Under the pieces are notes generated by a model. That model had not been told where the DNA came from. It ran no database searches and saw nothing but the letters and a program-made list of their open reading frames with translations. Shown in pieces: positions 1 to 64,000 of a stretch of 64,000 nucleotides of DNA. Positions within the stretch are counted from its first letter, which is position 1; each line of letters begins with the position of its first letter. A program made the position numbers and the translations under genes. Location of the stretch: NCBI GenBank assembly GCA_963556145.1, contig OY744472.1, positions 620,001 to 684,000 on the forward strand, in the 5' to 3' direction. Source of the DNA: Hygrocybe punicea (lineage: Eukaryota; Basidiomycota; Agaricomycetes; Agaricales; Hygrophoraceae).

Positions 1-907
1 CATACCACAAAAGCGGATGACGAAGACAATGTAGGCAGGTCAGGTTAGGGTCGGCCACTTTGGTGGCTGTGAAAATGGGTGGTGAAAACAGTGGCATAGG
101 CTGCAGAAAGCACATAACAATAAGCTTGGTGACATAGGCATAGAGGTATGATGATGACGGTAAACATGATATGATGACAGCAGAGGTTCGATACAATATG
201 ACAACAACAGAGGTTCAATATGATATGACGGAGGTTCGATGGACGACAACGGAAGTTCGATAGATGATGGTGGAGGTTCAATATGTCGATACTAATATGG
301 GGGCAATAATCAACAGATGTGATATCAGCCTCATACTAGGTGGTTCAGCACCAGCTTGGACCCATGGGGAAGCATTCTCCCCCATGGAGCTGAGAAATAC
401 AGTTGGGTGGGTGGGAATCGAAACCAAGACAGGGAACATTGTGTCTGGGTCGAAACGATGGCAGATCAGGTTACTCGTGGGGAGTGGGGAACGATGGTTG
501 TGGATCTGCAACAACAGAGCAAAATCTTAACGGGTCAAATGCGAGTGCATAGGCAGATGTGTGGGGTGCATGGGGAATGAGTGTAGTGGTGCATTGGGTG
601 CGTGAGCAGGTATGTTGGGTGTGGTGGGTTTGTAAGCGGGTGTGTCGGGTGGATAATATGGGTGCTGGATGTGTTGGGAACAAGTGTAGTGGGTGTAGCG
701 GGTTGCAGGAACAAGTCTATCTCTTTTTATCTTTTCATTTTCTTTCGTATATCTTGCTTTCTATTTATTTGATCTATCTATTTATTTACTTCTTATGCCG
801 ATGGACAGTGATGGGATTTTCATAGGGTCAGGTTAGGTGGGTATGGGGGTGCAAAGGTGGTGGGTATGGGTTGTGAAACTGGAACTGGAACCAGATGCTT
901 GAATTGA

Positions 908-1085
908 GCACCTAGTGTTGCCGAAGTTCAGTTCGGTCTGGTTCTGACCCTTTTTGGCGGAACCATGAACTGAACTTCGGGTCCAGTTTGGCGCATGGCC
1001 AAACCTGGACCCAGACAGCATCGAACCATCTTGCCGTGTTTGGTCTGGGTTCAGACGTGGTCTGAAACCCAGACCAAGGTGGGCT
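908..1085. repeat. GAAC/GGTTC palindromic repeat, copy 1
   Basis: The segment opens with AGTGTTGCCGAAGTTC and holds several short inverted repeats built from GAAC/GGTTC words. One example is the GAAGTTCAGTTC word near 920 facing GAACTGAACTTC near 970. A diverged relative with the same opening lies at 1832. The shape suggests a decayed MITE-like repeat; no target duplication was found. Confidence 0.45.
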
Positions 1086-1831
1086 CCCATGAGCTCCATT
1101 CTCCTCGCAAATGGCAGGCACGTATCAATAGATACGGCACTGCATATCGCGAGGTAGATGGGTGCGGTGTAGAGGCTCCGGATCGTGTGGATCCGTTTCC
1201 TCTTCATATCCCACTCCGTTCCCATCCATTCCCATTCCCGTATTGTTGATTCTGTTCGATTCCACTCGTTTCCATCGATTCCGCTCTGGATTCTGCCTCC
1301 GGATTCGTTCCTACACGCACTGCAATGTCCCTAACGACGCGGAATCAGTATGTTTCTAGTTATATATCATGTATCTTCATTTCCCATCTCCTTCTACATA
1401 GCACCGCTCCACCTATCCTCCACTCCACTCCACCCCTATCATTTACAGCCTTCACTTGTAGTACTTAGTTACTACAGCACAGGATCCCTCTTAGTAGTAT
1501 AAAAAGTAGCACATTTATACTACAAACAATATAGAAAATACAGGATATCATTCCCCCTCACGTCTTATCACCGCACTTCAGTTCTATTTCTTAGTCCACT
1601 CCTCGTCCTTTCCCATACTCTCCCTCTGAGTCCGGAACCCCTGGATTCGGGTTGGATTGACCAGACTTCTAAAACGAAACTAAATTCCTCTGATCACTTC
1701 TTAGCTGATCACCACTTTCCGTAGATTCCCATTCCAGGTCTACAACAGAACTCGCCGTCACAGCGGGGGAGCCCTCCGGTGTCCCCAAGGGATGTGGAGG
1801 GATGGGGGGTCTTGTCCCATGGTCCCTGCCT

Positions 1832-1937
1832 TAGTGTTGCCGTAGTTCGGTTCCGAACCTAGCCGAACCCGGTTCAAACCCCGAACTGAACCCTAGGTTC
1901 AGTCTAAGTTCAGCCAAGTGCTGAACCGGACTGCTGT
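1832..1937. repeat. GAAC/GGTTC palindromic repeat, copy 2
   Basis: It opens with AGTGTTGCCGTAGTTC, like the repeat at 908, and continues with alternating GGTTC and GAACC words that can fold back on themselves. The two copies lie in the same orientation about 900 bp apart and are clearly diverged. Confidence 0.4.
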
Positions 1938-2861
1938 TTTGCGTGGGAAGTGTTTGAACAAATCCACACTAAGGGTTTCTGGAGTGCGTCGTTGATCGGG
2001 AAATTACCTTGTTGTTCTTTAGGAACAAGGATTTAGCTCTTTAATAACTCTGGGGTATTCCTGTTGGGTGGTTGGGTTGTGGTGTGAATCCTATCAAAGG
2101 TTAGCTTTGAGGGATACAACAAATACTTGACAATAATATAAGTCAGATGTATGACTTATAGAGGATGAGTGAATAGTGAGGTCTTCCCTACTGAAGGTAA
2201 AGACTTTGAGTGACAAGAGGTATGCAAGAGTATAAGCGGATAATAACTCAAGCAAGTATGGACAGTGTAAGATGAACGAGTGTACAACAGTCAAGTATAC
2301 AAGTAGCAAGTATACAATGAACAAAGGTACAATAGGGATGAGCGATAGATTATGGATGATGGGTGATAGACGATGGGCGATGGGCGATGTAACAGTAGAT
2401 GTCAAACAAAAGGGAGGTGTGACAAAATACTATGTACAGAATGAATGAACTGAACAATAGGCAAGTAGGATTGATAATCAAGATATCGGACTTTATTCCG
2501 AAGCTTCAAACACACATTGGCTACTAGTGCAGAATAAAGTACTGGGATATCTTTGGTGATGATCAATAGAACTTGAAAGAAGATGAATGTGACTGTACTA
2601 TGTGACAGAACACAAAGAATATATATCAAACAAGTAATAAGGGAGTATCAATATAACTGCAATTGATATCCTTAAACAAATGAATGATGACTTGAACTGC
2701 AATTGGTATTTGAAGTACTACTACACAAGTAATACAAACAAACACAGAGGGGTGAATCAGAATCTGGGAGAGGGACTGTCCTGTGACTGGGCCTGTCAGA
2801 TTAGGTGACTGAGCCATCTCCAGCAGAAACTGGGCTCTATATATACCTATTCTACAGCAGG

Positions 2862-3220
2862 AGTCATACTGAGTCATAGAATGGTATATGAAATGGAGAG
2901 CATAGGATATGACTCATAGGGAGTCATATAGGGGAGAGGCATAGGTTTATGACTCATAAGGAGTCATAATGATGAAAGGCATGGGGGGGTTATGACTCAT
3001 AAGGAGTCATAAGAAAGGAAGGCATGGGTTCGTGACTCATACAGAGTCAATTAATGAGTCACATAGGAATTATAATCAAAGGAGGGGGCATAATGAGTCA
3101 GAAATAGTCATAATTAGTCATGGGTGGTCATAATGAGTCATGGGGGGTCATGAGTATATCATAAGGGTCATAATTTGTCATGGATAGACCAATGATTCAC
3201 ATTTGATGGGAGTGAGTCAT
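2862..3220. repeat. Cluster of TGACTCA/TGAGTCA sites
   Basis: Nine exact TGA(C/G)TCA words fall in about 350 bp, plus further near-matches such as GGAGTCAT. Several are arranged as inverted pairs, TGACTCATA followed by GGAGTCATA. About 0.05 exact matches would be expected by chance. TGACTCA is the classical Gcn4/AP-1 bZIP site. A tandem duplication of an inverted-pair unit that later decayed would also give this pattern. No gene starts immediately beside it. Confidence 0.7.
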
Positions 3221-3528
3221 GTTGCTGGTCCAATCTTGGGTGTGTGAATCAAAGGCAAGGGCTGTGCCAGGCTATGCTTCTAGAATGATCTTCCTGAGGC
3301 TGTGCTTCTTGATCAATTGATGCCATGCCATGTGTGTATCCTTATCAGTTAAGAAAAAGATAAGATCTGGGCTGGGCTGTATTTGATCAATTGATATGAA
3401 ATGTGATGTGCTTCTTGATCAGGGAATGATGGGTGGCATGTGTTATCTCTATGATTGGAGATAAGGATGTGGCTGTGCTTCTTGTGCTTCTTTGGCCTCT
3501 GATAAGATGTTTTGGGGGCCTTATCAGT

Positions 3529-3728
3529 TAAGATAAGGGTATTCCTTCATTTCCTCTGCATAGATAAGGGTTTTCTTGTATGTCCCTTCTGTAGATAAGA
3601 GTTTCCTTGCATGTCCCTTGTTTAGATAAGGGTTTCATGTATGTCCTATGTGCAGATAAGGATTTCCTGTGTGTCCTATATGCAGATAAGGGTATTCCTT
3701 TCTACTCCATATGCAGATGGGGGCATTC
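3529..3728. repeat. Tandem repeat of about 36 bp with GATAAGG core
   Basis: Six to seven imperfect units share the pattern AGATAAGGGTTTCCT followed by TGTATGTCC. More dispersed GATAAG words occur from about 3350. An open frame across the array is only a by-product of the unit length. It lies just upstream of the LTR end at 3916, so it may be an expanded LTR segment. Confidence 0.65.
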
Positions 3729-3849
3729 CAGTATGAATGGTCCTTGTAATGTGATGTGTGCTGTAGGGATGGTGACTAGTGACAGCATATTACTATGTTT
3801 TGATCCGAATCCTGTTTGGATCATGACAACTGACACTGATTATCCACCG

Positions 3850-3916
3850 TCACTTCTATGCTGACACCCCTAGGTTAGGATTTATGTTCTGAAGCCACCC
3901 TGAACTCACATCTACA
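3850..3916 (+). mobile_element. 3' end of a decayed Gypsy-type LTR
   Basis: This stretch aligns with the last 66 bases of the intact LTR at 7463-7528. Shared landmarks are GTCACTTCTA, GCTGAC, TTAGGATT and GCCACCC, and both end in TACA. It is therefore the right end of a related but much older LTR. The left end of that LTR could not be placed and probably lies somewhere in 1950-2900. Confidence 0.6.
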
Positions 3917-4149
3917 TTGCTTGAAGTCCTACAACTTGCATACCCAGCACTCTGGGCTATGTTTACTATGAACCAACTATCCACACCTCCCAGCAATCGG
4001 TTTCATCCTGTAATCTTTTCCCCTCCTGCACATCCATCTAAGTGACAATGATACAGACCTGGAGCCCTTCTTATCAACTACTCCAAGTCAGACTCCTCAC
4101 TACTTCTCACTCCTTCACTACTTTTTACACCCCGTGACTGGTCTTGCTT

Positions 4150-4748
4150 CTTTGGCAATCAACTCAAGTATTACAAGATGTTCGGTTATCCTGAGGTATC
4201 AAGTCCTGCATTAGGACCAGTAAATAGTCCTCATTTCATGCTGGTGAGATCATTCAACTCAGTGGTAAGATAGCCTCACAGTCACTTTTGAATCATGACT
4301 CAATCCATGCTAGGGTGATACAACTTCCTGTTGCCCAGGAAATTGTACAATTTCAGCCCAACTCCATGCATGAGAGGAAGTTTATAAAGTCCTACTCGTG
4401 GATATTCAGGAGTCAATTGAAAGGGCCAGGACTAGACTGGACATTCTTTTGTGAGGAACAGGCACAGGCTGATATCATAGATATCAATATAGTATACTAT
4501 GGAGTGTAGATGTAACCAAAGATGGCCCTCCTTCTCAAACCCATCCCCAAAGGCTCATTCTCTTTAGCAATCATATTGATGGGACAATCAACAACATGTT
4601 GGTATATAAACTTATCAGGTATGTAAGGTATCAAGCCTTTTCCACAGTCAGGCATGCATTCCAGTACCCAGATAATCCATCAAGATTTATTGCCTTGCTG
4701 CAACAGGTATACCAGCAGCAGGCACCTCTAAACCAAGCACTATGAGGG
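4150..4748 (+). pseudogene. Decayed coding relic downstream of the old LTR
   Basis: A short frame at 4288-4509 and a shifted frame at about 4550-4745 read as fragments of one former protein. The first contains SYSWIFRSQLKGPG and DWTFF. The second reads DGTINNMLVYKLIRYVRYQ. Frameshifts and stops separate the pieces. The position just inside the old LTR suggests a former gag or internal retroelement protein, but I cannot name the family with certainty. Confidence 0.4.
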
Positions 4749-4968
4749 TTGTATTACAATTGGCAGCTAAATTGAATAGCCATTTGTCAGTCAACATGTA
4801 AAGCCCATGAGGATTTAGTGAAATTACAGGTGATATTCATCAACTCCTTTTTGGTAAGCGAAAATCTGTTCACAATTTAAATTCTCTGAGGATAGAGAAG
4901 AGGGAAATCTATAGATGCAGTTGAGTTGTAGAGTCGCTATGGTTGTCAATTGAGTCTGAGTCAGGAAT

Positions 4969-5958
4969 GTTGGAGAGGTACAGAGGTACCTCTCCGAGGA
5001 CTAGCTGGAGAGTCACGCTGAAGAGCTGGGAAGGAAGAGTTGATTGGGAACTGCTAAGATAGGCTTCATCCATAACCTGCTACTATCACATGACCAAACA
5101 TGACAAAGGGTGATGAATTTATATTTTTAACAAGGATATTTCTGAGAGCGATAAATCGAAAATGTGCGCCCATAGCCTTTTCTGAATGGTTAAAATATAC
5201 ATTTCTATGGGAACAGTTTTTTTAAAAATCACATGAATAAAATCTAGTGTCATATTTACAAATGATGCGTGTTAATGTACATTAATATATTGAATTGGAC
5301 ACATCTCGAGGCCAACATTATTGCTGCATTGAAGTCAGTACCGCTTGAGAGCATGCAGCGGCAAGTCTATTTATTATTTTATGCTTCTGGACAGCTTGCT
5401 AACAATGACTACTTAGATTTGCAACCAGGTCTCATCGTTTCATGGATGGCTACATAAAAGGTCTCAATGATAAACAGTCAGCATGGGCGAACAAAAAATA
5501 TCGAGGCCATCGGGTGCTTCCTGAAAGCATTTTGGCAGAACTCGATAGCGCACATATAGTCTGAGTGTAGTTAAATATCTACTGTTGCCTAATACTGGTG
5601 ATACACATGCTGCGTGTCTGAGGTCCGAATCACCTATTTTACCTATTTTTATTAGTTAGTTTTTGTTATGTACTTATTGTAGCACAACAAGTACAAACAA
5701 AAAGATTGGATTCCCCCTTTTCCCCCATCACAGTTGAGCTCGGAGCCTCCCTTGGATCAGCACTCACACCCCACACTTAGAGACCCTCTCTCTCTCTCTC
5801 TGTGTATCACCGGTGCACTCAATTCACGAGATGTCACACTTTTGTCACATCACATGATAGTAGCGGGTTATGGATGAAGCCTATCTTGCCAAACAGGAAA
5901 CTATCTACAACGAACTGTGGGAACCTGATCATGTGACTGGACACACGCTACTACTCCA
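4969..5958 (-). mobile_element. 3' LTR of an old minus-strand LTR element, split by a transposon
   Basis: Bases 4969-5056 and 5887-5958 together match the uninterrupted copy at 18037-18195, including GGTACCTCTCC, GAAGAGCTGG and CTATCTACAAC. On the minus strand the LTR runs from TGGAGTAG to CCAACA, which gives TG...CA ends. The inner side, read on the minus strand, carries a purine tract (AGGAAGGGGGG) suited to a polypurine tract. No target duplication is recognisable, so the element is old. Confidence 0.65.
5057..5886 (+). mobile_element. Decayed TIR DNA transposon inside the LTR
   Basis: The ends are inverted repeats of about 32 bp with one mismatch. Both begin AGATAGGCTTCATCCATAAC when read inward. 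The matching LTR at 18037-18195 lacks this block and serves as the empty site. Flanks read TGCTA on the left and TGCCA on the right, a possible imperfect duplication. Inside, about 5290-5570 (+) encodes a broken protein tail with VPLESMQR, FMDGYIKGLN, SAWANKKYRGHR and LPESILAELDSAH. I read this as the C-terminus of a fungal DDE transposase, interrupted by a frameshift near 5400. Confidence 0.6.
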
Positions 5959-6733
5959 AGTGCCCCCCTTCCTCATAGCGATGTCCTCATTGCTATCGAA
6001 GACCTGAAAAAGAAAACAAAAGAAAGAGGAAGGAAAGAGGGGAACAGACTGAAAAAGGAACTAGTCTACTCCACTGGGGTCTAACAAAGGAGGTCCAAGA
6101 CTGGGATCAAAGGGAATGGGAGCTTGTCCAGAAAAAGATGGGAAAGAAACAGAGGGATGGGAAAAGGTAGGAGAAACGTCGTGGACACGAGCCAGAAGTT
6201 TTGATGAGTTTCGCATAGCAATGGTGGGAAGATGGCAGGGTTGTACTCAGTATGGGAAGTCATTGAAATGCATTGGGTATGGTTGACAACAAGGTGGGGG
6301 TTCAATACGGGGCATCTTGGAGGGAGCCTTTGAGGGCTGGGGTGGATGTGGTGGTGATGGTAATGAAGTGTGGACCATGGATTTTGCGTTTGGGGGTAGG
6401 TAAGTGTAGGGATGTTCTTTGGTTGCCAGATGGGGATGTGGATATGATAGGTGTTGCGCCAAGTATGATTTTGACAGGGGATGTTGAATGTGGGGACAGC
6501 TTGAGTTTTTGGGGCAGGGATATTGGTGCGGCACGCTGACAGTGGTGTCTCCACAGACTCCGTTTGTGTAGACACATTGGTGTATCATTTTGTGGGGCTA
6601 GGTGGGCATGCAATTGTGTGTTGGAACGTTTCGTCATGCTGTTTTATTCCCTTTCGGTGGGGTTTGTTCCTGGTACGTGTTTCCTCCTCCATGCTCGCAT
6701 GTCATCGCGTTTTCTCACCCTGCTCTTTGTCGT
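5959..6733 (-). mobile_element. Internal region of the old minus-strand LTR element, part 1
   Basis: This is the stretch between the left LTR and the Gypsy insertion point. A minus-strand open frame of 164 codons (6081-6575) is Pro/His/Ser/Thr-rich with no domain I recognise. The region continues at 16552 on the other side of the Gypsy insertion. Its purine-rich left edge (read on the minus strand) is the likely polypurine tract. No reverse transcriptase or integrase is visible, so the element appears non-autonomous. Confidence 0.45.
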
Positions 6734-7528
6734 TGTAGAGGGTCCTCGACCCTCTGAGGCCGTAACATCGATATCTAGCGAATCCGCTCGAACCCGACGT
6801 CTCTAGCAATCTACGTTCGAACCCGACGCAACCCGACGCAACCCGATGCATACCGACTAGCACGGCCGCTCACGTACCTGGTCGGTCTATCTCCTAAACT
6901 CGCGGAACTTCAAATATCAAAGATAGATCTCATCGGACTGGGATCCCGACATCGGACTTGCCTTATTCACGCCTAGCGTCTCCCTTATGGGGATATAGTA
7001 AAGTATATTGCATCTTTTACGGTTTTTTATATCTTCCACCCATTTTCCCTGTCATCGTCGCCTCGCAACGCTCTTCCTACTTCCCCATTTTTATTCTCCT
7101 TTGTCTCCTCTCATCGGCCGAGGACTCTCGTCCGAATCCAGGTACACAAATTTGTAGTATAAAAACGGTGCCCAAGCGCCGTCTCAGAATAAGAAACCAG
7201 TTCCCCCATTTCCTCTCTCTGAGAATTAAGTCTCTCAGTAAATTCCATCGCACACATTGCTCGTCGGATTCCTCAACGCCCTCCCCGTCGTTCTACCGCC
7301 TTTATCTCTACGTTTCTCGTCACCCGACACCCGACCCGCCGTACCCGACATCGTCGGCTTCGTCGGCTTCGATCGGTCTTGATAGATTTCAGTAGTTTAC
7401 TCGGCGGCTTCTTACTCTTTATATCCTATTATCTTACTGAAGCTTGTTAGACTATTCCTAGTCACTTCTACGCTGACCCCACAGGCTTAGGATTATTATT
7501 CCGCAGCCACCCCGACCTCGCCTTTACA
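6734..7528 (+). repeat. 5' LTR of the Gypsy element
   Basis: It is 795 bp long and bounded by TG and CA. It is identical to the 3' LTR except at 6747 (C here, T at 15770) and 6762 (G here, A at 15785). A TATA-like box (TATAAAAA, 7158-7165) suits the U3 promoter. The 145-codon open frame inside is duplicated in the other LTR and is not treated as a gene. Confidence 0.95.
7158..7165 (+). promoter_or_regulatory. TATA-like box of the 5' LTR promoter
   Basis: TATAAAAA lies 370 bp before the LTR end and is conserved in the 3' LTR at 16181-16188. It is the best candidate for the element's promoter. Transcription start was inferred from position only. Confidence 0.5.
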
Positions 7529-7530
7529 TC

Positions 7531-7548
7531 TGGAGCCCACCGCGAGGA
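7531..7548 (+). other. Primer-binding site
   Basis: Two bases after the 5' LTR the sequence reads TGGAGCCCACCGCGAGGA. This fits a site complementary to a tRNA 3' end finishing in CCA. The tRNA identity was not determined. Confidence 0.6.
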
Positions 7549-8074
7549 ATAGTCTAGCACCACCATAGCTTCCTCTTCCCATATCCCTCCCTCTGACCGT
7601 CGTCTTCGAGATCTTCCTCGAAGAACTCTTCAACAAGAACTCTCTTTAGCCGCCTTCGACCCGACAATCGACGACGACTTCTTCCAGCTAGTACCCGACC
7701 ACCTCGCTCGACATAACAATCTCCCGCTCGTCTCAGGGTCAAACACCCCCCTATATCTTTCATCCGACAGTCTCGAATCGGTCGATATACCGATAATTAC
7801 CATTACACCCGACTCATCCGATCTCAGTTCGACACCCGCATCGCCTACGTCCCCGACTTCGACCTCGTTAGAACCCCCGTCCACGTCTTCGCTCTCGACA
7901 TCGAAAACTCCGTCATCGTCATTGTCTCCGTCTTCGCTCTCGACATCGAAAACTCCGTCATCGACATCGTCCCCGTCTTCGTCTTCGTCCACGCCGTCAT
8001 CGCCCACGTTACCCGACCCGCTCATCGTACACCCGACAACCGCTTCATCGACATTTCAGCTTCTTCCACCCACA

Positions 8075-10330
8075 ATGACTTCGACCTCTGGATCTTCGAC
8101 CGCTCCCCACGTTACCGCTCCCCATGTTACTCCACGACAAATGCCCGCTCGCGGTCACTCCACGGCCCCGACCTTCGACGGGAACCCGCTCAATTTAAAC
8201 CGCTTCTTCGAAGAAGTCGAGATACTTGCTGCCGATGCCGCTCTCGACGACGCAGGACGCATCAAGCATAGTCTGCACTACGCGTCGCTTAGCGACTACG
8301 AGCTTTGGGCAAGTTTACCTAGCGCGACCGGCGTCGATTATGCCGCATTCAAAAAGAGCGTACTCGTGCTATACCCGGGTACGGAAGACGATCACCGGTA
8401 CACTATGGCGGATCTCGACCGTCTTACGCACACCCAAACCGCTTACGGTATCCGTACCCGCGCTGAACTTGGCGAATATTACCGCGAGTTCATCCGGATC
8501 TCGGGATTCCTCTTAGACAAAGGTCGAATCTCTCCCCGAGAACACAACATCGCGTACGAGAACGGCTTCCATGTCGAGCTTAAAAAGGACATCAAAACCC
8601 ATCTGCAGTACCAAAAGCCGAACCATTTCCATAGCGACCCTTACGACTTCCAGGACTTCCACAATTGCGCCCACTTCTTGCTGGCCGGAACCGCGGCCGA
8701 ACCGTCCACCGTCTCTCGTCTCTCGTCAACGTCGCCTGCCGCCATCCGGTACTCGACTCCAATGGAACCCGCCACCCGCTACCCGCCACCCGCTCGCTAT
8801 GACCCGGTCATTCCTAAAGCGGAACCGGTCGAACCTAACGTATCCGACCTATTTCGTCTCGTTTCGCAACAACTCGCCGTCCTCACACAAGCCCTCACCG
8901 AACGCAACAACCCCCCAAAGCCGTGTGCAAATAGGGCTGAGCCGACCACCGTGGGACAGGGTTTCACCAATTTCAACTGCCTCTTTTGCGACGACCCGTT
9001 CCATCGTATACGCGATTGTCCTATTTGCGAGCAGTACACTCGAGACGGGATATGCCGCAAGAACGAGCACGGCCGCATCGTGTTGCCTAACGGAATGTAT
9101 CTTCCAAAGGCTATCGTCGGCAAAAATATGAGGGAACGCTTCGACGCGTGGCACGCACAGAACCCCGGCAACCGCGCTCCCCCTGCCCACAACCCCACAG
9201 AACCGTTCCAACGCGACCCGCCGCCTCATGTCAAAGCTAACTTCGTCTCCGCTGTCGAAGTAACCACCTACGAACCAGAGGCCACTACCGAGTACGCCGA
9301 CATCTTTCAGTCCACGACGTCCGACATCGACAACGACAACGAACAGATTAAGGTTCTGGAAGCCGAAGTGCAGCGGCTTTGTAAACGGGTTAGATTCGAC
9401 GGTGTAGAGATCCCATCAAAGGCGAAAGGCAAGTCTAGAGAAACGTTTCCCAATCTGCCCACCACTTCCACGTCTGTCCCCGCCGCGAAACCCGCCGAGA
9501 AAACGGCCAGACCTATCAACGAGCAGCCGATCACCATAGTCCCCCCCTCGAACACGTGGCCGACCGAGCCGACCGCCCTTGTACCGCGCACTCCCCAGAA
9601 CCTTCCCGCATCGCACCCCCAATACCGCTACCAAGCCCCCATCGAAGATCCCGGTATCGCCAAGTCCGTCATCGACCGCGCGCTCGATTCTCAAGTCTGC
9701 ATTTCGCAGCGAGAACTTTTAGCCATGTCGTCCGACGCCCGCCATCACATGAAGGACCTCACTACGTCGAAAAAGGTCACCGCCGAGAGTAACAACGTCG
9801 AGGTCTTCCACTTTCACGCACCCGAAATCCCCACTCGCGCCTGTCAACACTGTCAGGAAAACGTCCCGCTCGTCGTCGGCCGCGACTCAGTCCCTCTCCG
9901 TGCGGTCTACCCGCTCATCAACGGCAAATTCGTATTCGAGTGCGTCCTCGACAACGGTTCCATGATCATCGGCATGCGGCGCGATATTTGGGAGAAACTC
10001 GGTTACGGCCTCCAAAATATGAAGATGCGGATGCAGTCGGCAAATAAAAGTGACAACGACACCCTCGGCCGGATCGCCAACCTAAAATTCACTTTTGGCG
10101 ACGTCGATCTTTTCCTCCAAGTCCAAGTCGTCGACGACGCCCCCTACGAAATCCTCATCGGCCGCCCGTTCTTCACGCTATCCGAAGCCCTTACGAAGGA
10201 TTATAAAAACGGAGAACAACAAGTCACGATCACGGATCCAAACACCGGCGCCGTCATCACCTTGCCCACCATCGAGCACAACCAAAAGAACCGACGAGAG
10301 CGGTCCGACACCGGAAAGCCGGATTTTTAG
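8075..10330 (+). CDS. Gag-protease polyprotein of the Gypsy element
   Basis: This supplies the capsid/nucleocapsid protein and the protease that processes the particle. The N-terminal half contains a Gag-like helical region (PTFDGNPLNLNRFF near residue 32). A CCHC zinc knuckle, C-x2-C-x4-H-x4-C, sits at about residues 302-315. A retropepsin-like segment begins with LDNGS near 625 and ends with ILIGRPF near 695; the active-site triad reads DNG instead of the usual DTG or DSG. The frame is open back to 7553, but 8075 is its first ATG. The upstream part (7553-8074) is Ser/Thr/Pro-rich and contains a duplicated segment. The frame stops at a TAG right after a run of five T, overlapping the pol frame. 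Confidence 0.9.
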   Translation: MTSTSGSSTAPHVTAPHVTPRQMPARGHSTAPTFDGNPLNLNRFFEEVEILAADAALDDAGRIKHSLHYASLSDYELWASLPSATGVDYAAFKKSVLVLYPGTEDDHRYTMADLDRLTHTQTAYGIRTRAELGEYYREFIRISGFLLDKGRISPREHNIAYENGFHVELKKDIKTHLQYQKPNHFHSDPYDFQDFHNCAHFLLAGTAAEPSTVSRLSSTSPAAIRYSTPMEPATRYPPPARYDPVIPKAEPVEPNVSDLFRLVSQQLAVLTQALTERNNPPKPCANRAEPTTVGQGFTNFNCLFCDDPFHRIRDCPICEQYTRDGICRKNEHGRIVLPNGMYLPKAIVGKNMRERFDAWHAQNPGNRAPPAHNPTEPFQRDPPPHVKANFVSAVEVTTYEPEATTEYADIFQSTTSDIDNDNEQIKVLEAEVQRLCKRVRFDGVEIPSKAKGKSRETFPNLPTTSTSVPAAKPAEKTARPINEQPITIVPPSNTWPTEPTALVPRTPQNLPASHPQYRYQAPIEDPGIAKSVIDRALDSQVCISQRELLAMSSDARHHMKDLTTSKKVTAESNNVEVFHFHAPEIPTRACQHCQENVPLVVGRDSVPLRAVYPLINGKFVFECVLDNGSMIIGMRRDIWEKLGYGLQNMKMRMQSANKSDNDTLGRIANLKFTFGDVDLFLQVQVVDDAPYEILIGRPFFTLSEALTKDYKNGEQQVTITDPNTGAVITLPTIEHNQKNRRERSDTGKPDF

Positions 10331-10431
10331 AAGTCGAGGACCCGGAGATACCTCTCGGAAAGGACGCACCGGGAGATGAGAAGCTGCCATTCGAAAGCGA
10401 CCACACCTATACCACGAACTATGCTTCCCTT

Positions 10432-13400
10432 TTGCCGTTTCCCCTAGAAGAGGACTTATGTTTTTCTATCGATTTAGATTTCTCTTCGTCTCAGCCTCAG
10501 ACTGCCGCCCAGTACATTTCATTGTTGACCGATGTACAAAATCAGCTACGTACTACCGATACCCTTCCTTCGTCTTGTTCCGTCTCCGCTCCTGCGTCAC
10601 ATATTTCCTCTTCGAATATTTGTAACAAAGCCTCTACTGAACACGCTACTTATATCTCGTATACCACCCCCCCTACCAGGGACCTAAAAGGAGTCGTTAC
10701 CAAGAAAAAGTATAAGAAGGTAGCCGATCGTATCCGCCCAATTTCTACCACTCTCCCCGACGAATACCGCATCATACGCGAGATCACCGGCGACCCGCTA
10801 GCCGATTTACCCACGCTCCCGACTCACCCGCCCGACTTTACACCCGGCACCCGCTATACCCAGGAACGACACGACGCGATGCCGATGAACCCGGATGGAT
10901 TCCTTTGGCCTGAGGAAGAAAAACTCGGCCACCATATCATCAAAACGCAAGAAGCCGCCTTCGCCTGGAACGAATCCGAGAAAGGCCAGTTCAATACGGA
11001 CTACTTCCCGCCGATCCACATTCCCACCGTACCGCACGACCCGTGGGTCCATCGCAATATCCCAATCCCACCCGGCATCCTTAACGAAGTCATCGGCATC
11101 ATCAAAGACAAAATTAACGCCGGTACCTATGAACCCTCGAATTCGTCATATCGCTCCCGCTGGTTTTGCGTTTTGAAAAAGGACGGGAAGTCTCTTCGAA
11201 TCGTCCACGATCTACAGCCGCTTAACGCCGTCACTATCCGCGATCCCGCCGTACCGCCCATGACCGAGCACTTGGCCGAGGCCTTTGGCGGCCACTCTTG
11301 CTACGCTTCCTTCGACCTCTTCGTCTCTTTCGACCAACGCCTCGTCCACCCCTCGTCTCGGGACTATATGACTTTTCAGTCTCCACTCGGAACGCTTCGA
11401 CTTACGCGGATTGCTATGGGATACACAAATTCCCCGCAGATCTTACACGGTGACTCTACGTACATCCTCCGTGACGAAATCCCTCATCTTGCCGTTCCGT
11501 ATATGGACGATATTCCCGTCAAAGGGCCTCCAACCCGCTACGAGCAACCCGACGGTACCTACGAGACTATACCCGAGAACCCGGCAATCCGACGTTTCAT
11601 TTGGGAACACTTCCAAGGTGTCAACCGGGTCATCCAGCGTTTCCGCTATGTCAGCGGTACCTTCAACGGCAAAAAACTCGAGTTGTGTCGACCCTCAGTC
11701 ATCGTTGTTGGCCACCGATGCACATACGAAGGAAGAGTAGCCGACGACTCCAAAGTACAGAAGATTCGCGATTGGCCACTGCCGACCAACCTCACCGAAG
11801 TTCGCGCCTTTCTCGGTATCTGCGGCGTCTTGCGTATTTTTATCAAGGACTTCTCGCTTCACTCCCGACCCCTCGTCCGCCTTACCCGCAAAGGTATACC
11901 CTTCGAATTTGGTGGAGAAGAAGAGACCGCCATCGACTACCTCAAAAACGCCGTCATTACGTCGCCAGCGCTGCGCGCTATCGACTACACGCGTGAATGG
12001 GAAGTGATTCTCGCCGTCGATTCATCCATTCTTGGAGTCGGCTTCGTTCTTATGCAAATCCGCGCCGACGGAAAGCGCTATCCGAATCGCTTTGGTTCAA
12101 TATCGTGGAACGAACGTGAAGCCCGATACTCCCAGTCCAAGCTCGAACTCTACGGCCTCTTCAGGGCCCTCCGGGCCTACCGAATCTTCATCATCGGCGT
12201 CCACAACCTCACTGTCGAAGTCGACGCGAAGTACATAAAAGGGATGCTCAACAACCCCGACATTCAGCCCAATGCAACGATCAACCGATGGATAGCCAGC
12301 GTGCTCTTATTTGACTTTAGACTCGTTCACGTACCCGCTTCCGCACACGGTGCACCCGACGGACTCTCCCGACGTCCCCGCGCTGCGGAAGACCCCGAGG
12401 AGATCAACGATTCCGACGATTGGCTCGACCACTCCTACGGTTTCTTTATGGAAGTCGTCAACTACCGACCCGTCCCCATACCGTCTAAGCCGATTGCCGT
12501 ATGCGGCCGCTGCCGTGCCACAGCCGACCGACTCCAAGAATTACCCGCCGTCCTCGTCTACACAAATCAGGAAGCCGTATCTGACATACCGCGATCCGAT
12601 AAAGCCCGCGCGGCCGACGCTCGTCTTGCCCTAGTCGAGACTTGGTTACGAGATCTAACCCGACCCGCGAACTTCACGGACGAAGAATACCGTCTGTTCC
12701 TACGATACACCCTTGAATTCTTCGTCACCGATAACAAGCTTTGGCGCAAAGACCGTCACGGAAAACACAAACTCGTCATACCGCCCGACCGCCGGCTTCA
12801 GTTACTCAAAGACGCTCATGACTCTCTCGGCCACAAAGGTATATTCTCCGTCCGCGCTCGGCTACTCGATCGTTTCTGGTGGCCGCACCTCGACCACGAC
12901 GTTAAATGGTACGTCCAGTCTTGCCATCAGTGCCAAGTACGGCAAATGCGTTATCATCACATTCCGCCCACCGTCGCTACACCGGCCTCACTATTTCGTA
13001 AAGCGTATGTCGACACAATGTTTATGCCACGATCCGGCGGCTATCGATACATCGTCCAAGCCTGTTGCTCCCTGTCCGCCTACCCTGAGTTCCGCATGTT
13101 ACGCCACGAGACCGGCTCCACCATCGGCACGTTCTTGTTCGAAGACATCTTATGCCATTGGGGCGCTCTCGAAGAAATCGTTACCGACAATGGCAAGCCG
13201 TTCGTAGAAGCGCTCGACTATCTCGCCTCCCGCTACGGTATCCGCCACATCCGCATTTCGCCCTATAACTCACAAGCGAACGGACCCGTTGAGCGTCGCC
13301 ACCTAGATGTCCGGGAGGCCATTATGAAAAGTTGTGACGGAGATGAAAAGAAATGGCACACCGTAACCCACTCCGTATTTTGGGCCGAACGGGTCACGAC

Positions 13401-14052
13401 ACACAAAAGCCTCAGATACTCGTCCTACTACATCGCACACGGAGTAGAACCGCTTTTTCCATTCAATTTTGCCGAAGCTACGTACATGGTTCTGACGCAA
13501 GATACGATGTCTACGACCGACCTCATAGTCATCCGCGCCCGACAACTTCGTAAACGAGAAGCCGACCTCGATCGGGTCAAAGAAAAGCTTACCAAATCTC
13601 GGCTCGCGTCCGCCCGGCAATTCGAGCAGAAATACGCCAACACGATCAAAGTTTACGACTTCGAACCCAGTAACCTCGTTCTCGTCCGAAATTCACGTAT
13701 CGAAATGTCTCTCGATCGTAAAGCAAAACCGCGGTACTTTGGACCCATGGTTGTCGTCAGGAAAACAGAAGGCGGATCCTACATACTCGCCGAACTCGAC
13801 AGTGCGGTTTCTAAATCTCGATTTGCCGCTTTCCGAGTCGTACCCTACCACGCCCGCTCAAAAATATCGATACCGTTGGACGACTTCTTACAATACCCCG
13901 ATGCCGACGATACCGATTCAAACGATCTTGATGATCCGACGTACCCGCCCTCTATAGACTCCTCACCCGACGACGATGAAGCATTTCATTTATATTCTGT
14001 CCACGTTATACCCCCATTTTATTTAGTTCCTCTTAGTTTTCCAACGATATGA
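10432..14052 (+). CDS. Pol polyprotein: reverse transcriptase, RNase H, integrase
   Basis: This copies the element RNA and inserts the cDNA. Reverse transcriptase carries VHDLQPLN and the YMDD box near residues 357-360. RNase H follows with AVDSS near 528 and VEVDAKYIKGM. Integrase has an HHCC zinc region near 795-835, then catalytic Asp (YVDTMF), Asp (TDNGKPF) and Glu (PVERRH). A GPY/F-like module (YFGPMVVVRK) lies near the end. The domain order RT-RNase H-IN is that of Ty3/Gypsy. The pol frame is -1 relative to gag, is open from 10207, and overlaps gag by 124 bases. It has no ATG at its start, so a -1 frameshift fusion is likely. Confidence 0.93.
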   Translation: MPFPLEEDLCFSIDLDFSSSQPQTAAQYISLLTDVQNQLRTTDTLPSSCSVSAPASHISSSNICNKASTEHATYISYTTPPTRDLKGVVTKKKYKKVADRIRPISTTLPDEYRIIREITGDPLADLPTLPTHPPDFTPGTRYTQERHDAMPMNPDGFLWPEEEKLGHHIIKTQEAAFAWNESEKGQFNTDYFPPIHIPTVPHDPWVHRNIPIPPGILNEVIGIIKDKINAGTYEPSNSSYRSRWFCVLKKDGKSLRIVHDLQPLNAVTIRDPAVPPMTEHLAEAFGGHSCYASFDLFVSFDQRLVHPSSRDYMTFQSPLGTLRLTRIAMGYTNSPQILHGDSTYILRDEIPHLAVPYMDDIPVKGPPTRYEQPDGTYETIPENPAIRRFIWEHFQGVNRVIQRFRYVSGTFNGKKLELCRPSVIVVGHRCTYEGRVADDSKVQKIRDWPLPTNLTEVRAFLGICGVLRIFIKDFSLHSRPLVRLTRKGIPFEFGGEEETAIDYLKNAVITSPALRAIDYTREWEVILAVDSSILGVGFVLMQIRADGKRYPNRFGSISWNEREARYSQSKLELYGLFRALRAYRIFIIGVHNLTVEVDAKYIKGMLNNPDIQPNATINRWIASVLLFDFRLVHVPASAHGAPDGLSRRPRAAEDPEEINDSDDWLDHSYGFFMEVVNYRPVPIPSKPIAVCGRCRATADRLQELPAVLVYTNQEAVSDIPRSDKARAADARLALVETWLRDLTRPANFTDEEYRLFLRYTLEFFVTDNKLWRKDRHGKHKLVIPPDRRLQLLKDAHDSLGHKGIFSVRARLLDRFWWPHLDHDVKWYVQSCHQCQVRQMRYHHIPPTVATPASLFRKAYVDTMFMPRSGGYRYIVQACCSLSAYPEFRMLRHETGSTIGTFLFEDILCHWGALEEIVTDNGKPFVEALDYLASRYGIRHIRISPYNSQANGPVERRHLDVREAIMKSCDGDEKKWHTVTHSVFWAERVTTHKSLRYSSYYIAHGVEPLFPFNFAEATYMVLTQDTMSTTDLIVIRARQLRKREADLDRVKEKLTKSRLASARQFEQKYANTIKVYDFEPSNLVLVRNSRIEMSLDRKAKPRYFGPMVVVRKTEGGSYILAELDSAVSKSRFAAFRVVPYHARSKISIPLDDFLQYPDADDTDSNDLDDPTYPPSIDSSPDDDEAFHLYSVHVIPPFYLVPLSFPTI

Positions 14053-14188
14053 CGAATGATGCGAATAGTCCTATGTCTTCGGGAGCCGATCGGCTTTCCT
14101 TAGCTGGGTGAACAAGCTGACACGTCTTTTATGTACACGATATATATTTTTTATATATACAATGGGCTCGTTATTTTATATATATATT

Positions 14189-15585
14189 TTACAGGCGGCC
14201 GGTCTCGTAATCCCGCTTCAACATCGCCAACCTTGAGGTCGACCGTTCGAGATCGACGCGAAGCCGCTGGAACTCTTGACCGAAGTGGACGAGGTGACGG
14301 TTGACGTTGGTGCCCAGGGCTCCCAGCTCCTCCGTAAGGACCGCTAGCCGCGCCGACACTTGCTCGTAATTCTCCATCGTCAAAACAAACGGGTTCGCTG
14401 CCGAGGCCGTCCTAAGCCTTTTCGTCGGCCGCTCTTCCTCCGACTCCTCCTCGTCTTCGTCATCGTCCTCAACCGACTCCACGTCCTCGACCCGCGGTTT
14501 GCTCGTTGAGGCCCGGGCAGGCCTACTGCGGATGGGCTTTGTCGTGAATGACAACGGCTTCCTCGTGCCGGCCGCGACCTCTTTGCCCTTTCCGGTATCC
14601 ACCTTGCGCCGACCCCCGCCCGTCCGGTGTGTAGCGTTAGTACATCTCTTCTTCAGCCTCCGGCATCGTTCGCACACGTAGCCCGTGACGCCTCGACACG
14701 CCTCTTGCGCCTTGACGCAGTTGGTGCAGGGTTGTAGGGGAAACGGCCCGGTGAACTATTGCCAGGATCAGTGACTAAAGAACAAAGGAACCGACACATG
14801 AACTCACCGTCGTACCAGCCAGGTCTCCGGTCTCTACGCCCGGCGTATCTACATCTTCTACATCGGCCGGTGTCTCTGGTGCCGGGTCGACGGGGCCTTC
14901 CTCTGGCTCAACTGCGGCTTCGCCCTCCGGAATCGACTCAGTCCTTGGTTCACCCGCGACCGATGCGTTTGCTTCAGCTCGCCGTTCTTCGCTGAGCCGC
15001 CGCCGATACGCGGCTCCATCCCTTTCAACCCGGTCCGCTTCTTGATGCCAGTGCTGCTCGTGTTGTTCTATTCTAAGCCGCTCCCGCCTTTCCTCTGCCG
15101 CCTTTCGCCTTTTCGCCGCCTCCGCTCGTGCATTTGCCTCTGCCATCCGTCTGGCCTCCTCTTCCCGCGTAGCCGCTTCTTCATCCGCCCGCCGTCTGGC
15201 TTCTTCCTGTTCCTGCCTCTCCCGGTCCGCCGCTTCTTTCAGCCACTCTTCGACATCGTTGGCGTACGTTTGGCGATCGGCCCATAACGGTGGCGTTACT
15301 GGCCTCGTACCACCAGCTCGGAGTTCCGCGACGATTCCATTGTAAGCACGCTGACGGGACGACATGAGCTATCTTAGGACACGCGTAGTCAATAAGGAAA
15401 CTCACCAGTGCCTTCTTGCGGCCGCTTAACCATTGTTGGGCCATCCCCTCGTTGCCGTCCACCATCGTTACGAGGTCGTCGCTATGAAACACGGTGACCG
15501 CGTTGACGGCCTCTTCGTAGTCCGCCCGGACATCGGGTTCGATGCTTTCGACGAAAGCGAGGAAGTTGTCGTAGACTTGGGACAT
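14189..15585 (-). CDS. Antisense accessory gene: coiled-coil protein with Zn2Cys6-like cluster
   Basis: An intact three-exon gene lies antisense between pol and the 3' LTR. The exons are 15585-15406, 15368-14808 and 14755-14189, giving 435 aa. Both introns are GT-AG (37 and 52 nt) and all phases agree. Residues 60-190 are Arg/Glu/Ala-rich and strongly coiled-coil. Residues 257-285 carry C-x2-C-x6-C-x7-C-x2-C-x6-C, the spacing of fungal Zn2Cys6 clusters, in two basic halves (CTNCVKAQEAC and CERCRRLKKRC). An acidic run and a second helical region follow. Zinc and DNA binding are inferred. Because it is antisense, its introns cannot be spliced from the element's genomic RNA, which explains their survival through retrotransposition. 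It could be a regulator of the element or captured cargo. Confidence 0.85.
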
Positions 15586-15740
15586 TGTGAACGTGTGATG
15601 GTGTAGAGGAAAGGTCGGATCAACAACGAGAATTTTTTTTATTTTTTTTACTTTGCCGTTGTTTGGCCGCTCACGTGATTGGCCACATTCGCGACCCGCA
15701 TTCAGAGACCCCATATTCTCGACCACGGATGGTCTCTATT

Positions 15741-15756
15741 AGAAGACCCAAGGAGA
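15741..15756 (+). other. Polypurine tract
   Basis: AGAAGACCCAAGGAGA directly precedes the 3' LTR and is the likely primer for plus-strand DNA synthesis. It is not a pure purine run (three C), so the exact primer is uncertain. Confidence 0.5.
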
Positions 15757-16551
15757 TGTAGAGGGTCCTTGACCCTCTGAGGCCATAACATCGATATCTA
15801 GCGAATCCGCTCGAACCCGACGTCTCTAGCAATCTACGTTCGAACCCGACGCAACCCGACGCAACCCGATGCATACCGACTAGCACGGCCGCTCACGTAC
15901 CTGGTCGGTCTATCTCCTAAACTCGCGGAACTTCAAATATCAAAGATAGATCTCATCGGACTGGGATCCCGACATCGGACTTGCCTTATTCACGCCTAGC
16001 GTCTCCCTTATGGGGATATAGTAAAGTATATTGCATCTTTTACGGTTTTTTATATCTTCCACCCATTTTCCCTGTCATCGTCGCCTCGCAACGCTCTTCC
16101 TACTTCCCCATTTTTATTCTCCTTTGTCTCCTCTCATCGGCCGAGGACTCTCGTCCGAATCCAGGTACACAAATTTGTAGTATAAAAACGGTGCCCAAGC
16201 GCCGTCTCAGAATAAGAAACCAGTTCCCCCATTTCCTCTCTCTGAGAATTAAGTCTCTCAGTAAATTCCATCGCACACATTGCTCGTCGGATTCCTCAAC
16301 GCCCTCCCCGTCGTTCTACCGCCTTTATCTCTACGTTTCTCGTCACCCGACACCCGACCCGCCGTACCCGACATCGTCGGCTTCGTCGGCTTCGATCGGT
16401 CTTGATAGATTTCAGTAGTTTACTCGGCGGCTTCTTACTCTTTATATCCTATTATCTTACTGAAGCTTGTTAGACTATTCCTAGTCACTTCTACGCTGAC
16501 CCCACAGGCTTAGGATTATTATTCCGCAGCCACCCCGACCTCGCCTTTACA
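15757..16551 (+). repeat. 3' LTR of the Gypsy element
   Basis: It is 795 bp and identical to the 5' LTR except T at 15770 and A at 15785. Both differences are CpG-to-TpG/CpA transitions. The following TCGT repeats the bases before the 5' LTR. Confidence 0.95.
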
Positions 16552-18036
16552 TCGTCTCACCTCGCAGCTCCATCCACTTTGTCTTGGTTCTCTCCTGCAA
16601 GGAACTCCGCGATCTTGGATGCCAGAGGCCATGACTAGCTGTGTGGGTCTCCGTGATGTGTTTGGCGGATGGTGGAAGTGCGGTATGGTGTGGGCATGAG
16701 ACACTCACGTTGGGGGCTTGGTTTTGGGTCAGGGTAAGTAGGGATGGTGGACTGAGATGGCGTAGGTGTGGGACATTCACATTGGAAGGGTTTTGAGGCT
16801 GGTTTCATGGTGCTGGAAGTGGGTATGCCAGTGGGCTTTGAACACTCGCGCTCATGTGAGTGTTTTGGGTTGGGGTGGGATAAGGTTGCAGGCTGGGATG
16901 GAACGGGCATGGGACAGGGCTCTGGGGTTGGTTTTGCATTGGGGTTGGGTCTGCATACCAGGCATTCACGCTCACAGCCGCTTTTGGCACTGGGGTTGGG
17001 GTATTTCAAAAGGAGCACGTTGTGGTAGGGAGATCTGGTAGATCACGCGACCTTCCCACAGTTGGATTCAGTAGATAGCTCTGTTTGGCAGTCAGTAGGA
17101 TTAGGATTGAGCCACTCAAGTTTAGCAATTGAGCTTGAGGACTCTCTGCTAGCCCAACGTGGCTGCACTCTGCTCTGGGGTGCTTTGGGTTGGGGGTGGT
17201 GAGAGCTGTGGGTGCTGGGCATTTGCATCCATGTTCAGTTTGGAGGTGGTTGGTATTGTGGGATGGTGATGGTGGTGAGTTTTGGTTTGAGGCACGTTCT
17301 GACACGTTTTGCAGTGAGGGTGGTGGGTCTGCTGGCGTGGGCATTGGGATGGGGCTTGGAACATGCTCGGATGCATTTTCCAGCAGGGATGGGGCCATTT
17401 GGGTGGGCAATAATGACATGGCATGCTCAGGTGTGAACATCAACATTTTTGGTAAAGGTGGGTGTGCTGTGGTGTGCTGGGGTGCATTTTTGCGTGTGGA
17501 TGGGGCCATTTGGGTGCTTGGGTTGGGGTATTTTGGTGGGTTTTGGGGCCCATGCCTCATTTTGGCTTGATGTGGTTGAGGCTAGTAAGATGGGGCGACG
17601 GTTGTTGAATGTTCACGTTCAGAGGTGCTGGGTGGTGTTGGAGTGATGTTGCCGGGCACCAGGGCAGTGAGCATCATGGTTGCTCTCATTGGGGTCCACG
17701 TTGCTGTGGGCTGCATGTAGTCTGCATGGGCCATTGGTGGTGTGATTTGTGGTTTGTTTTTTGTGTTGGTTTTCCACCACATTTTTTCCTTCTCCACTTG
17801 TTTCTTTTTCGTAGTCATTGTGTAGGTTGAGAAAATGAAAATGTTTGTTGCTTGGAAAATCATTCGGTGCTCAGAAAATCACTTGGTGTTCAGGAAACTG
17901 CTCAGTGTGCAGTGCTCTGTGCTCTGTGCTCGGTACTCAGAAAATCACTGGGGTGCTGAAAAATCACTGGAAATCACTGGAAGTCGCTGAAAATCGCTGA
18001 AGACAGAAGCTGGGTTCGAATCCGCTCTCATCACCA
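16552..18036 (-). mobile_element. Internal region of the old minus-strand LTR element, part 2
   Basis: This continues the interior interrupted at 6733. Minus-strand frames (184 codons at 17006-17560, 127 codons at 16635-17018, 93 codons at 17582-17863) are rich in Pro, Thr, His, Asn and Met with loosely repeated P-x-P-x-P units. None matches a domain I recognise. There is no RT or integrase. Total interior length is about 2.26 kb, which fits a non-autonomous LTR element. Confidence 0.45.
18012..18036 (-). other. Primer-binding site with extended tRNA match
   Basis: On the plus strand this 25-base stretch reads like the 3' end of a tRNA: the T-loop word GGTTCGAATCC, then an acceptor-like stretch ending CATCACCA. 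It abuts the LTR at 18037. On the minus strand it is therefore a primer site (TGGTGATGAG...) just inside the 5' LTR. This sets the element's minus orientation. It is not a whole tRNA gene: there is no D-arm or anticodon arm upstream. Confidence 0.55.
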
Positions 18037-18195
18037 CGTTGGAGAGGTACGGAGGTACCTCTCCAAGGGCTAGCTGGGGAGTCTCGCTGAAGAGCTGGCG
18101 AGGAAGACTTGATTGGGAACTGCTACCACACAGGGAACTATCTACAACAAACCGTGGGAACCTGATCATGTGGCTGGACACTCGCTACCAGTCCA
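18037..18195 (-). repeat. 5' LTR of the old minus-strand LTR element
   Basis: This uninterrupted 159-bp LTR pairs with the split LTR at 4969-5958 in the same orientation. Substitutions between them are frequent, so the element is much older than the Gypsy insertion in its interior. Confidence 0.65.
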
Positions 18196-18276
18196 ATGTG
18201 ATGTGAGCAAGCACTTAAAATGGTGGATGGAATATTCTCACGTGCATTGTATCCCAACAACTGCATTCGTCAACCG

Positions 18277-18480
18277 CTAAAGGTGGTTGATAATGAGCAT
18301 TGACTGGTTTTCAAGATGCTGTAGTTGTTGTTGGATATTGGAAACTGGCAGATTTTGCAGCAAAGCGAACTCTTGTGCCACCCCTTGGATATGATCGTTG
18401 AGAGCTCCGAAGTTGGGCTGGGGCCCAACTACTGGTGGAGGGGCAACAGCAATGTTCAGTAGAGCCAAAATTTGAGCCAT
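18277..18480 (-). pseudogene. Fragment of a coiled-coil gene related to the 162-aa gene at 27136
   Basis: The frame begins MAQILALLNI and contains GPQPNFGAL, resembling LPQPDFAAL of the intact minus-strand gene at 27136-27720. After a stop at about 18280 the same frame continues with RLTNAVVG, resembling the second exon start there (LANASAG). I infer a truncated relative. The rest of 18196-18984 shows no other gene. Confidence 0.35.
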
Positions 18481-18984
18481 TCAGTCGTGATAAGGAAAAA
18501 CAAGTGAGGAAAAAATGTTGGTGAACATTTCCTTTTTTGATGAGTTGTTTGGCCACTGCTTACTTGTTACAAGTGTGCCAAACTCTTGTCACTCTGTCTA
18601 GAACCTGTCAATGGCCTATGTTAGATACTACAGGAGGGAGTCCTATTACTCACTAGTAGTATAGCGTATTGCCAGATTAAAGGTACATTTATTTGTATAA
18701 CTATATCATAATACATTGAATAAATGTGTCAAAAAATCTTCATATCATTTGGACCCGGACTATGGGTTGTATTTTATTGCTGTTGCTCAGTTGAGGGATG
18801 TCGCATCGGTGATTTTTGTTGTAGGCAGCCTACAGGACATGTTAGAATCTATTGCGGAAAAGAGATAAATAATACATACCATTTTCCTGCACTTTACTGG
18901 CACATCCGTTTGTTTGCATGCCTCCTCTCTCATCACTCCCTACAAACAACATCCATTCATCTTTCATGTCCCACCCTCCAACTC

Positions 18985-19234
18985 CATGTCCAACCACCTC
19001 TCCCACCGCAGCTCCCACCATGCCTCCCACCACATTTCCCACCTCATTTCCCACCACATCTCCCACCTTGTCTTTACCAACTTTGAAGGCAACATCCAGG
19101 CATCTGAGCGCTGGATGCTTGGATGTTGCCTTCAAAGTCAGTAAAGACAAGGTGGGAGATGCGGTGGGAAATGTGGTGGGAAACATGGTGGGAAACATGG
19201 TGGGAGCCATGGTGGGAGACGCGGTGGAGTGGGG
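18985..19234. repeat. Near-perfect spacerless palindrome (hairpin), arms about 125 bp
   Basis: The arms meet at AGCGCT (19107-19112) with no spacer. Each arm contains a single-copy part (AAGGCAACATCCA), a TTGTCTTTAC word, and a run of about 12-bp units of the form GTGGGAAACATG on one arm and its complement on the other. Identity drops toward the outer ends. It marks the point where the inverted-repeat arm at 19237 is cut short. It could extrude as a cruciform or be transcribed into a long hairpin RNA. Confidence 0.8.
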
Positions 19235-19239
19235 ATGAT

Positions 19240-20343
19240 CATTGCTTCGATGGCCACACCGGAAGCACACATCTGGATCATAATCATGAAACATGGGAGC
19301 ACCATTCACCAATCTCCTTCTGATCAAACAAAAAGTCCAGATCGCACTCTAAATGACAGTTTGAGTGGCAGTCGATGACAAGTGCAAATGGTGTTGTGCT
19401 TTGGCTTAGGAGTATGGTTCTGCGTCATTATATATGTATTCCTGGTCACGACGGTTTCGAATTTCTCATTGATCATCACGGTCTGTGATGCGTTCCGAAT
19501 GATGAACACATTAGCAGACTAGGAAACAGGTGATCCGGGAAAGTACCTGATGCAATGTCTCAAGCTTGACCTTGAGGTGATTCAATGCTGCTCTCTTCTC
19601 CCGCTGCGATATACGCGCGAAAGCAATCACAACCTTCGACTCGATGGCCATTGTCACGTCGAAAAGCTACTGGATAGCGTTGGTTGGCCGATCCGTGCGG
19701 CTGTCCACCCACTGCATGAAATTGACAAACATACGGACTATCTTGTCATAGTTTCCCAAGATCACCTTCCACGACAGCTCAAGTTGGTTCTGTGGCTGAT
19801 TTGCACCACAAACTGCTTGTATTGAGTGACGGAATTCTGGAGCGTCCATTGTTTGGCATCCTGAAGGCAAGAAGTCCATGGACAATGCGTCATTAACATG
19901 AGTTCTCCGCAAACGAATGAGAGAACATGGTCCCGATCGCGGTAACAGCACATTACCCAGCTTCTCTTGGGTTCCATCGACCGAGACGACAACGGCCAGG
20001 TCGCGAATGGTACGGAGGATGCTCGCCCTGTGGGCGTCACCTTGATCCAAACCTCGGGTGTCTGCCAGTCCTGGGGTGTCGAGAATTTGGAACTGAGCGC
20101 CATCGAGTAGAGACGAAATAATACACGACAGCCTCATTGGTCTGGCTGTGTCTGCGCACAAGATCGCTGTTATTAGCGGGGTCATGAAAGAGCTCAAGAT
20201 CGTTGGGCCTCTCGTTCAAAGAACAGGTTGACAAGGAGTGAAAGGAAAGATGTTTTGCCCACGATGGTCTCGCCAATAAGGAGAATAGTCATCACATCCT
20301 TCACAAGTCCTATGACTAATTCAGACGGACTCATTCTGGACAT
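19240..20343 (-). pseudogene. AIG1-like GTPase relic, copy 1
   Basis: The frame starting at 20343 encodes a P-loop (GETIVGKTSFLSLL, fitting GxxxxGKT). A shifted frame gives FHDPANNSDLVRRHSQTNEA, and another gives the G3 motif DTPGLADTRG. The C-terminal remnant reads FHDYDPDVCFRCGHRSNDH. These motifs match the AIG1-type P-loop GTPases that are abundant in Agaricomycetes. Frameshifts and stops separate the pieces, so it is not functional. The copy at 36900 is broken in a similar way, so part of the decay predates the duplication. Confidence 0.7.
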
Positions 20344-20642
20344 CTTTCGACAGAAGAAGGTCACGAAATTATAATAAATATAAGCGCGGGGCTCACTTTG
20401 CAAGGCCAAGTTGATTGGTCAGGGTGGGCCCCGGGTGCCGTTGAGCCTCGCAAAAGGTCATTGGGAATGTTGGCATGACACTAGATGAATTGCAGCTGAA
20501 GGTGGAGAGTCTTGAGAAAGAGAAAGCGCCAGCGCCTGCGTTTCCAAAAGGTTGCATCGATAAGCAAAATCCGTACGCAATCAAGGACGCCACATATTTG
20601 GACAGTACTTGTGTCCCTGAGAGGAGGCTATTCTGAATAGGT

Positions 20643-21026
20643 TTGCAGTGTGTAGCCCAGCGACCGTCATCGATTCATGTGTGTATCGTAAAACATGATG
20701 GAGCCTCTTGCGCTGGACATGGAATCCATTTGTGGTCCGTGGTGTTCTCCCTGATGGCAAGTCCATTGTCTCAGGCTCTGGTGATAAATACCATTCATGT
20801 CTGGGATGCGCGTGATTCGCCAATTGCACCGACCGAGGGGATGTTCGATGCGCCACGCGTCCAGATTCATATCTTCAAAATCCAGGCTATCCATGGTGCT
20901 GTCCTTGGCCTGGGACACCATACCCTGGGCCAGTCCTTGGTTGCCGCCCGGTTATTGCAACTTGTCGTCATCGTCGTGGTTGAACAGGTAGCCCACGTAT
21001 GGATCCAAGCAGGTCGCCCTCAATGA
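20643..21026 (+). pseudogene. WD40-repeat relic, copy 1
   Basis: The reading frames include TIHVWDARDSPIAP and, one frame over, PDGKSIVSGSGDK. Together these form a WD40 blade (the pattern PDGK-IVSGSGDKTI-VWDA). A frameshift separates them. WD40 arrays are common in fungal NLR-type proteins, but no NACHT domain is visible here. Confidence 0.6.
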
Positions 21027-21571
21027 CAGCAGAGCCGTGAGGCATCTTAACCGCTTGCCCTGCGCATTTTGCTCCTGCCCGTCACGCATCGCGGGAACCT
21101 GAGGGTCTTTCGGCGGCCTCACTTCAAGGCACTCCATCAAGCTCTTGCCTCCACAATCATCAGATCAGAAAAGATGATCTACTTCTGAGACGAGACGCCG
21201 TGAAAGAGCGTATAGGATTGAATGAGGAAAAGAGGGCGTGCCTGCTGACCCTGGTCAGATCTTATTGGAGCGACTGTCCTGGCTTCAGGGCTGACAAGGG
21301 ATTCGACGATGCTATCAAGGCTCTTTGTTTCCCTTCAGACCTGATACGGTGGTAAAACCGTGGCGAACGAGTGGTATTGATTTGGATCCGCTGCGAACAT
21401 TGGTTAGTTAGCTCAGGGCCCACTCGTCGAAAGCGTCTTCGTTACCACTTCTTGGCTGCATCTTTGGCGCTTGTGACATTCATGAACAAGTGAGGCCGAT
21501 ATAACTGCAACTTGGGTCCTGATCAATAGCAGTAAATGGTCGAGATAGTCCTCGTGAATGAGAGGTATTAT

Positions 21572-21580
21572 TAGTATTTT
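21572..21580. other. Left target-site duplication of the HECT/integrase element
   Basis: TAGTATTTT here repeats at 29489-29497. The unbroken paralogous copy carries this target once. Three extra bases (TTA) lie just left of it compared with that copy. Confidence 0.75.
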
Positions 21581-21925
21581 ATGACATTATTTTTCACGAA
21601 ATATTTGAGCATTTGGGCCGAACAACTTAGTCAATATCTTAAGGTTAAGGGTTAAAGTGCCGCGGCCGGGAACACCTTGATGTTATAACTTGGACACTTG
21701 TCCTGTACTGGTGGTCAGTACCGTCAGTCGCAACAGGCAAGACTCTTGGTCTGCGACACCACGTATTACACTTTGCCTATAAATATGGCCCATTTTTTTC
21801 CTTTTCTCCTGTTGCGCATTGAGTTCCGTCTGCCGTGCCCTCAGCATATCCACTGTCCTTTCCAATCTTATTTTTTCCACATATTGTGCCTTCCGCTCGT
21901 TCTATTACTTCTCCCAATCACAGAT

Positions 21926-24900
21926 ATGGATCCTGCTCAGCTCAACCCCGAGGAAGTTGCCCAACTCCATCTGCTCTTCACTCGCCTTTATCCTGGACAG
22001 CTTCCACCAACTGCACAACCGCCTTCTCTTCCCCCACCTGCACCTCCCCCACCTGCAATTCCTGCACCTGTCCTTCCTCCACCTGCACCTCCACCATTTC
22101 CCCAAGCCCAGCCACCCATTTCACATCAGTATCAAAGCCAACGTACAATGGGACTTGGCCATCCATCTTCCCAGACGGCTACCCAAGCTTCGGGTCCTTC
22201 TCAACCCTTTCTAGGCTTCAACACTCTCGCGCCGAGTATGGTTGGTCAGGTCAATCAGCAACGGTTGGCATCCTCGGCCGTTTCGCAACCTCGGCAGCCT
22301 CGCCTCCCAAGTTGTAGCCGAAGGGGCCCTGCCGTTCACCCTCCATCCCTCCCTCGTGCAGCGCGTATTGACGACTGTCGAGTGAATGTCATAGATGGCA
22401 ACAGCAACATGGAGGTGGCAGGTATGCGTGTCAAAGTCAAGGTCTATCCCCCTCCGGTATGTATCCAATACTCGTCTCATGACAAGCTAATATTAATGCC
22501 TCAATTTAGGAGATGTCCAACAACGTTCTCGTGGCCTATAGATTCTTGCGGGAATCTTTCAATGCTCAACTGCAAGCCTACTGTCTGCTATACACCTACG
22601 AATTCTCGCTGTTGACATCAGTAGCAACTCTGATGGAACGTGTAATCCAAGACATGGAACGATCTCCCTTTTCTTACCAATTCACTCTGGCTCCAAGAGG
22701 GACGGTATCATTTTCACATGGGGAGATGCTCCATCTTCAACTTCTCGAAATCGTAAACAGAGGTGTTCCTCGTCAAACTGATGGTCAAATCCGGTTGCGA
22801 CGTGCAGTCCATGCAACGCTGACAATAGGTGATTTGGTTGCTAATCGAATGCACTATGCTGTGCCAACAGTTGCAATTGAGGGAAACCACTTCATCATTC
22901 ATCTAGGTGAGACATTGTCATATAATCATTGAACTTGCACTGAGTGATACATAGTCGTCCGTACGTATCCTCTGACAGCCTTGACAAGCCTAGACCCAAC
23001 TCTTCCTGCTCGTGTCCATTCATGCATCTCACGCAAAGTATATTTTCACTTTGAAATGGATGGGTATAGTGGTGCGGTGGATGAAGAGGAACCCTCTTCC
23101 GACGAGGACCTTACTCCAGGACCCAGCGCTACTCCGCTGCGACAATCAGAACGTCTCTTACAACGAACTCAAACTCAAGGTGGCAACAGCAACCCTTCAC
23201 GTTCGTCTGTTCATCCTCCAACACCACCCCTTGACGGCAATGCATATCCTCCCACTCCAACCATCATGCCTCTCCAACGAGGTTATTCTCTCTCCTCGCT
23301 TTATTCTCTTCCTGAAAGCATTTGGAGGGTGCCGTGGGTTCAGTCTCATGGCCACTACATGGGTCTCTTCTCGTTGAGGACTCTTACAGACCATGTTTAT
23401 GAGGCTGCAACAAGTGGCGCGCCGTCAGAACCTCTTAGTCTCCACGGACCAAATCTCAAGGCACTTGTATTGGATTTCAAAGATTTACTTCGAAATGCTG
23501 CAAATGACGGTGATTTCACCAACATTCTTTCTCCAGATCGTTCGTTCTATATGTAAGCCTTGCATTTATGTTCTGGTTACTTCCCTGTACTGATATTGGC
23601 ATAGTACTGAGCAGAGTGGACGGAGGAACCATGTCCGTTCCATAGGTGATGGAATCGAGCGTGAAGTGATCCACACGGTCTTTGAAGAATATCGTCAAGG
23701 AGAAACGCAGTGGTTCACCTCCCATGCTGATGGACAAGCCACACTGACTACAACCCACACTGTTGCGACAGCTAGACATGTTTCACCCTCTCGAAAGCAC
23801 AGCATGGCGGTTCTCGGGGCGGCTACTGCCCTGTGCCTCATTAATGGCATGTCGACCCCTCCTTTGGATCCTGTCTTTCTTCATTTTCTCATTCACAATT
23901 GTGAACTTGATTCCATAAATCCTGCATTCCTTTGAGAATGGCACCCAGACTTGAAACGAACGATCCAAGATTGGATTAGTCTAGGCCCTGATGGAGATCC
24001 ATCGCCATTTCAGATGCATTTTGCAACGTATCATGATCTGCAGGTCAGTTGTGCGTTCAGTGCTGTGCCATTGCCGTTGATTGGGTTTTCCAGGTTGCCT
24101 GCTTGCATGATTGAGATCAAGCGTCCCATGATGCACTGGGAGCAGAAATGCTCTATCGGGCTGTAATTGGTTCAGAACCGTGCACCCACCCTGAAATTCA
24201 AGCGTTCCAGAGTGGCTTTCGGCTGCCTTGTCGCAATGGCTTTACCTTTTATGATGTACGTTATTGTATTCTGTTTTCTTCTACAAATCTCTAATTTTGG
24301 AATGAAAAGGTCGCCAAGTCTTGGGATGGTGGCTCAGAAGTCTTTTTGAGGTCCATTTGGGTGCCCCACATGTCCTCATATGAAGCATTTGAGGATCATC
24401 TTGTCCTCTCCGGCCCGCCAGATGTTTATCAACAGCAGCTGCGAAGAGCCCTTGCCGATGACACCATATCTTTTGCCTCACTTTTTGCTGATTTTCTTAA
24501 AGGCAGCGGGATTCCATGTCCTCAACTCTTTGAGGCTGCGAAGGCTCATTTCAATGAAATTGTCGACTTGAGGCACATTGAAACTGATGGATTTCGGGTC
24601 CGAATGTTTTGTTGGGCAACCACGGGCTCTTACCAACGAGAGGCAGATGCGTTGCAAATCTCTGTATGATTTCATTTATATTTCTGAATGACATCCATTG
24701 TTGACAATTTCACTAGGTAAAATTTGTTGATGATGATGACGCAGGATACGGCAACAGCCAACTCCGAGTAGCCATGATCCCCCATGGAAAGGTATGCTTT
24801 TGAACATGCTTCCAGTGCGCTCGCATCCCCGCCACCTATGCAATCCAACTTGCCACGAAAGTCTATTCCTTTGCGGCTGAACCCTACTCCTTCCGTGATG

Positions 24901-24962
24901 CATTTGACCATTGGTTGATTTGTGAGACGCTGGCGGCCATAGGTAATCATACCATTGCGTGA
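21926..24962 (+). pseudogene. HECT-type E3 ubiquitin-ligase-like gene with three TGA stops
   Basis: A multi-exon gene starts at ATG 21926 (MDPAQLNPEEVAQ) with a Pro-rich N-terminus. Clear introns follow, for example 22457-22509. The C-terminal part is HECT-like: GIEREVIHTVFEEY, then FVDDDDAGYGNSQLRVAMI, the catalytic-site context TCFQCARIPATY with the Cys codon at 24808-24810, and DAFDHW to a stop at 24960-24962. HECT enzymes accept ubiquitin on this Cys and pass it to substrates. Three in-frame TGA codons (23933-23935, 24112-24114, 24802-24804) break this copy. Each becomes Arg CGA by one C-to-T change and falls within otherwise conserved-looking sequence. The integrase gene starts 159 bases downstream on the same strand. 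Confidence 0.7.
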
Positions 24963-25121
24963 TGGACATAATCAGTTATATACCTATATGTCAGTTTGCT
25001 TCATTGCTCTTCGCTTTATGCTACGTTTGACATCGCAATCTTATTAATATAATGCTATTGGACTCTCACGGCACCGTGCTTTGTTCATCGACATTTCTAT
25101 GTTCTGTAGCATCCAAATTAA

Positions 25122-27006
25122 ATGTCCCAAACACCAGTACCAGCATCAAATGTCAATCTCTTGGATGCTTTTCGTGCCCATTATGTTGCCTTTGAACGAC
25201 AGGTAGCAGAAGCTATGACCAGCCCAACCGACTCAACCATCCTGGCAAGACTGGGAGACGATTTGGATACCTACTTGGTTCTAGTGAACGAGGTCTGTCT
25301 TCTGAGCATTGTTGGCACATAATTTAAGTCCACCGTTCCACAGAATATGCATATCTTCGATGCTACTGAACTAGCTACCATTCGCTCAAACCTGAGTATG
25401 ATGCAAACTGATGTGAGACTACAGTATCAACAAACTCTGGATGAATCCCACCATGGACGTCCCACAATCGTTGAGCCAGTTTATACCGGACATCGAGGAC
25501 GCCCACGCTTAGAGATCAATCCAGACTTTCTCCGGTGGGCTTACGCTCTTCGAAGCACATCAGGAATCGCCCGTTTCCTGAATGTTAGTCAAGACACGGT
25601 GCGGAAGGCATTGCTGGAATATGGGATTGCAGAGTCACAATCAAACCCATTCCTTGTATCGTCTGGGATAGAAGATGCCAGAAGGATGGACGTCCCCATG
25701 ATCGGAGACGAACTACTTGATCCCAACTTTGCCCTTCCTACTCAGCTTCCAGCTGACATTGCGACCAGCCCATCTGTGTTGTCCTTCACTGGGCCATTGT
25801 CAACTCTCACAGATGATCAACTAGATGCTGTGATTCTTCAACTTCGCTCGCATTTTCGTCGTGCAGGTATCACCATGCTCCATGGGATGCTACGTCGTCT
25901 TGGCCACAGACTGCCTCATGACCGGATCAGAGGTTCACTAATGCGCATTGACCCTGTCCAGCGAGTCTTTCAGAGGATACAAATTCGGCGTCGAGTGTAC
26001 TCTGTTCCAGGACCCAACTCCCTGTGGCATCATGACGGTCAACACGGTCGGTCATATTTCTCACTGTTCATACTAGGATTGCTTCTGATGTGGTCAAAAA
26101 GGCTTAATCCGATGGGGCATTGTGATCCATGGTTTCATCGACGGATACTCTCGCCTTATCACAGGTCTCCCTGCCAGCAACAACAATTTCGGCAGCACAG
26201 TTTTAGATCTGTTCTTGCATGCTTCGAATGCATACGGAGTTCCATCCCACCTAAGAGGGGATCATGGCGTGGAGAACATTCTCGTGGCAGCTTGGATGGA
26301 GGAGAATCGAGGTGTACGGCGAGGTTCTTATATATGGGGAAGGTAAAGGAGAACTATTAATCTTACATTCTCTCAACTCTTCCTCTTCAGGAGTGTGCAC
26401 AACATTCGCATAGAGCGTCTTTGGGTGGATGTGACAGCTCAAGTGGGAGCATTCTGGGCAGAGATCTTCACCCAGCTCGAGCTGCGATTCGGCTTGGACA
26501 TCAACAATGTTCACCATATCTGGCTACTTCACTATCTATTCCTATCATCCATTAATCAACAGCTCGCTTTTTTTGCAGAATCATGGAACCAACATCGCAT
26601 CCAGATTCGGGACGGCCCAAACCGTTCTCCTGCAGATCTATTTGGATTCGATATGTTTGTCCACGGTGTTCGTGGGGACCAACTCCCTTTGGATGTGCTG
26701 AGCGAGGAAGAATTGGAGGTATACAGTGTAGACTGGGAAGGTCTTCGTGATGAGAGATTACTTCAATCTCGAGGGACCAACAATCCAGGGCACGAAGGGG
26801 CAACTTCCTGGATAGGTCGGGTAGGACCACCGGACCATCTCAACGAAGTAATGTTACAGCCACCTTCTGGATCGCTGTCTGACGCAGAGGTGGGCCGCCT
26901 GGATGAAGCATTGTTAGGGTTACCCCAAAGCCCAGATGAGGCCGATATTATTACACTGTGGCTACATGCTTATGGACACGTCCGAGGTGTTTGTAATGCA
27001 TTTTGA
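25122..27006 (+). CDS. Integrase-core (DDE) protein, probable transposase
   Basis: There are four exons (25122-25292, 25344-26046, 26102-26342, 26391-27006), all GT-AG with consistent phases, encoding 576 aa. The N-terminal region includes a GRPR motif and a helix-turn-helix-like segment (GIARFLNVSQDTVRKAL). The catalytic core has WHHDGQHG, FIDGYSR, GDHGVEN and VHNIRIERLW, so both Asp and the Glu of a retroviral-integrase-type fold are present. This matches the integrase-core family found as isolated genes in mushrooms and animals, distinct from the Gypsy integrase in this window. It should cut and join the element ends. No stop or frameshift was found, so it may be active. Confidence 0.88.
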
Positions 27007-27135
27007 TCATGTTTTATAACTGCCCACAATGAGGTCAATTCACAAATCTAGTATACATAATATACAGAAGAACAGTATGTAACGAGGCGGAAAACTGGCT
27101 GCATAGGCTGTGACCAAAAAAAACAGAACCTAAAT

Positions 27136-27720
27136 TCAATCCACCACAATGCCTAGATACTCCGCAATTTGCTGCTTTCGAGTTGTGACTGTTGGAGCAG
27201 GTACTTGAGGTAAAGCTGGGAGGTTCAGGTACTGTGCAGCTGCGATACAGTTGTTCGCTGGAACACCTAATTAGTAACTGAAGGAGGTAAAGCACAGGAA
27301 CAATACCAGTAAACCCAATTAGTTCTTCACAAGTCCTGGGTGCAGGCGGTGTGAGAGGGCCTTGGACTCCACGCAACGGAGCACTACGACCGGCACTGGC
27401 GTTGGCAAGCTGCATGGGCAGTAGACGTTGGCTGATTACCAGATAATCAGAATTTTAGAGGTTGATATTGAGAAAGAATAAACTCACGTCTGCCTAATGC
27501 CATTAACATTGGTTTGCACATCATCTAAGGTGGTTCTCATATCATCGACTGTGGTTGTCAAGGCCTTAATGAGCCTGGTCAACTCTTGGATGTCATGTCT
27601 GGGATTTGGGATATTTGGGACCCGTTCAATCTGAGTTATGGCCTGCTTCAAGCCTGCGGTGAGTGCAGCAAAATCTGGTTGAGGTAGTGCAGCAGGCATG
27701 GTTCGAGTTGTTGTTTGCAA
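27136..27720 (-). CDS. 162-aa coiled-coil protein of the HECT/integrase element
   Basis: Three exons (27720-27488, 27431-27307, 27266-27136) with GT-AG introns of 56 and 40 nt and matching phases encode 162 aa. The N-terminal exon is a heptad-rich helix (ELTRLIKALTTTVDDMRTTL). The second contains QLANASAGRSAPLRG and the third ends QQIAEYLGIVVD. I recognise it as a small family common in mushrooms but know no function. It converges on the integrase gene, leaving 130 bp between their stops. A coiled coil suggests self-association or a partner role. A decayed relative lies at 18277. Confidence 0.7.
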
Positions 27721-27826
27721 CGTGGCAAAAAAATCAACAACATTTTCAAATACTGCTGCACTGCGATCACAAAATCTGTCCCTGCCAATTTCTCAGCCCC
27801 CCGGCTAAGGATTATATCCACAATGA

Positions 27827-29340
27827 CTACTGATCCCCGATAGGTTTAAGGTGTATAATGATGGCAGCCTTGTTCTGGGAAATGGACGATTGGGTCAATG
27901 CTAATGCCAACTGTACCGGTTCAGAAGCGAAGTCGACATGGTCACTAGTCGGGTATTGTCCAACTTCTACTGGACCTGTGGGGCCCCAGAAATATTTGAT
28001 ACCAAGCCATGTTTTGTACAGGTTGTTCGCATCTGTGCCTGCATATCAAAAGCTTCAGAGACAGGTAGTACAAATATGAACGGTGTGACTGACCATCTGC
28101 TGGCGTTGGACCCTCCCATCGATATAAGTGTGCCGCTTGAGCAGCCCATCTGAACCATTGACACTTGTGTTTATAGGATTCAGGCGACCATTGAAATGCC
28201 TTCACCACGCCGGCAAATGTATGTTCGATATTGTTAATGTTAACCTTCTTTCCAGGAGTATGACAGTCACGGTGGTCTTGGATTCCAAGTACTATCAATA
28301 CTTCGGTCATGCACCGGTGATTGAGAACCATTGGGAGAAGTCGTTTTGTGTTATTCTTGCATTGAGCATCACGAACGGTGGCTGCCGGGAGACCACGCTG
28401 AGCGCAGATTGCTGCAAGTAAGTCACGATATGATTCATGGGCTGGTGGTTGCATTGGTGCCAGATTGTGGTCCAAGTCGTCCGCATGTCCTGAGGTGGTG
28501 GAAGGCGAATTACTCGCTGGGCCGGTGGGAGAAGTTTCCCCCAGACCAAATAAACGAAATCCAGTGTCCTCGCTAACCAGTGGTGATGGTGTGCGATCAA
28601 AACCCACGGGTGAATTGCGTGAGCTTATGACAGATGGGGAATTGCTAAAAGTGCTGTAAAGGAGGGGGGATGCATGTCGAGAGTGATGGCGGGAAATGTT
28701 GGTGAAAATGATGATGAAATGGTTGGCAAGGTCCAGTCCACAAGTATGCCACACCTTGTTGAATCTCTCTGTTTTAGGATCTTCGACAGAGTGGACAGCA
28801 AAAAGCTCTTGCCGATGGTCAAAAAGCGGTGGGGGTAATGCCTGTTCTACCGTTATGCAGGAGAGCAGTCCAAATGAACGATATCCATATATTGGATTTT
28901 GAATATCATCGTCGAAAGCAGGAACCCTGGATGTTGCCACGACAATATCTGAAGTTGAACCTGCAAGAATGTTTGCAATACCCATCGGAACACCCTCTCC
29001 ATTTAAGAATGCTTGGCGGGTGAGTGCTAAAAGGGTTCCTAACACAGCTGACTTGACACCTTCTCTCTGTGCAAGGAAAATACCGCTGACTGGCAAATCC
29101 AGAAATGTGTGAGATTGCAACGTTGAGGCATGGTATGGCGTCAAGACAACAGAACAGCTGATATGTAGGGTGCGACAGAGAGCTAGATATTTCCAGTGTC
29201 AGAAATATGACATGATATGGATGGCATAGTCACCTACCTGCATCTATATCAAGACTTGAGACGCCCTGCATGCCAGCGTTTTTAACGAAACAAGGACCTA
29301 GCTGAGTTTGAATGTACAAACGGAACCGGCCTCGACCCAT
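27827..29340 (-). CDS. 467-aa protein of unknown function in the HECT/integrase element
   Basis: Three exons (29340-29238, 29182-28094, 28038-27827) with GT-AG introns of 55 nt encode 467 aa without interruption. The start MGRGRFRLYIQTQLGPCF was chosen because it follows a short leader. An in-frame upstream start at 29424 would add a hydrophobic stretch. The N-terminal 150 residues look globular. A Ser/Pro/Thr-rich linker near 200-260 is followed by a globular C-terminal half containing WFRWAAQAAHLYRWEG and FWGPTGPVEVGQYP. I recognise no domain. It starts about 150 bp inside the right end of the element and reads inward, so the terminal repeat may serve as its promoter region. Confidence 0.65.
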
Positions 29341-29488
29341 TACACTGTTGCAACTTTGGAGTTGTGTCTTCAGCTGGACAGCACAACAAACATGTAAAGT
29401 TAATAGTAAAAGTACACAAAACACAAAAAGTAGGTATTAAAACTTCTGCAACTAATGAAACTTGAATAAATCATGAAAAATAGTGTTA

Positions 29489-29497
29489 TAGTATTTT
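29489..29497. other. Right target-site duplication of the HECT/integrase element
   Basis: TAGTATTTT matches 21572-21580. The next bases (CTTGTCACCGGCTGCTAATC) resume the inverted-duplication arm and match 35637-35665 in reverse. Confidence 0.75.
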
Positions 29498-30261
29498 CTT
29501 GTCACCGGCTGCTAATCAGGTTGTTACCGTCAAAACATATGTCCAACTCACACTTACCACCTTAGGCAGGACTTCGGGGAGGTTCCCACGGCCTTCAAGG
29601 GGGGGTTCTTATGTGATGGGAAAGTGGCCTTAGAGGCCTGGCTCTCGAGAGCTTCTGCAATACATTTCCCAATCAGTACTAATTACCATATTGTCCTGGG
29701 CATGCCGGGTCATCTTTGCACCTCCAGGTTGCTCCGCTAGAGGCTCGGGTGATGTTCCATATTCTGGGAGCATATAGATATGTTTTCCAAGCATTCAATG
29801 AGCATCCACATGTCTTTTAAGCTACATATTTTATTTTATTTCACTTTTTCGAACCTCCTAGACATTTTTTGAGCCTCCTAGACACTACATTAGCTACTAT
29901 AAGAGTACTCATTCTGAATCATAAATAAATTTTCAAACCTCTTAGACACTAGGGGAGGGTGAGAATGGGGCAGGAGAGATCAGGGAGAGAGGGAGGGAAC
30001 AGGGAGGGGTGAGAGAGAGTGGAGGAAGAGAGGGTGGGACTGGGGCCCGTGGAGCGGCTACCAGGGTGCATCATGGGTCGGGTAAGGGTTAGAGTGGCAT
30101 GACACCATACCCGAACCCTCGTAAACCATACCCGGAACGGGTCTTGGGCAACCCGACGCATTTTGGGAATGGTTTCATGGCCAAACCGTGAGTGGGGGCA
30201 CACCCATGGTTTCACCACCGATCAGGCGTTCTGTTACCTCGTGAGGGTAGCCGGCCACGTC

Positions 30262-30510
30262 AATTGACATGGGCCTCGCCCTCATGAGGTATGTTTTGCC
30301 TTCCCAACCTTGCGAGGTTGGCCGCCGACGTCAATTGATGGGGGCCCGGCCCTCGCGAGGTACTTGGGGGTGGTGCCGGTGCCGGTGCTGGCGTTGGCAC
30401 TGTTGGTGCTGGTGCTAGTGCCAGTGCTATGTTTTGCCTTCCTAACCTCGCGAGGTTGGCCATAGACGTCAATTGACGTGGGCTCGGCCCTCGCGAGGTA
30501 CTCGGGGGTG
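30262..30510. repeat. Tandem repeat of about 175 bp rich in CpG palindromes
   Basis: Units share ATGTTTTGCCTTCC, AACCTCGCGAGGTT, GACGTCAATTGACGT and GGCCCTCGCGAGG, followed by a (GGTGCT)n-like run. The minus-strand open frame (30260-30613) repeats SRGPSPRQLTS and ANLARLGRQNI separated by Ala-Pro runs. I do not treat this as a proven gene. Confidence 0.6.
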
Positions 30511-30779
30511 GTGCCGGTGCTGGCATTGGTGCTGGTGCTGGTGCTGGTGCTGGTGCTGGCCCCTCTTTGTTACCCTCATCGCCGTCACCTCGAAGGCACA
30601 AGACGCACGTCATTCAACGTGCGCTTGGGTTCACGAGGTAACCTATGAGGGGGAGGGGGTAAGTGGATGACGAAAGTAGATAGAAAAAAACATACCTGGG
30701 CCGGAGTGTGGGCGCACCACACCTCCGACCCGGCTTTCCATGCTCCCCATTGTCGTTGTCGGTGTCGTCATTGTCGCGG

Positions 30780-31260
30780 TTTGTTGATTGGAGAGCGGAG
30801 AGGGAGCCAGAGTGGAGGGAGGACAGTGTGGGGAGGAGACAGTGTGGGGTGAGGAGAGAGAGGGGGCTGAGGGAAGAAGAAATGGCAGGGAGGAAGTGAG
30901 AGCGGGGAGAGGGAATGGAGAGAGAACGAGACAGTGGGGAGTGGAAATGGGGAGGAGAGGGGATGGAGAGAGGGAGAGTGTGGGAGAGGTGCGGGGAGGG
31001 AAAAGAGAGAGTGGGAGGAGGGCGGGGGAGTAGGGAGAGAGTGTGGGACCGAGGCGAGAGTGGGGACGGGGAGAGTGAGCGGGTAGAGGAAGAGTGGGCG
31101 GATACCGTTGTGTTCCCATCGTTCCTGCTGTTCCCCTCCTCATTGTCGTCTGCGTTCTTGTCGTCATCCTTTCCCTCCTTGTCGTCTCTGTCACCGTGCC
31201 CATCGGTGTCATCCTCTTTGTCCTCGTCGTCTTCATCGCCTTGTCGTCCTTGCTTCCACT
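30780..31260. repeat. Purine-rich low-complexity tract
   Basis: The plus strand is almost entirely G and A in about 30790-31090 (GAGAGGGAG-type words), then turns to pyrimidine-rich trinucleotides (GTC, CGT). Long open frames on both strands are composition artefacts. Confidence 0.6.
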
Positions 31261-32099
31261 GGTTGTGTTCTCAGCAAAAAACAAGTGAAGTTGTGGTCGG
31301 ATGAGGGTGCAAACGGCTCTGAAATGGGTGCAATGAGCCGCAAAGATGTGAGAGGCAGAACACGAGAGTGGAGAAACTCACCGAGCAAACATGTACTAGT
31401 ATACGTAGTAGTAGTACTAATAGGAATACTTGATGTTTAGTCACGGGTTTGGTTAGCAGGGGTCATCGGATGCACTAACGTACCAAAGTCGCGGCTCCAA
31501 GTAATATCCAGGATGGAGCATGAGCACATGCATGAGCGGCAGTGACTGTTGAAGTGCTTGGTATTTTTTTTCTTGATTTTTGACGCAGTGGTTGTCGAAT
31601 ATGTGTATTTTTACATTCAGTGCACCGTTAAACGATTTCTCATTGGTTGATCAATTGTTGTCGATCTCCGACACCTCTCCGCACCTCTCCCGGACCTCTC
31701 TCGAACCTCTCTCGAACCTCTCCCAAAACCCCGCACCTCTCCCCACCTATACCTTCCATGTTGCAGGTGGTCAGGTGATCAATGTCAATCAACAATCAAT
31801 CAACCAACAAACGCGTCGCGTTTTCTTCTTGTCGCACCTCTCTCTTTCACCCACGCGTCCTGTAAGTCCCTTTCACCTTCCAATCATTCTGCCAAAACTA
31901 ATGACCGAAAAGAGAGGCCAGAAAGGTTCAGGGAGGGTAGAAGAGGGAATATGGTGAGGATACCACAGATGAAGAGGCCAAGGCCGAGGACGAGGACAAT
32001 ATTAATGAGGGAGACGCCGAGGACAACGACGAAGAAGACAACGATGAGGACGAGGACGAGGGGGAGGGGGAGGGGGACGACGACGACAGATGACAAGGT

Positions 32100-32905
32100 C
32101 AGTTCTCTCCCTCTCCCTCTTCTCCCTGCTCTCTCTCTCCCTCCCGCTCCCCGATCCCTCGCTCCCTCTCTGCTTCCCGTTCCCTCCCTCTCCGCTCTCC
32201 GTCCCCCAGTCCCTCTCTCCCCCGCTGTATTTCTCTCCCTGCTCTGCTCTCTCTCTTCCCTCTCCATTCCCTCTCTCCTCCACCTCCATGCGCGCTCTCT
32301 CCCTCCCCCATTCCCTCTCTCCCTGCTCCTCCACTCGCGCTCTCCCTCTCCTCCCTGTTCCCTCTCTCTCCCTCTCCTCCCTGTTCCCTCTCTCTCCCTC
32401 TCCTCCCTGTTCCCTCTCTCTCCCTCTCCTCCCTGTTCCCTCTCTCTCTCTCTCCTCCCTGTTCCCTCTCTCTCCCTCTCCTCCCTGTTCCCTCTCTCTC
32501 CCTCTCCTCCCCACACGCTCTCTCCATGCTCTCTCCCTCTCCCTCCTTCCCCCGCTCTGTCCCTGCTCCCTCCCGCTCCCTCAGGCTGCCGGTTTCCTCC
32601 ATCTCCTCGTTGTCTCTGTCCCCGCTCCCTCCTGGTTTCCTCCCTCTCCTCATTCTCTCTGTCCCCGCTCCCTCCTGCTCCCTCCCCGCTCCCTCCTGCT
32701 CCCTCCCCGTTCCCTCCCTGTTCCCTCCCTGCTCCCTCCCTGCTCCCTCCCTGCTCCCTCCCCGTTCCCTCCCTGCTCCCTCCCTGCTCCCTCCCCGTTC
32801 CCTCCCTGCTCCCTCCCTGCTCCCTCCCTGCTCCCTCCCCGTTCCCTCCCTGCTCCCTCCCCATTCCCTCCCTGCTCCCTCCCTGCTCTCTCCTCTCCCT
32901 CTCCC
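32100..32905. repeat. Polypyrimidine tract of about 800 bp with 24-bp and 12-bp tandem units
   Basis: The plus strand is nearly pure C/T. About 32330-32515 repeats a 24-bp unit (CTCCTCCCTGTTCCCTCTCT...) about seven times. About 32660-32890 repeats CCCTGCTCCCTC or CCCCGTTCCCTC. Such homopurine-homopyrimidine mirror tracts can form triplex DNA. Open frames on both strands here are not credible genes. Confidence 0.75.
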
Positions 32906-33423
32906 TCATTAATTTAGGTGCACACAGCATTTCCGCTGGATGGTGGCCCTGGAGTACTGGGAGGTCCTCTAGTGTCTGAGAGGTTCAATTGCCTCACCGA
33001 GGGCCAGAGCAGCTCAGGTGGAATCCGGGAGGTGGAGGGCGACGTTGGGGCCGATGGTCATCTGCTTGTGACCGCCACTCAGCAACAGCGCCTGCTCTTG
33101 GGATACTACCGATTGACAGGGGCATGGGAGTGGAATTAGTACTATTATAGTAGCTATGTAATGCCTAGGAAGTTCTAGGAGGTTCAAAAAATGTCTAGGA
33201 GGCTCGAAGAAAAAACATTCACTTATAAGACATATGTGGATGCTCATCAAATGCTCAGAAAACATATTTATAGGACCCCAGAAAATGCTCTGGGAGGTCA
33301 GCAAAAATTATGGCGAAGGATCCTCCCGAGACCCGGCCTCGAAGGCCACTTCTCCCTCACATAAGAACCCCCCCTTTGAGGCCGTGGGAACATCCCTAGA
33401 GTGCTGCCTAAGGTGACACTTAC

Positions 33424-33492
33424 TGCGTCGCCGGACGAATCCGACGGTCACGATTCAAGTTTGGCTGCGCGAATCTAGTCTTCGCAGCCACT
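33424..33492 (-). repeat. Inner end of the left inverted-duplication arm
   Basis: The bases match 35516-35585 in reverse. Shared words are GGACGAATCCG, CACGATTCAAGTTTGGCTGC and TTCGCAGCCA. Similarity stops within a small hairpin formed by GGCTGCG and CGCAGCC. This is where the spacer with the monooxygenase gene begins. Confidence 0.75.
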
Positions 33493-33827
33493 CATTTTTA
33501 TCTTGGAAGTGCTGGAACCAGCCGCAATAGTGTCTACATGAGATTGTAACCAATGAACTCGGATGACCGAGTGTGCAGGGTAAGTATCATTGGATATTGA
33601 CCACCACCAAGTCCAAGCGTCCGTGTAGACTGTGCTGATAGACGGATTTTTTTTACCCGTATGCAGATGACACTGATGGCTGTGGCACTCATTGTCTCTC
33701 CAGGCATTTCATACTGTCGAGAAGCGTCTTTTTACTATGAGATCACTGTCTGATATATTTTTATTCACGAATTAGCACTGGACCAAAAAAATACATATTA
33801 CTCATCAGCAGCTCGAAAAATAGACTT

Positions 33828-35315
33828 CTAGCGACGGTATTTTTTCGCAATGTATTTCTTCACCGCCTCCTCTGCGTCGTACGCAAACCTATAGTCATTG
33901 AGGGACTCCGGAAGTTTAGCTGACAGAAACCGAGTCAGCCACTGTCAGCAAGGAACTGGTCAAACAGGTCACTAACAAAAAATGCCCATGAAAAAGTCGC
34001 GCAGGAGCTCCTGCCATTTCTTTAGCTCTCGTTTACCGTTCCCAACCATCTTCGCGGCGTTGAGGATAACGGCCAACCTTCCCATCCGCATGTCATCGTA
34101 TGCCACAGCGGTGTTCTTAAGCACGTCCCTAAGCCCCGCAGCGCCAGATGCATTTCGCTGTGTGAGGTTATGCTTCAGCAATAAGGCGATCACTACTGCG
34201 TCCTCGACAGCACATGATACACCTTGGCCAGCATCGGGCGGCATAGCATGCGCGGCGTCACCCATTAAGATGATCCTCCCTGAACTGCTCGACCAGCTTG
34301 GCAAGCGCGGAATCATGTACCGCGGGAGAACAAGCATGTTCTTCTCTGCTGCGTCCAAAGCAGCGGATTCACGGTCGCAAACAAGCGAGATGATTGTCGG
34401 GAAGACAGGCTTCTCGGGGGTGTCGTAGGGAGTCTTCCACGAGCTGTGGTGAGCAATCAGTTGGGCGTGGATGTCATCCAAAGGGGCATTCCGACTGGGA
34501 GCGGGTGACACCTCCCACGTCGACCACCACATTAGCTGCTGTTGATTGATGTCTTCGGGGCCAGACACTATGATGGTATATCCGAAAAAGCCATGCGGGC
34601 CAAAGGTCATAGTGACCGGGTCGTGTTCAAGGCTTTGGCGAAATTTGTCAGGCAAAGACGAAACGGGGATAAATCCACCGATTCCCGTCAAACCGCTGTT
34701 TCAGATGGGGAGAACCTGTCAGATGAGGACTGCAACGATTTGAATGGCCCTGCAATGCGCTTACTCGTATTCGGCTTGATATTTCGTCCCGAAAATAGCC
34801 TCACGAACTTTGCTCCTCACCCCATCAGCGCCGATGACAAGATCCCCTTTCTCCACAGTTCCATCCTCAAATTCGACCTCTACACCTTCCTCCGTCTCCC
34901 GCACCTCTCGAGCTTTCTTCTTCCATTCCACAGCATCGTCTGGTACGTCTTTCAGGACAGCATCGTGCACTGATGCCCTACGTAGAAACATCTGGTCGAA
35001 CCCATACCGTTCCTTTCGTCCATTCTTCAACCGTCCAAGCAACGTTCCACTCGAATTCCGCATCGTAATAATCGGCTCGCAAAAACTGTGGGCTTGAACA
35101 TCCTTCACGATATCCGGCGACAAGGAAGCTAAAGCACGAAGGCCGTTTGGTGCAAGACCAAGTCCGCCGCCGATGTTGGACTTGGTCAACGACGCGGAAG
35201 GGTACGCCTCAAAGACTTTGATAGTGATCGCAGGAGAGATCTCGGATAAGTGTTTTCGGAGAGCATGATACGTAGAAAGGCCGCCAATACCACCGCCGAT
35301 GATGAGAACCTTCAT
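33828..35315 (-). CDS. FAD-dependent monooxygenase
   Basis: Three exons (35315-34765, 34695-33977, 33919-33828) with GT-AG introns of 69 and 57 nt encode 453 aa, the usual length for group A flavin monooxygenases (salicylate-hydroxylase-like). The N-terminus has the dinucleotide motif GGGIGG. The DG motif appears as VIGADGVRSKVR, and the second FAD motif as GDAAHAMPPDAGQG. These enzymes use NAD(P)H and O2 to hydroxylate small molecules; the substrate is not predictable here. There is no signal peptide. The gene fills the roughly 2.0-kb spacer between the two inverted arms and looks intact. It could be a bystander or a gene carried between the repeats. Confidence 0.9.
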
Positions 35316-35515
35316 AGTAATTTGCAGTTAGGTGTCAATGCTGAAATGCAGAACTGGGGGGAAATCGATATTGACCATGGTACCATTTTCAAGGACTTGT
35401 TATATACCGCATTGCCTGCCGAGAATATGATCGTACACGTCAATGAGAATGGGCTCTGGCCGTACCGTAGCTTTCTTCATGCACATTTTCAAACTCAGCA
35501 ATTACATAGCCTGAG

Positions 35516-37990
35516 GACCTGGCTGCGAAGCCTAGATTGCGCAGCCAAACTTGAATCGTGACGGATTCGTCCGGCAACGCAGTAAGTGTGTCTCCGCTGA
35601 GTTGGTTGAGGTTCGATAACATACAACGTTTTGACGATAACAACCTGATCAGCAGCCGGTGACAAGGAAATACTAATACCTCTCATCCACGAGGACCATC
35701 CACGAGGACCATCGCAAGTTGCAGTTATATCGGCCTCACTTGTTCGCATCACAAGCGCGAAACAAAGCCAAAGATGCAGCCAAGAAGTAGTAACGAACAC
35801 GCTTTCGACGAGTGGGCCCTGAGCTAGTCAACCATTGTTCATAGTGGATCCAAATCAACTCCACTCGTTCGCCACGGTTTTACTACCGTATCAGGTCTGA
35901 AGGGAAACAAAGAGCCTTGATAGCATCGTCGAATCCCCTGTCAGCCCCGACTATTCTGAAGCCAGGACAGTCGCTCCAATAAGATCTGACCAGGGTCAGC
36001 AGGCACGCCCTCTTTTCCTCATTCAATCCTATATGCTCTTTCACGGCGTCTCGTCTCAGAAGTAGATCATCTTTTCTGATCTGATGATTGTGGAGGCAAG
36101 AGCTTGATGGAGTGCCTTGAAGTGAGGCCGCCGAAAGACCCTCAGGTTCCCGCGATGCGTGACGGGCAGGAGCAAAATGTGCAGGGCAAGCGGTTAAGAT
36201 GCCTCACGGCTCTGCTGTCATTGAGGACGACCTGCTTGGATCCATACGTGGGCTACCTGTTCAACCACGACGATGACGACAAGTTGCAATAACCGGGCGG
36301 CGACCAAGGACTGGCCCGGGGTATGGTGTCCCAGGCCAAGGACAGCACCATGGATAGCCTGCATTTTAAAGATATGAATCTGGACGCATGGCGCATCGAA
36401 CATCCCCTCGGTCGGTTAAATTGGCGAATCACGCGCATCCCAGACATGACTGGTATTTATCACCAGAGCCTGAGACAATGGACTTGCCATCAGGGAGAAC
36501 ACCACGGACCACAAATGGATTCCATGACCAGCGCAAGAGGCTCCATCATGTTTTACGATACACACATGAATCGATGACGGTCGCTGAGCTGCACACTGCA
36601 AACATATTCAGAATAGCCTCCTCTCAGGGACACAAGTACTGTCCAAATATGTGGCGTCTTGATTGCGTACGGATTTTGCTTATCGATGCAACCTTTTGGA
36701 AACGCTGGGGCTGGGGCCTTCTCTTTCTCAAGACTCTCCACCTTCAGCTGCAATTTATCTAGTGCCATGCCAACATTCCCAATGACCTTTTGCGAAGCTC
36801 AACGGCACCCGGGGCCCACCCTGACCAATCAACTTGGCCTTGCAAAGTGAGCCCCGCGCTTGTATTTATTATAATTTCGTGACCTTCTTCTGTCCAAAGA
36901 TGTCCAGATTAAGGCCGTCTGAACTAGTCATAGGACTTGTGAAGGATGTGAAGATTATTCTCCTTATTGGCGAGACCATCGTGGGCAAAACATCTTTCCT
37001 TTCACTCCTTGTCAACCTGTTGTTTGAACGAGAGGCCCAACGATCTTGGGCTCTTTCATGACCCCGCCAATGAGAGCGATCTTGTGCGCAGACACAGCCA
37101 GACCAATGAGGCTGTCGTGTGTGATTTCGTCTCTACCTGATGGCGCTCAGTTCCCAATTCTCGACACCCCGGGATTGGCAGACACCCGAGGTTTGAATCA
37201 AGGTGACGCCCACAGGGCGAGCATCCTCCGTACCATTCGCGACCTGGCCGTTGTCGTCTCGGTCGATGGAACTCAAGAGAAGCTGGGCATTGCTACTGAA
37301 TGTGCTGTTACCGCGATCGGGACCATGTTCTCTCATTCCGCATTGTCCATGGACTTCTTGCCTTCAGGATGCCAAACAATGGACAATCCAGAATTCCGTC
37401 ACTCAATTCCTTAAATACAAGCAATTTGTGGTGCAAATCAGCCACAGAACCAACTTGAGCTGTTGTGGAAGGTGGTCTTGGGAAACCAGGGCAAGATATG
37501 TTTGTCAATTTCATGCAGTGGGTGGACAGCCGCACGGATCGGCCAACCAACGCTATCCAGGAGCTTTTCGACGTGACAATGGCCATCGAGTCGAAGGTTG
37601 TGAATGCTTTCGCGCGTATATCGCAGCGGGAGAAGAGAATCACCTCAAGGTCAAGCTCGAGCCATTGCATCAGGTACTTTCCCGTTTCACATCAGATCAC
37701 CTGTTTCCCAGTCCGCTAATGTGTTTATCATTCGGAACGCGTCACAGACCATGACGATCAATGAGAAATTCGAGACCATCATGACCAGGAATACATATAA
37801 TGACGCAGAAGCATACCCCTAAGCCAAAGCACAACACCATTTGTACCCGTCATCGACTGCTACTCAAACTGTCATTTAGAGTGCGATCTGGACTTTTTCT
37901 TTGATCAGAAGGAGATTGGCGAACGGCGCTCCCATGTTTCACGATTATGGTCCAGATGTGTGCTTCCAGTGTGGCCATCGAAGCAATGAT
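35516..37990 (+). repeat. Right arm of the large inverted duplication (unbroken copy)
   Basis: This copy is the reverse of 33492-33424, 29557-29498 and 21571-19237 joined. It lacks both insertions and so provides their empty sites (about 35580 for ACACTTAC and 35667-35675 for TAGTATTT). It also duplicates a short CCACGAGGACCAT unit near 35695. Similarity ends near 37990 because the left arm is truncated, while this copy continues into the rest of the GTPase relic. Confidence 0.85.
36395..36601 (-). pseudogene. WD40-repeat relic, copy 2
   Basis: The minus strand reads HVWDARDSPI with an upstream shifted PDGK-type blade, as in the copy at 20643-21026. Frameshifts break it. Confidence 0.55.
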
Positions 37991-38284
37991 CACCACGACT
38001 ACCATGCCATCTGGGCAGCAAGAAACGGTGCATGAGTACAAAGCAAAAGCTGCGTATGATCGGGCCAAAAAGAAAGGCGGTGACACTCAAATCGCAGGTA
38101 CGGCGATAGGGGGCGCCCCCTGCGCCGGATGGACCGTGACATCACGGATGCCGAGCAGCAAAGTCGTCAGACTCTTTGTGCGAAGTTCAACCTTTCTCTG
38201 TCTCGATAACCGTGACATATCCGCGTTCATTGATTCCCACAACCTTTTTCATGGTGTGGAACGGTCTGGAGGGGATGACAGTTG
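36900..38284 (+). pseudogene. AIG1-like GTPase relic, copy 2
   Basis: The start MSRLRPSELVIGLVKD leads into the P-loop GETIVGKTSF, then frameshifts. The G3 motif DTPGLADTRG is intact in another frame (about 37165-37200). C-terminal pieces read FHDYGPDVCFQCGHRSNDHH and, further on, EYKAKAAYDRAKKKGGD. Stops at several points make it non-functional. It extends beyond the left copy by about 300 bases. Confidence 0.7.
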
Positions 38285-38717
38285 AGTTTTCGGAGAAATC
38301 ACCCTCTATGTTCGCCGGGGTCAAGCCTTTATATTGATTCGAAGTACGCTCAAGCTATATACCTCAAAAGATTACTACGAAACCCGCTCTATCGTTGTCT
38401 GACATTCGTGAATGCAAACTTTTGGCAGTTGACCGAAATCGATACTGTTCGAGCAGTTCGAGCATAGACTCATTTTTCCACGACTTATGATGGTAATAGC
38501 CATTTTGTTGTTTGGATAATTTGCTGGCGTCTGCGACGCCCGAAACTTTCGACGCCGCCGTATATCCAGGAATTCTGTTCCTGCTCCTCTGAGTGCATTC
38601 CCGATGAAACATTTACAATGCCAATCATTTATTCTGAAGCTGCAAATTCTCGACACGGCAGTTCTCGTTTTCAAACGTGGTGATACTGACCATTAACAAC
38701 GTAGCTAGAGGGACGTC

Positions 38718-41477
38718 CTAAATATTGGCTGCGACAACGGGGACCTTGATATGTAACGTCTCCTCTAGTCCCTGATGCGGGCCCTTTATTTTCGAGGACT
38801 TGAGTCCCAACCCAACAGACGCGATGAGTCTCTTTGGCGTCTTCTTCGCCTTCGCCGCACCCACGAATGTCGTTTCCATCACCTCCGGGTGGAATTTTTC
38901 ATCGAATGGGAATATGTAGGGATGAAAGTCACGGGAAAAGACGCTCGTGTTCACATTGTCACTCCAGAAGTAAGCATCTTCCGCCAAACGCCTCAAATCA
39001 CGTAATGCCTCCGGTGTCAATTCGAGTGCAGAGTCATTTGGGAATATCTGGAGAAGTCGTCGAATGACGTTTCTCAAAATTGTGGAAGCAAAATCCTCGG
39101 CCCACGCTGCAGCATTCTTCTTAACCTCGAGCTCGTAGTTGGGCCTGGAGGATTGCTGCTGCTTCTCCGAGTGACGCGTATTAAGAGACACTGACCCGGA
39201 TGAGGGCAGCCGCTCGATCACACGATATGTCCACGAACGCCAACGTGCAGCATTCTCTTGAGGTTCTGGTTCGGGTAATGTGAGTACAGTTGAACAGGGC
39301 GTGGCACTACACAACTCACCTGCATCGCGGATTGATTTGTAATACTGCACGATCGGGTGCCTGACATCCGAGATTTTGGGGTGGAACCTCGTCAACGAAG
39401 AACATAGTTCTTGCGAAACGTGACTCCGAAGCAATGTGAATACGAGCTCGTCTGCGGTAAAATCTGCACTGATGAGAGAGCTTGGTGCAAAGTTCTTGAG
39501 CTTTCCCTCCGCGATAAGCGACGTTTGGGTCCTTTCAGGATCAAAGCAGTCCATGATCAAGTCGCTGATGCCACTGCACACCGTCTCGATTGATAAATTG
39601 AGATCATTGAAGTTATCGTTGAGTTTCTTCGTTTCGAACAAGTCGTGCACCTGCACCACTTCTCTCAGGTCTGCATATTTTGCATGAGCCTCACTAAGTT
39701 GTCTTTTCAGCTCGTTTTGCTCCTCAAGACTTTTCTCCAGTTGCAATTTTGCCGCAGCCTTCAGTGCCCTAATGTCCTGGGCAGGGTCGGCCGGCTCGAC
39801 AGAGCGACGTTTTGTTCTAGAGTCGTACCAGATCCCTGCTCCGATTGTGACTGCATTCGTACTGCCAACTGTTAGCATAGGAATATTATAGAACATAAAC
39901 AGCACTTACCCATAATCTAGGACCATAACAGGGTTCTTAAAGCGTTCTGAAAGGTATTGTCGGAGATATGGGGACTGTCCGAACCCTCCAACAAGAATGA
40001 TACTCTTTGTTGATAGAATCAGTTCAACACGCTAGTGACGATCAATTGGAAGGCGCCCACTTGTGGATTGGAACCTTGCGAGACAGTCTCGATAAATTTG
40101 ATGATCTGAGCGGCCACTGGGTTGAAGCAGTCGGTAACCATGTGACTAAGGTCAAACAAATTAGGCTAATCAACAAATACATACGGAGAAAGACTAGTTC
40201 GTGTCCCACCTGTGAAGCTCGAGGGAGAAAGTACCCGCGGTCGGTTCTTCCAGTGTGAGTGTCAAAGAGTTCGAACCCGTGAAACTTCGTTTTTGGTCTT
40301 CGAACAACGCCGTCAAAGTCTGCACGTGTCGACCAGGGCCAACCAATGATACTATCAAGTTTCGAGCTTCTTCATCCACGAAGAGTCCGCCTGGGAGATC
40401 TGAGTGACAGATCGGTGAGAATAATATCAGAAAAAGCGGAAAGCATACAGTCGTCACACTCCATTTTCAGTTCAAGATTAGGGGTTGGCCTTGTGACCTA
40501 GTACAATCATTGGGTTTGAAGCAAGAGAGTGAACAACTACTGCTCACAGTGTACAGCATTGCAGTCACACGGTACCCACCAGCGTCGCAAACAATAATGC
40601 GATCACCGAGCTATGAAAAAGGAGGTCATCCTGATAACCTAAGATCTGCACTGATTGAGATGAGCATACCCGAAGATGGTCAAGCTTCTGATTCCTCACG
40701 AACCACGCCACAGCTTCTTCCTCGAGGACTAGATGCACCATGCGCTCCGGATCAGGCAGATCAACAAAAATGGCATTGACTACAGCCTGGCGGAGGACTG
40801 CCTGCAGCTTCTGTATCCGACGTGGGCATGAGATCACAAACTCTATGCCGCCTGCACGCGTCAAATTCTTCCAAACTGTCTTTTTTTGCTCATCATTCTC
40901 TTGGAAGAATTTTTTGGTGTGGTCAAAGATGTAACGAAAGAAGTGAGTGTATGCGAGGGCCGCTTCGCCTTCAGTGGGGATGCAAGATGGGAGAATAAAA
41001 CTTGGATGGGGAGAGAAGGGGAGATTGAAGTACTGGAGTAGTCGCCAATTTTCCGTTTTTGCTCTCTGGAGACTTTCCTTGGTACGAACGGAAGCCCCCT
41101 GAACCGGGGCGTTACTGGATTTGTCGAGCCTGAATGGGGGCGGAATTCGGGGCGGACAGCCATATAAATGAACGTGCTCCACTGACCAGAGACGTGTAGG
41201 AACCCTGGGTTCGTCGGGGTGTTGACCAGGCCATTTTGTCACTTCGGTGATTGATAGAAAGACTACAAGAATAGGTCAGGCAGGTACATTGGCCAACGAT
41301 GGGTGAAATCACACCTTGCGGATCGATGTGCATGTATGCGACGCCAGCTACGTAAATGAATCCCAGTTAGGTGTGGATGGCGCCGAGCGAGGGTATCCAC
41401 GCACTGTGCGTCGTCCCACAATCGATGATAATGACGATCTTTCCGTTCTCAGGCGGGGTTGACGCGAATTTATTCAT
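38718..41477 (-). CDS. Hsp70-like ATPase with a long C-terminal helical extension
   Basis: Nine exons from ATG 41477 (41477-41405, 41347-41315, 41262-40670, 40610-40548, 40497-40449, 40399-40210, 40145-40061, 40004-39910, 39861-38718) keep frame and encode about 774 aa. A 54-nt segment (GTGAGT...CCAG near 39263-39320) may be a further intron, giving 756 aa. The nucleotide-binding fold shows phosphate-1 IDCGTTH (residues 19-24), phosphate-2 VCDAGG and the adenosine-side LVGGFGQSPYL. Residues beyond about 400 form a coiled-coil-rich extension in place of the Hsp70 substrate domain. This is the divergent Hsp70-like family expanded in mushrooms; its clients are unknown. It shares a 458-bp divergent promoter with the gene at 41936. 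Confidence 0.85.
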
Positions 41478-41935
41478 TATGAACCGTTTCATCGGTCGAG
41501 GGGGAAAGATGAAGGAAATTTTCTATATCGAACTTGGACATGAACGGGTTTGTTGGCATGATATATGATCGATATATGGCGTCTTTGCCCAATTTCGTCG
41601 AGTAATGGAACAGCGGAAGGCGTTTAAGTCCCCGTCAAGCTAGTCGAGAGTTGGCAGTGATTGTGATTTGGAAAGTGCCTGTTCGGAGATTTGGACGATA
41701 ACATATTATGTAATAATTTTACCTTCGCCCGGGGCCACTTGACCGATCTACCTCGATGTTTTCACGTCTTGCTGCCACTTAAACATGTATAAATGCGCAG
41801 TAATGAAAAACGTGCATGCCAACCCGGTCAAGCGTGTCTTTTGTGTTCAAGTTCGAGCGCTCAAGCAAGTCGACGTCAAGATTGTTTCCAAACAACTGGA
41901 ACTCTACACATTTGCCTCTTCCAACCAAACTCACC
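41478..41935. promoter_or_regulatory. Divergent promoter between two Hsp70-like genes
   Basis: 458 bp separate the two start codons. The plus-side half contains TATAAATGCG near 41788, about 150 bp before the plus gene's ATG. No canonical heat-shock element array (repeated nGAAn) was evident. Shared regulation of the pair is inferred from the arrangement only. Confidence 0.45.
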
Positions 41936-44398
41936 ATGAACTTTGAAACGAAATGGACAAAGGAGGAAAAACTAATTATCACCATTGACTGTGGGACGAC
42001 ATATTGTAAGACAAGTTGTCGGACTGCAGTTTTCCTCCGTGCTCACTTGAGCCGTTTCGCTGTAGCTGGTGTTGCATATGCCTACCTGATTCCACAAGGT
42101 GCGTTTTCCCGGATTTCACCGATGGGTAGTTTACCATGTACTCTTCTCGTCTTCAACAGGTCTCGCAGCTGTCAAACGAGTCTTGGATTGGCCCGGTCAA
42201 GGAGGTCAAGGGGAAGCGAAGATTCCAACTATCATCTGGTCAGTCTTAGTGGTCTGATCCTTACAATGTTGGCCGATTTACCGCTTCTATGCAAGGTATG
42301 ACCATAACGAGACTCCCCGATTGATAGGTGCTGAAGCGTCAGCGATCGAAGTTTCGGAGGGTGAAGAGAAAGGTTGGAAATTGGCCCAGAATTTCAAACT
42401 ACACCTTCACCCTCCAACTATGAAAACGCGAAAATCGTTCTCCCTGGACCCTCTTCCCTTCAATATCGGACTTGAGAAGATTTATGCCGATTTTTTTCGA
42501 TATGTTTACACACACACTGAAAACTACTTCAAGGGACACGAACTCCAAGGCACGACAATATGGCAGAACTTGGCACAAAAGAAGAAGATCGAATTCGTGA
42601 TCGCTCACCCAAATGGTTGGACCTTGCACGAGCAAGCATTCCTTCGCAAAGCTGTCGTGAACGGTGGTCTCACCTCCTCCGGGGACGCTCCAAACACGGT
42701 ACACATGATTACTGAGGCGGAGGCTTCAGTCCATTATGTAGTGTTTCACGGAGGCACTGAGAGTCGTCTGCAGGTGTGTACGTTGTGAATTGTTGTCGGG
42801 GGTAGCTAGATGTCCTTTCTTTTATAGCATGGTGTTGACTTTATTGTCTGTGATGCCGGGGGCTCCACCGTGGACACAACGCTGTACACCGTGAGGGATT
42901 GAGTCATCTCTCCTTTTCGAATACTTTCACTTACATTCGACAATGATAGGTAACTGGGATGTTTCCTGAACTTGAACTGAAGGAGAAACGGGCGTCTGCA
43001 TGTATGCATCTAGTCCTTTGTGGTATTGCGTTATCTCACCTAATCGTCAGGCGTCCAAGCTGGCGGGATGTTTGTCAACAAAGCGGCACAGACGTATATA
43101 GCTGGCCGGTTTCTTCACTCTGAAGTTGCGACATCAGATGCAGATCCTATAACAGAAATTATGGCGAAATTTGAGACGAAGAAGAAAAACTTCGACGATT
43201 CATGCAAAGAAGTCAAGATCCGGATCGGAATGGGTAGAATGAATATCCCCTCCCTCAATGTGAGTAGAGGTCTGCTCACGCTTAAAGAGTGAGATATCAA
43301 ACTTTTTTTGTACCTTTCCTATCATCTGACGGCTCACATCGATGCTGGGCTTAGATCAGAACTCGCCTTATTTTTCTACGGCCCGGTACAGGAGATCATT
43401 GCGAGTGTCAGGGAGCAGATGGGGGGCCACCCTCACATAGCAGTAAGTCCGCTTTTCGAAGTTCTGGTATTGGAATGACCCTTGTGAATAAGTACCTTAT
43501 GCTCGTTGGAGGGTTTGGGGATTCGCCATACCTTCGTCGAGAACTCAAGAGAGCATTTGGTGAACGTGTTGAGCTTCTCTTAGCAAACGAATCGGGGTAA
43601 GCCCTGTTGAAAGGCATACACCAGTGATGTGCTTACCGAAGAGCAGTGCCAAAGCCGTCGCTGACGGAGCGGCAGCTTGGTACATTCGACAGGCTGTGAA
43701 GAGTCGCGCGGCGCGATTTACGTATGGAATCGAGATCAGGTTTCCATATGAACTACCCAGGCATGAAGGAAGGAACGTGTACAAGGACAATGCAGGTGAT
43801 TACACTCTGGGTGTTTGGAATGCAATTGTCGCCAAGGTTAGCTCGTTTGATATGATTATACTGGTTTCATCATTTAGTGACACGACAGGATGCCACTTTC
43901 GAATACAACGAAAAACGGCGCAGTCCCTTTAGGCAGTATTACGACACAGCAAACCCATACTTGGCAGCTTATACCGTAGATCTTATCGCATACACAGGGG
44001 ATGGAACTGCACCCTATTTTGTAATGGATGCAAGAGGTATGTGCATGTATCTCTGGGATCAGCTTAGCGTCCTCACTGGTCTATCTCAAGGTGATATGGT
44101 GTCTGGATTCACGAAGGTTTGTCAGATTTGGGCCGATTTGTCGAAGATGTCGGGATCATTAGAGGGGCGTACCGGCCTCCGGGGTACGTATTGGGAGTTG
44201 CCCTTCGAGGTCGGAATTCTGTTTGGGAGCACCGAGCTCTCAGCAGTACTCATCTGGAAAGATTCAAATGTGCGTGTTAGTAATGAGTTCGTTCCCCCTT
44301 CGTCACAATTAACGATTCATCTTTTTGGGTAGGGCTGTGAATGCCAAGGGCCGGTCACGGTTATCCCAAAGCAATTTACTTCAGTTGCGGGGATATAA
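41936..44398 (+). CDS. Hsp70-like ATPase, short form
   Basis: Thirteen exons (41936-42005, 42066-42098, 42160-42238, 42296-42773, 42828-42890, 42950-43001, 43051-43288, 43355-43442, 43493-43596, 43647-43836, 43889-44036, 44091-44269, 44333-44398) keep frame and encode 595 aa. Motifs are IDCGTTY (residues 18-23), VCDAGGSTVDTT and LVGGFGDSPYL, those of the actin/Hsp70 ATPase fold. The C-terminal part (FGSTELSAVLIWK) replaces the classical peptide-binding domain, as in other mushroom Hsp70-like proteins. The exon pattern parallels the divergent neighbour, so the pair probably arose by inverted duplication. The neighbour's C-terminal extension is absent here. Confidence 0.87.
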
Positions 44399-45756
44399 TT
44401 TGTCACTGCTAGCCACTTTATGTTCAAGGTTTAAAGTGTTGTGGACATTCATTTGCTGATTGACTATAGTGCCACAGTGTCTCGGGGAAGTAATTATTAA
44501 TAAGGGCAGCATCAGAAATGAGGTATGAGCATCATATTCATGATCAACAGCTTCGTGGAAATCACTTTCTTCTGTGAGTTCATTTCATGGATCCAAGTAT
44601 CATCGGGTTATGGGCAGCCATGAATACATCGTTGCGATTATTATTATAAGCCCTCTGATCGTCACCTCGATTTTTACAAAAACTCGTAACCAGACAAGGC
44701 CAAGCAATGGCGTTCATTCGTTCCTCCACGTTATCGTAAGTAACTCTTCAACACGCTCAAACGGGGAGTGCTCACATTTGTTTTTGAAAATTTTTCAATG
44801 GCATAATTAGGAAGATAGGCCGCATACATGGTAAGGCGTGTGACTCGGAGCAACCGCATGCAACGAGCAACCGATCCGAGTTTACGTCGTTGTGATATTT
44901 AGATCATGGTTCAGACTATGATACATGGAGCACAATGATGTGTGAGCTCGATGCTTCTTGTCCTTCGGGCTCATTCTCACCCTCAAGGATGGATTGCCAC
45001 AACAAATTGTGTCACCCCAGGTCTGGAAATTGTCGATGCCAGTTATGATGGACCATGACGCGTGCTGCATTTCCAAGTAACGCATACGTTCAAGTTGGCG
45101 GAACTACTGCTTTCCTCTCGCTTCGATATACAGAGGCAAGTAATCTCATCTTGCACTTGCACATTTTGCCCAAACTCCTAATGGCAAAATCACCGCAGAC
45201 CTCCCCCCCCTCAACCACGCCGGACTTTACACGTGTTGAAAAAAATGTTGTCGGAAGGTACCACCGGGTACCGTTAGGCTGGTCATGTGTTTGTCATCGA
45301 ACACCAGCGGGAATCATCTTGTCCGCTGGTGCCGCTACCGCTCCGTTTGGGGGGACCTCCTGCTGGGAACCAATGTATTTTAACCCCCCCCGCGCGCGCG
45401 CCCCCTACGGGGAGTTGTTGAATCTCTCGGAACAGATTGTCCATGCCGTGGGTGCAACAAGAAGTCTGGAGGGAAGTGATAAAATGTGACGGACCATTTA
45501 GGACGTTGGGTGATCTTGGGTTAAAACTTGTGGGGATCGGAGCGACCATTATAATAAGCGCCCCCCGAATTGGGGATGCCGTGGTTCATCTCGAGCAGTG
45601 CGCACAAAGATTGGCAACGATCTGTCAAAGACACAGGTCGAGGGTTGTTGCTTTGTTGGCTTGCCAATATCCCATCATATCTTGATCATTACATTTCGTC
45701 ATCTTTATTTACATCGCCGGTTACATGTTACACGTCACCCGTTCCCACCAGTGCGC
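44399..45756. other. Intergenic stretch without a supported gene
   Basis: Short open frames at 45055-45489 (+) and 45437-45685 (+) have no recognisable motif and no convincing splice structure. GC-rich CCCCCC/GGGGGG runs lie around 45200-45420. Part of this could be a decayed gene. Confidence 0.5.
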
Positions 45757-45766
45757 TATATAAAAA
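45757..45766 (+). promoter_or_regulatory. TATA box of the LuxR-HTH gene
   Basis: TATATAAAAA ends 63 bases before the ATG at 45830. The spacing leaves a short 5' UTR and supports 45830 as the true start. Confidence 0.6.
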
Positions 45767-45829
45767 TGGCCCACCTTTTCGACCCAACACCCAGAGCTGG
45801 TCTCTCAACTTGAAGTCGCTACTCACGCA

Positions 45830-46268
45830 ATGTTCTTCCGACCCCTTGTCCTTTTCTCTGTCGCACTTTGCTACTATGCAGTCGTTGCAATTCCGGTCGA
45901 TCCTGTAAACACAAAAACGTTCCTCATACCTTTTTTCACCTTGATTGATTCCAAAATTACACAAAGATTCATGCTCGGAATGACATCGCACTCACTGCTG
46001 ACATCCTCCAACGTTCTTCTGCCATCCAAAGCCGCCGCGAAGTACTTTCCCATTTTGAGGCACGCGTACGTCCTTTCTACCCAATATCGACCTCTAGACA
46101 CATCATGATACCATTCGCAAACAGGACCTCACTGAGCGAGAGCGGCAGATATGTGCACTCGTTGCCCAAGGAAAAACTAATGCTGAAATTGCAAAGATTT
46201 TGAATATCTCAGTGAAGACTGTTGCTGTTTTCAAGTGTTCCGCCAAGAAGAAGTTGGGAGGGAAGTAA
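45830..46268 (+). CDS. 105-aa protein: signal-peptide-like N-terminus plus LuxR-type HTH
   Basis: Three exons (45830-45904, 45967-46065, 46125-46268) with GT-AG introns of 62 and 59 nt encode 105 aa. Residues 1-20 form a hydrophobic leader (MFFRPLVLFSVALCYYAVVA) with a plausible cleavage site before IPVDP. A short charged helix follows. Residues 59-103 match the LuxR/GerE helix-turn-helix: LTERERQICALVAQGKTN, AEIAKILNISVKTV and KKKLG. That domain binds DNA in bacterial response regulators. A secretory leader on a DNA-binding domain is unusual. The leader might instead be a membrane anchor, or the ATG may lie elsewhere. Host-like introns and the TATA box argue against recent bacterial contamination. 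Confidence 0.75.
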
Positions 46269-47695
46269 ATGTGATGAGGGGGATTTGGAGATGGAGGTGC
46301 AAGAATATTAATATGAGAGCGCAACATTATGTAATATTGCCTACATACCCATCTTGCCAGGCAGGCTACGTCTGTCCATCAAAAGAAATGCGCCTTCGAT
46401 GCCGTATCCCTCGCGTCACATTACAAGGGAGAGAAGGAGGACTGGGGCAATAAAAGTTCTTGCCAGACTTGAAAAGTTGAAGGAGTATGGGGGTCGAGAC
46501 GATTTTGCGTGGTATCACCTCCTTTTCACCGTTGTATCCCGGCTTGTTACTTCGATGATCCCAACGGACAAGTGAATGGTTTGGAATCGATGGTGTTGGT
46601 AGCGGGTTTCGTCCAGAATTAGGCATGGCGTCTCGTATGGTAGCTCGGAGGTTGTGTGAACATTGGAAAACGACCAGAACTCTTGCGCAGAACGGGAGCG
46701 GAGGACTGTCCACAGAGAAAGAATCAAGATTCTGAAAGAAACCATCAAGAAAATGTTGAGTACAGATTTTATATGTATTGCGCACCGGGTTCGGAGGATC
46801 CCCAAGCCAATGGCCATCTTCATTGAAAAACGCAAAAGGCGGCAGTAATCCAGCCTGACACCCAGGTCGGTCCACTGCCATGGTTCTCGTGGTGGGCGAC
46901 CTTCTGCCAAAAGTCGACAATCTGTGTTGGAGAAAGCAAACATCATGATCGTCAATAATGATATGAGAGAGAGTTCAGAAAGGGAATAAATGCAAACTGT
47001 TGTCACCTGCTTCTTCAAGTTGCGGTGGGGCGCAATACATAGAAGCTTTTCGTGTTCATTGTCGACCGCGGCAGAAATGTAGATTCACTGAGCCTGGGAA
47101 TGCCGAGATTACTGACCTGGAGACGTTGAAGAGAAGGTGTGAGACTCTTGGTCAAACGTTATCGCGTCATCTGTGCTCGGCTATTGCATATCGATTATCG
47201 TCAAGGCACGTCCCTTCCTTGTTTCTTTTTTTGCTTTCGTTGCTCACAGGATTTGATTCGTGATAGCAGCCGTTGCAGTACCGTGGTCCGTGACCGTTGA
47301 GTTGGGCTGAAAGAACAAAGGTGCCATCGCGCGGTCCACTTGCAGTCTAGACTCTAGGAAGTGCTGGTCAGTACAACGTCGTGTACATACCCTTGCTGTA
47401 TTTCCAATCAGCCTTGAAGCTTGAGGTAAGCTTGAGGTAAGCTTGGGTAGACGTCTAGTAAACGCTCACGCGCACAGGCTGAAAGAGAACGTTGCATTGT
47501 GAATTCAAAGTCCGATTGTTTCCCGAAAAGGCAATGGTTGTTTGACCGTGCAAAAGTTGCGAAGAGCAAAAGATGAAAAAGCCAAAAGAACAATGGTCGA
47601 CCGCAACAAAAGGCGGCGTTGCGCTCCCAAATATTAATAACTAAAATCCACTCCTTTGCACCCATTCATTTTCGTTTCCTCGTTGGCCACTCGCA
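46269..47695. other. Intergenic stretch without a supported gene
   Basis: Frames at 46366-46920 (-) and 46515-47018 (-) overlap and carry no motif. The plus strand shows only short pieces. The final 60 bp before 47696 is pyrimidine-rich, consistent with a promoter and 5' UTR of the next gene. Confidence 0.5.
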
Positions 47696-50249
47696 ATGAC
47701 AATCGTTTCCTTGGCCACCTCCACCCGTACGTTCTCTCTCATACACCGTCCGAGTCGTCTTTTATTCACTTTCTTTCGCAGTATTCTCAGTCCCGAATTC
47801 GAAACGAACCGCAACTTGTCCACGTCTTTCCACCTCGCCATCTCGCGGAATCGCGCTTCAAATTATCCCAGAACTCTCCGAAGACGACGCTTCCCCGCCA
47901 TCCTCACCCATCTCCGTTTACTCCTCCGATCGCAGCGCCAGCCGCAGCGTGAAATCTAGGCGCAGACATGGCATGCTCAGAGTCGCTCCCTTGTCCCAGA
48001 TTCCCGACGCTCGATCCGCGCTATCGTTTTCCGTACCCGCTTTTAATAACACACACGACCGTGACGCCCCCAACCCCTCGCCAGACCCGTTTCGCCTAAC
48101 TTTCTCCGAGATCGGCTTGTCCTTCGACTTTCCCCACCCACCGTTACCCACTCCATCCACCCCTGGCTCTCTAAATCGCTCAGTCTATTCTTGCTCGTCT
48201 TCACCGCAGGATTTCGACGGCTCTCGTCTCGGTACAGAGTCTCCGACACCTTCCTTGGGCAGCTCGACCACGACCACGACTACAGCAACCTCCTCCCACT
48301 CATCCTCCAGCCGTCTCCCCGTCACCCCGTCTTCCTCTGACGACGAATTCTTCCTCTCTTCTTCCCCCCGCATAGCACGCCCGCGAACTGTGTCACCTAG
48401 CATCATCGAACCTCTCGTCATCACCAAACACAATGCACCCAGCTCTCGCTACCATGATCTCTTCTACGATCCAGACTACCACCACCACCACAACGACCAC
48501 TGCGAAATCTTCCACCCAACCCAAGTCTTCGCGGTCACAAAAGAATATTGTACCGAACACCACGACGACGACCATGTCGCCAACGACACCAGTCTCTGGT
48601 TCGACGATTCCGATGACTCCAATTCCAGCTCTGGAGGAGACGAAGACGCAGAAGAAGAAGAAGCAGAAGAAGACCCAAACGAATGGTACGCACGCGAATT
48701 CAGCGAAATCCTCTCCCTCTACTCTACAATCCCCCCTCCTTCCATTCCCTCCCGGCCCGATTCCCTCTTGCTCTCCCCGATCATTTTCTCCCTACCTGCT
48801 GCTGCGCAACTGCACCAACGACCGGATGCACCTACCCTTCTTCTTCCCCCTCCTCCCCCTCCTCCCTCCCTCCCTCTTCCTTACCCTAGCGCCCAATTGG
48901 ACCCGGCGTTCCCGAGGCGGAAACGAAGCTTCCCCGCAATGCCAAAGAAACTACCCCCGCCCCCACCTCACGTAGTCAACAACCACTCGCCGTCGTACCC
49001 ATCATCGTATCTCGCTAAACCCAGACCGCCCCCACGCATCCCGTTGCCTGCTGACGTCGGGTCCCTTGACGACTACGGCTACAGCTATGGCTCTGACGAC
49101 GACGAGGACGACGACGAGCATGGTGATAACGACGACGACGACGACGACGACAACGACGGCGTGACAAGCGAAAGCAGCGGGAGCGTGTACTCCCAAGACG
49201 GCGACTTCGACTTTCAGTACGATCTCGGACTCGGACTCGGACCAGACTTCGATTCTTATTCTTCTCCCCACCACCACCTCCCGCCCTCCCCAGCTGTCTG
49301 TATAGATCTAGAAGCGGACATCGCTGCGGGGTTGGAGGCGCTTACGACACGTTTGAGATCATTTTCGCCGCCATCGCCACAGCTGCAGCCGCCGCCTCTG
49401 CCACTGCCGGTGAGCATGAGGGCCCGCGGGGGAGATGGGAGACGTGGTTCGAGAATGACGACCCACGCCAACACTTACGCCAACACTTACGCCAACGCCA
49501 ACACCCACGCCAACACCCACGCCAATACCAACACCCACGCCAATACCAACACCCACGCCAATACCAACACCCACGCCAATACCAATACCAACACGGTAGC
49601 GGAAGAAAAGGCAAACAAGATTGAAAAGCCGCACCATCACCTCCGGTCACGGTGGTCTTGCTCTACGATATCTTCTACCATCACCACCGCCGCTGCCACC
49701 ATCACCACCACCGCTGCTGCCGCACCGGCTGCTGGCGAACCGTACAGTCCTTCGTCAGCGTCGAAGTTGCGGTTTTTCAGCTTGGGTGGGCATGTGAAGC
49801 GGAAGAATAAGGGGGACAGTGGGAGTGGGAGTGGGAGGAAGTTGATTTCGTCGCAGCCGCCGTCACCGTCGTCACCGTCGTCACCATCACCATCACCATC
49901 ATCGACATCGACATCGACATCGACATCGACGAGCCACTGGCGTGCTCGGTCGTCCTCATCATCATCGTCGTCGTCGTCGTCAGCGGCGACGACGGTCAAG
50001 AGGCGTGGTAGCAACACTAGCACCGGCACCGGCACCAGCACCAGCACCAGCACCACTGGCAGGTCTTCGTCGTCGTCGTCGTCGTCGTCGAATGGTTCGT
50101 GTGCGGGGGGGAGGAAGAATAGCGATGATGGCTATGAGAGTGTCGCTGCAGGTGCTGCTGCTGCTGCTGCTGCTGCTGCAGGTGCAGGTGCTATTGGGTT
50201 GAGGAGGAAGCCGATCCCTGTGGAGATGTTCTTGCGCGCGGGGGTTTGA
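47696..50249 (+). CDS. Large disordered Ser/Pro/Asp-rich protein of unknown function
   Basis: Two exons (47696-47726 and 47782-50249) around a 55-nt GT-AG intron encode 832 aa. The start MTIVSLATST was chosen because it sits right after the promoter-like stretch and joins in frame. The protein is mostly low complexity: Pro-rich runs, an Asp/Glu-rich block around 48600-49160, a repeated THANTN-type block at about 49460-49600, then Ser-rich and Ala-rich homopolymers. No folded domain or membrane segment is visible. The short KSRRRHG segment could be a nuclear signal. The conserved-looking C-terminus ends GLRRKPIPVEMFLRAGV. Trinucleotide and hexanucleotide runs suggest length variation between strains. 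Confidence 0.75.
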
Positions 50250-51923
50250 TTTCTTTTCTGGTTTTTTTTCTTACTGTTTTTTCACTATTTTTTTTTGTTC
50301 TTCTCCTTCTTTGAACGTGCTAGAGAATTGTTATTGTTATTGTATTTTTAATATTCACCGTTCCCTTTTTCTTCCTTTTTACATTTTTTGGCCCCTCCCG
50401 CCCGCTCTTTTGTTTCCTCCCCCCGAAACTGCAAAAACACACCCTCACTCTCACCCCCCTTCCCCTTCATCATTTCGTCTTGTTTCCTTGCGGTCCGCCC
50501 GCCCAGCCCACCATTTTTTTTTGGTTCTCCCCACTTCCCACTGCCTCAAATGTAGCTCTAAAAGAAACCGACTAGTTTTTGTGTGTTTTATACCTGTATT
50601 TTGTATAATTATTTCACGTTGGTGTCAATTGTATTTTCTAACTTAACTACCTGTCCCCTTGCCGGAGGTGGACATTGTATTTCCTTATATAAGAATTTTA
50701 TCACTTTTTGCTGTTAGTATACTTTAATAAGACAAACGCCCATAGATCGGCAGTCGAGAACACCCAGATACTTATCGGAGACTCCACGTTCGAACTCAAA
50801 TTATTATATCAATACGTTGATCTTGGCTGGAATAGCCATACAAGCTCAGTGGTCAACTCGATCTCTGTCCAGAGGCCGAGCGTTTGTCAAGCTGCGCTGG
50901 AATAGCTGCTTAATATCTGTCGGCGGGATGATATCTATCCGATCAACATCAACACGTTACAATCGCCAAGTTATCTGGGGTGTGAGCATCTCACCCTGGC
51001 ATGTCTTGAAATAAAAAACCATCATGCGTGAGTCACAGGTCGTTGCCCAACTGGAAAATCGTCCGACGTCCACCGTGACCATACTCTCAAAACTGATCTG
51101 ACGGAGTGAGAACGTCGTCCTCGGCATTAATCTCCACGTAAAGGTGATCGCGGAATTGTCCCATCTGCCCCTGCTGTACTGCCGCATTTCTTGCAGTCTA
51201 ATAACCTGGTCTCAACCCCAACTGTCGTCCCGCATCGGGATTGAGCGAGTATGATAATCCTAGTTCCATCTTCTTCTTCTTCTTCTTCAGTTCACAAGGT
51301 CTGCCAATGATGCAGGGAATCCAACTATCGCGTTGACACCTGGGGGTGACTCGGCGAGTCGAACGACCCGAACATAAACCATTGGGTTGTATATGTCGTC
51401 TTCGTCGTACCATTCCTCGTGAATCCTTTCCCACTCATCGTCGTTCATGAGAAAGTCCATAGTGAGAAAGTGGGGCCTCCTCGGGCCTCGTGCGGGCAGG
51501 AGTTATCAGGCTCTCCGGGAAAATCTTGCTGTAACGTAAAGTACCGAGTCGTCTTGGGGGCGGTACGTTCGTCTACAATGATGTAGAAGCAGGGAATGAA
51601 GGGCGAGTCAGGCTGCGGGAACTGGACGACTTGGAGGTAGATGTCGGCGGGAGACGTGCGTCCGCGGATGTAACTTACCTTGTCTGGACCCTATCGAGAA
51701 TCTCTTTGGAGACGTCCGCGATGACCAAAGCAGCAAGTTGCCTGCGAGAATGACAAAGGTCGGCCATTTACGAGAATGGCGCGTTTGCAGGAGTCAACGG
51801 CTAGTAATATTTTACCTGTTATGAAATGACAACGAAGTGACGGTATGAAAACGCTGAGGACCTGAGGTGCGCGCGAGCGTCCTACACTGCCAAATAGCGA
51901 AACCAGACTAGCGATGAAACGGA
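50250..51923. other. Intergenic stretch, possible decayed small gene
   Basis: The first 350 bp is T-rich and probably the 3' UTR of the upstream gene. On the minus strand, 51461-51291 reads a 57-aa frame beginning MDFLMNDDEWERIHEEW. A further frame near 51215-51090 (TARNAAVQQGQMGQF, VEINAEDDVLT) follows a stop. These may be remnants of one gene. I recognise no family. Confidence 0.35.
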
Positions 51924-54900
51924 ATGAACCCAGCACAGCTTTCAAGCTCCACTTTTGTAAAATCCTTAGCAATGTACCCTCAGGCAGTTCAAGTTCTAAC
52001 GTCGGTCAATCCTGTCTCCAGTGCCACGCCAGCGTCGACTGAAAGCTGCTCCAATGGTGAGCAGGAGAAATCATCCAGCTGCAACGATAGCTTGAGCAAC
52101 CAGAATCATGATGGCACACATCTATGCTGCCAGGGCGAGGCGGCGGATGGTGAAGAGAAGGATGGATGCTGTGGAAAGAGAGAGCTCTCACACGGCGGTT
52201 TGGGAGATAACGGGGACCGGGAAAGTAGCTGTAGCGAGCAGGATGGCAAGGGGGATGGCAACGATGGTAAGGTCGTTGCTCTCTGGGTAATAAAATTTTC
52301 ACCTGATCATTAGTTTTCATGCCAGATTCCGCTTGTATGTGCTGCATCAAAGTATTGATCAATGAGCCTGGTCCCCAGCGTTAGTCTCCTCTCAGCTGAT
52401 CATGATCCACTCATGCCTTCGATGCCTGATATTAGCACATAGCACCCATCTATCCTAACACCCAAAGTTCTGCCTTGTTGAACCACTTGGATAGCTCGGA
52501 TCGCGTTTCACTGGGTGCCCTTCCAACGTCGTCTTCTCCCAACAATGTCCCTGGCGCCGCAATTGCCGCTTGCCTTGAAGGTTACACGGGAACCCTACGG
52601 GCGTGCTGCAAAGCCCTCGAGCAATTCTGCTCTCGTCGTTCCTGCTGTTTTGTCTCTCATCCTGCCAGGCCCTCGAGTTCCTCATCCACTGCTCCTTTCT
52701 TCGTGGTCTCGCGGTGTCCAGCGACTCCAGAACCTGACAAGGTCAAAGCCTCAGAAGCCACTGATGACCCTGGGTACATTCGACGTGAGGAGAAACTTCA
52801 GCTGGAGATACGGGGTATGGACTGTGCCGACTGCGTCCCCAAGGTCGGACGCGCTCTAGCACAACTTCCCTCAGTTACACCCACCGACGTTGACTACTTC
52901 AGTGGCATTGCCGAGCTGCGGTACGACGCTGAACTTATCACTCCCGCCGCTATCATCGCTTACGTCGCTCGCGCAACCGGTTTCGGTATCAAGGCGTTGA
53001 CTGCAGCCTCTGGAAGCGGCGTGGGCGCCATTGTCACACTACCCCTCACTTTCTCTATTATGCCACCTCCCGAGGCCCTCGATGGCTTTGATACACATTT
53101 TGGCTCAAATCCTCGTGTCATCAGCGTTTCGTTTCCTGTCCATATTGACTCTCCCCGCCGACCTCGCGACGTTCTTGAGCAGTTCAAGGCCTTTGGTGCT
53201 GAACTCGTTCCTGCCGGTTCCAACGGTCCCCGCGACATGGCCACACAAGATCTCATCAATGTGGGTATCCGTACGATCGCTTGTGCCATCCTCTCTATTC
53301 CTGTGCTGGTTCTCGCTTGGGCAAATCTCCCTCACCGGCCAGTCTTCTATGGTGCTATCTCTGTCGGGTTGACCACACTCATCCAGGGGTTCGCTTTCCC
53401 GATCTTTTCCTCGGCATGTCGCTCGGTCATCTATCTTCATTCAGCTGACATGAATGTTCTTATCACCATCAGCGCTCTTACTGCTTATGTCTTTTCTGTC
53501 GTGTCCTATGCATTCGAGGTTGCTGGGAGGCCCTTTTATTCTCCCTTCTTTGAGACCAACGCTCTCCTTGTCACTCTCATCTTCCTCGGACGCACCATCT
53601 CTGCTGTTACACGTCGTTCGACAGGCTCTGCTCTACGTGAGCTCCAGAGGCTCCAGCCAACTGATGTGCTCCTGCTTTCAGACGAGAAAGCGCCGCCTCA
53701 GCAGCTAGACTCTCGCTTACTCTATTATGGGGACATTGTGCGCATCCCCTCCGAGACTCGAATCGCGACTGACGGACTTGTTGTCGCTGGTTCGAGTGAC
53801 GTGGACGAGTCATCTGTCACAGGAGAAAGCGTTGCTGTACCTAAACAAACGGGCAGTCGCGTTATCGCCGGCACACTCAACCTTGGTGGCACGCTCGACG
53901 TTCAAGTCACCCAGCTTGTCCACGAAAACTCGCTCTCTCGTATCACAGCCCTCGTCAGGCAGGCTCAGTCATCCCGTTCCTCTGTCCAGAACCTCGCCGA
54001 CAAGCTTTCAGCCATAATCCTGCCCACATCAGCCGTTTCTGCTTGTATTGCATTCCTGGTATGGGTTATCATCGGCCGCTATGTTCGTCACCAGTCTGCC
54101 ACCTTGTCTTCTGTTGAGGCTCTCACGTATGCGATTGCCATTCTTGTCGTCAGCTGTCCCTGTGCTATCGGTCTCGCGGTAAGTTTTTATTTTTATCCTG
54201 TTGTCCTCTCTTTCCCATTTTTTTTTGTTGTACATTGTGGTCTGTGCACAATTGTTTTTTTGGTGTCTGCCTAGGTACCTATGGTCAATTCTGTTGCGAT
54301 CCGTATTGGCCTGCGTGAAGGGGTACTCTTTCGTTCGGCGGACGCACTGCAGACGGCTCACGACATTAATGTCGTAGCATTCGATAAGACTGGTACACTC
54401 ACGCAGGGCAATTTTACTGTGGAACGTGTTGAGATTCTAGTTGAAGGTGCAGAGCACATTGTCAGTGCGCTGGTAAAGGACAACAAACACCCTGTATCTC
54501 AAGGCGTTCATCGGTACCTCTCAGTTCGCCCAGGGGAAGCACAACACCGTGGAGGTAGTGTTACGGATATTATCTCGCTGCCAGGCAAAGGGATCAAGGC
54601 TTCGGTCCGTGGGTTTCCTCTCCTCGGTGGAAGTCCCAACTTCACTGGCGCATGCTCTCATCCGCTTTCCTCGGACCTTCGATCATCAGGTCTTACCATC
54701 TTCACCGTCACACTCGCTGGTCAAGCAATCGCATTCTTCGGTCTTGCTGATACACCACGACCCGATGCGAATGCCCTTGTTGAGGAACTCACTCGTCGCG
54801 GCAAGGACGTGTTGATTCTTAGTGGCGACACCCCGGCTGCTGTGCACCACCTTGCAAACGCTATCGGCATCCCTCTCGACAAAGCTTACGCCGGAAATAC

Positions 54901-55339
54901 TCCTGAAGATAAGGATACTGCCATTGCAGCATTGCAGGCCAAGGGACAACGGGTCTGCTTTGTCGGCGATGGTACTAACGATGGGCCAGCCCTTTCTCAT
55001 GCTGACATTGCACTCGCCATTGCAGCTGGCTCGGATGTCGCACTTACCGCTGCTGGAGCCGTCCTTCTGGGCCCGGATCTCCGTCGTGGCGTGCTCTCTC
55101 TGCTCGACATCGCAACGGCGGCACGGATGCATACATTCTGGGCCCTCTCGTGGTGCATTCTCTACAACGTTTTTGCGATCCTTCTCGCATCGGGCGCGCT
55201 CATCAAGGTTCGCATAGAGCCTCGCTGGGCTGGGATTGGTGAAGTGGTCAGTATCCTCCCTGTAGTTATGATTGGATTTGGGCTTGAAGTTCGCTGGGCG
55301 TGGAGAAGATCGCGTCTGGGAATGCGTCGTTATAATTAG
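51924..55339 (+). CDS. P1B-type heavy-metal transporting ATPase
   Basis: Exons 51924-52266, 52326-52370, 52443-54178 and 54275-55339 keep frame and encode about 1062 aa. The last intron is certain. The first two junctions are my best fit, the second using a weak GTCCCC donor. The N-terminus is Cys-rich (SACMCCIK, HLCCQG, DGCCGK), followed by a heavy-metal-associated domain with GMDCADC. Core motifs are SSVTGES (actuator), SCPCAIGLAV (metal site in a membrane helix), DKTGTLTQG (phosphorylated Asp) and GDGTNDGPAL. CPC and HMA motifs define P1B pumps for Cu, Cd, Zn or Pb. The extra Cys clusters favour soft divalent metals such as Cd or Zn, but this is not proven. Expected role is metal export or vacuolar loading. 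Confidence 0.88.
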
Positions 55340-55830
55340 GTTGCGATTTTCTACATCAGTCCCATTCATCCTTCACCATATTGATCAGTGCCCTTCTAGT
55401 AGGTTTACGACCCACTCTAAGTTTTTGGTCTTGCCACACTTGTAACAACTATAGGACTTGCGACAAGACTAACGAGAAAATCCTAATACAGAGGAAGAGA
55501 AACTGTATGTATATAATTGTATAGGATTCGTACGTCCACGTCAAAAACCTTCCAAGTGGCAGCCATTGTACTATCATGATAGTACTATGAAATAATTCTT
55601 GCCTTTCCTGAACTATGCTCCTATTCCTAAGAGCTTTCGGGCCGTTACGACTGGCACAGAAAGCCATTATAATTCCGAGTCTGACACTGAACGAGATCTA
55701 CGCATGGTTGCCATCCCTTCCAGTTACTACGGCTCACTATCTTGAACTGTAATGAAACCGAGGACCCTTTGTGCACTTACGTATGTCATCTGCTTTTGGC
55801 TGGCGGGTTGTTTGCACCCCAACACCAACC

Positions 55831-56752
55831 ATGCCTTTGAAAACAACAGCACGCCAGCTCTCGAATGACACTACCCCTTCTTCGCCTGACCACCTCAAAC
55901 TAGGTTCGCCTTCTGGCAAGGATAAGACTCCAAGTCGTGTCCGAGTCCACCACCACAGATATTACATCAAAGACGACATGACGGTCTTCTTGGTCGACGG
56001 CGAGGTAAATCGTTGTATTCTTCATTCGAAACATTTGCATCAATACTCATGGATTAGACCTTATTTCGAGTGCAACGACACCATTTGGACCGCGAATCTG
56101 AAGTGTTCCGCTCGTACCCATCTGGTACGGACGAGGATCCAATCGAGCTCCCAAATGTCCTTCCAGAGGAGTTTGAAGCCCTGATGGAATACTTTTACGA
56201 TAGGTCAGTCTCAAATCTTACCAGTTCACAGGTGCAGGCCTAACATGGATCGGTGCATATAGTGTTCATGGAGACGCCACTAAATCTCCAGAGGCATGGA
56301 TACGTCTCCTGTCCATCTCGACCAAGTTCAAGATGGAGAAAGTCCACAACCGCGCTGCCAAAGAGCTTGCGCAGCTCACTTGGGATCCAGTCGACCAAAT
56401 CGTTCTTGCGGTGAAGCACAACATCTCAGCGTGGCTCAAGCCTGCATACGTCGTGTTGTGTCAACGACAGGAGCCAATTCGAGATGAGGAAGCAGAGAGG
56501 CTTGGACTGAGCACAACGGTGAAGCTCGCTCGTGCTCGGGAGTTTATCCGGGATCCTCTGCTGGACTCAATGCTCCCAGGGCCGTTGGACCCATTCGGAA
56601 ATCCTGTGGTACAGACCGAACCACTCCATCCTGTTCCCGTTGAAAGGATATTGGATAAGGCGCTTGTTGAACGTGTCGTCACTGCGGTCTTTTGGCCTCC
56701 TCCATCCCCTGAGAAGCTCAAGGCGATTGAGAAAGGCACGAGTAACTTATAA
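55831..56752 (+). CDS. BTB-domain protein
   Basis: Exons from ATG 55831 to 56004, then 56058-56203 and 56263-56752, keep frame and encode 269 aa. An in-frame ATG at 55783 would add 16 residues. The BTB-like core begins RYYIKDDMTVFLVDGE and continues after the intron as TLFRVQRHHLDRESEVFR, with EEFEALMEYFYD. This is the layout of the many small BTB proteins of mushrooms. BTB domains mediate dimerisation and often recruit cullin-3 ligases. No second domain is present. The C-terminal half is helical. Confidence 0.75.
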
Positions 56753-57048
56753 AAAACCAAAGATTGGCAAGGGTATGAAGCAGGTCAAGAAGTAACCGTT
56801 CTTTTTTTCGATTTCTACACGTTACCCTTACGAATCTCAGTGTTTATCGTATGAATTTGTTCTTCGTAAAATTACCATCGTGGTATGGATCTTCGCGGGG
56901 TTGGTGGGCCAATGGCATGCGCAGCGCGGACTCGGAGGTTCAAATTTCAAAATCAGCCTATAGCTGAAATAAGAATTTGTCATTCCCTCCTCGTTTTCCC
57001 GATGAGGTGAGACAGCCGATTGCAACTCCGAAACACTCACTGAACACT

Positions 57049-58946
57049 ATGGCTGCATACCAGGAATCTGGACCAGGGTTGGCCTCCGTCGTTGGGTCCC
57101 ACCCAGAGGACCTTGCTGAATGGCGTTCGAAGAGAGTCCGCAGCGACTGTCCGTTAGCACTCTTTCACGCGAAGTTTTGGGGCAAGAGCATGGCGGACGA
57201 GGAGGCAGAGTGGCGAAACTCTCGACCGCCCATCGGGGCGATAGAAAGCGAGCTCGGTGACAAAACTGAGGATGGAGATGAGTGCATGGACGAAGGTAGT
57301 GACGAAACAATGCATGGGGGCCAGAGAACCGACCTGGACGATGATATCATCCCGGGTTGCTACCTTCTTGACATCGGAATCGACGGTCTCGATTTCCCAA
57401 AGATCTGGGTCCGTGCCGAATACAAACGGGTGTACGACTTCGTCGAGGCTCACTACAAGAAACCTCCCGTTCCCCGCGGTCGGGCGCCAGCCGTTGTCGT
57501 GACGGGACAACCAGGCATTGGTGCGTTCTCATTAAGCCCCCTTTTAGCCGCACATTGACGGAACGTCTTACGCGTAAAGGCAAGAGTGTCTGGATATATT
57601 ATGCTTTACGTCGAAGGCTTGCTGAAGAGAAGACGGTTATTTGGTATCGAGAGCATAAGTGCTTTCTGTTCACTCAAGAAGGCGTTTATGAAGCTCCTCC
57701 AGGTTTCAAGCCAACTGACTTCCAGACTTTCGTCTGGACCTTAGTTGATTCAGATGAAGCCAGGGACGGCGTTCCAAACACTCTCGTTCCACATGGCACT
57801 CGTCATTTTGTGATATATGCCACGTTTCCGCGCAAAGAACGATGGTCGCGTCTACACAAAACCGTTCGCAGCATACGTGCTATCATGAACCCATGGACCA
57901 GAGCGGAAATATTCCAAGCGTAAGCTCACTCATTTCCTTGTGGAACCTGGCACTAACGCCTTGGAGGATGTCCAGTGCGCTGTCACTGCCACCTGAAAGC
58001 ATCGAGCGCACTCGTATTAACGAAATATTCGACCGATTTGGTCCGACACCTCGCCTATGCCTCGATTTCTTGGCTGATCGGCAGGGCCTTGACCAATACG
58101 AAGAGGACCTTCAGAAAGCGATATTAAATGTCACGACAAGCCAACTCGAACAGCTGTTCAAAGATGCCACTTCTCTCACTATGGGCGCAGTCTCTCACCG
58201 AATCTGCCTCATCAGCCGAGAGAAGCGGGATGAAGTGCACAGCCGAGCGGTTGTAGCCCTCATTACCCCATCTATTCAGTCGAGACTTGTGAATCAGTTC
58301 CGCAACCTAGAACGAGGTGAAAAGATACGACTTTACAAGTTCTTCGAGAGGGTGCCTGAATTGAAGAGGACAGCCGGCGTTTTCTTTGAGGCAATAGCCC
58401 AGCCTGACTTTCAAGGGGAGATCAACCTCGAACTCATTTCAATGGTGAAGTTAGGCAAAGCTCGAAAGGGAGAATTGCCGCAGTGGTATTCAAGCCACGT
58501 ATTCCTAATTAATCCGGCATTGGAAGCATCTCGTCAGCAGGCTTTGCAGTATGGTCTCAAGATTAACATCAAACCAGCCCGAACCGAGGAATTCACAGAT
58601 GCTGGACCACCACGTATTGAACCGAATGTCTACTACGTACCGGAAGCGAGCAATCAGGAAGCGCTGGACTCATTCATCTTATTCAACAGTCTCCTCTTCG
58701 TCTTTCAATTCACGGTTGGTCCGACGCATGGAATTCAACAAGGACTTGTTAGCTTTTTCGAACGGTATACAACCCTCCCGCCGATATTGCATTGGTGCTT
58801 TGTGTTCGTCATCCCACCTAATCTTGTCTTGACATGCCCGCAGCCTCAGAAGTTACAACTTCGCGAGGTGCCCCTGTTCTCGGCTGTACTTGACGTAAGG
58901 AAATGATTTATTTAGTCTAGTAAATACAATGTTCCAGCTTCAGTAA
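57049..58946 (+). CDS. P-loop NTPase of a mushroom-expanded family
   Basis: Exons 57049-57520, 57580-57919 and 57967-58900, plus a possible last exon 58938-58946, encode about 585 aa. Without the final intron the frame stops at 58906. The Walker A motif GQPGIGKS (residues 153-160) is restored exactly by the first splice. Downstream sequence (KSVWIYYALRRRLAEE, ARFVIYAT-like segment, WTRAEIFQA) fits STAND/AAA-like P-loop proteins that are multicopy in Agaricomycetes. An acidic region (DEDGDECMDEGSDE-like) precedes the P-loop. No effector domain is clear. ATP or GTP binding is expected; function is unknown. Confidence 0.7.
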
Positions 58947-59219
58947 CAAAACAAGCTGTTGCAAAGGTGATTCCTTCACCAGTAAAAAGTGAAAGTGGAG
59001 TGTTAGCAAGTGATATGCAGCAAGTCAAAGAGGAGGATGTTGTGCTGCTTGCATAATAGTATGGCAACAGGGACTACTGGTCAGCCCTGAAAAATATTTT
59101 GTAAGTGTGCCACCTACACCGGGCCTTGGGTGGAAAGAAATTGGGTCACAAATAAATCGTGCGACCGCTAGGAGAATCTAATGGGTGACGTTCAACCTCA
59201 CTCACGATCACAGTGTATA
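58947..59219. other. Short intergenic stretch between convergent genes
   Basis: The P-loop gene and the kinase gene converge here. A reading frame at about 58940-59055 (KQAVAKVIPSPVKSESG...) could be an alternative C-terminus of the P-loop gene if a different splice is used. No other feature is visible. Confidence 0.4.
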
Positions 59220-61675
59220 TTATTGATCACGTCCACTACCCTGTTCACTGGCAAGAAGACATCTAAGTTGTTTTATTTCCCTGTCCTTTGCAGCTTGATC
59301 ATGGCATTCACACGCATGACTGAAATCGATAATGATAATTCCAGAGTTATCCATAAGGAGGTTTTCCCTGCGAAGATCCCCGTGGAGAATACCAGCGCAG
59401 TGTATTGCCTTGAGTGTTGCAAGAGCCATTTCCCTGTTTCAAGCTATGAGTCAACAATTGTAGCTCAATCAGGGGAAAAGTCAGTACCGGTGAGGACGTT
59501 GCACAACCAACTTGGGCGTCGCGGCAAGGGAAATACCAGCATAGGGCATCACAAGAGCGGAAGCCCCACCATCAGCATCCTCAAAAAAGCCAATCGGTGT
59601 TGTGATCCCTGCGTTAATCCCTTCTATCTTTAACCTACCATAGACGGTGTATTCGTTCCAAAGTGCCTCGCGTTGTTCATCAGTGATAGCCAGCTTGACG
59701 GCAACATCCAGCAAACCGTGCCTTCTTGAAGCCTCCACCTGCAGCGTGCCACGAAGAACGACACCTATTCCGCCACGCCCAATTTGCGATGTCAGGACAA
59801 TGGTAAGACATTCCTCTAATTTGTAATAGGAACATGACGGTGGGGGAGCGCAGAGCGATAAAGAAGAGCGAATGAAGATGGCGGGATTTGGAGAGTCATA
59901 AATATCATACCGGAGGTAAAGGGCGGCGATTTTTCGGCAGTTGACCAGATAATAAGTTTCCTTGCATTCCAAATCAATGGTATCAATAATATCATGACTT
60001 GTGGATGGACACACCTGCATTGCCACAGTGGTGGCTTCCTTCCCAGCGCCACCACCTGCGTTCTCCCTCTCCTGATCTCTGTCTTCCGGCGCCTTACCAC
60101 CTCCCTCATCTCCAAGATCATGTCCACGAGCCTGTCCACGGTTGCTTCTGTGCCTGCCTCCATGGTTGCCCCTGCCCCCGCCCCCACAATTGCCCCTGTG
60201 CCCACCTCGAGAACTTCCTTCACCTCGATCACCTCCCCCATCACATCCGTCTTCTTCATTGACGGAGGGGCCTTCACTATCAGCTGGTTGTAGTTTAGAT
60301 GCAGACTGAATAGCGCGATCCATTGCATCTTGCATTGCCGCCATATAAATTCCAACATGTAGTTTGCCGTAGCTAGGGTTGCTGCAGGTAGGTGGCTCAA
60401 TGAGATCAGAGAGGTAGAGTGTCTGAGTTTTTCGATGGCGAATACCAATGTACTCGTAATTGCCAGCTTGAAGCACGATTATCGTCCCATCAATCCGTAC
60501 AGCTTGTGCCCATGCCTGCAAGATCCTGCATTAACATTGGGGATTCCAGCAGGGTTCAAACGTTACTTTACCTTCTGAATTATGTGTTGAGCTGTCAAGG
60601 AATGTCTACCTACATAGACATCATCGTCAATGTCACTGTCAATATTGTCACCTTGGCCTTTGGTGCTGCGGTCAACTTCCTTTCCCTTGTGCGATCGGAG
60701 GATTCTTGTCGGCAGTGGCATGCGATCTGTAGACAGGTTATCGTAATCATCTCTCTTTCGTTTTTGGGTAATTGGAAGATGCAAAGGATCCCTGCTGGGC
60801 AATGATGGTTGTGGCACGACAGAGGTGGAAGCTGGAATGTCGGATGAATATCCTCCGAGGTTCCATGGGGGATCTGTGGCATCATCTCGCACTTGCACCA
60901 GCCTTACTCTTTCAAGCTGTTTGATTTGCTTTGGGATCTTGCGACCAAGTCGGTTGCAGCATTTGGTCCAAGGAAATTTCTGCTTCGGAAGGTTCGGGAT
61001 CTCGAGCATTACTTCGAAACCCCCCGGTGCTAGACTTTTGTACTCCCACGAGGCCAGGGAGTCTAGAAGTAAAAACTTGACCATCGCATTGTATTTCTGG
61101 CGTATTTCTTCATCCATAGCTTCCACCAACTGTGCGCGCACGGCATTGGTTTCATCGTCACTATCATTGAGGTCAATGAATGAGAGGAATCCTTCAGCTA
61201 TGGCATAGCCTGATGAGACATCGGTTGACTTCGTCCACGTGAGTAGAGTGTCCCACTCTTCAGCACGAGGGTGAAGTGCGAGGGTGGATGCCACAGGTAA
61301 ACAGAACGTAGCGGTGGTCAGATTGTAGAAGTCAGCTATGGCTATCTCGCTTGATATTGTCGCCTTGTGATGCCTGACGATCGCCTTGCGGGCCTTGACT
61401 GTCAGTAACCCTTCTTCCGATGGTGGCAACTGGATGTTGTTCTCAGAGAGAGCAGAGATAGCATTGTCGACTACACCGGCAATGTCGCGGACCAGAGTTG
61501 GGAGGCGTTTTATGCGTTTAAGGACCAGTTTAGAATTGAGATGCTTATCAAAAAACCCTGGCGGTTTCGTGCGGGACGATGATGATTTCTCGCCCTCTCG
61601 CTGCGTGAATCGGAGAGTTGGGGGGTTCCAAGAAAACAAATCGAAGAGCTCCTGCGGTATTTCGCTCTGAGACAT
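59220..61675 (-). CDS. Degenerate protein kinase-like protein with RGG-rich region
   Basis: Three exons (61675-60572, 60515-59488, 59433-59220) with GT-AG introns of 56 and 54 nt encode 781 aa. The N-terminal 300 residues form a domain typical of a mushroom-expanded family (WTKCCNRLGRKIPKQ). A Gly/Arg-rich region (RGGHRGNCGGGGRGNHGG) lies near 450-490. The kinase domain is C-terminal: glycine loop GRGGIGVV, AVKLA lysine, catalytic loop HGDLRRENLL and IIDFSHA. HRD is HGD and DFG is DFS, so activity is uncertain although the Asp residues remain. The protein ends soon after DFS and so lacks most of a usual C-lobe. Resemblance to fungal kinase-like (FunK1-type) proteins is inferred. Confidence 0.78.
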
Positions 61676-62022
61676 GTTGCCACTCAGGGTTGAGAATCAT
61701 TGGCCCTGCGCGACCATCCCACAAAGTTGTAGGAATTGCGCAAGTTGCGCAACCTGCAACCTAAAGTCAATGTTATGTGCTGGAGTGACCTCGCTGGTCC
61801 GACGCTGGGTGGTGAGACGCTCGACCCAAGATCCATTTGCAATTGCTACTATCTCGGACAAATCGAGAACTAAATTATCGAAGGTGTTTTTTTGTCCTTG
61901 ATTTTGGGTACGTTTTGCCCGTCGGTGAATGCAGACAACATACATGCATATGGCAAAAATACAAACTTCTTCTGGTAACCTTCGTACAACCTACTCGCAA
62001 CCATGAGCCATCCCCCTCCAAC

Positions 62023-63630
62023 TCAATTGGCCTTCTTGACACCTCTCCACGCAGCCATACCACCACCAGGGAGAACCCCACCAAGTCCAATCCCAAAGCT
62101 TCCAAATGCCCCGCCAGCAGGACCAGCAGGACCAGCGGGACCAGTAGCACCAGCACTTACAGGGATAGGAACCTCAACGCTGGTATTGGCGTTGACAGTC
62201 CCAGACCCACTGAAGGACTTGTTATGGGTGTGTCCACTCGCGCCACCCGTTGTCGACTGGGTGAAATTTGAGCGGTAGGAGGTGTTGGGTATTGCCTGAA
62301 TGCTGATAAATTTGTTGGGAAGAGGGCGGTCTTCAGTGTTGAACTGTGGGGGATATCTATCAGCAACCGTTGGCGGGGGCGGACGGTGACCAAAACGAGA
62401 CATACCTGAAACTCCAGGCCAATCCCATCTGCTTCGGAAACGTCCAGTAATTTCACTAGTTTCCTTCCAATTCCATTCAACCTCTCTATGTCGTCCTTGC
62501 TCCTGGTCCACAATTGAATCCTGTCCACCTTGCTTCTCAAACTGACGACAGCCCCACAGATCTCGTCTCCGTCCTCAAGTTCCTCGCCTACCAAGGCCAT
62601 CGCAAGCCAGCTCCAGCACCGATCCAACAATGTCGGATTATTCTTCATGGTCAAAACCCATTTCCCACCATTGGCATTCGCTTCGTCCTCCCACATGGGT
62701 TTGATGCCTGACTTGAATAAGTGGTAGTTGGAGTTCTTTTCGAGCTTGGAGGGAGGTTTGAGCCAATTGAAGTACCGGCAGAACGACTCTACGGTATCGA
62801 ATTCGCCAATCACAGTCAGACCGGCTTCGTACGCACCGGTATCGGGAGGGAGGGAAGAGTGAGGGCCATTCAGACCGTCGACGCTTGCGCTGGACGGTGG
62901 CACTCCTGGCGTGAACGGAAATTTTGATTTCGTATCGTGATAAATAGTCCTGAATCGCAGAAAGTGTTAACACTTCCAGTGCTGCCGAGTAAGGGAGAGG
63001 GAAAATTAGGCTGATGACTGCGTACCATGGAAACTGTAAAGGATGCTCGGGCGCTTTCATTGCAATACCAGGTGTTTTTGGATCCTCAATCATCTCCGGT
63101 TCTGGTGGTTTGGAGGAACCATCAACGCTGAGAGCTCGAGCCTTGGCTAGCCGAGCCGTGATGACATCGAGGCTAGGAATATTCTTGTAGCCCATTGGTA
63201 CCTTCTTCTCTGGGGTGACCGACGACGACGTCTCCTGGTTAAGCTTTTCAAGTCTCTCTGAAGTGAGCGGGTCGCCCGGTGTTGTATTCTCGTTCGATGG
63301 GGTCGTCGATCGCGATCCTGATTGTCCTGCGACGGAAAGTGAAGACGGCGAGGTTGAACGGGTGCTAGGAGGGTTTACCGCAACGGAGTCTGAGGCCGAA
63401 GCGACGGTCGAAAGTGATGTTGTCGAGCCTGTTCGGAGAGCAGAAGTTGTGAGACGAGGACGCGCTGAGTTGGGGCCGCCACTGGTGTTGGTGTTGGTGT
63501 TGGTGGCGCCAGCGTTGTTCGGAATGCTGTGACTGTTGATACGAGCGGCGAGGGCGTTCAGGGAAGGCATGCGGCTGGAAGGCTTGGAGACATCTGGAGG
63601 GGACATCACAGGAACTGATGTCGAGCTCAT
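62023..63630 (-). CDS. eIF4E-family cap-binding protein
   Basis: Three exons (63630-63026, 62949-62406, 62343-62023) with GT-AG introns of 76 and 62 nt encode 489 aa. The eIF4E core starts HPLQFPWTIYHDTKSK and includes FCRYFNWLKPP, HLFKSGIKPMWEDEAN, NGGKW and GDEICGAVVS. These are hallmark cap-binding residues, with the Trp of MWED. HPLQ and the Tyr in place of the second Trp resemble the 4EHP/eIF4E2 class, often a translational repressor. The core is embedded in a protein about twice the usual length: a roughly 190-aa Ser/Thr/Asn-rich N-terminus and a Gly/Ala/Pro-rich C-tail (GATGPAGPAGPAGG). Likely role is mRNA 5'-cap binding in the cytoplasm. Confidence 0.88.
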
Positions 63631-64000
63631 CGTGGCTTGGGAGCTGGATCACTCCTTTTTGGGAAATTCTCATTTCCTCCATTTATTTGCGAGGGCTATG
63701 CTTCTGCTTCTCATGATCAGCTAAGCTATGGCCTGCCATTAACCCTGGACGTCTGGACCATAATACCACAGTCGTACTCAACGACGAGCAGGCGCTTGGG
63801 AGTGGGCCGCCCTTTCAGAAAGACCATGAGAATATGCCGTATGTCGTGAGTAATTTATATAAATAATAAATACGTTTGACGTTTTTCACAGGCGAACAAT
63901 TTCAACAAACACTGCAATTGCGGGATCAACACCTTTTCTTTTCTTTTCTTCATTCCCGCCCGAGTTTAAATTTTGACCCCTCTTCTCCTCCCGTCGTTCG
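63631..64000. promoter_or_regulatory. Upstream region of the eIF4E-like gene
   Basis: 370 bp to the window edge hold no supported gene. A TA-rich patch (TATATAAATAATAAATA near 63854-63870) may belong to a gene starting beyond the window or to this gene's upstream region. Confidence 0.35.

What the first reader, a model, noticed from the sequence alone, without database searches (positions are those of the whole stretch)
21572..29497. A four-gene DNA element pairing a HECT ubiquitin ligase with an integrase-core transposase
The sequence directly shows about 28-bp imperfect terminal inverted repeats, a 9-bp duplication (TAGTATTTT) and an empty site in the unbroken inverted copy at 35667-35675. 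Enclosed are a HECT-like gene, a 576-aa DDE integrase-core gene with intact catalytic residues, and two intact minus-strand genes. An integrase-core transposase travelling with a ubiquitin ligase and two unknown proteins fits no DNA transposon class I can name. Integrase-core and HECT-type genes are known as expanded families in fungi and animals. Their joint mobility is my inference.
Basis: partly seen in the sequence, partly recalled or inferred. Interest (0 to 1): 0.92.

Follow-up and report, generated by a model that had tools for sequence, protein, structure and literature searches.

The report
Jumping gene carrying a ubiquitin ligase
In a genome that is likely a mushroom's, six nearly identical copies of one DNA transposon, some with broken genes, each hold a predicted transposase gene together with a predicted HECT-type ubiquitin ligase gene, a pairing that recurs beside distantly related transposase genes in the same genome and would be an unusual tool for a jumping gene to carry.

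Summary
The finding is real. The element spans 21580-29490 (7,911 bp) and is one of six copies, 98.8-99.9% identical, in this 92-Mb genome. Its target-site duplication is 6 bp (5 of 5 flank pairs exact), not 9; the other bases of TAGTATTTT are chance matches between flank and element ends. TA..TA ends, 6-bp duplications, a DDE integrase core without HHCC motif and IS481/IS3 similarity match the published description of IS3EU/GingerRoot transposons, so a known class does fit. The HECT call rests on fold: a homologue's AlphaFold2 model matches HECT ligases (Foldseek best E 8e-6), though Pfam HECT is not detected. The expected cysteine is kept in all 9 of 15 homologues covering that stretch. The window's own HECT-like gene has three stops; it is open in two other copies. 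A second, diverged HECT-like family lies within 5 kb of integrase loci at 9 of 17 places (about 1% expected); 0 of 7 ordinary HECT loci do. Against: 59 of 74 integrase loci have no HECT-like gene detected within 12 kb. Fungal IS3EU elements with TET/JBP and alpha-kinase genes are published; my nine paper searches found none with HECT. What the ligase does for the element is inference.

The parts
21574..21579 (.). left copy of the 6-bp target-site duplication GTATTT
   Evidence: 5 of 5 flank pairs show an exact 6-bp duplication
21580..21609 (+). left terminal inverted repeat, begins TATGACATTATTTTTCACG
   Evidence: 23 of 30 bases match the right end
21926..24962 (+). gene 1, HECT-like; 7 exons (21926-22456, 22510-22906, 22955-23552, 23605-24043, 24094-24255, 24310-24663, 24717-24962); in this copy in-frame stops at 23933, 24112 and 24801; open (908 aa) in copies C1 and F
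   Evidence: fold of homologue P0124:
25122..27006 (+). gene 2, integrase-core transposase, 576 aa, 4 exons (25122-25292, 25344-26046, 26102-26342, 26391-27006); D288, D345, E380
   Evidence: (PF24764 E 1.4e-65)
27136..27699 (-). gene 4, 155 aa, function unknown; exons 27488-27699, 27307-27431, 27136-27266; open in 6 of 6 copies
27827..29340 (-). gene 3, 467 aa, no confident family; exons 29238-29340, 28094-29182, 27827-28038; open in 4 of 6 copies (E is shifted by one base, F is cut by an assembly gap)
29461..29490 (-). right terminal inverted repeat, ends TGTTATA
29491..29496 (.). right copy of the duplication GTATTT
35668..35673 (-). empty site (single GTATTT) in the unbroken arm of the inverted repeat

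Best explanation
This is a four-gene DNA transposon of likely IS3EU/GingerRoot type whose integrase-core protein likely cuts and pastes it by its TA...TA ends, and whose second enzyme is predicted to be a HECT-type ubiquitin ligase that would tag a host protein to help the element move or escape silencing. Shown: six near-identical copies, shared ends, 6-bp duplications in five flank pairs, an empty site, DDE residues, and the recurrent HECT-integrase neighbourhood. Predicted: the HECT fold (AlphaFold2 model of a homologue) and the ligase cysteine (conserved motif, F-R-T-C in the open copies). Inferred: that the protein transfers ubiquitin, that the target is a host protein, and that the target belongs to silencing or DNA repair. 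The pressure is visible: private mutations of the copies are mostly C-to-T at CpG, as expected from methylation followed by deamination. Fungal transposons of several superfamilies, IS3EU among them, are reported to carry TET/JBP dioxygenases thought to undo such methylation (PMC12730594); a HECT ligase acting against a silencing protein would be a protein-level counterpart. Genes 3 and 4 remain unassigned; gene 3 also lies beside a 64%-identical integrase elsewhere, so it probably belongs to the core set.
Against: Pfam HECT is not detected in gene 1 (0 families at E up to 1), and a profile comparison with one ordinary HECT of this genome gives probability 0.5%. The HECT call rests on a predicted fold whose superposition is loose: Foldseek TM-scores by the query are 0.30-0.37 for the ten rows at E up to 0.001, and VIA-align rmsd is 4.6 or more. 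The modelled homologue's annotated sequence lacks the cysteine stretch. The window's gene 1 is broken, and in none of the six copies do all four genes read open by projection of my exon models. 59 of 74 integrase loci have no HECT-like gene detected within 12 kb. No activity, target or expression was measured.
Confidence: 0.62

Rival explanations
1. The HECT-like protein acts on the element's own proteins: it ubiquitinates the transposase or its partners to limit copy number or to disassemble the strand-transfer complex, rather than attacking the host.
For: Tight linkage with the integrase in two diverged HECT-like families; low copy number of this family, six copies.
Against: Nothing direct; many integrase relatives do without a detected HECT-like gene (59 of 74 loci).
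Confidence: 0.2
2. The HECT-like gene is a captured passenger with no role in transposition, kept because copies are young.
For: Cargo genes move between fungal transposon superfamilies (TET/JBP, PMC12730594 passages); gene 1 is broken or interrupted in 4 of 6 copies.
Against: The same kind of gene recurs beside diverged integrases in this genome; homologues in other fungi keep the cysteine in all 9 of 15 that cover it; 3 of 15 homologues lie on a contig of the same length as a listed integrase of that species.
Confidence: 0.15
3. It is a member of a new DNA transposon superfamily, distinct from IS3EU/GingerRoot, defined by the PF24764 integrase and the HECT-like gene.
For: PF24764 is a separate Pfam family from rve; IS481 and IS3 models match only below cut-off; no IS3EU transposase sequence was at hand for comparison.
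Against: TA..TA ends and 6-bp duplication are those given for IS3EU/GingerRoot; no HHCC motif.
Confidence: 0.1
4. The neighbourhood is a host segmental duplication that happens to contain both genes, not a transposon.
For: Six near-identical copies alone would allow it.
Against: Shared sequence ends at the TIRs where both ends could be read, five different 6-bp duplications, one empty site.
Confidence: 0.01

Closest known systems
IS3EU/GingerRoot DNA transposons (PMC10045372, outline and passages seen)
   Same: TA..TA termini (GingerRoot: mostly), 6-bp target-site duplication (IS3EU: usually), DDE integrase core without HHCC motif, IS3/IS481 kinship
   Different: carries a HECT-like gene and two unassigned genes; transposase not compared directly with Repbase IS3EU sequences
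TET-carrying IS3EU of rusts and Tuber (PMC12730594, outline and passages seen)
   Same: fungal IS3EU with accessory genes thought to help against silencing; in the rust families TAYGG..CCRTA ends and 6-bp duplication
   Different: accessory genes there are TET/JBP and alpha-kinase; the words HECT and ubiquitin do not occur in that main text
HECT E3 ubiquitin ligases (UBR5, WWP2, HUWE1 and others in the fold search)
   Same: predicted overall HECT arrangement, conserved cysteine near the C-terminus
   Different: below Pfam detection, proline-rich N-terminus, transposon-borne
Ulp1/OTU protease cargo of MULE, CACTA and Helitron elements (recalled, no call)
   Same: transposons carrying an enzyme of the ubiquitin/SUMO system
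   Different: those remove modifiers; this one is predicted to attach ubiquitin

Membership tests
IS3EU/GingerRoot superfamily | TA..TA termini | tested here: met
   TATGACA at the left end of 6 of 6 copies...TGTTATA at the right ends read: window, C1, C36, C6a
IS3EU/GingerRoot superfamily | 6-bp target-site duplication | tested here: met
   5 of 5 flank pairs exact, one of them the outer flanks of the E/F pair
IS3EU/GingerRoot superfamily | DDE integrase core, no upstream HHCC motif, IS3/IS481 kinship | tested here: met
   D288/D345/E380, no HHCC, no Cys before D288; IS481 1.1e-9 and IS3 0.0049, below curated cut-offs
IS3EU/GingerRoot superfamily | transposase groups with known IS3EU/GingerRoot sequences in a tree | not testable with these tools
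   no Repbase sequences at hand; GingerRoot paper not held
HECT E3 ligase | HECT fold | tested here: met
HECT E3 ligase | catalytic cysteine in the C-lobe | tested here: met
   by alignment only: Cys in all 9 of 15 homologues covering it, preceded by T in 8 of the 9; residue 858 of 908 in copy C1
HECT E3 ligase | detection by Pfam PF00632 (an aid to detection rather than a defining feature) | tested here: not met
   no match at E up to 1 for the window gene with X at two stops and my false last intron; the corrected protein was not rescanned. Hence filed as HECT-like by predicted fold, not as a Pfam HECT member
HECT E3 ligase | ubiquitin thioester and transfer | not testable with these tools
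   needs a bench assay
MULE (8-9-bp duplication, recalled; considered because of the reported 9 bp) | 8-9-bp duplication | tested here: not met
   duplication is 6 bp

The most novel reading that the evidence does not exclude
A lineage of fungal IS3EU transposons carries its own HECT ubiquitin ligase as a conserved working part, used to destroy host silencing or repair proteins: a transposon-encoded E3 ligase that disarms genome defence at the protein level.
Probability: 0.35. Interest if true: 0.8.

Novelty: new variant of a known kind. Interest (0 to 1): 0.6.

Why it matters
How DNA transposons outlast host silencing in methylated fungal genomes is open. Transposon-borne TET/JBP enzymes are one proposed answer (PMC12730594); a transposon-borne ubiquitin ligase would be a second, acting on proteins. 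It could also mean that many HECT-like and integrase-core genes of mushroom genomes are parts of one mobile kit rather than host gene families. The ligase and its targets can be tested directly.

Tried and rejected
Nine-base duplication and MULE-like reading: rejected by the other flank pairs. A 7-bp duplication starting AG was my intermediate reading; the C6a left flank (GGAATAT against AGAATAT) and the T/A symmetry of the ends favoured 6. A 24-nt last intron in gene 1 was my error; homologues show that stretch is coding and holds the cysteine; corrected. One search used the copy C1 protein and the window protein with that false intron. Gene 3: Pfam nothing over cut-off, three homologues, AlphaFold2 model useless (mean pLDDT 35.1), so no fold search. 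Gene 4: only weak matches below cut-offs. Solved-structure sequence search with the gene-1 alignment: one hit, E 1.5. One homologue also gave a weak, unrelated QnrE match (E 0.019). HECT-like gene by profile in integrase loci L062-L064: none convincing. Short pattern TGTTATAG: uninformative. Right end of the other integrase family (L062/L063): not found (first places listed only). Papers: (nine answered searches); HECT with IS3EU 0 papers; HECT with transposon, Mycena and integrase 0; HECT domain with DNA transposon and transposase 1 paper, on bacterial death domains, seen in the listing only. Subscription papers and preprints were not searched.

Controls and limits: one search scored 76 of 200 candidates and 150 of 180 and left some matches unlisted, so integrase counts are lower bounds. 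The 74 integrase loci are my merge (under 5 kb) of places copied by hand, not every exon row. The 17 family-B loci are my grouping of the 54 matches; they are not independent, and some rest on one short match (C34:206224 covers 21 residues). The 7 PF00632 loci are my grouping of the 15 matches. Gene 1 of the window family lies within 5 kb of its integrase in 5 of 6 copies; the sixth is 11 kb away because of a nested insert.
Full report
Observation. The integrase gene is 576 aa in four exons and the HECT-like gene lies upstream on the same strand; two genes of 467 and 155 aa lie on the minus strand. TAGTATTTT stands at both edges. The unbroken arm of a large inverted repeat shows the site without the element.

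Copies. Searching the window's own genome (92.2 Mb, 42 contigs) with the integrase and with part of gene 1 gave six places where both occur: C40 (the window), C1, C36 and three on C6. Aligned, the copies are 98.8-99.9% identical. The C1 copy is uninterrupted and matches the window over the whole element. C36, C6a, E and F contain nested inserts; E and F lie tail to tail around an assembly gap.

Ends and duplication. The left-end 20-mer occurs exactly at six places, one per copy, plus one two-mismatch place on C2 (reversed control 2 hits). The right-end 19-mer occurs exactly three times and with one mismatch twice (control 0). The flanks read GTATTT, GTTTCT, GCTCGT, GAATAT and GTACTC on both sides: 5 of 5 exact 6-bp duplications. 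Three notes on these pairs: the C36 right end was read outside an extra repeat of the last 15 bases; the C6a left end lies beyond a further insert and was read in a separate small fetch; and the fifth pair is the outer flanks of E and F taken together. Four of five have A before the left copy, and five of five begin with G. The element is therefore 21580-29490, TATGACA...TGTTATA.

Transposase. Gene 2 matches Pfam PF24764 (rva_4, integrase core) at 1.4e-65 and rve below its cut-off. Catalytic-type residues are D288, D345, E380 with 56 and 34 residues between; there is no HHCC motif and no cysteine upstream. The curated prokaryotic models matched are IS481 (1.1e-9; down to 9.2e-17 in the three homologues tested) and IS3 (0.0049; down to 9e-5), below curated cut-offs. 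Kojima and Bao (PMC10045372; outline and passages seen) state that complete IS3EU families always have TA..TA termini and usually 6-bp duplications, that GingerRoot generates 6-bp duplications with mostly TA..TA termini, and that both lack HHCC. The element fits on each feature tested. I could not place it in a tree with real IS3EU sequences.

HECT-like gene. Pfam found nothing in gene 1. Fifteen homologues were found, from Rickenella, Pholiota, Trametes, Mycena, Fomitopsis, Artomyces and Favolaschia (all Agaricomycetes, recalled); one is named HECT domain-containing by UniRef. An AlphaFold2 model of homologue P0124 with all 15 (mean pLDDT 75.7, residues 1-90 under 50) matched HECT ligases in Foldseek rows 1-13, ten of them at E up to 0.001, with query TM-scores of only 0.30-0.37 in those ten, and in the 50 VIA-align rows shown. 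The cysteine of the F-R-T-C motif is present in all 9 of 15 rows that cover it, preceded by T in 8. In the window copy gene 1 has in-frame stops at codons 619, 662 and 856; it is open, 908 aa, in C1 and F, and interrupted by inserts, incomplete or shifted in C36, C6a and E. The integrase is open in the window and C36, gene 3 in four of six, gene 4 in six of six. No copy is open in all four genes by this projection.

Recurrence. A profile of gene 1 weakly recognised ORFs beside two diverged integrases (L035, L065; best E 0.0004); a profile comparison of the L065 gene with the gene-1 family gave 95.7% probability over 294 columns at 22% identity, with the T-C motif in register. Searching the genome with that second gene gave 54 matches, which I grouped into 17 loci. 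Seven lie within 1 kb of an integrase locus and nine within 5 kb, against about 1% expected for 74 integrase loci. The seven closest run convergently with the integrase by the strands listed (six, the C39 one); in the window family the two genes run in the same direction, so the arrangement differs. Of seven loci with ordinary PF00632 HECT domains none is within 200 kb of an integrase locus. Against the reading: 59 of 74 integrase loci have no HECT-like gene detected within 12 kb, and seven of the 17 family-B loci have no listed integrase within 6 kb. In other species, 3 of 15 gene-1 homologues share their contig length with an integrase of that species among the 120 listed of 580, which suggests but does not show adjacency.

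Gene 3. It occurs in the six copies and, at about 50% identity, beside the 64%-identical integrase at C39:5472-5475 kb, divergently oriented; no gene-1 relative was found there. A fragment with a right end lies on C2. Three homologues were found outside, without names or species, one of them 96% identical over 67% of the query. Its function is open.

Silencing. Of 126 changes private to one copy, 111 are C-to-T or G-to-A and 97 of these are at CpG, against 594 of 3,753 C positions. The copies were thus probably CpG-methylated. Kojima 2025 (PMC12730594; outline and passages seen) reports fungal IS3EU with TET/JBP and alpha-kinase genes and argues that TET likely helps escape methylation; HECT and ubiquitin do not occur in its main text. 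The HECT-type ligase as a counter-silencing tool is my inference from this setting.

Conclusion. A real, probably recently active, IS3EU-type transposon with a kind of cargo that I found in none of nine paper searches, and that recurs in the genome. The class is known; the cargo makes it a new variant.

Noticed in passing
L062 and L063 (C3 from 6820850, C39 from 1387417): Another integrase family, 99.98% identical over at least 4,985 bp, starts TATGACGGG (the same first six bases as this element); downstream ORFs look like an ABC transporter (by eye, no family search). Seven places in the genome have that left end with at most one mismatch.
   Followed up: partly
C6:4660041-4691923: Two copies (E, F; 99.91% identical) lie tail to tail around an assembly gap, and the pair as a whole is flanked by one 6-bp duplication GTACTC: a dimer that moved as one unit, or an assembly join.
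   Followed up: partly
C36 right end; outer end of copy F: About the last 15 bases of the end are repeated once more outside the normal end.
   Followed up: no
C3:8142927-8236458: Pattern hits at a steady spacing of about 1,456 bp, also on C4: a long tandem array near a contig end, perhaps subtelomeric.
   Followed up: no
window 19228-21468 and 35767-38000: Large inverted repeat, arms 91-100% complementary by segment, with over 14 kb between the arms; the element sits in one arm.
   Followed up: no
window 29950-32950: Low-complexity purine/pyrimidine-rich block with long overlapping ORFs on both strands, probably not genes.
   Followed up: no
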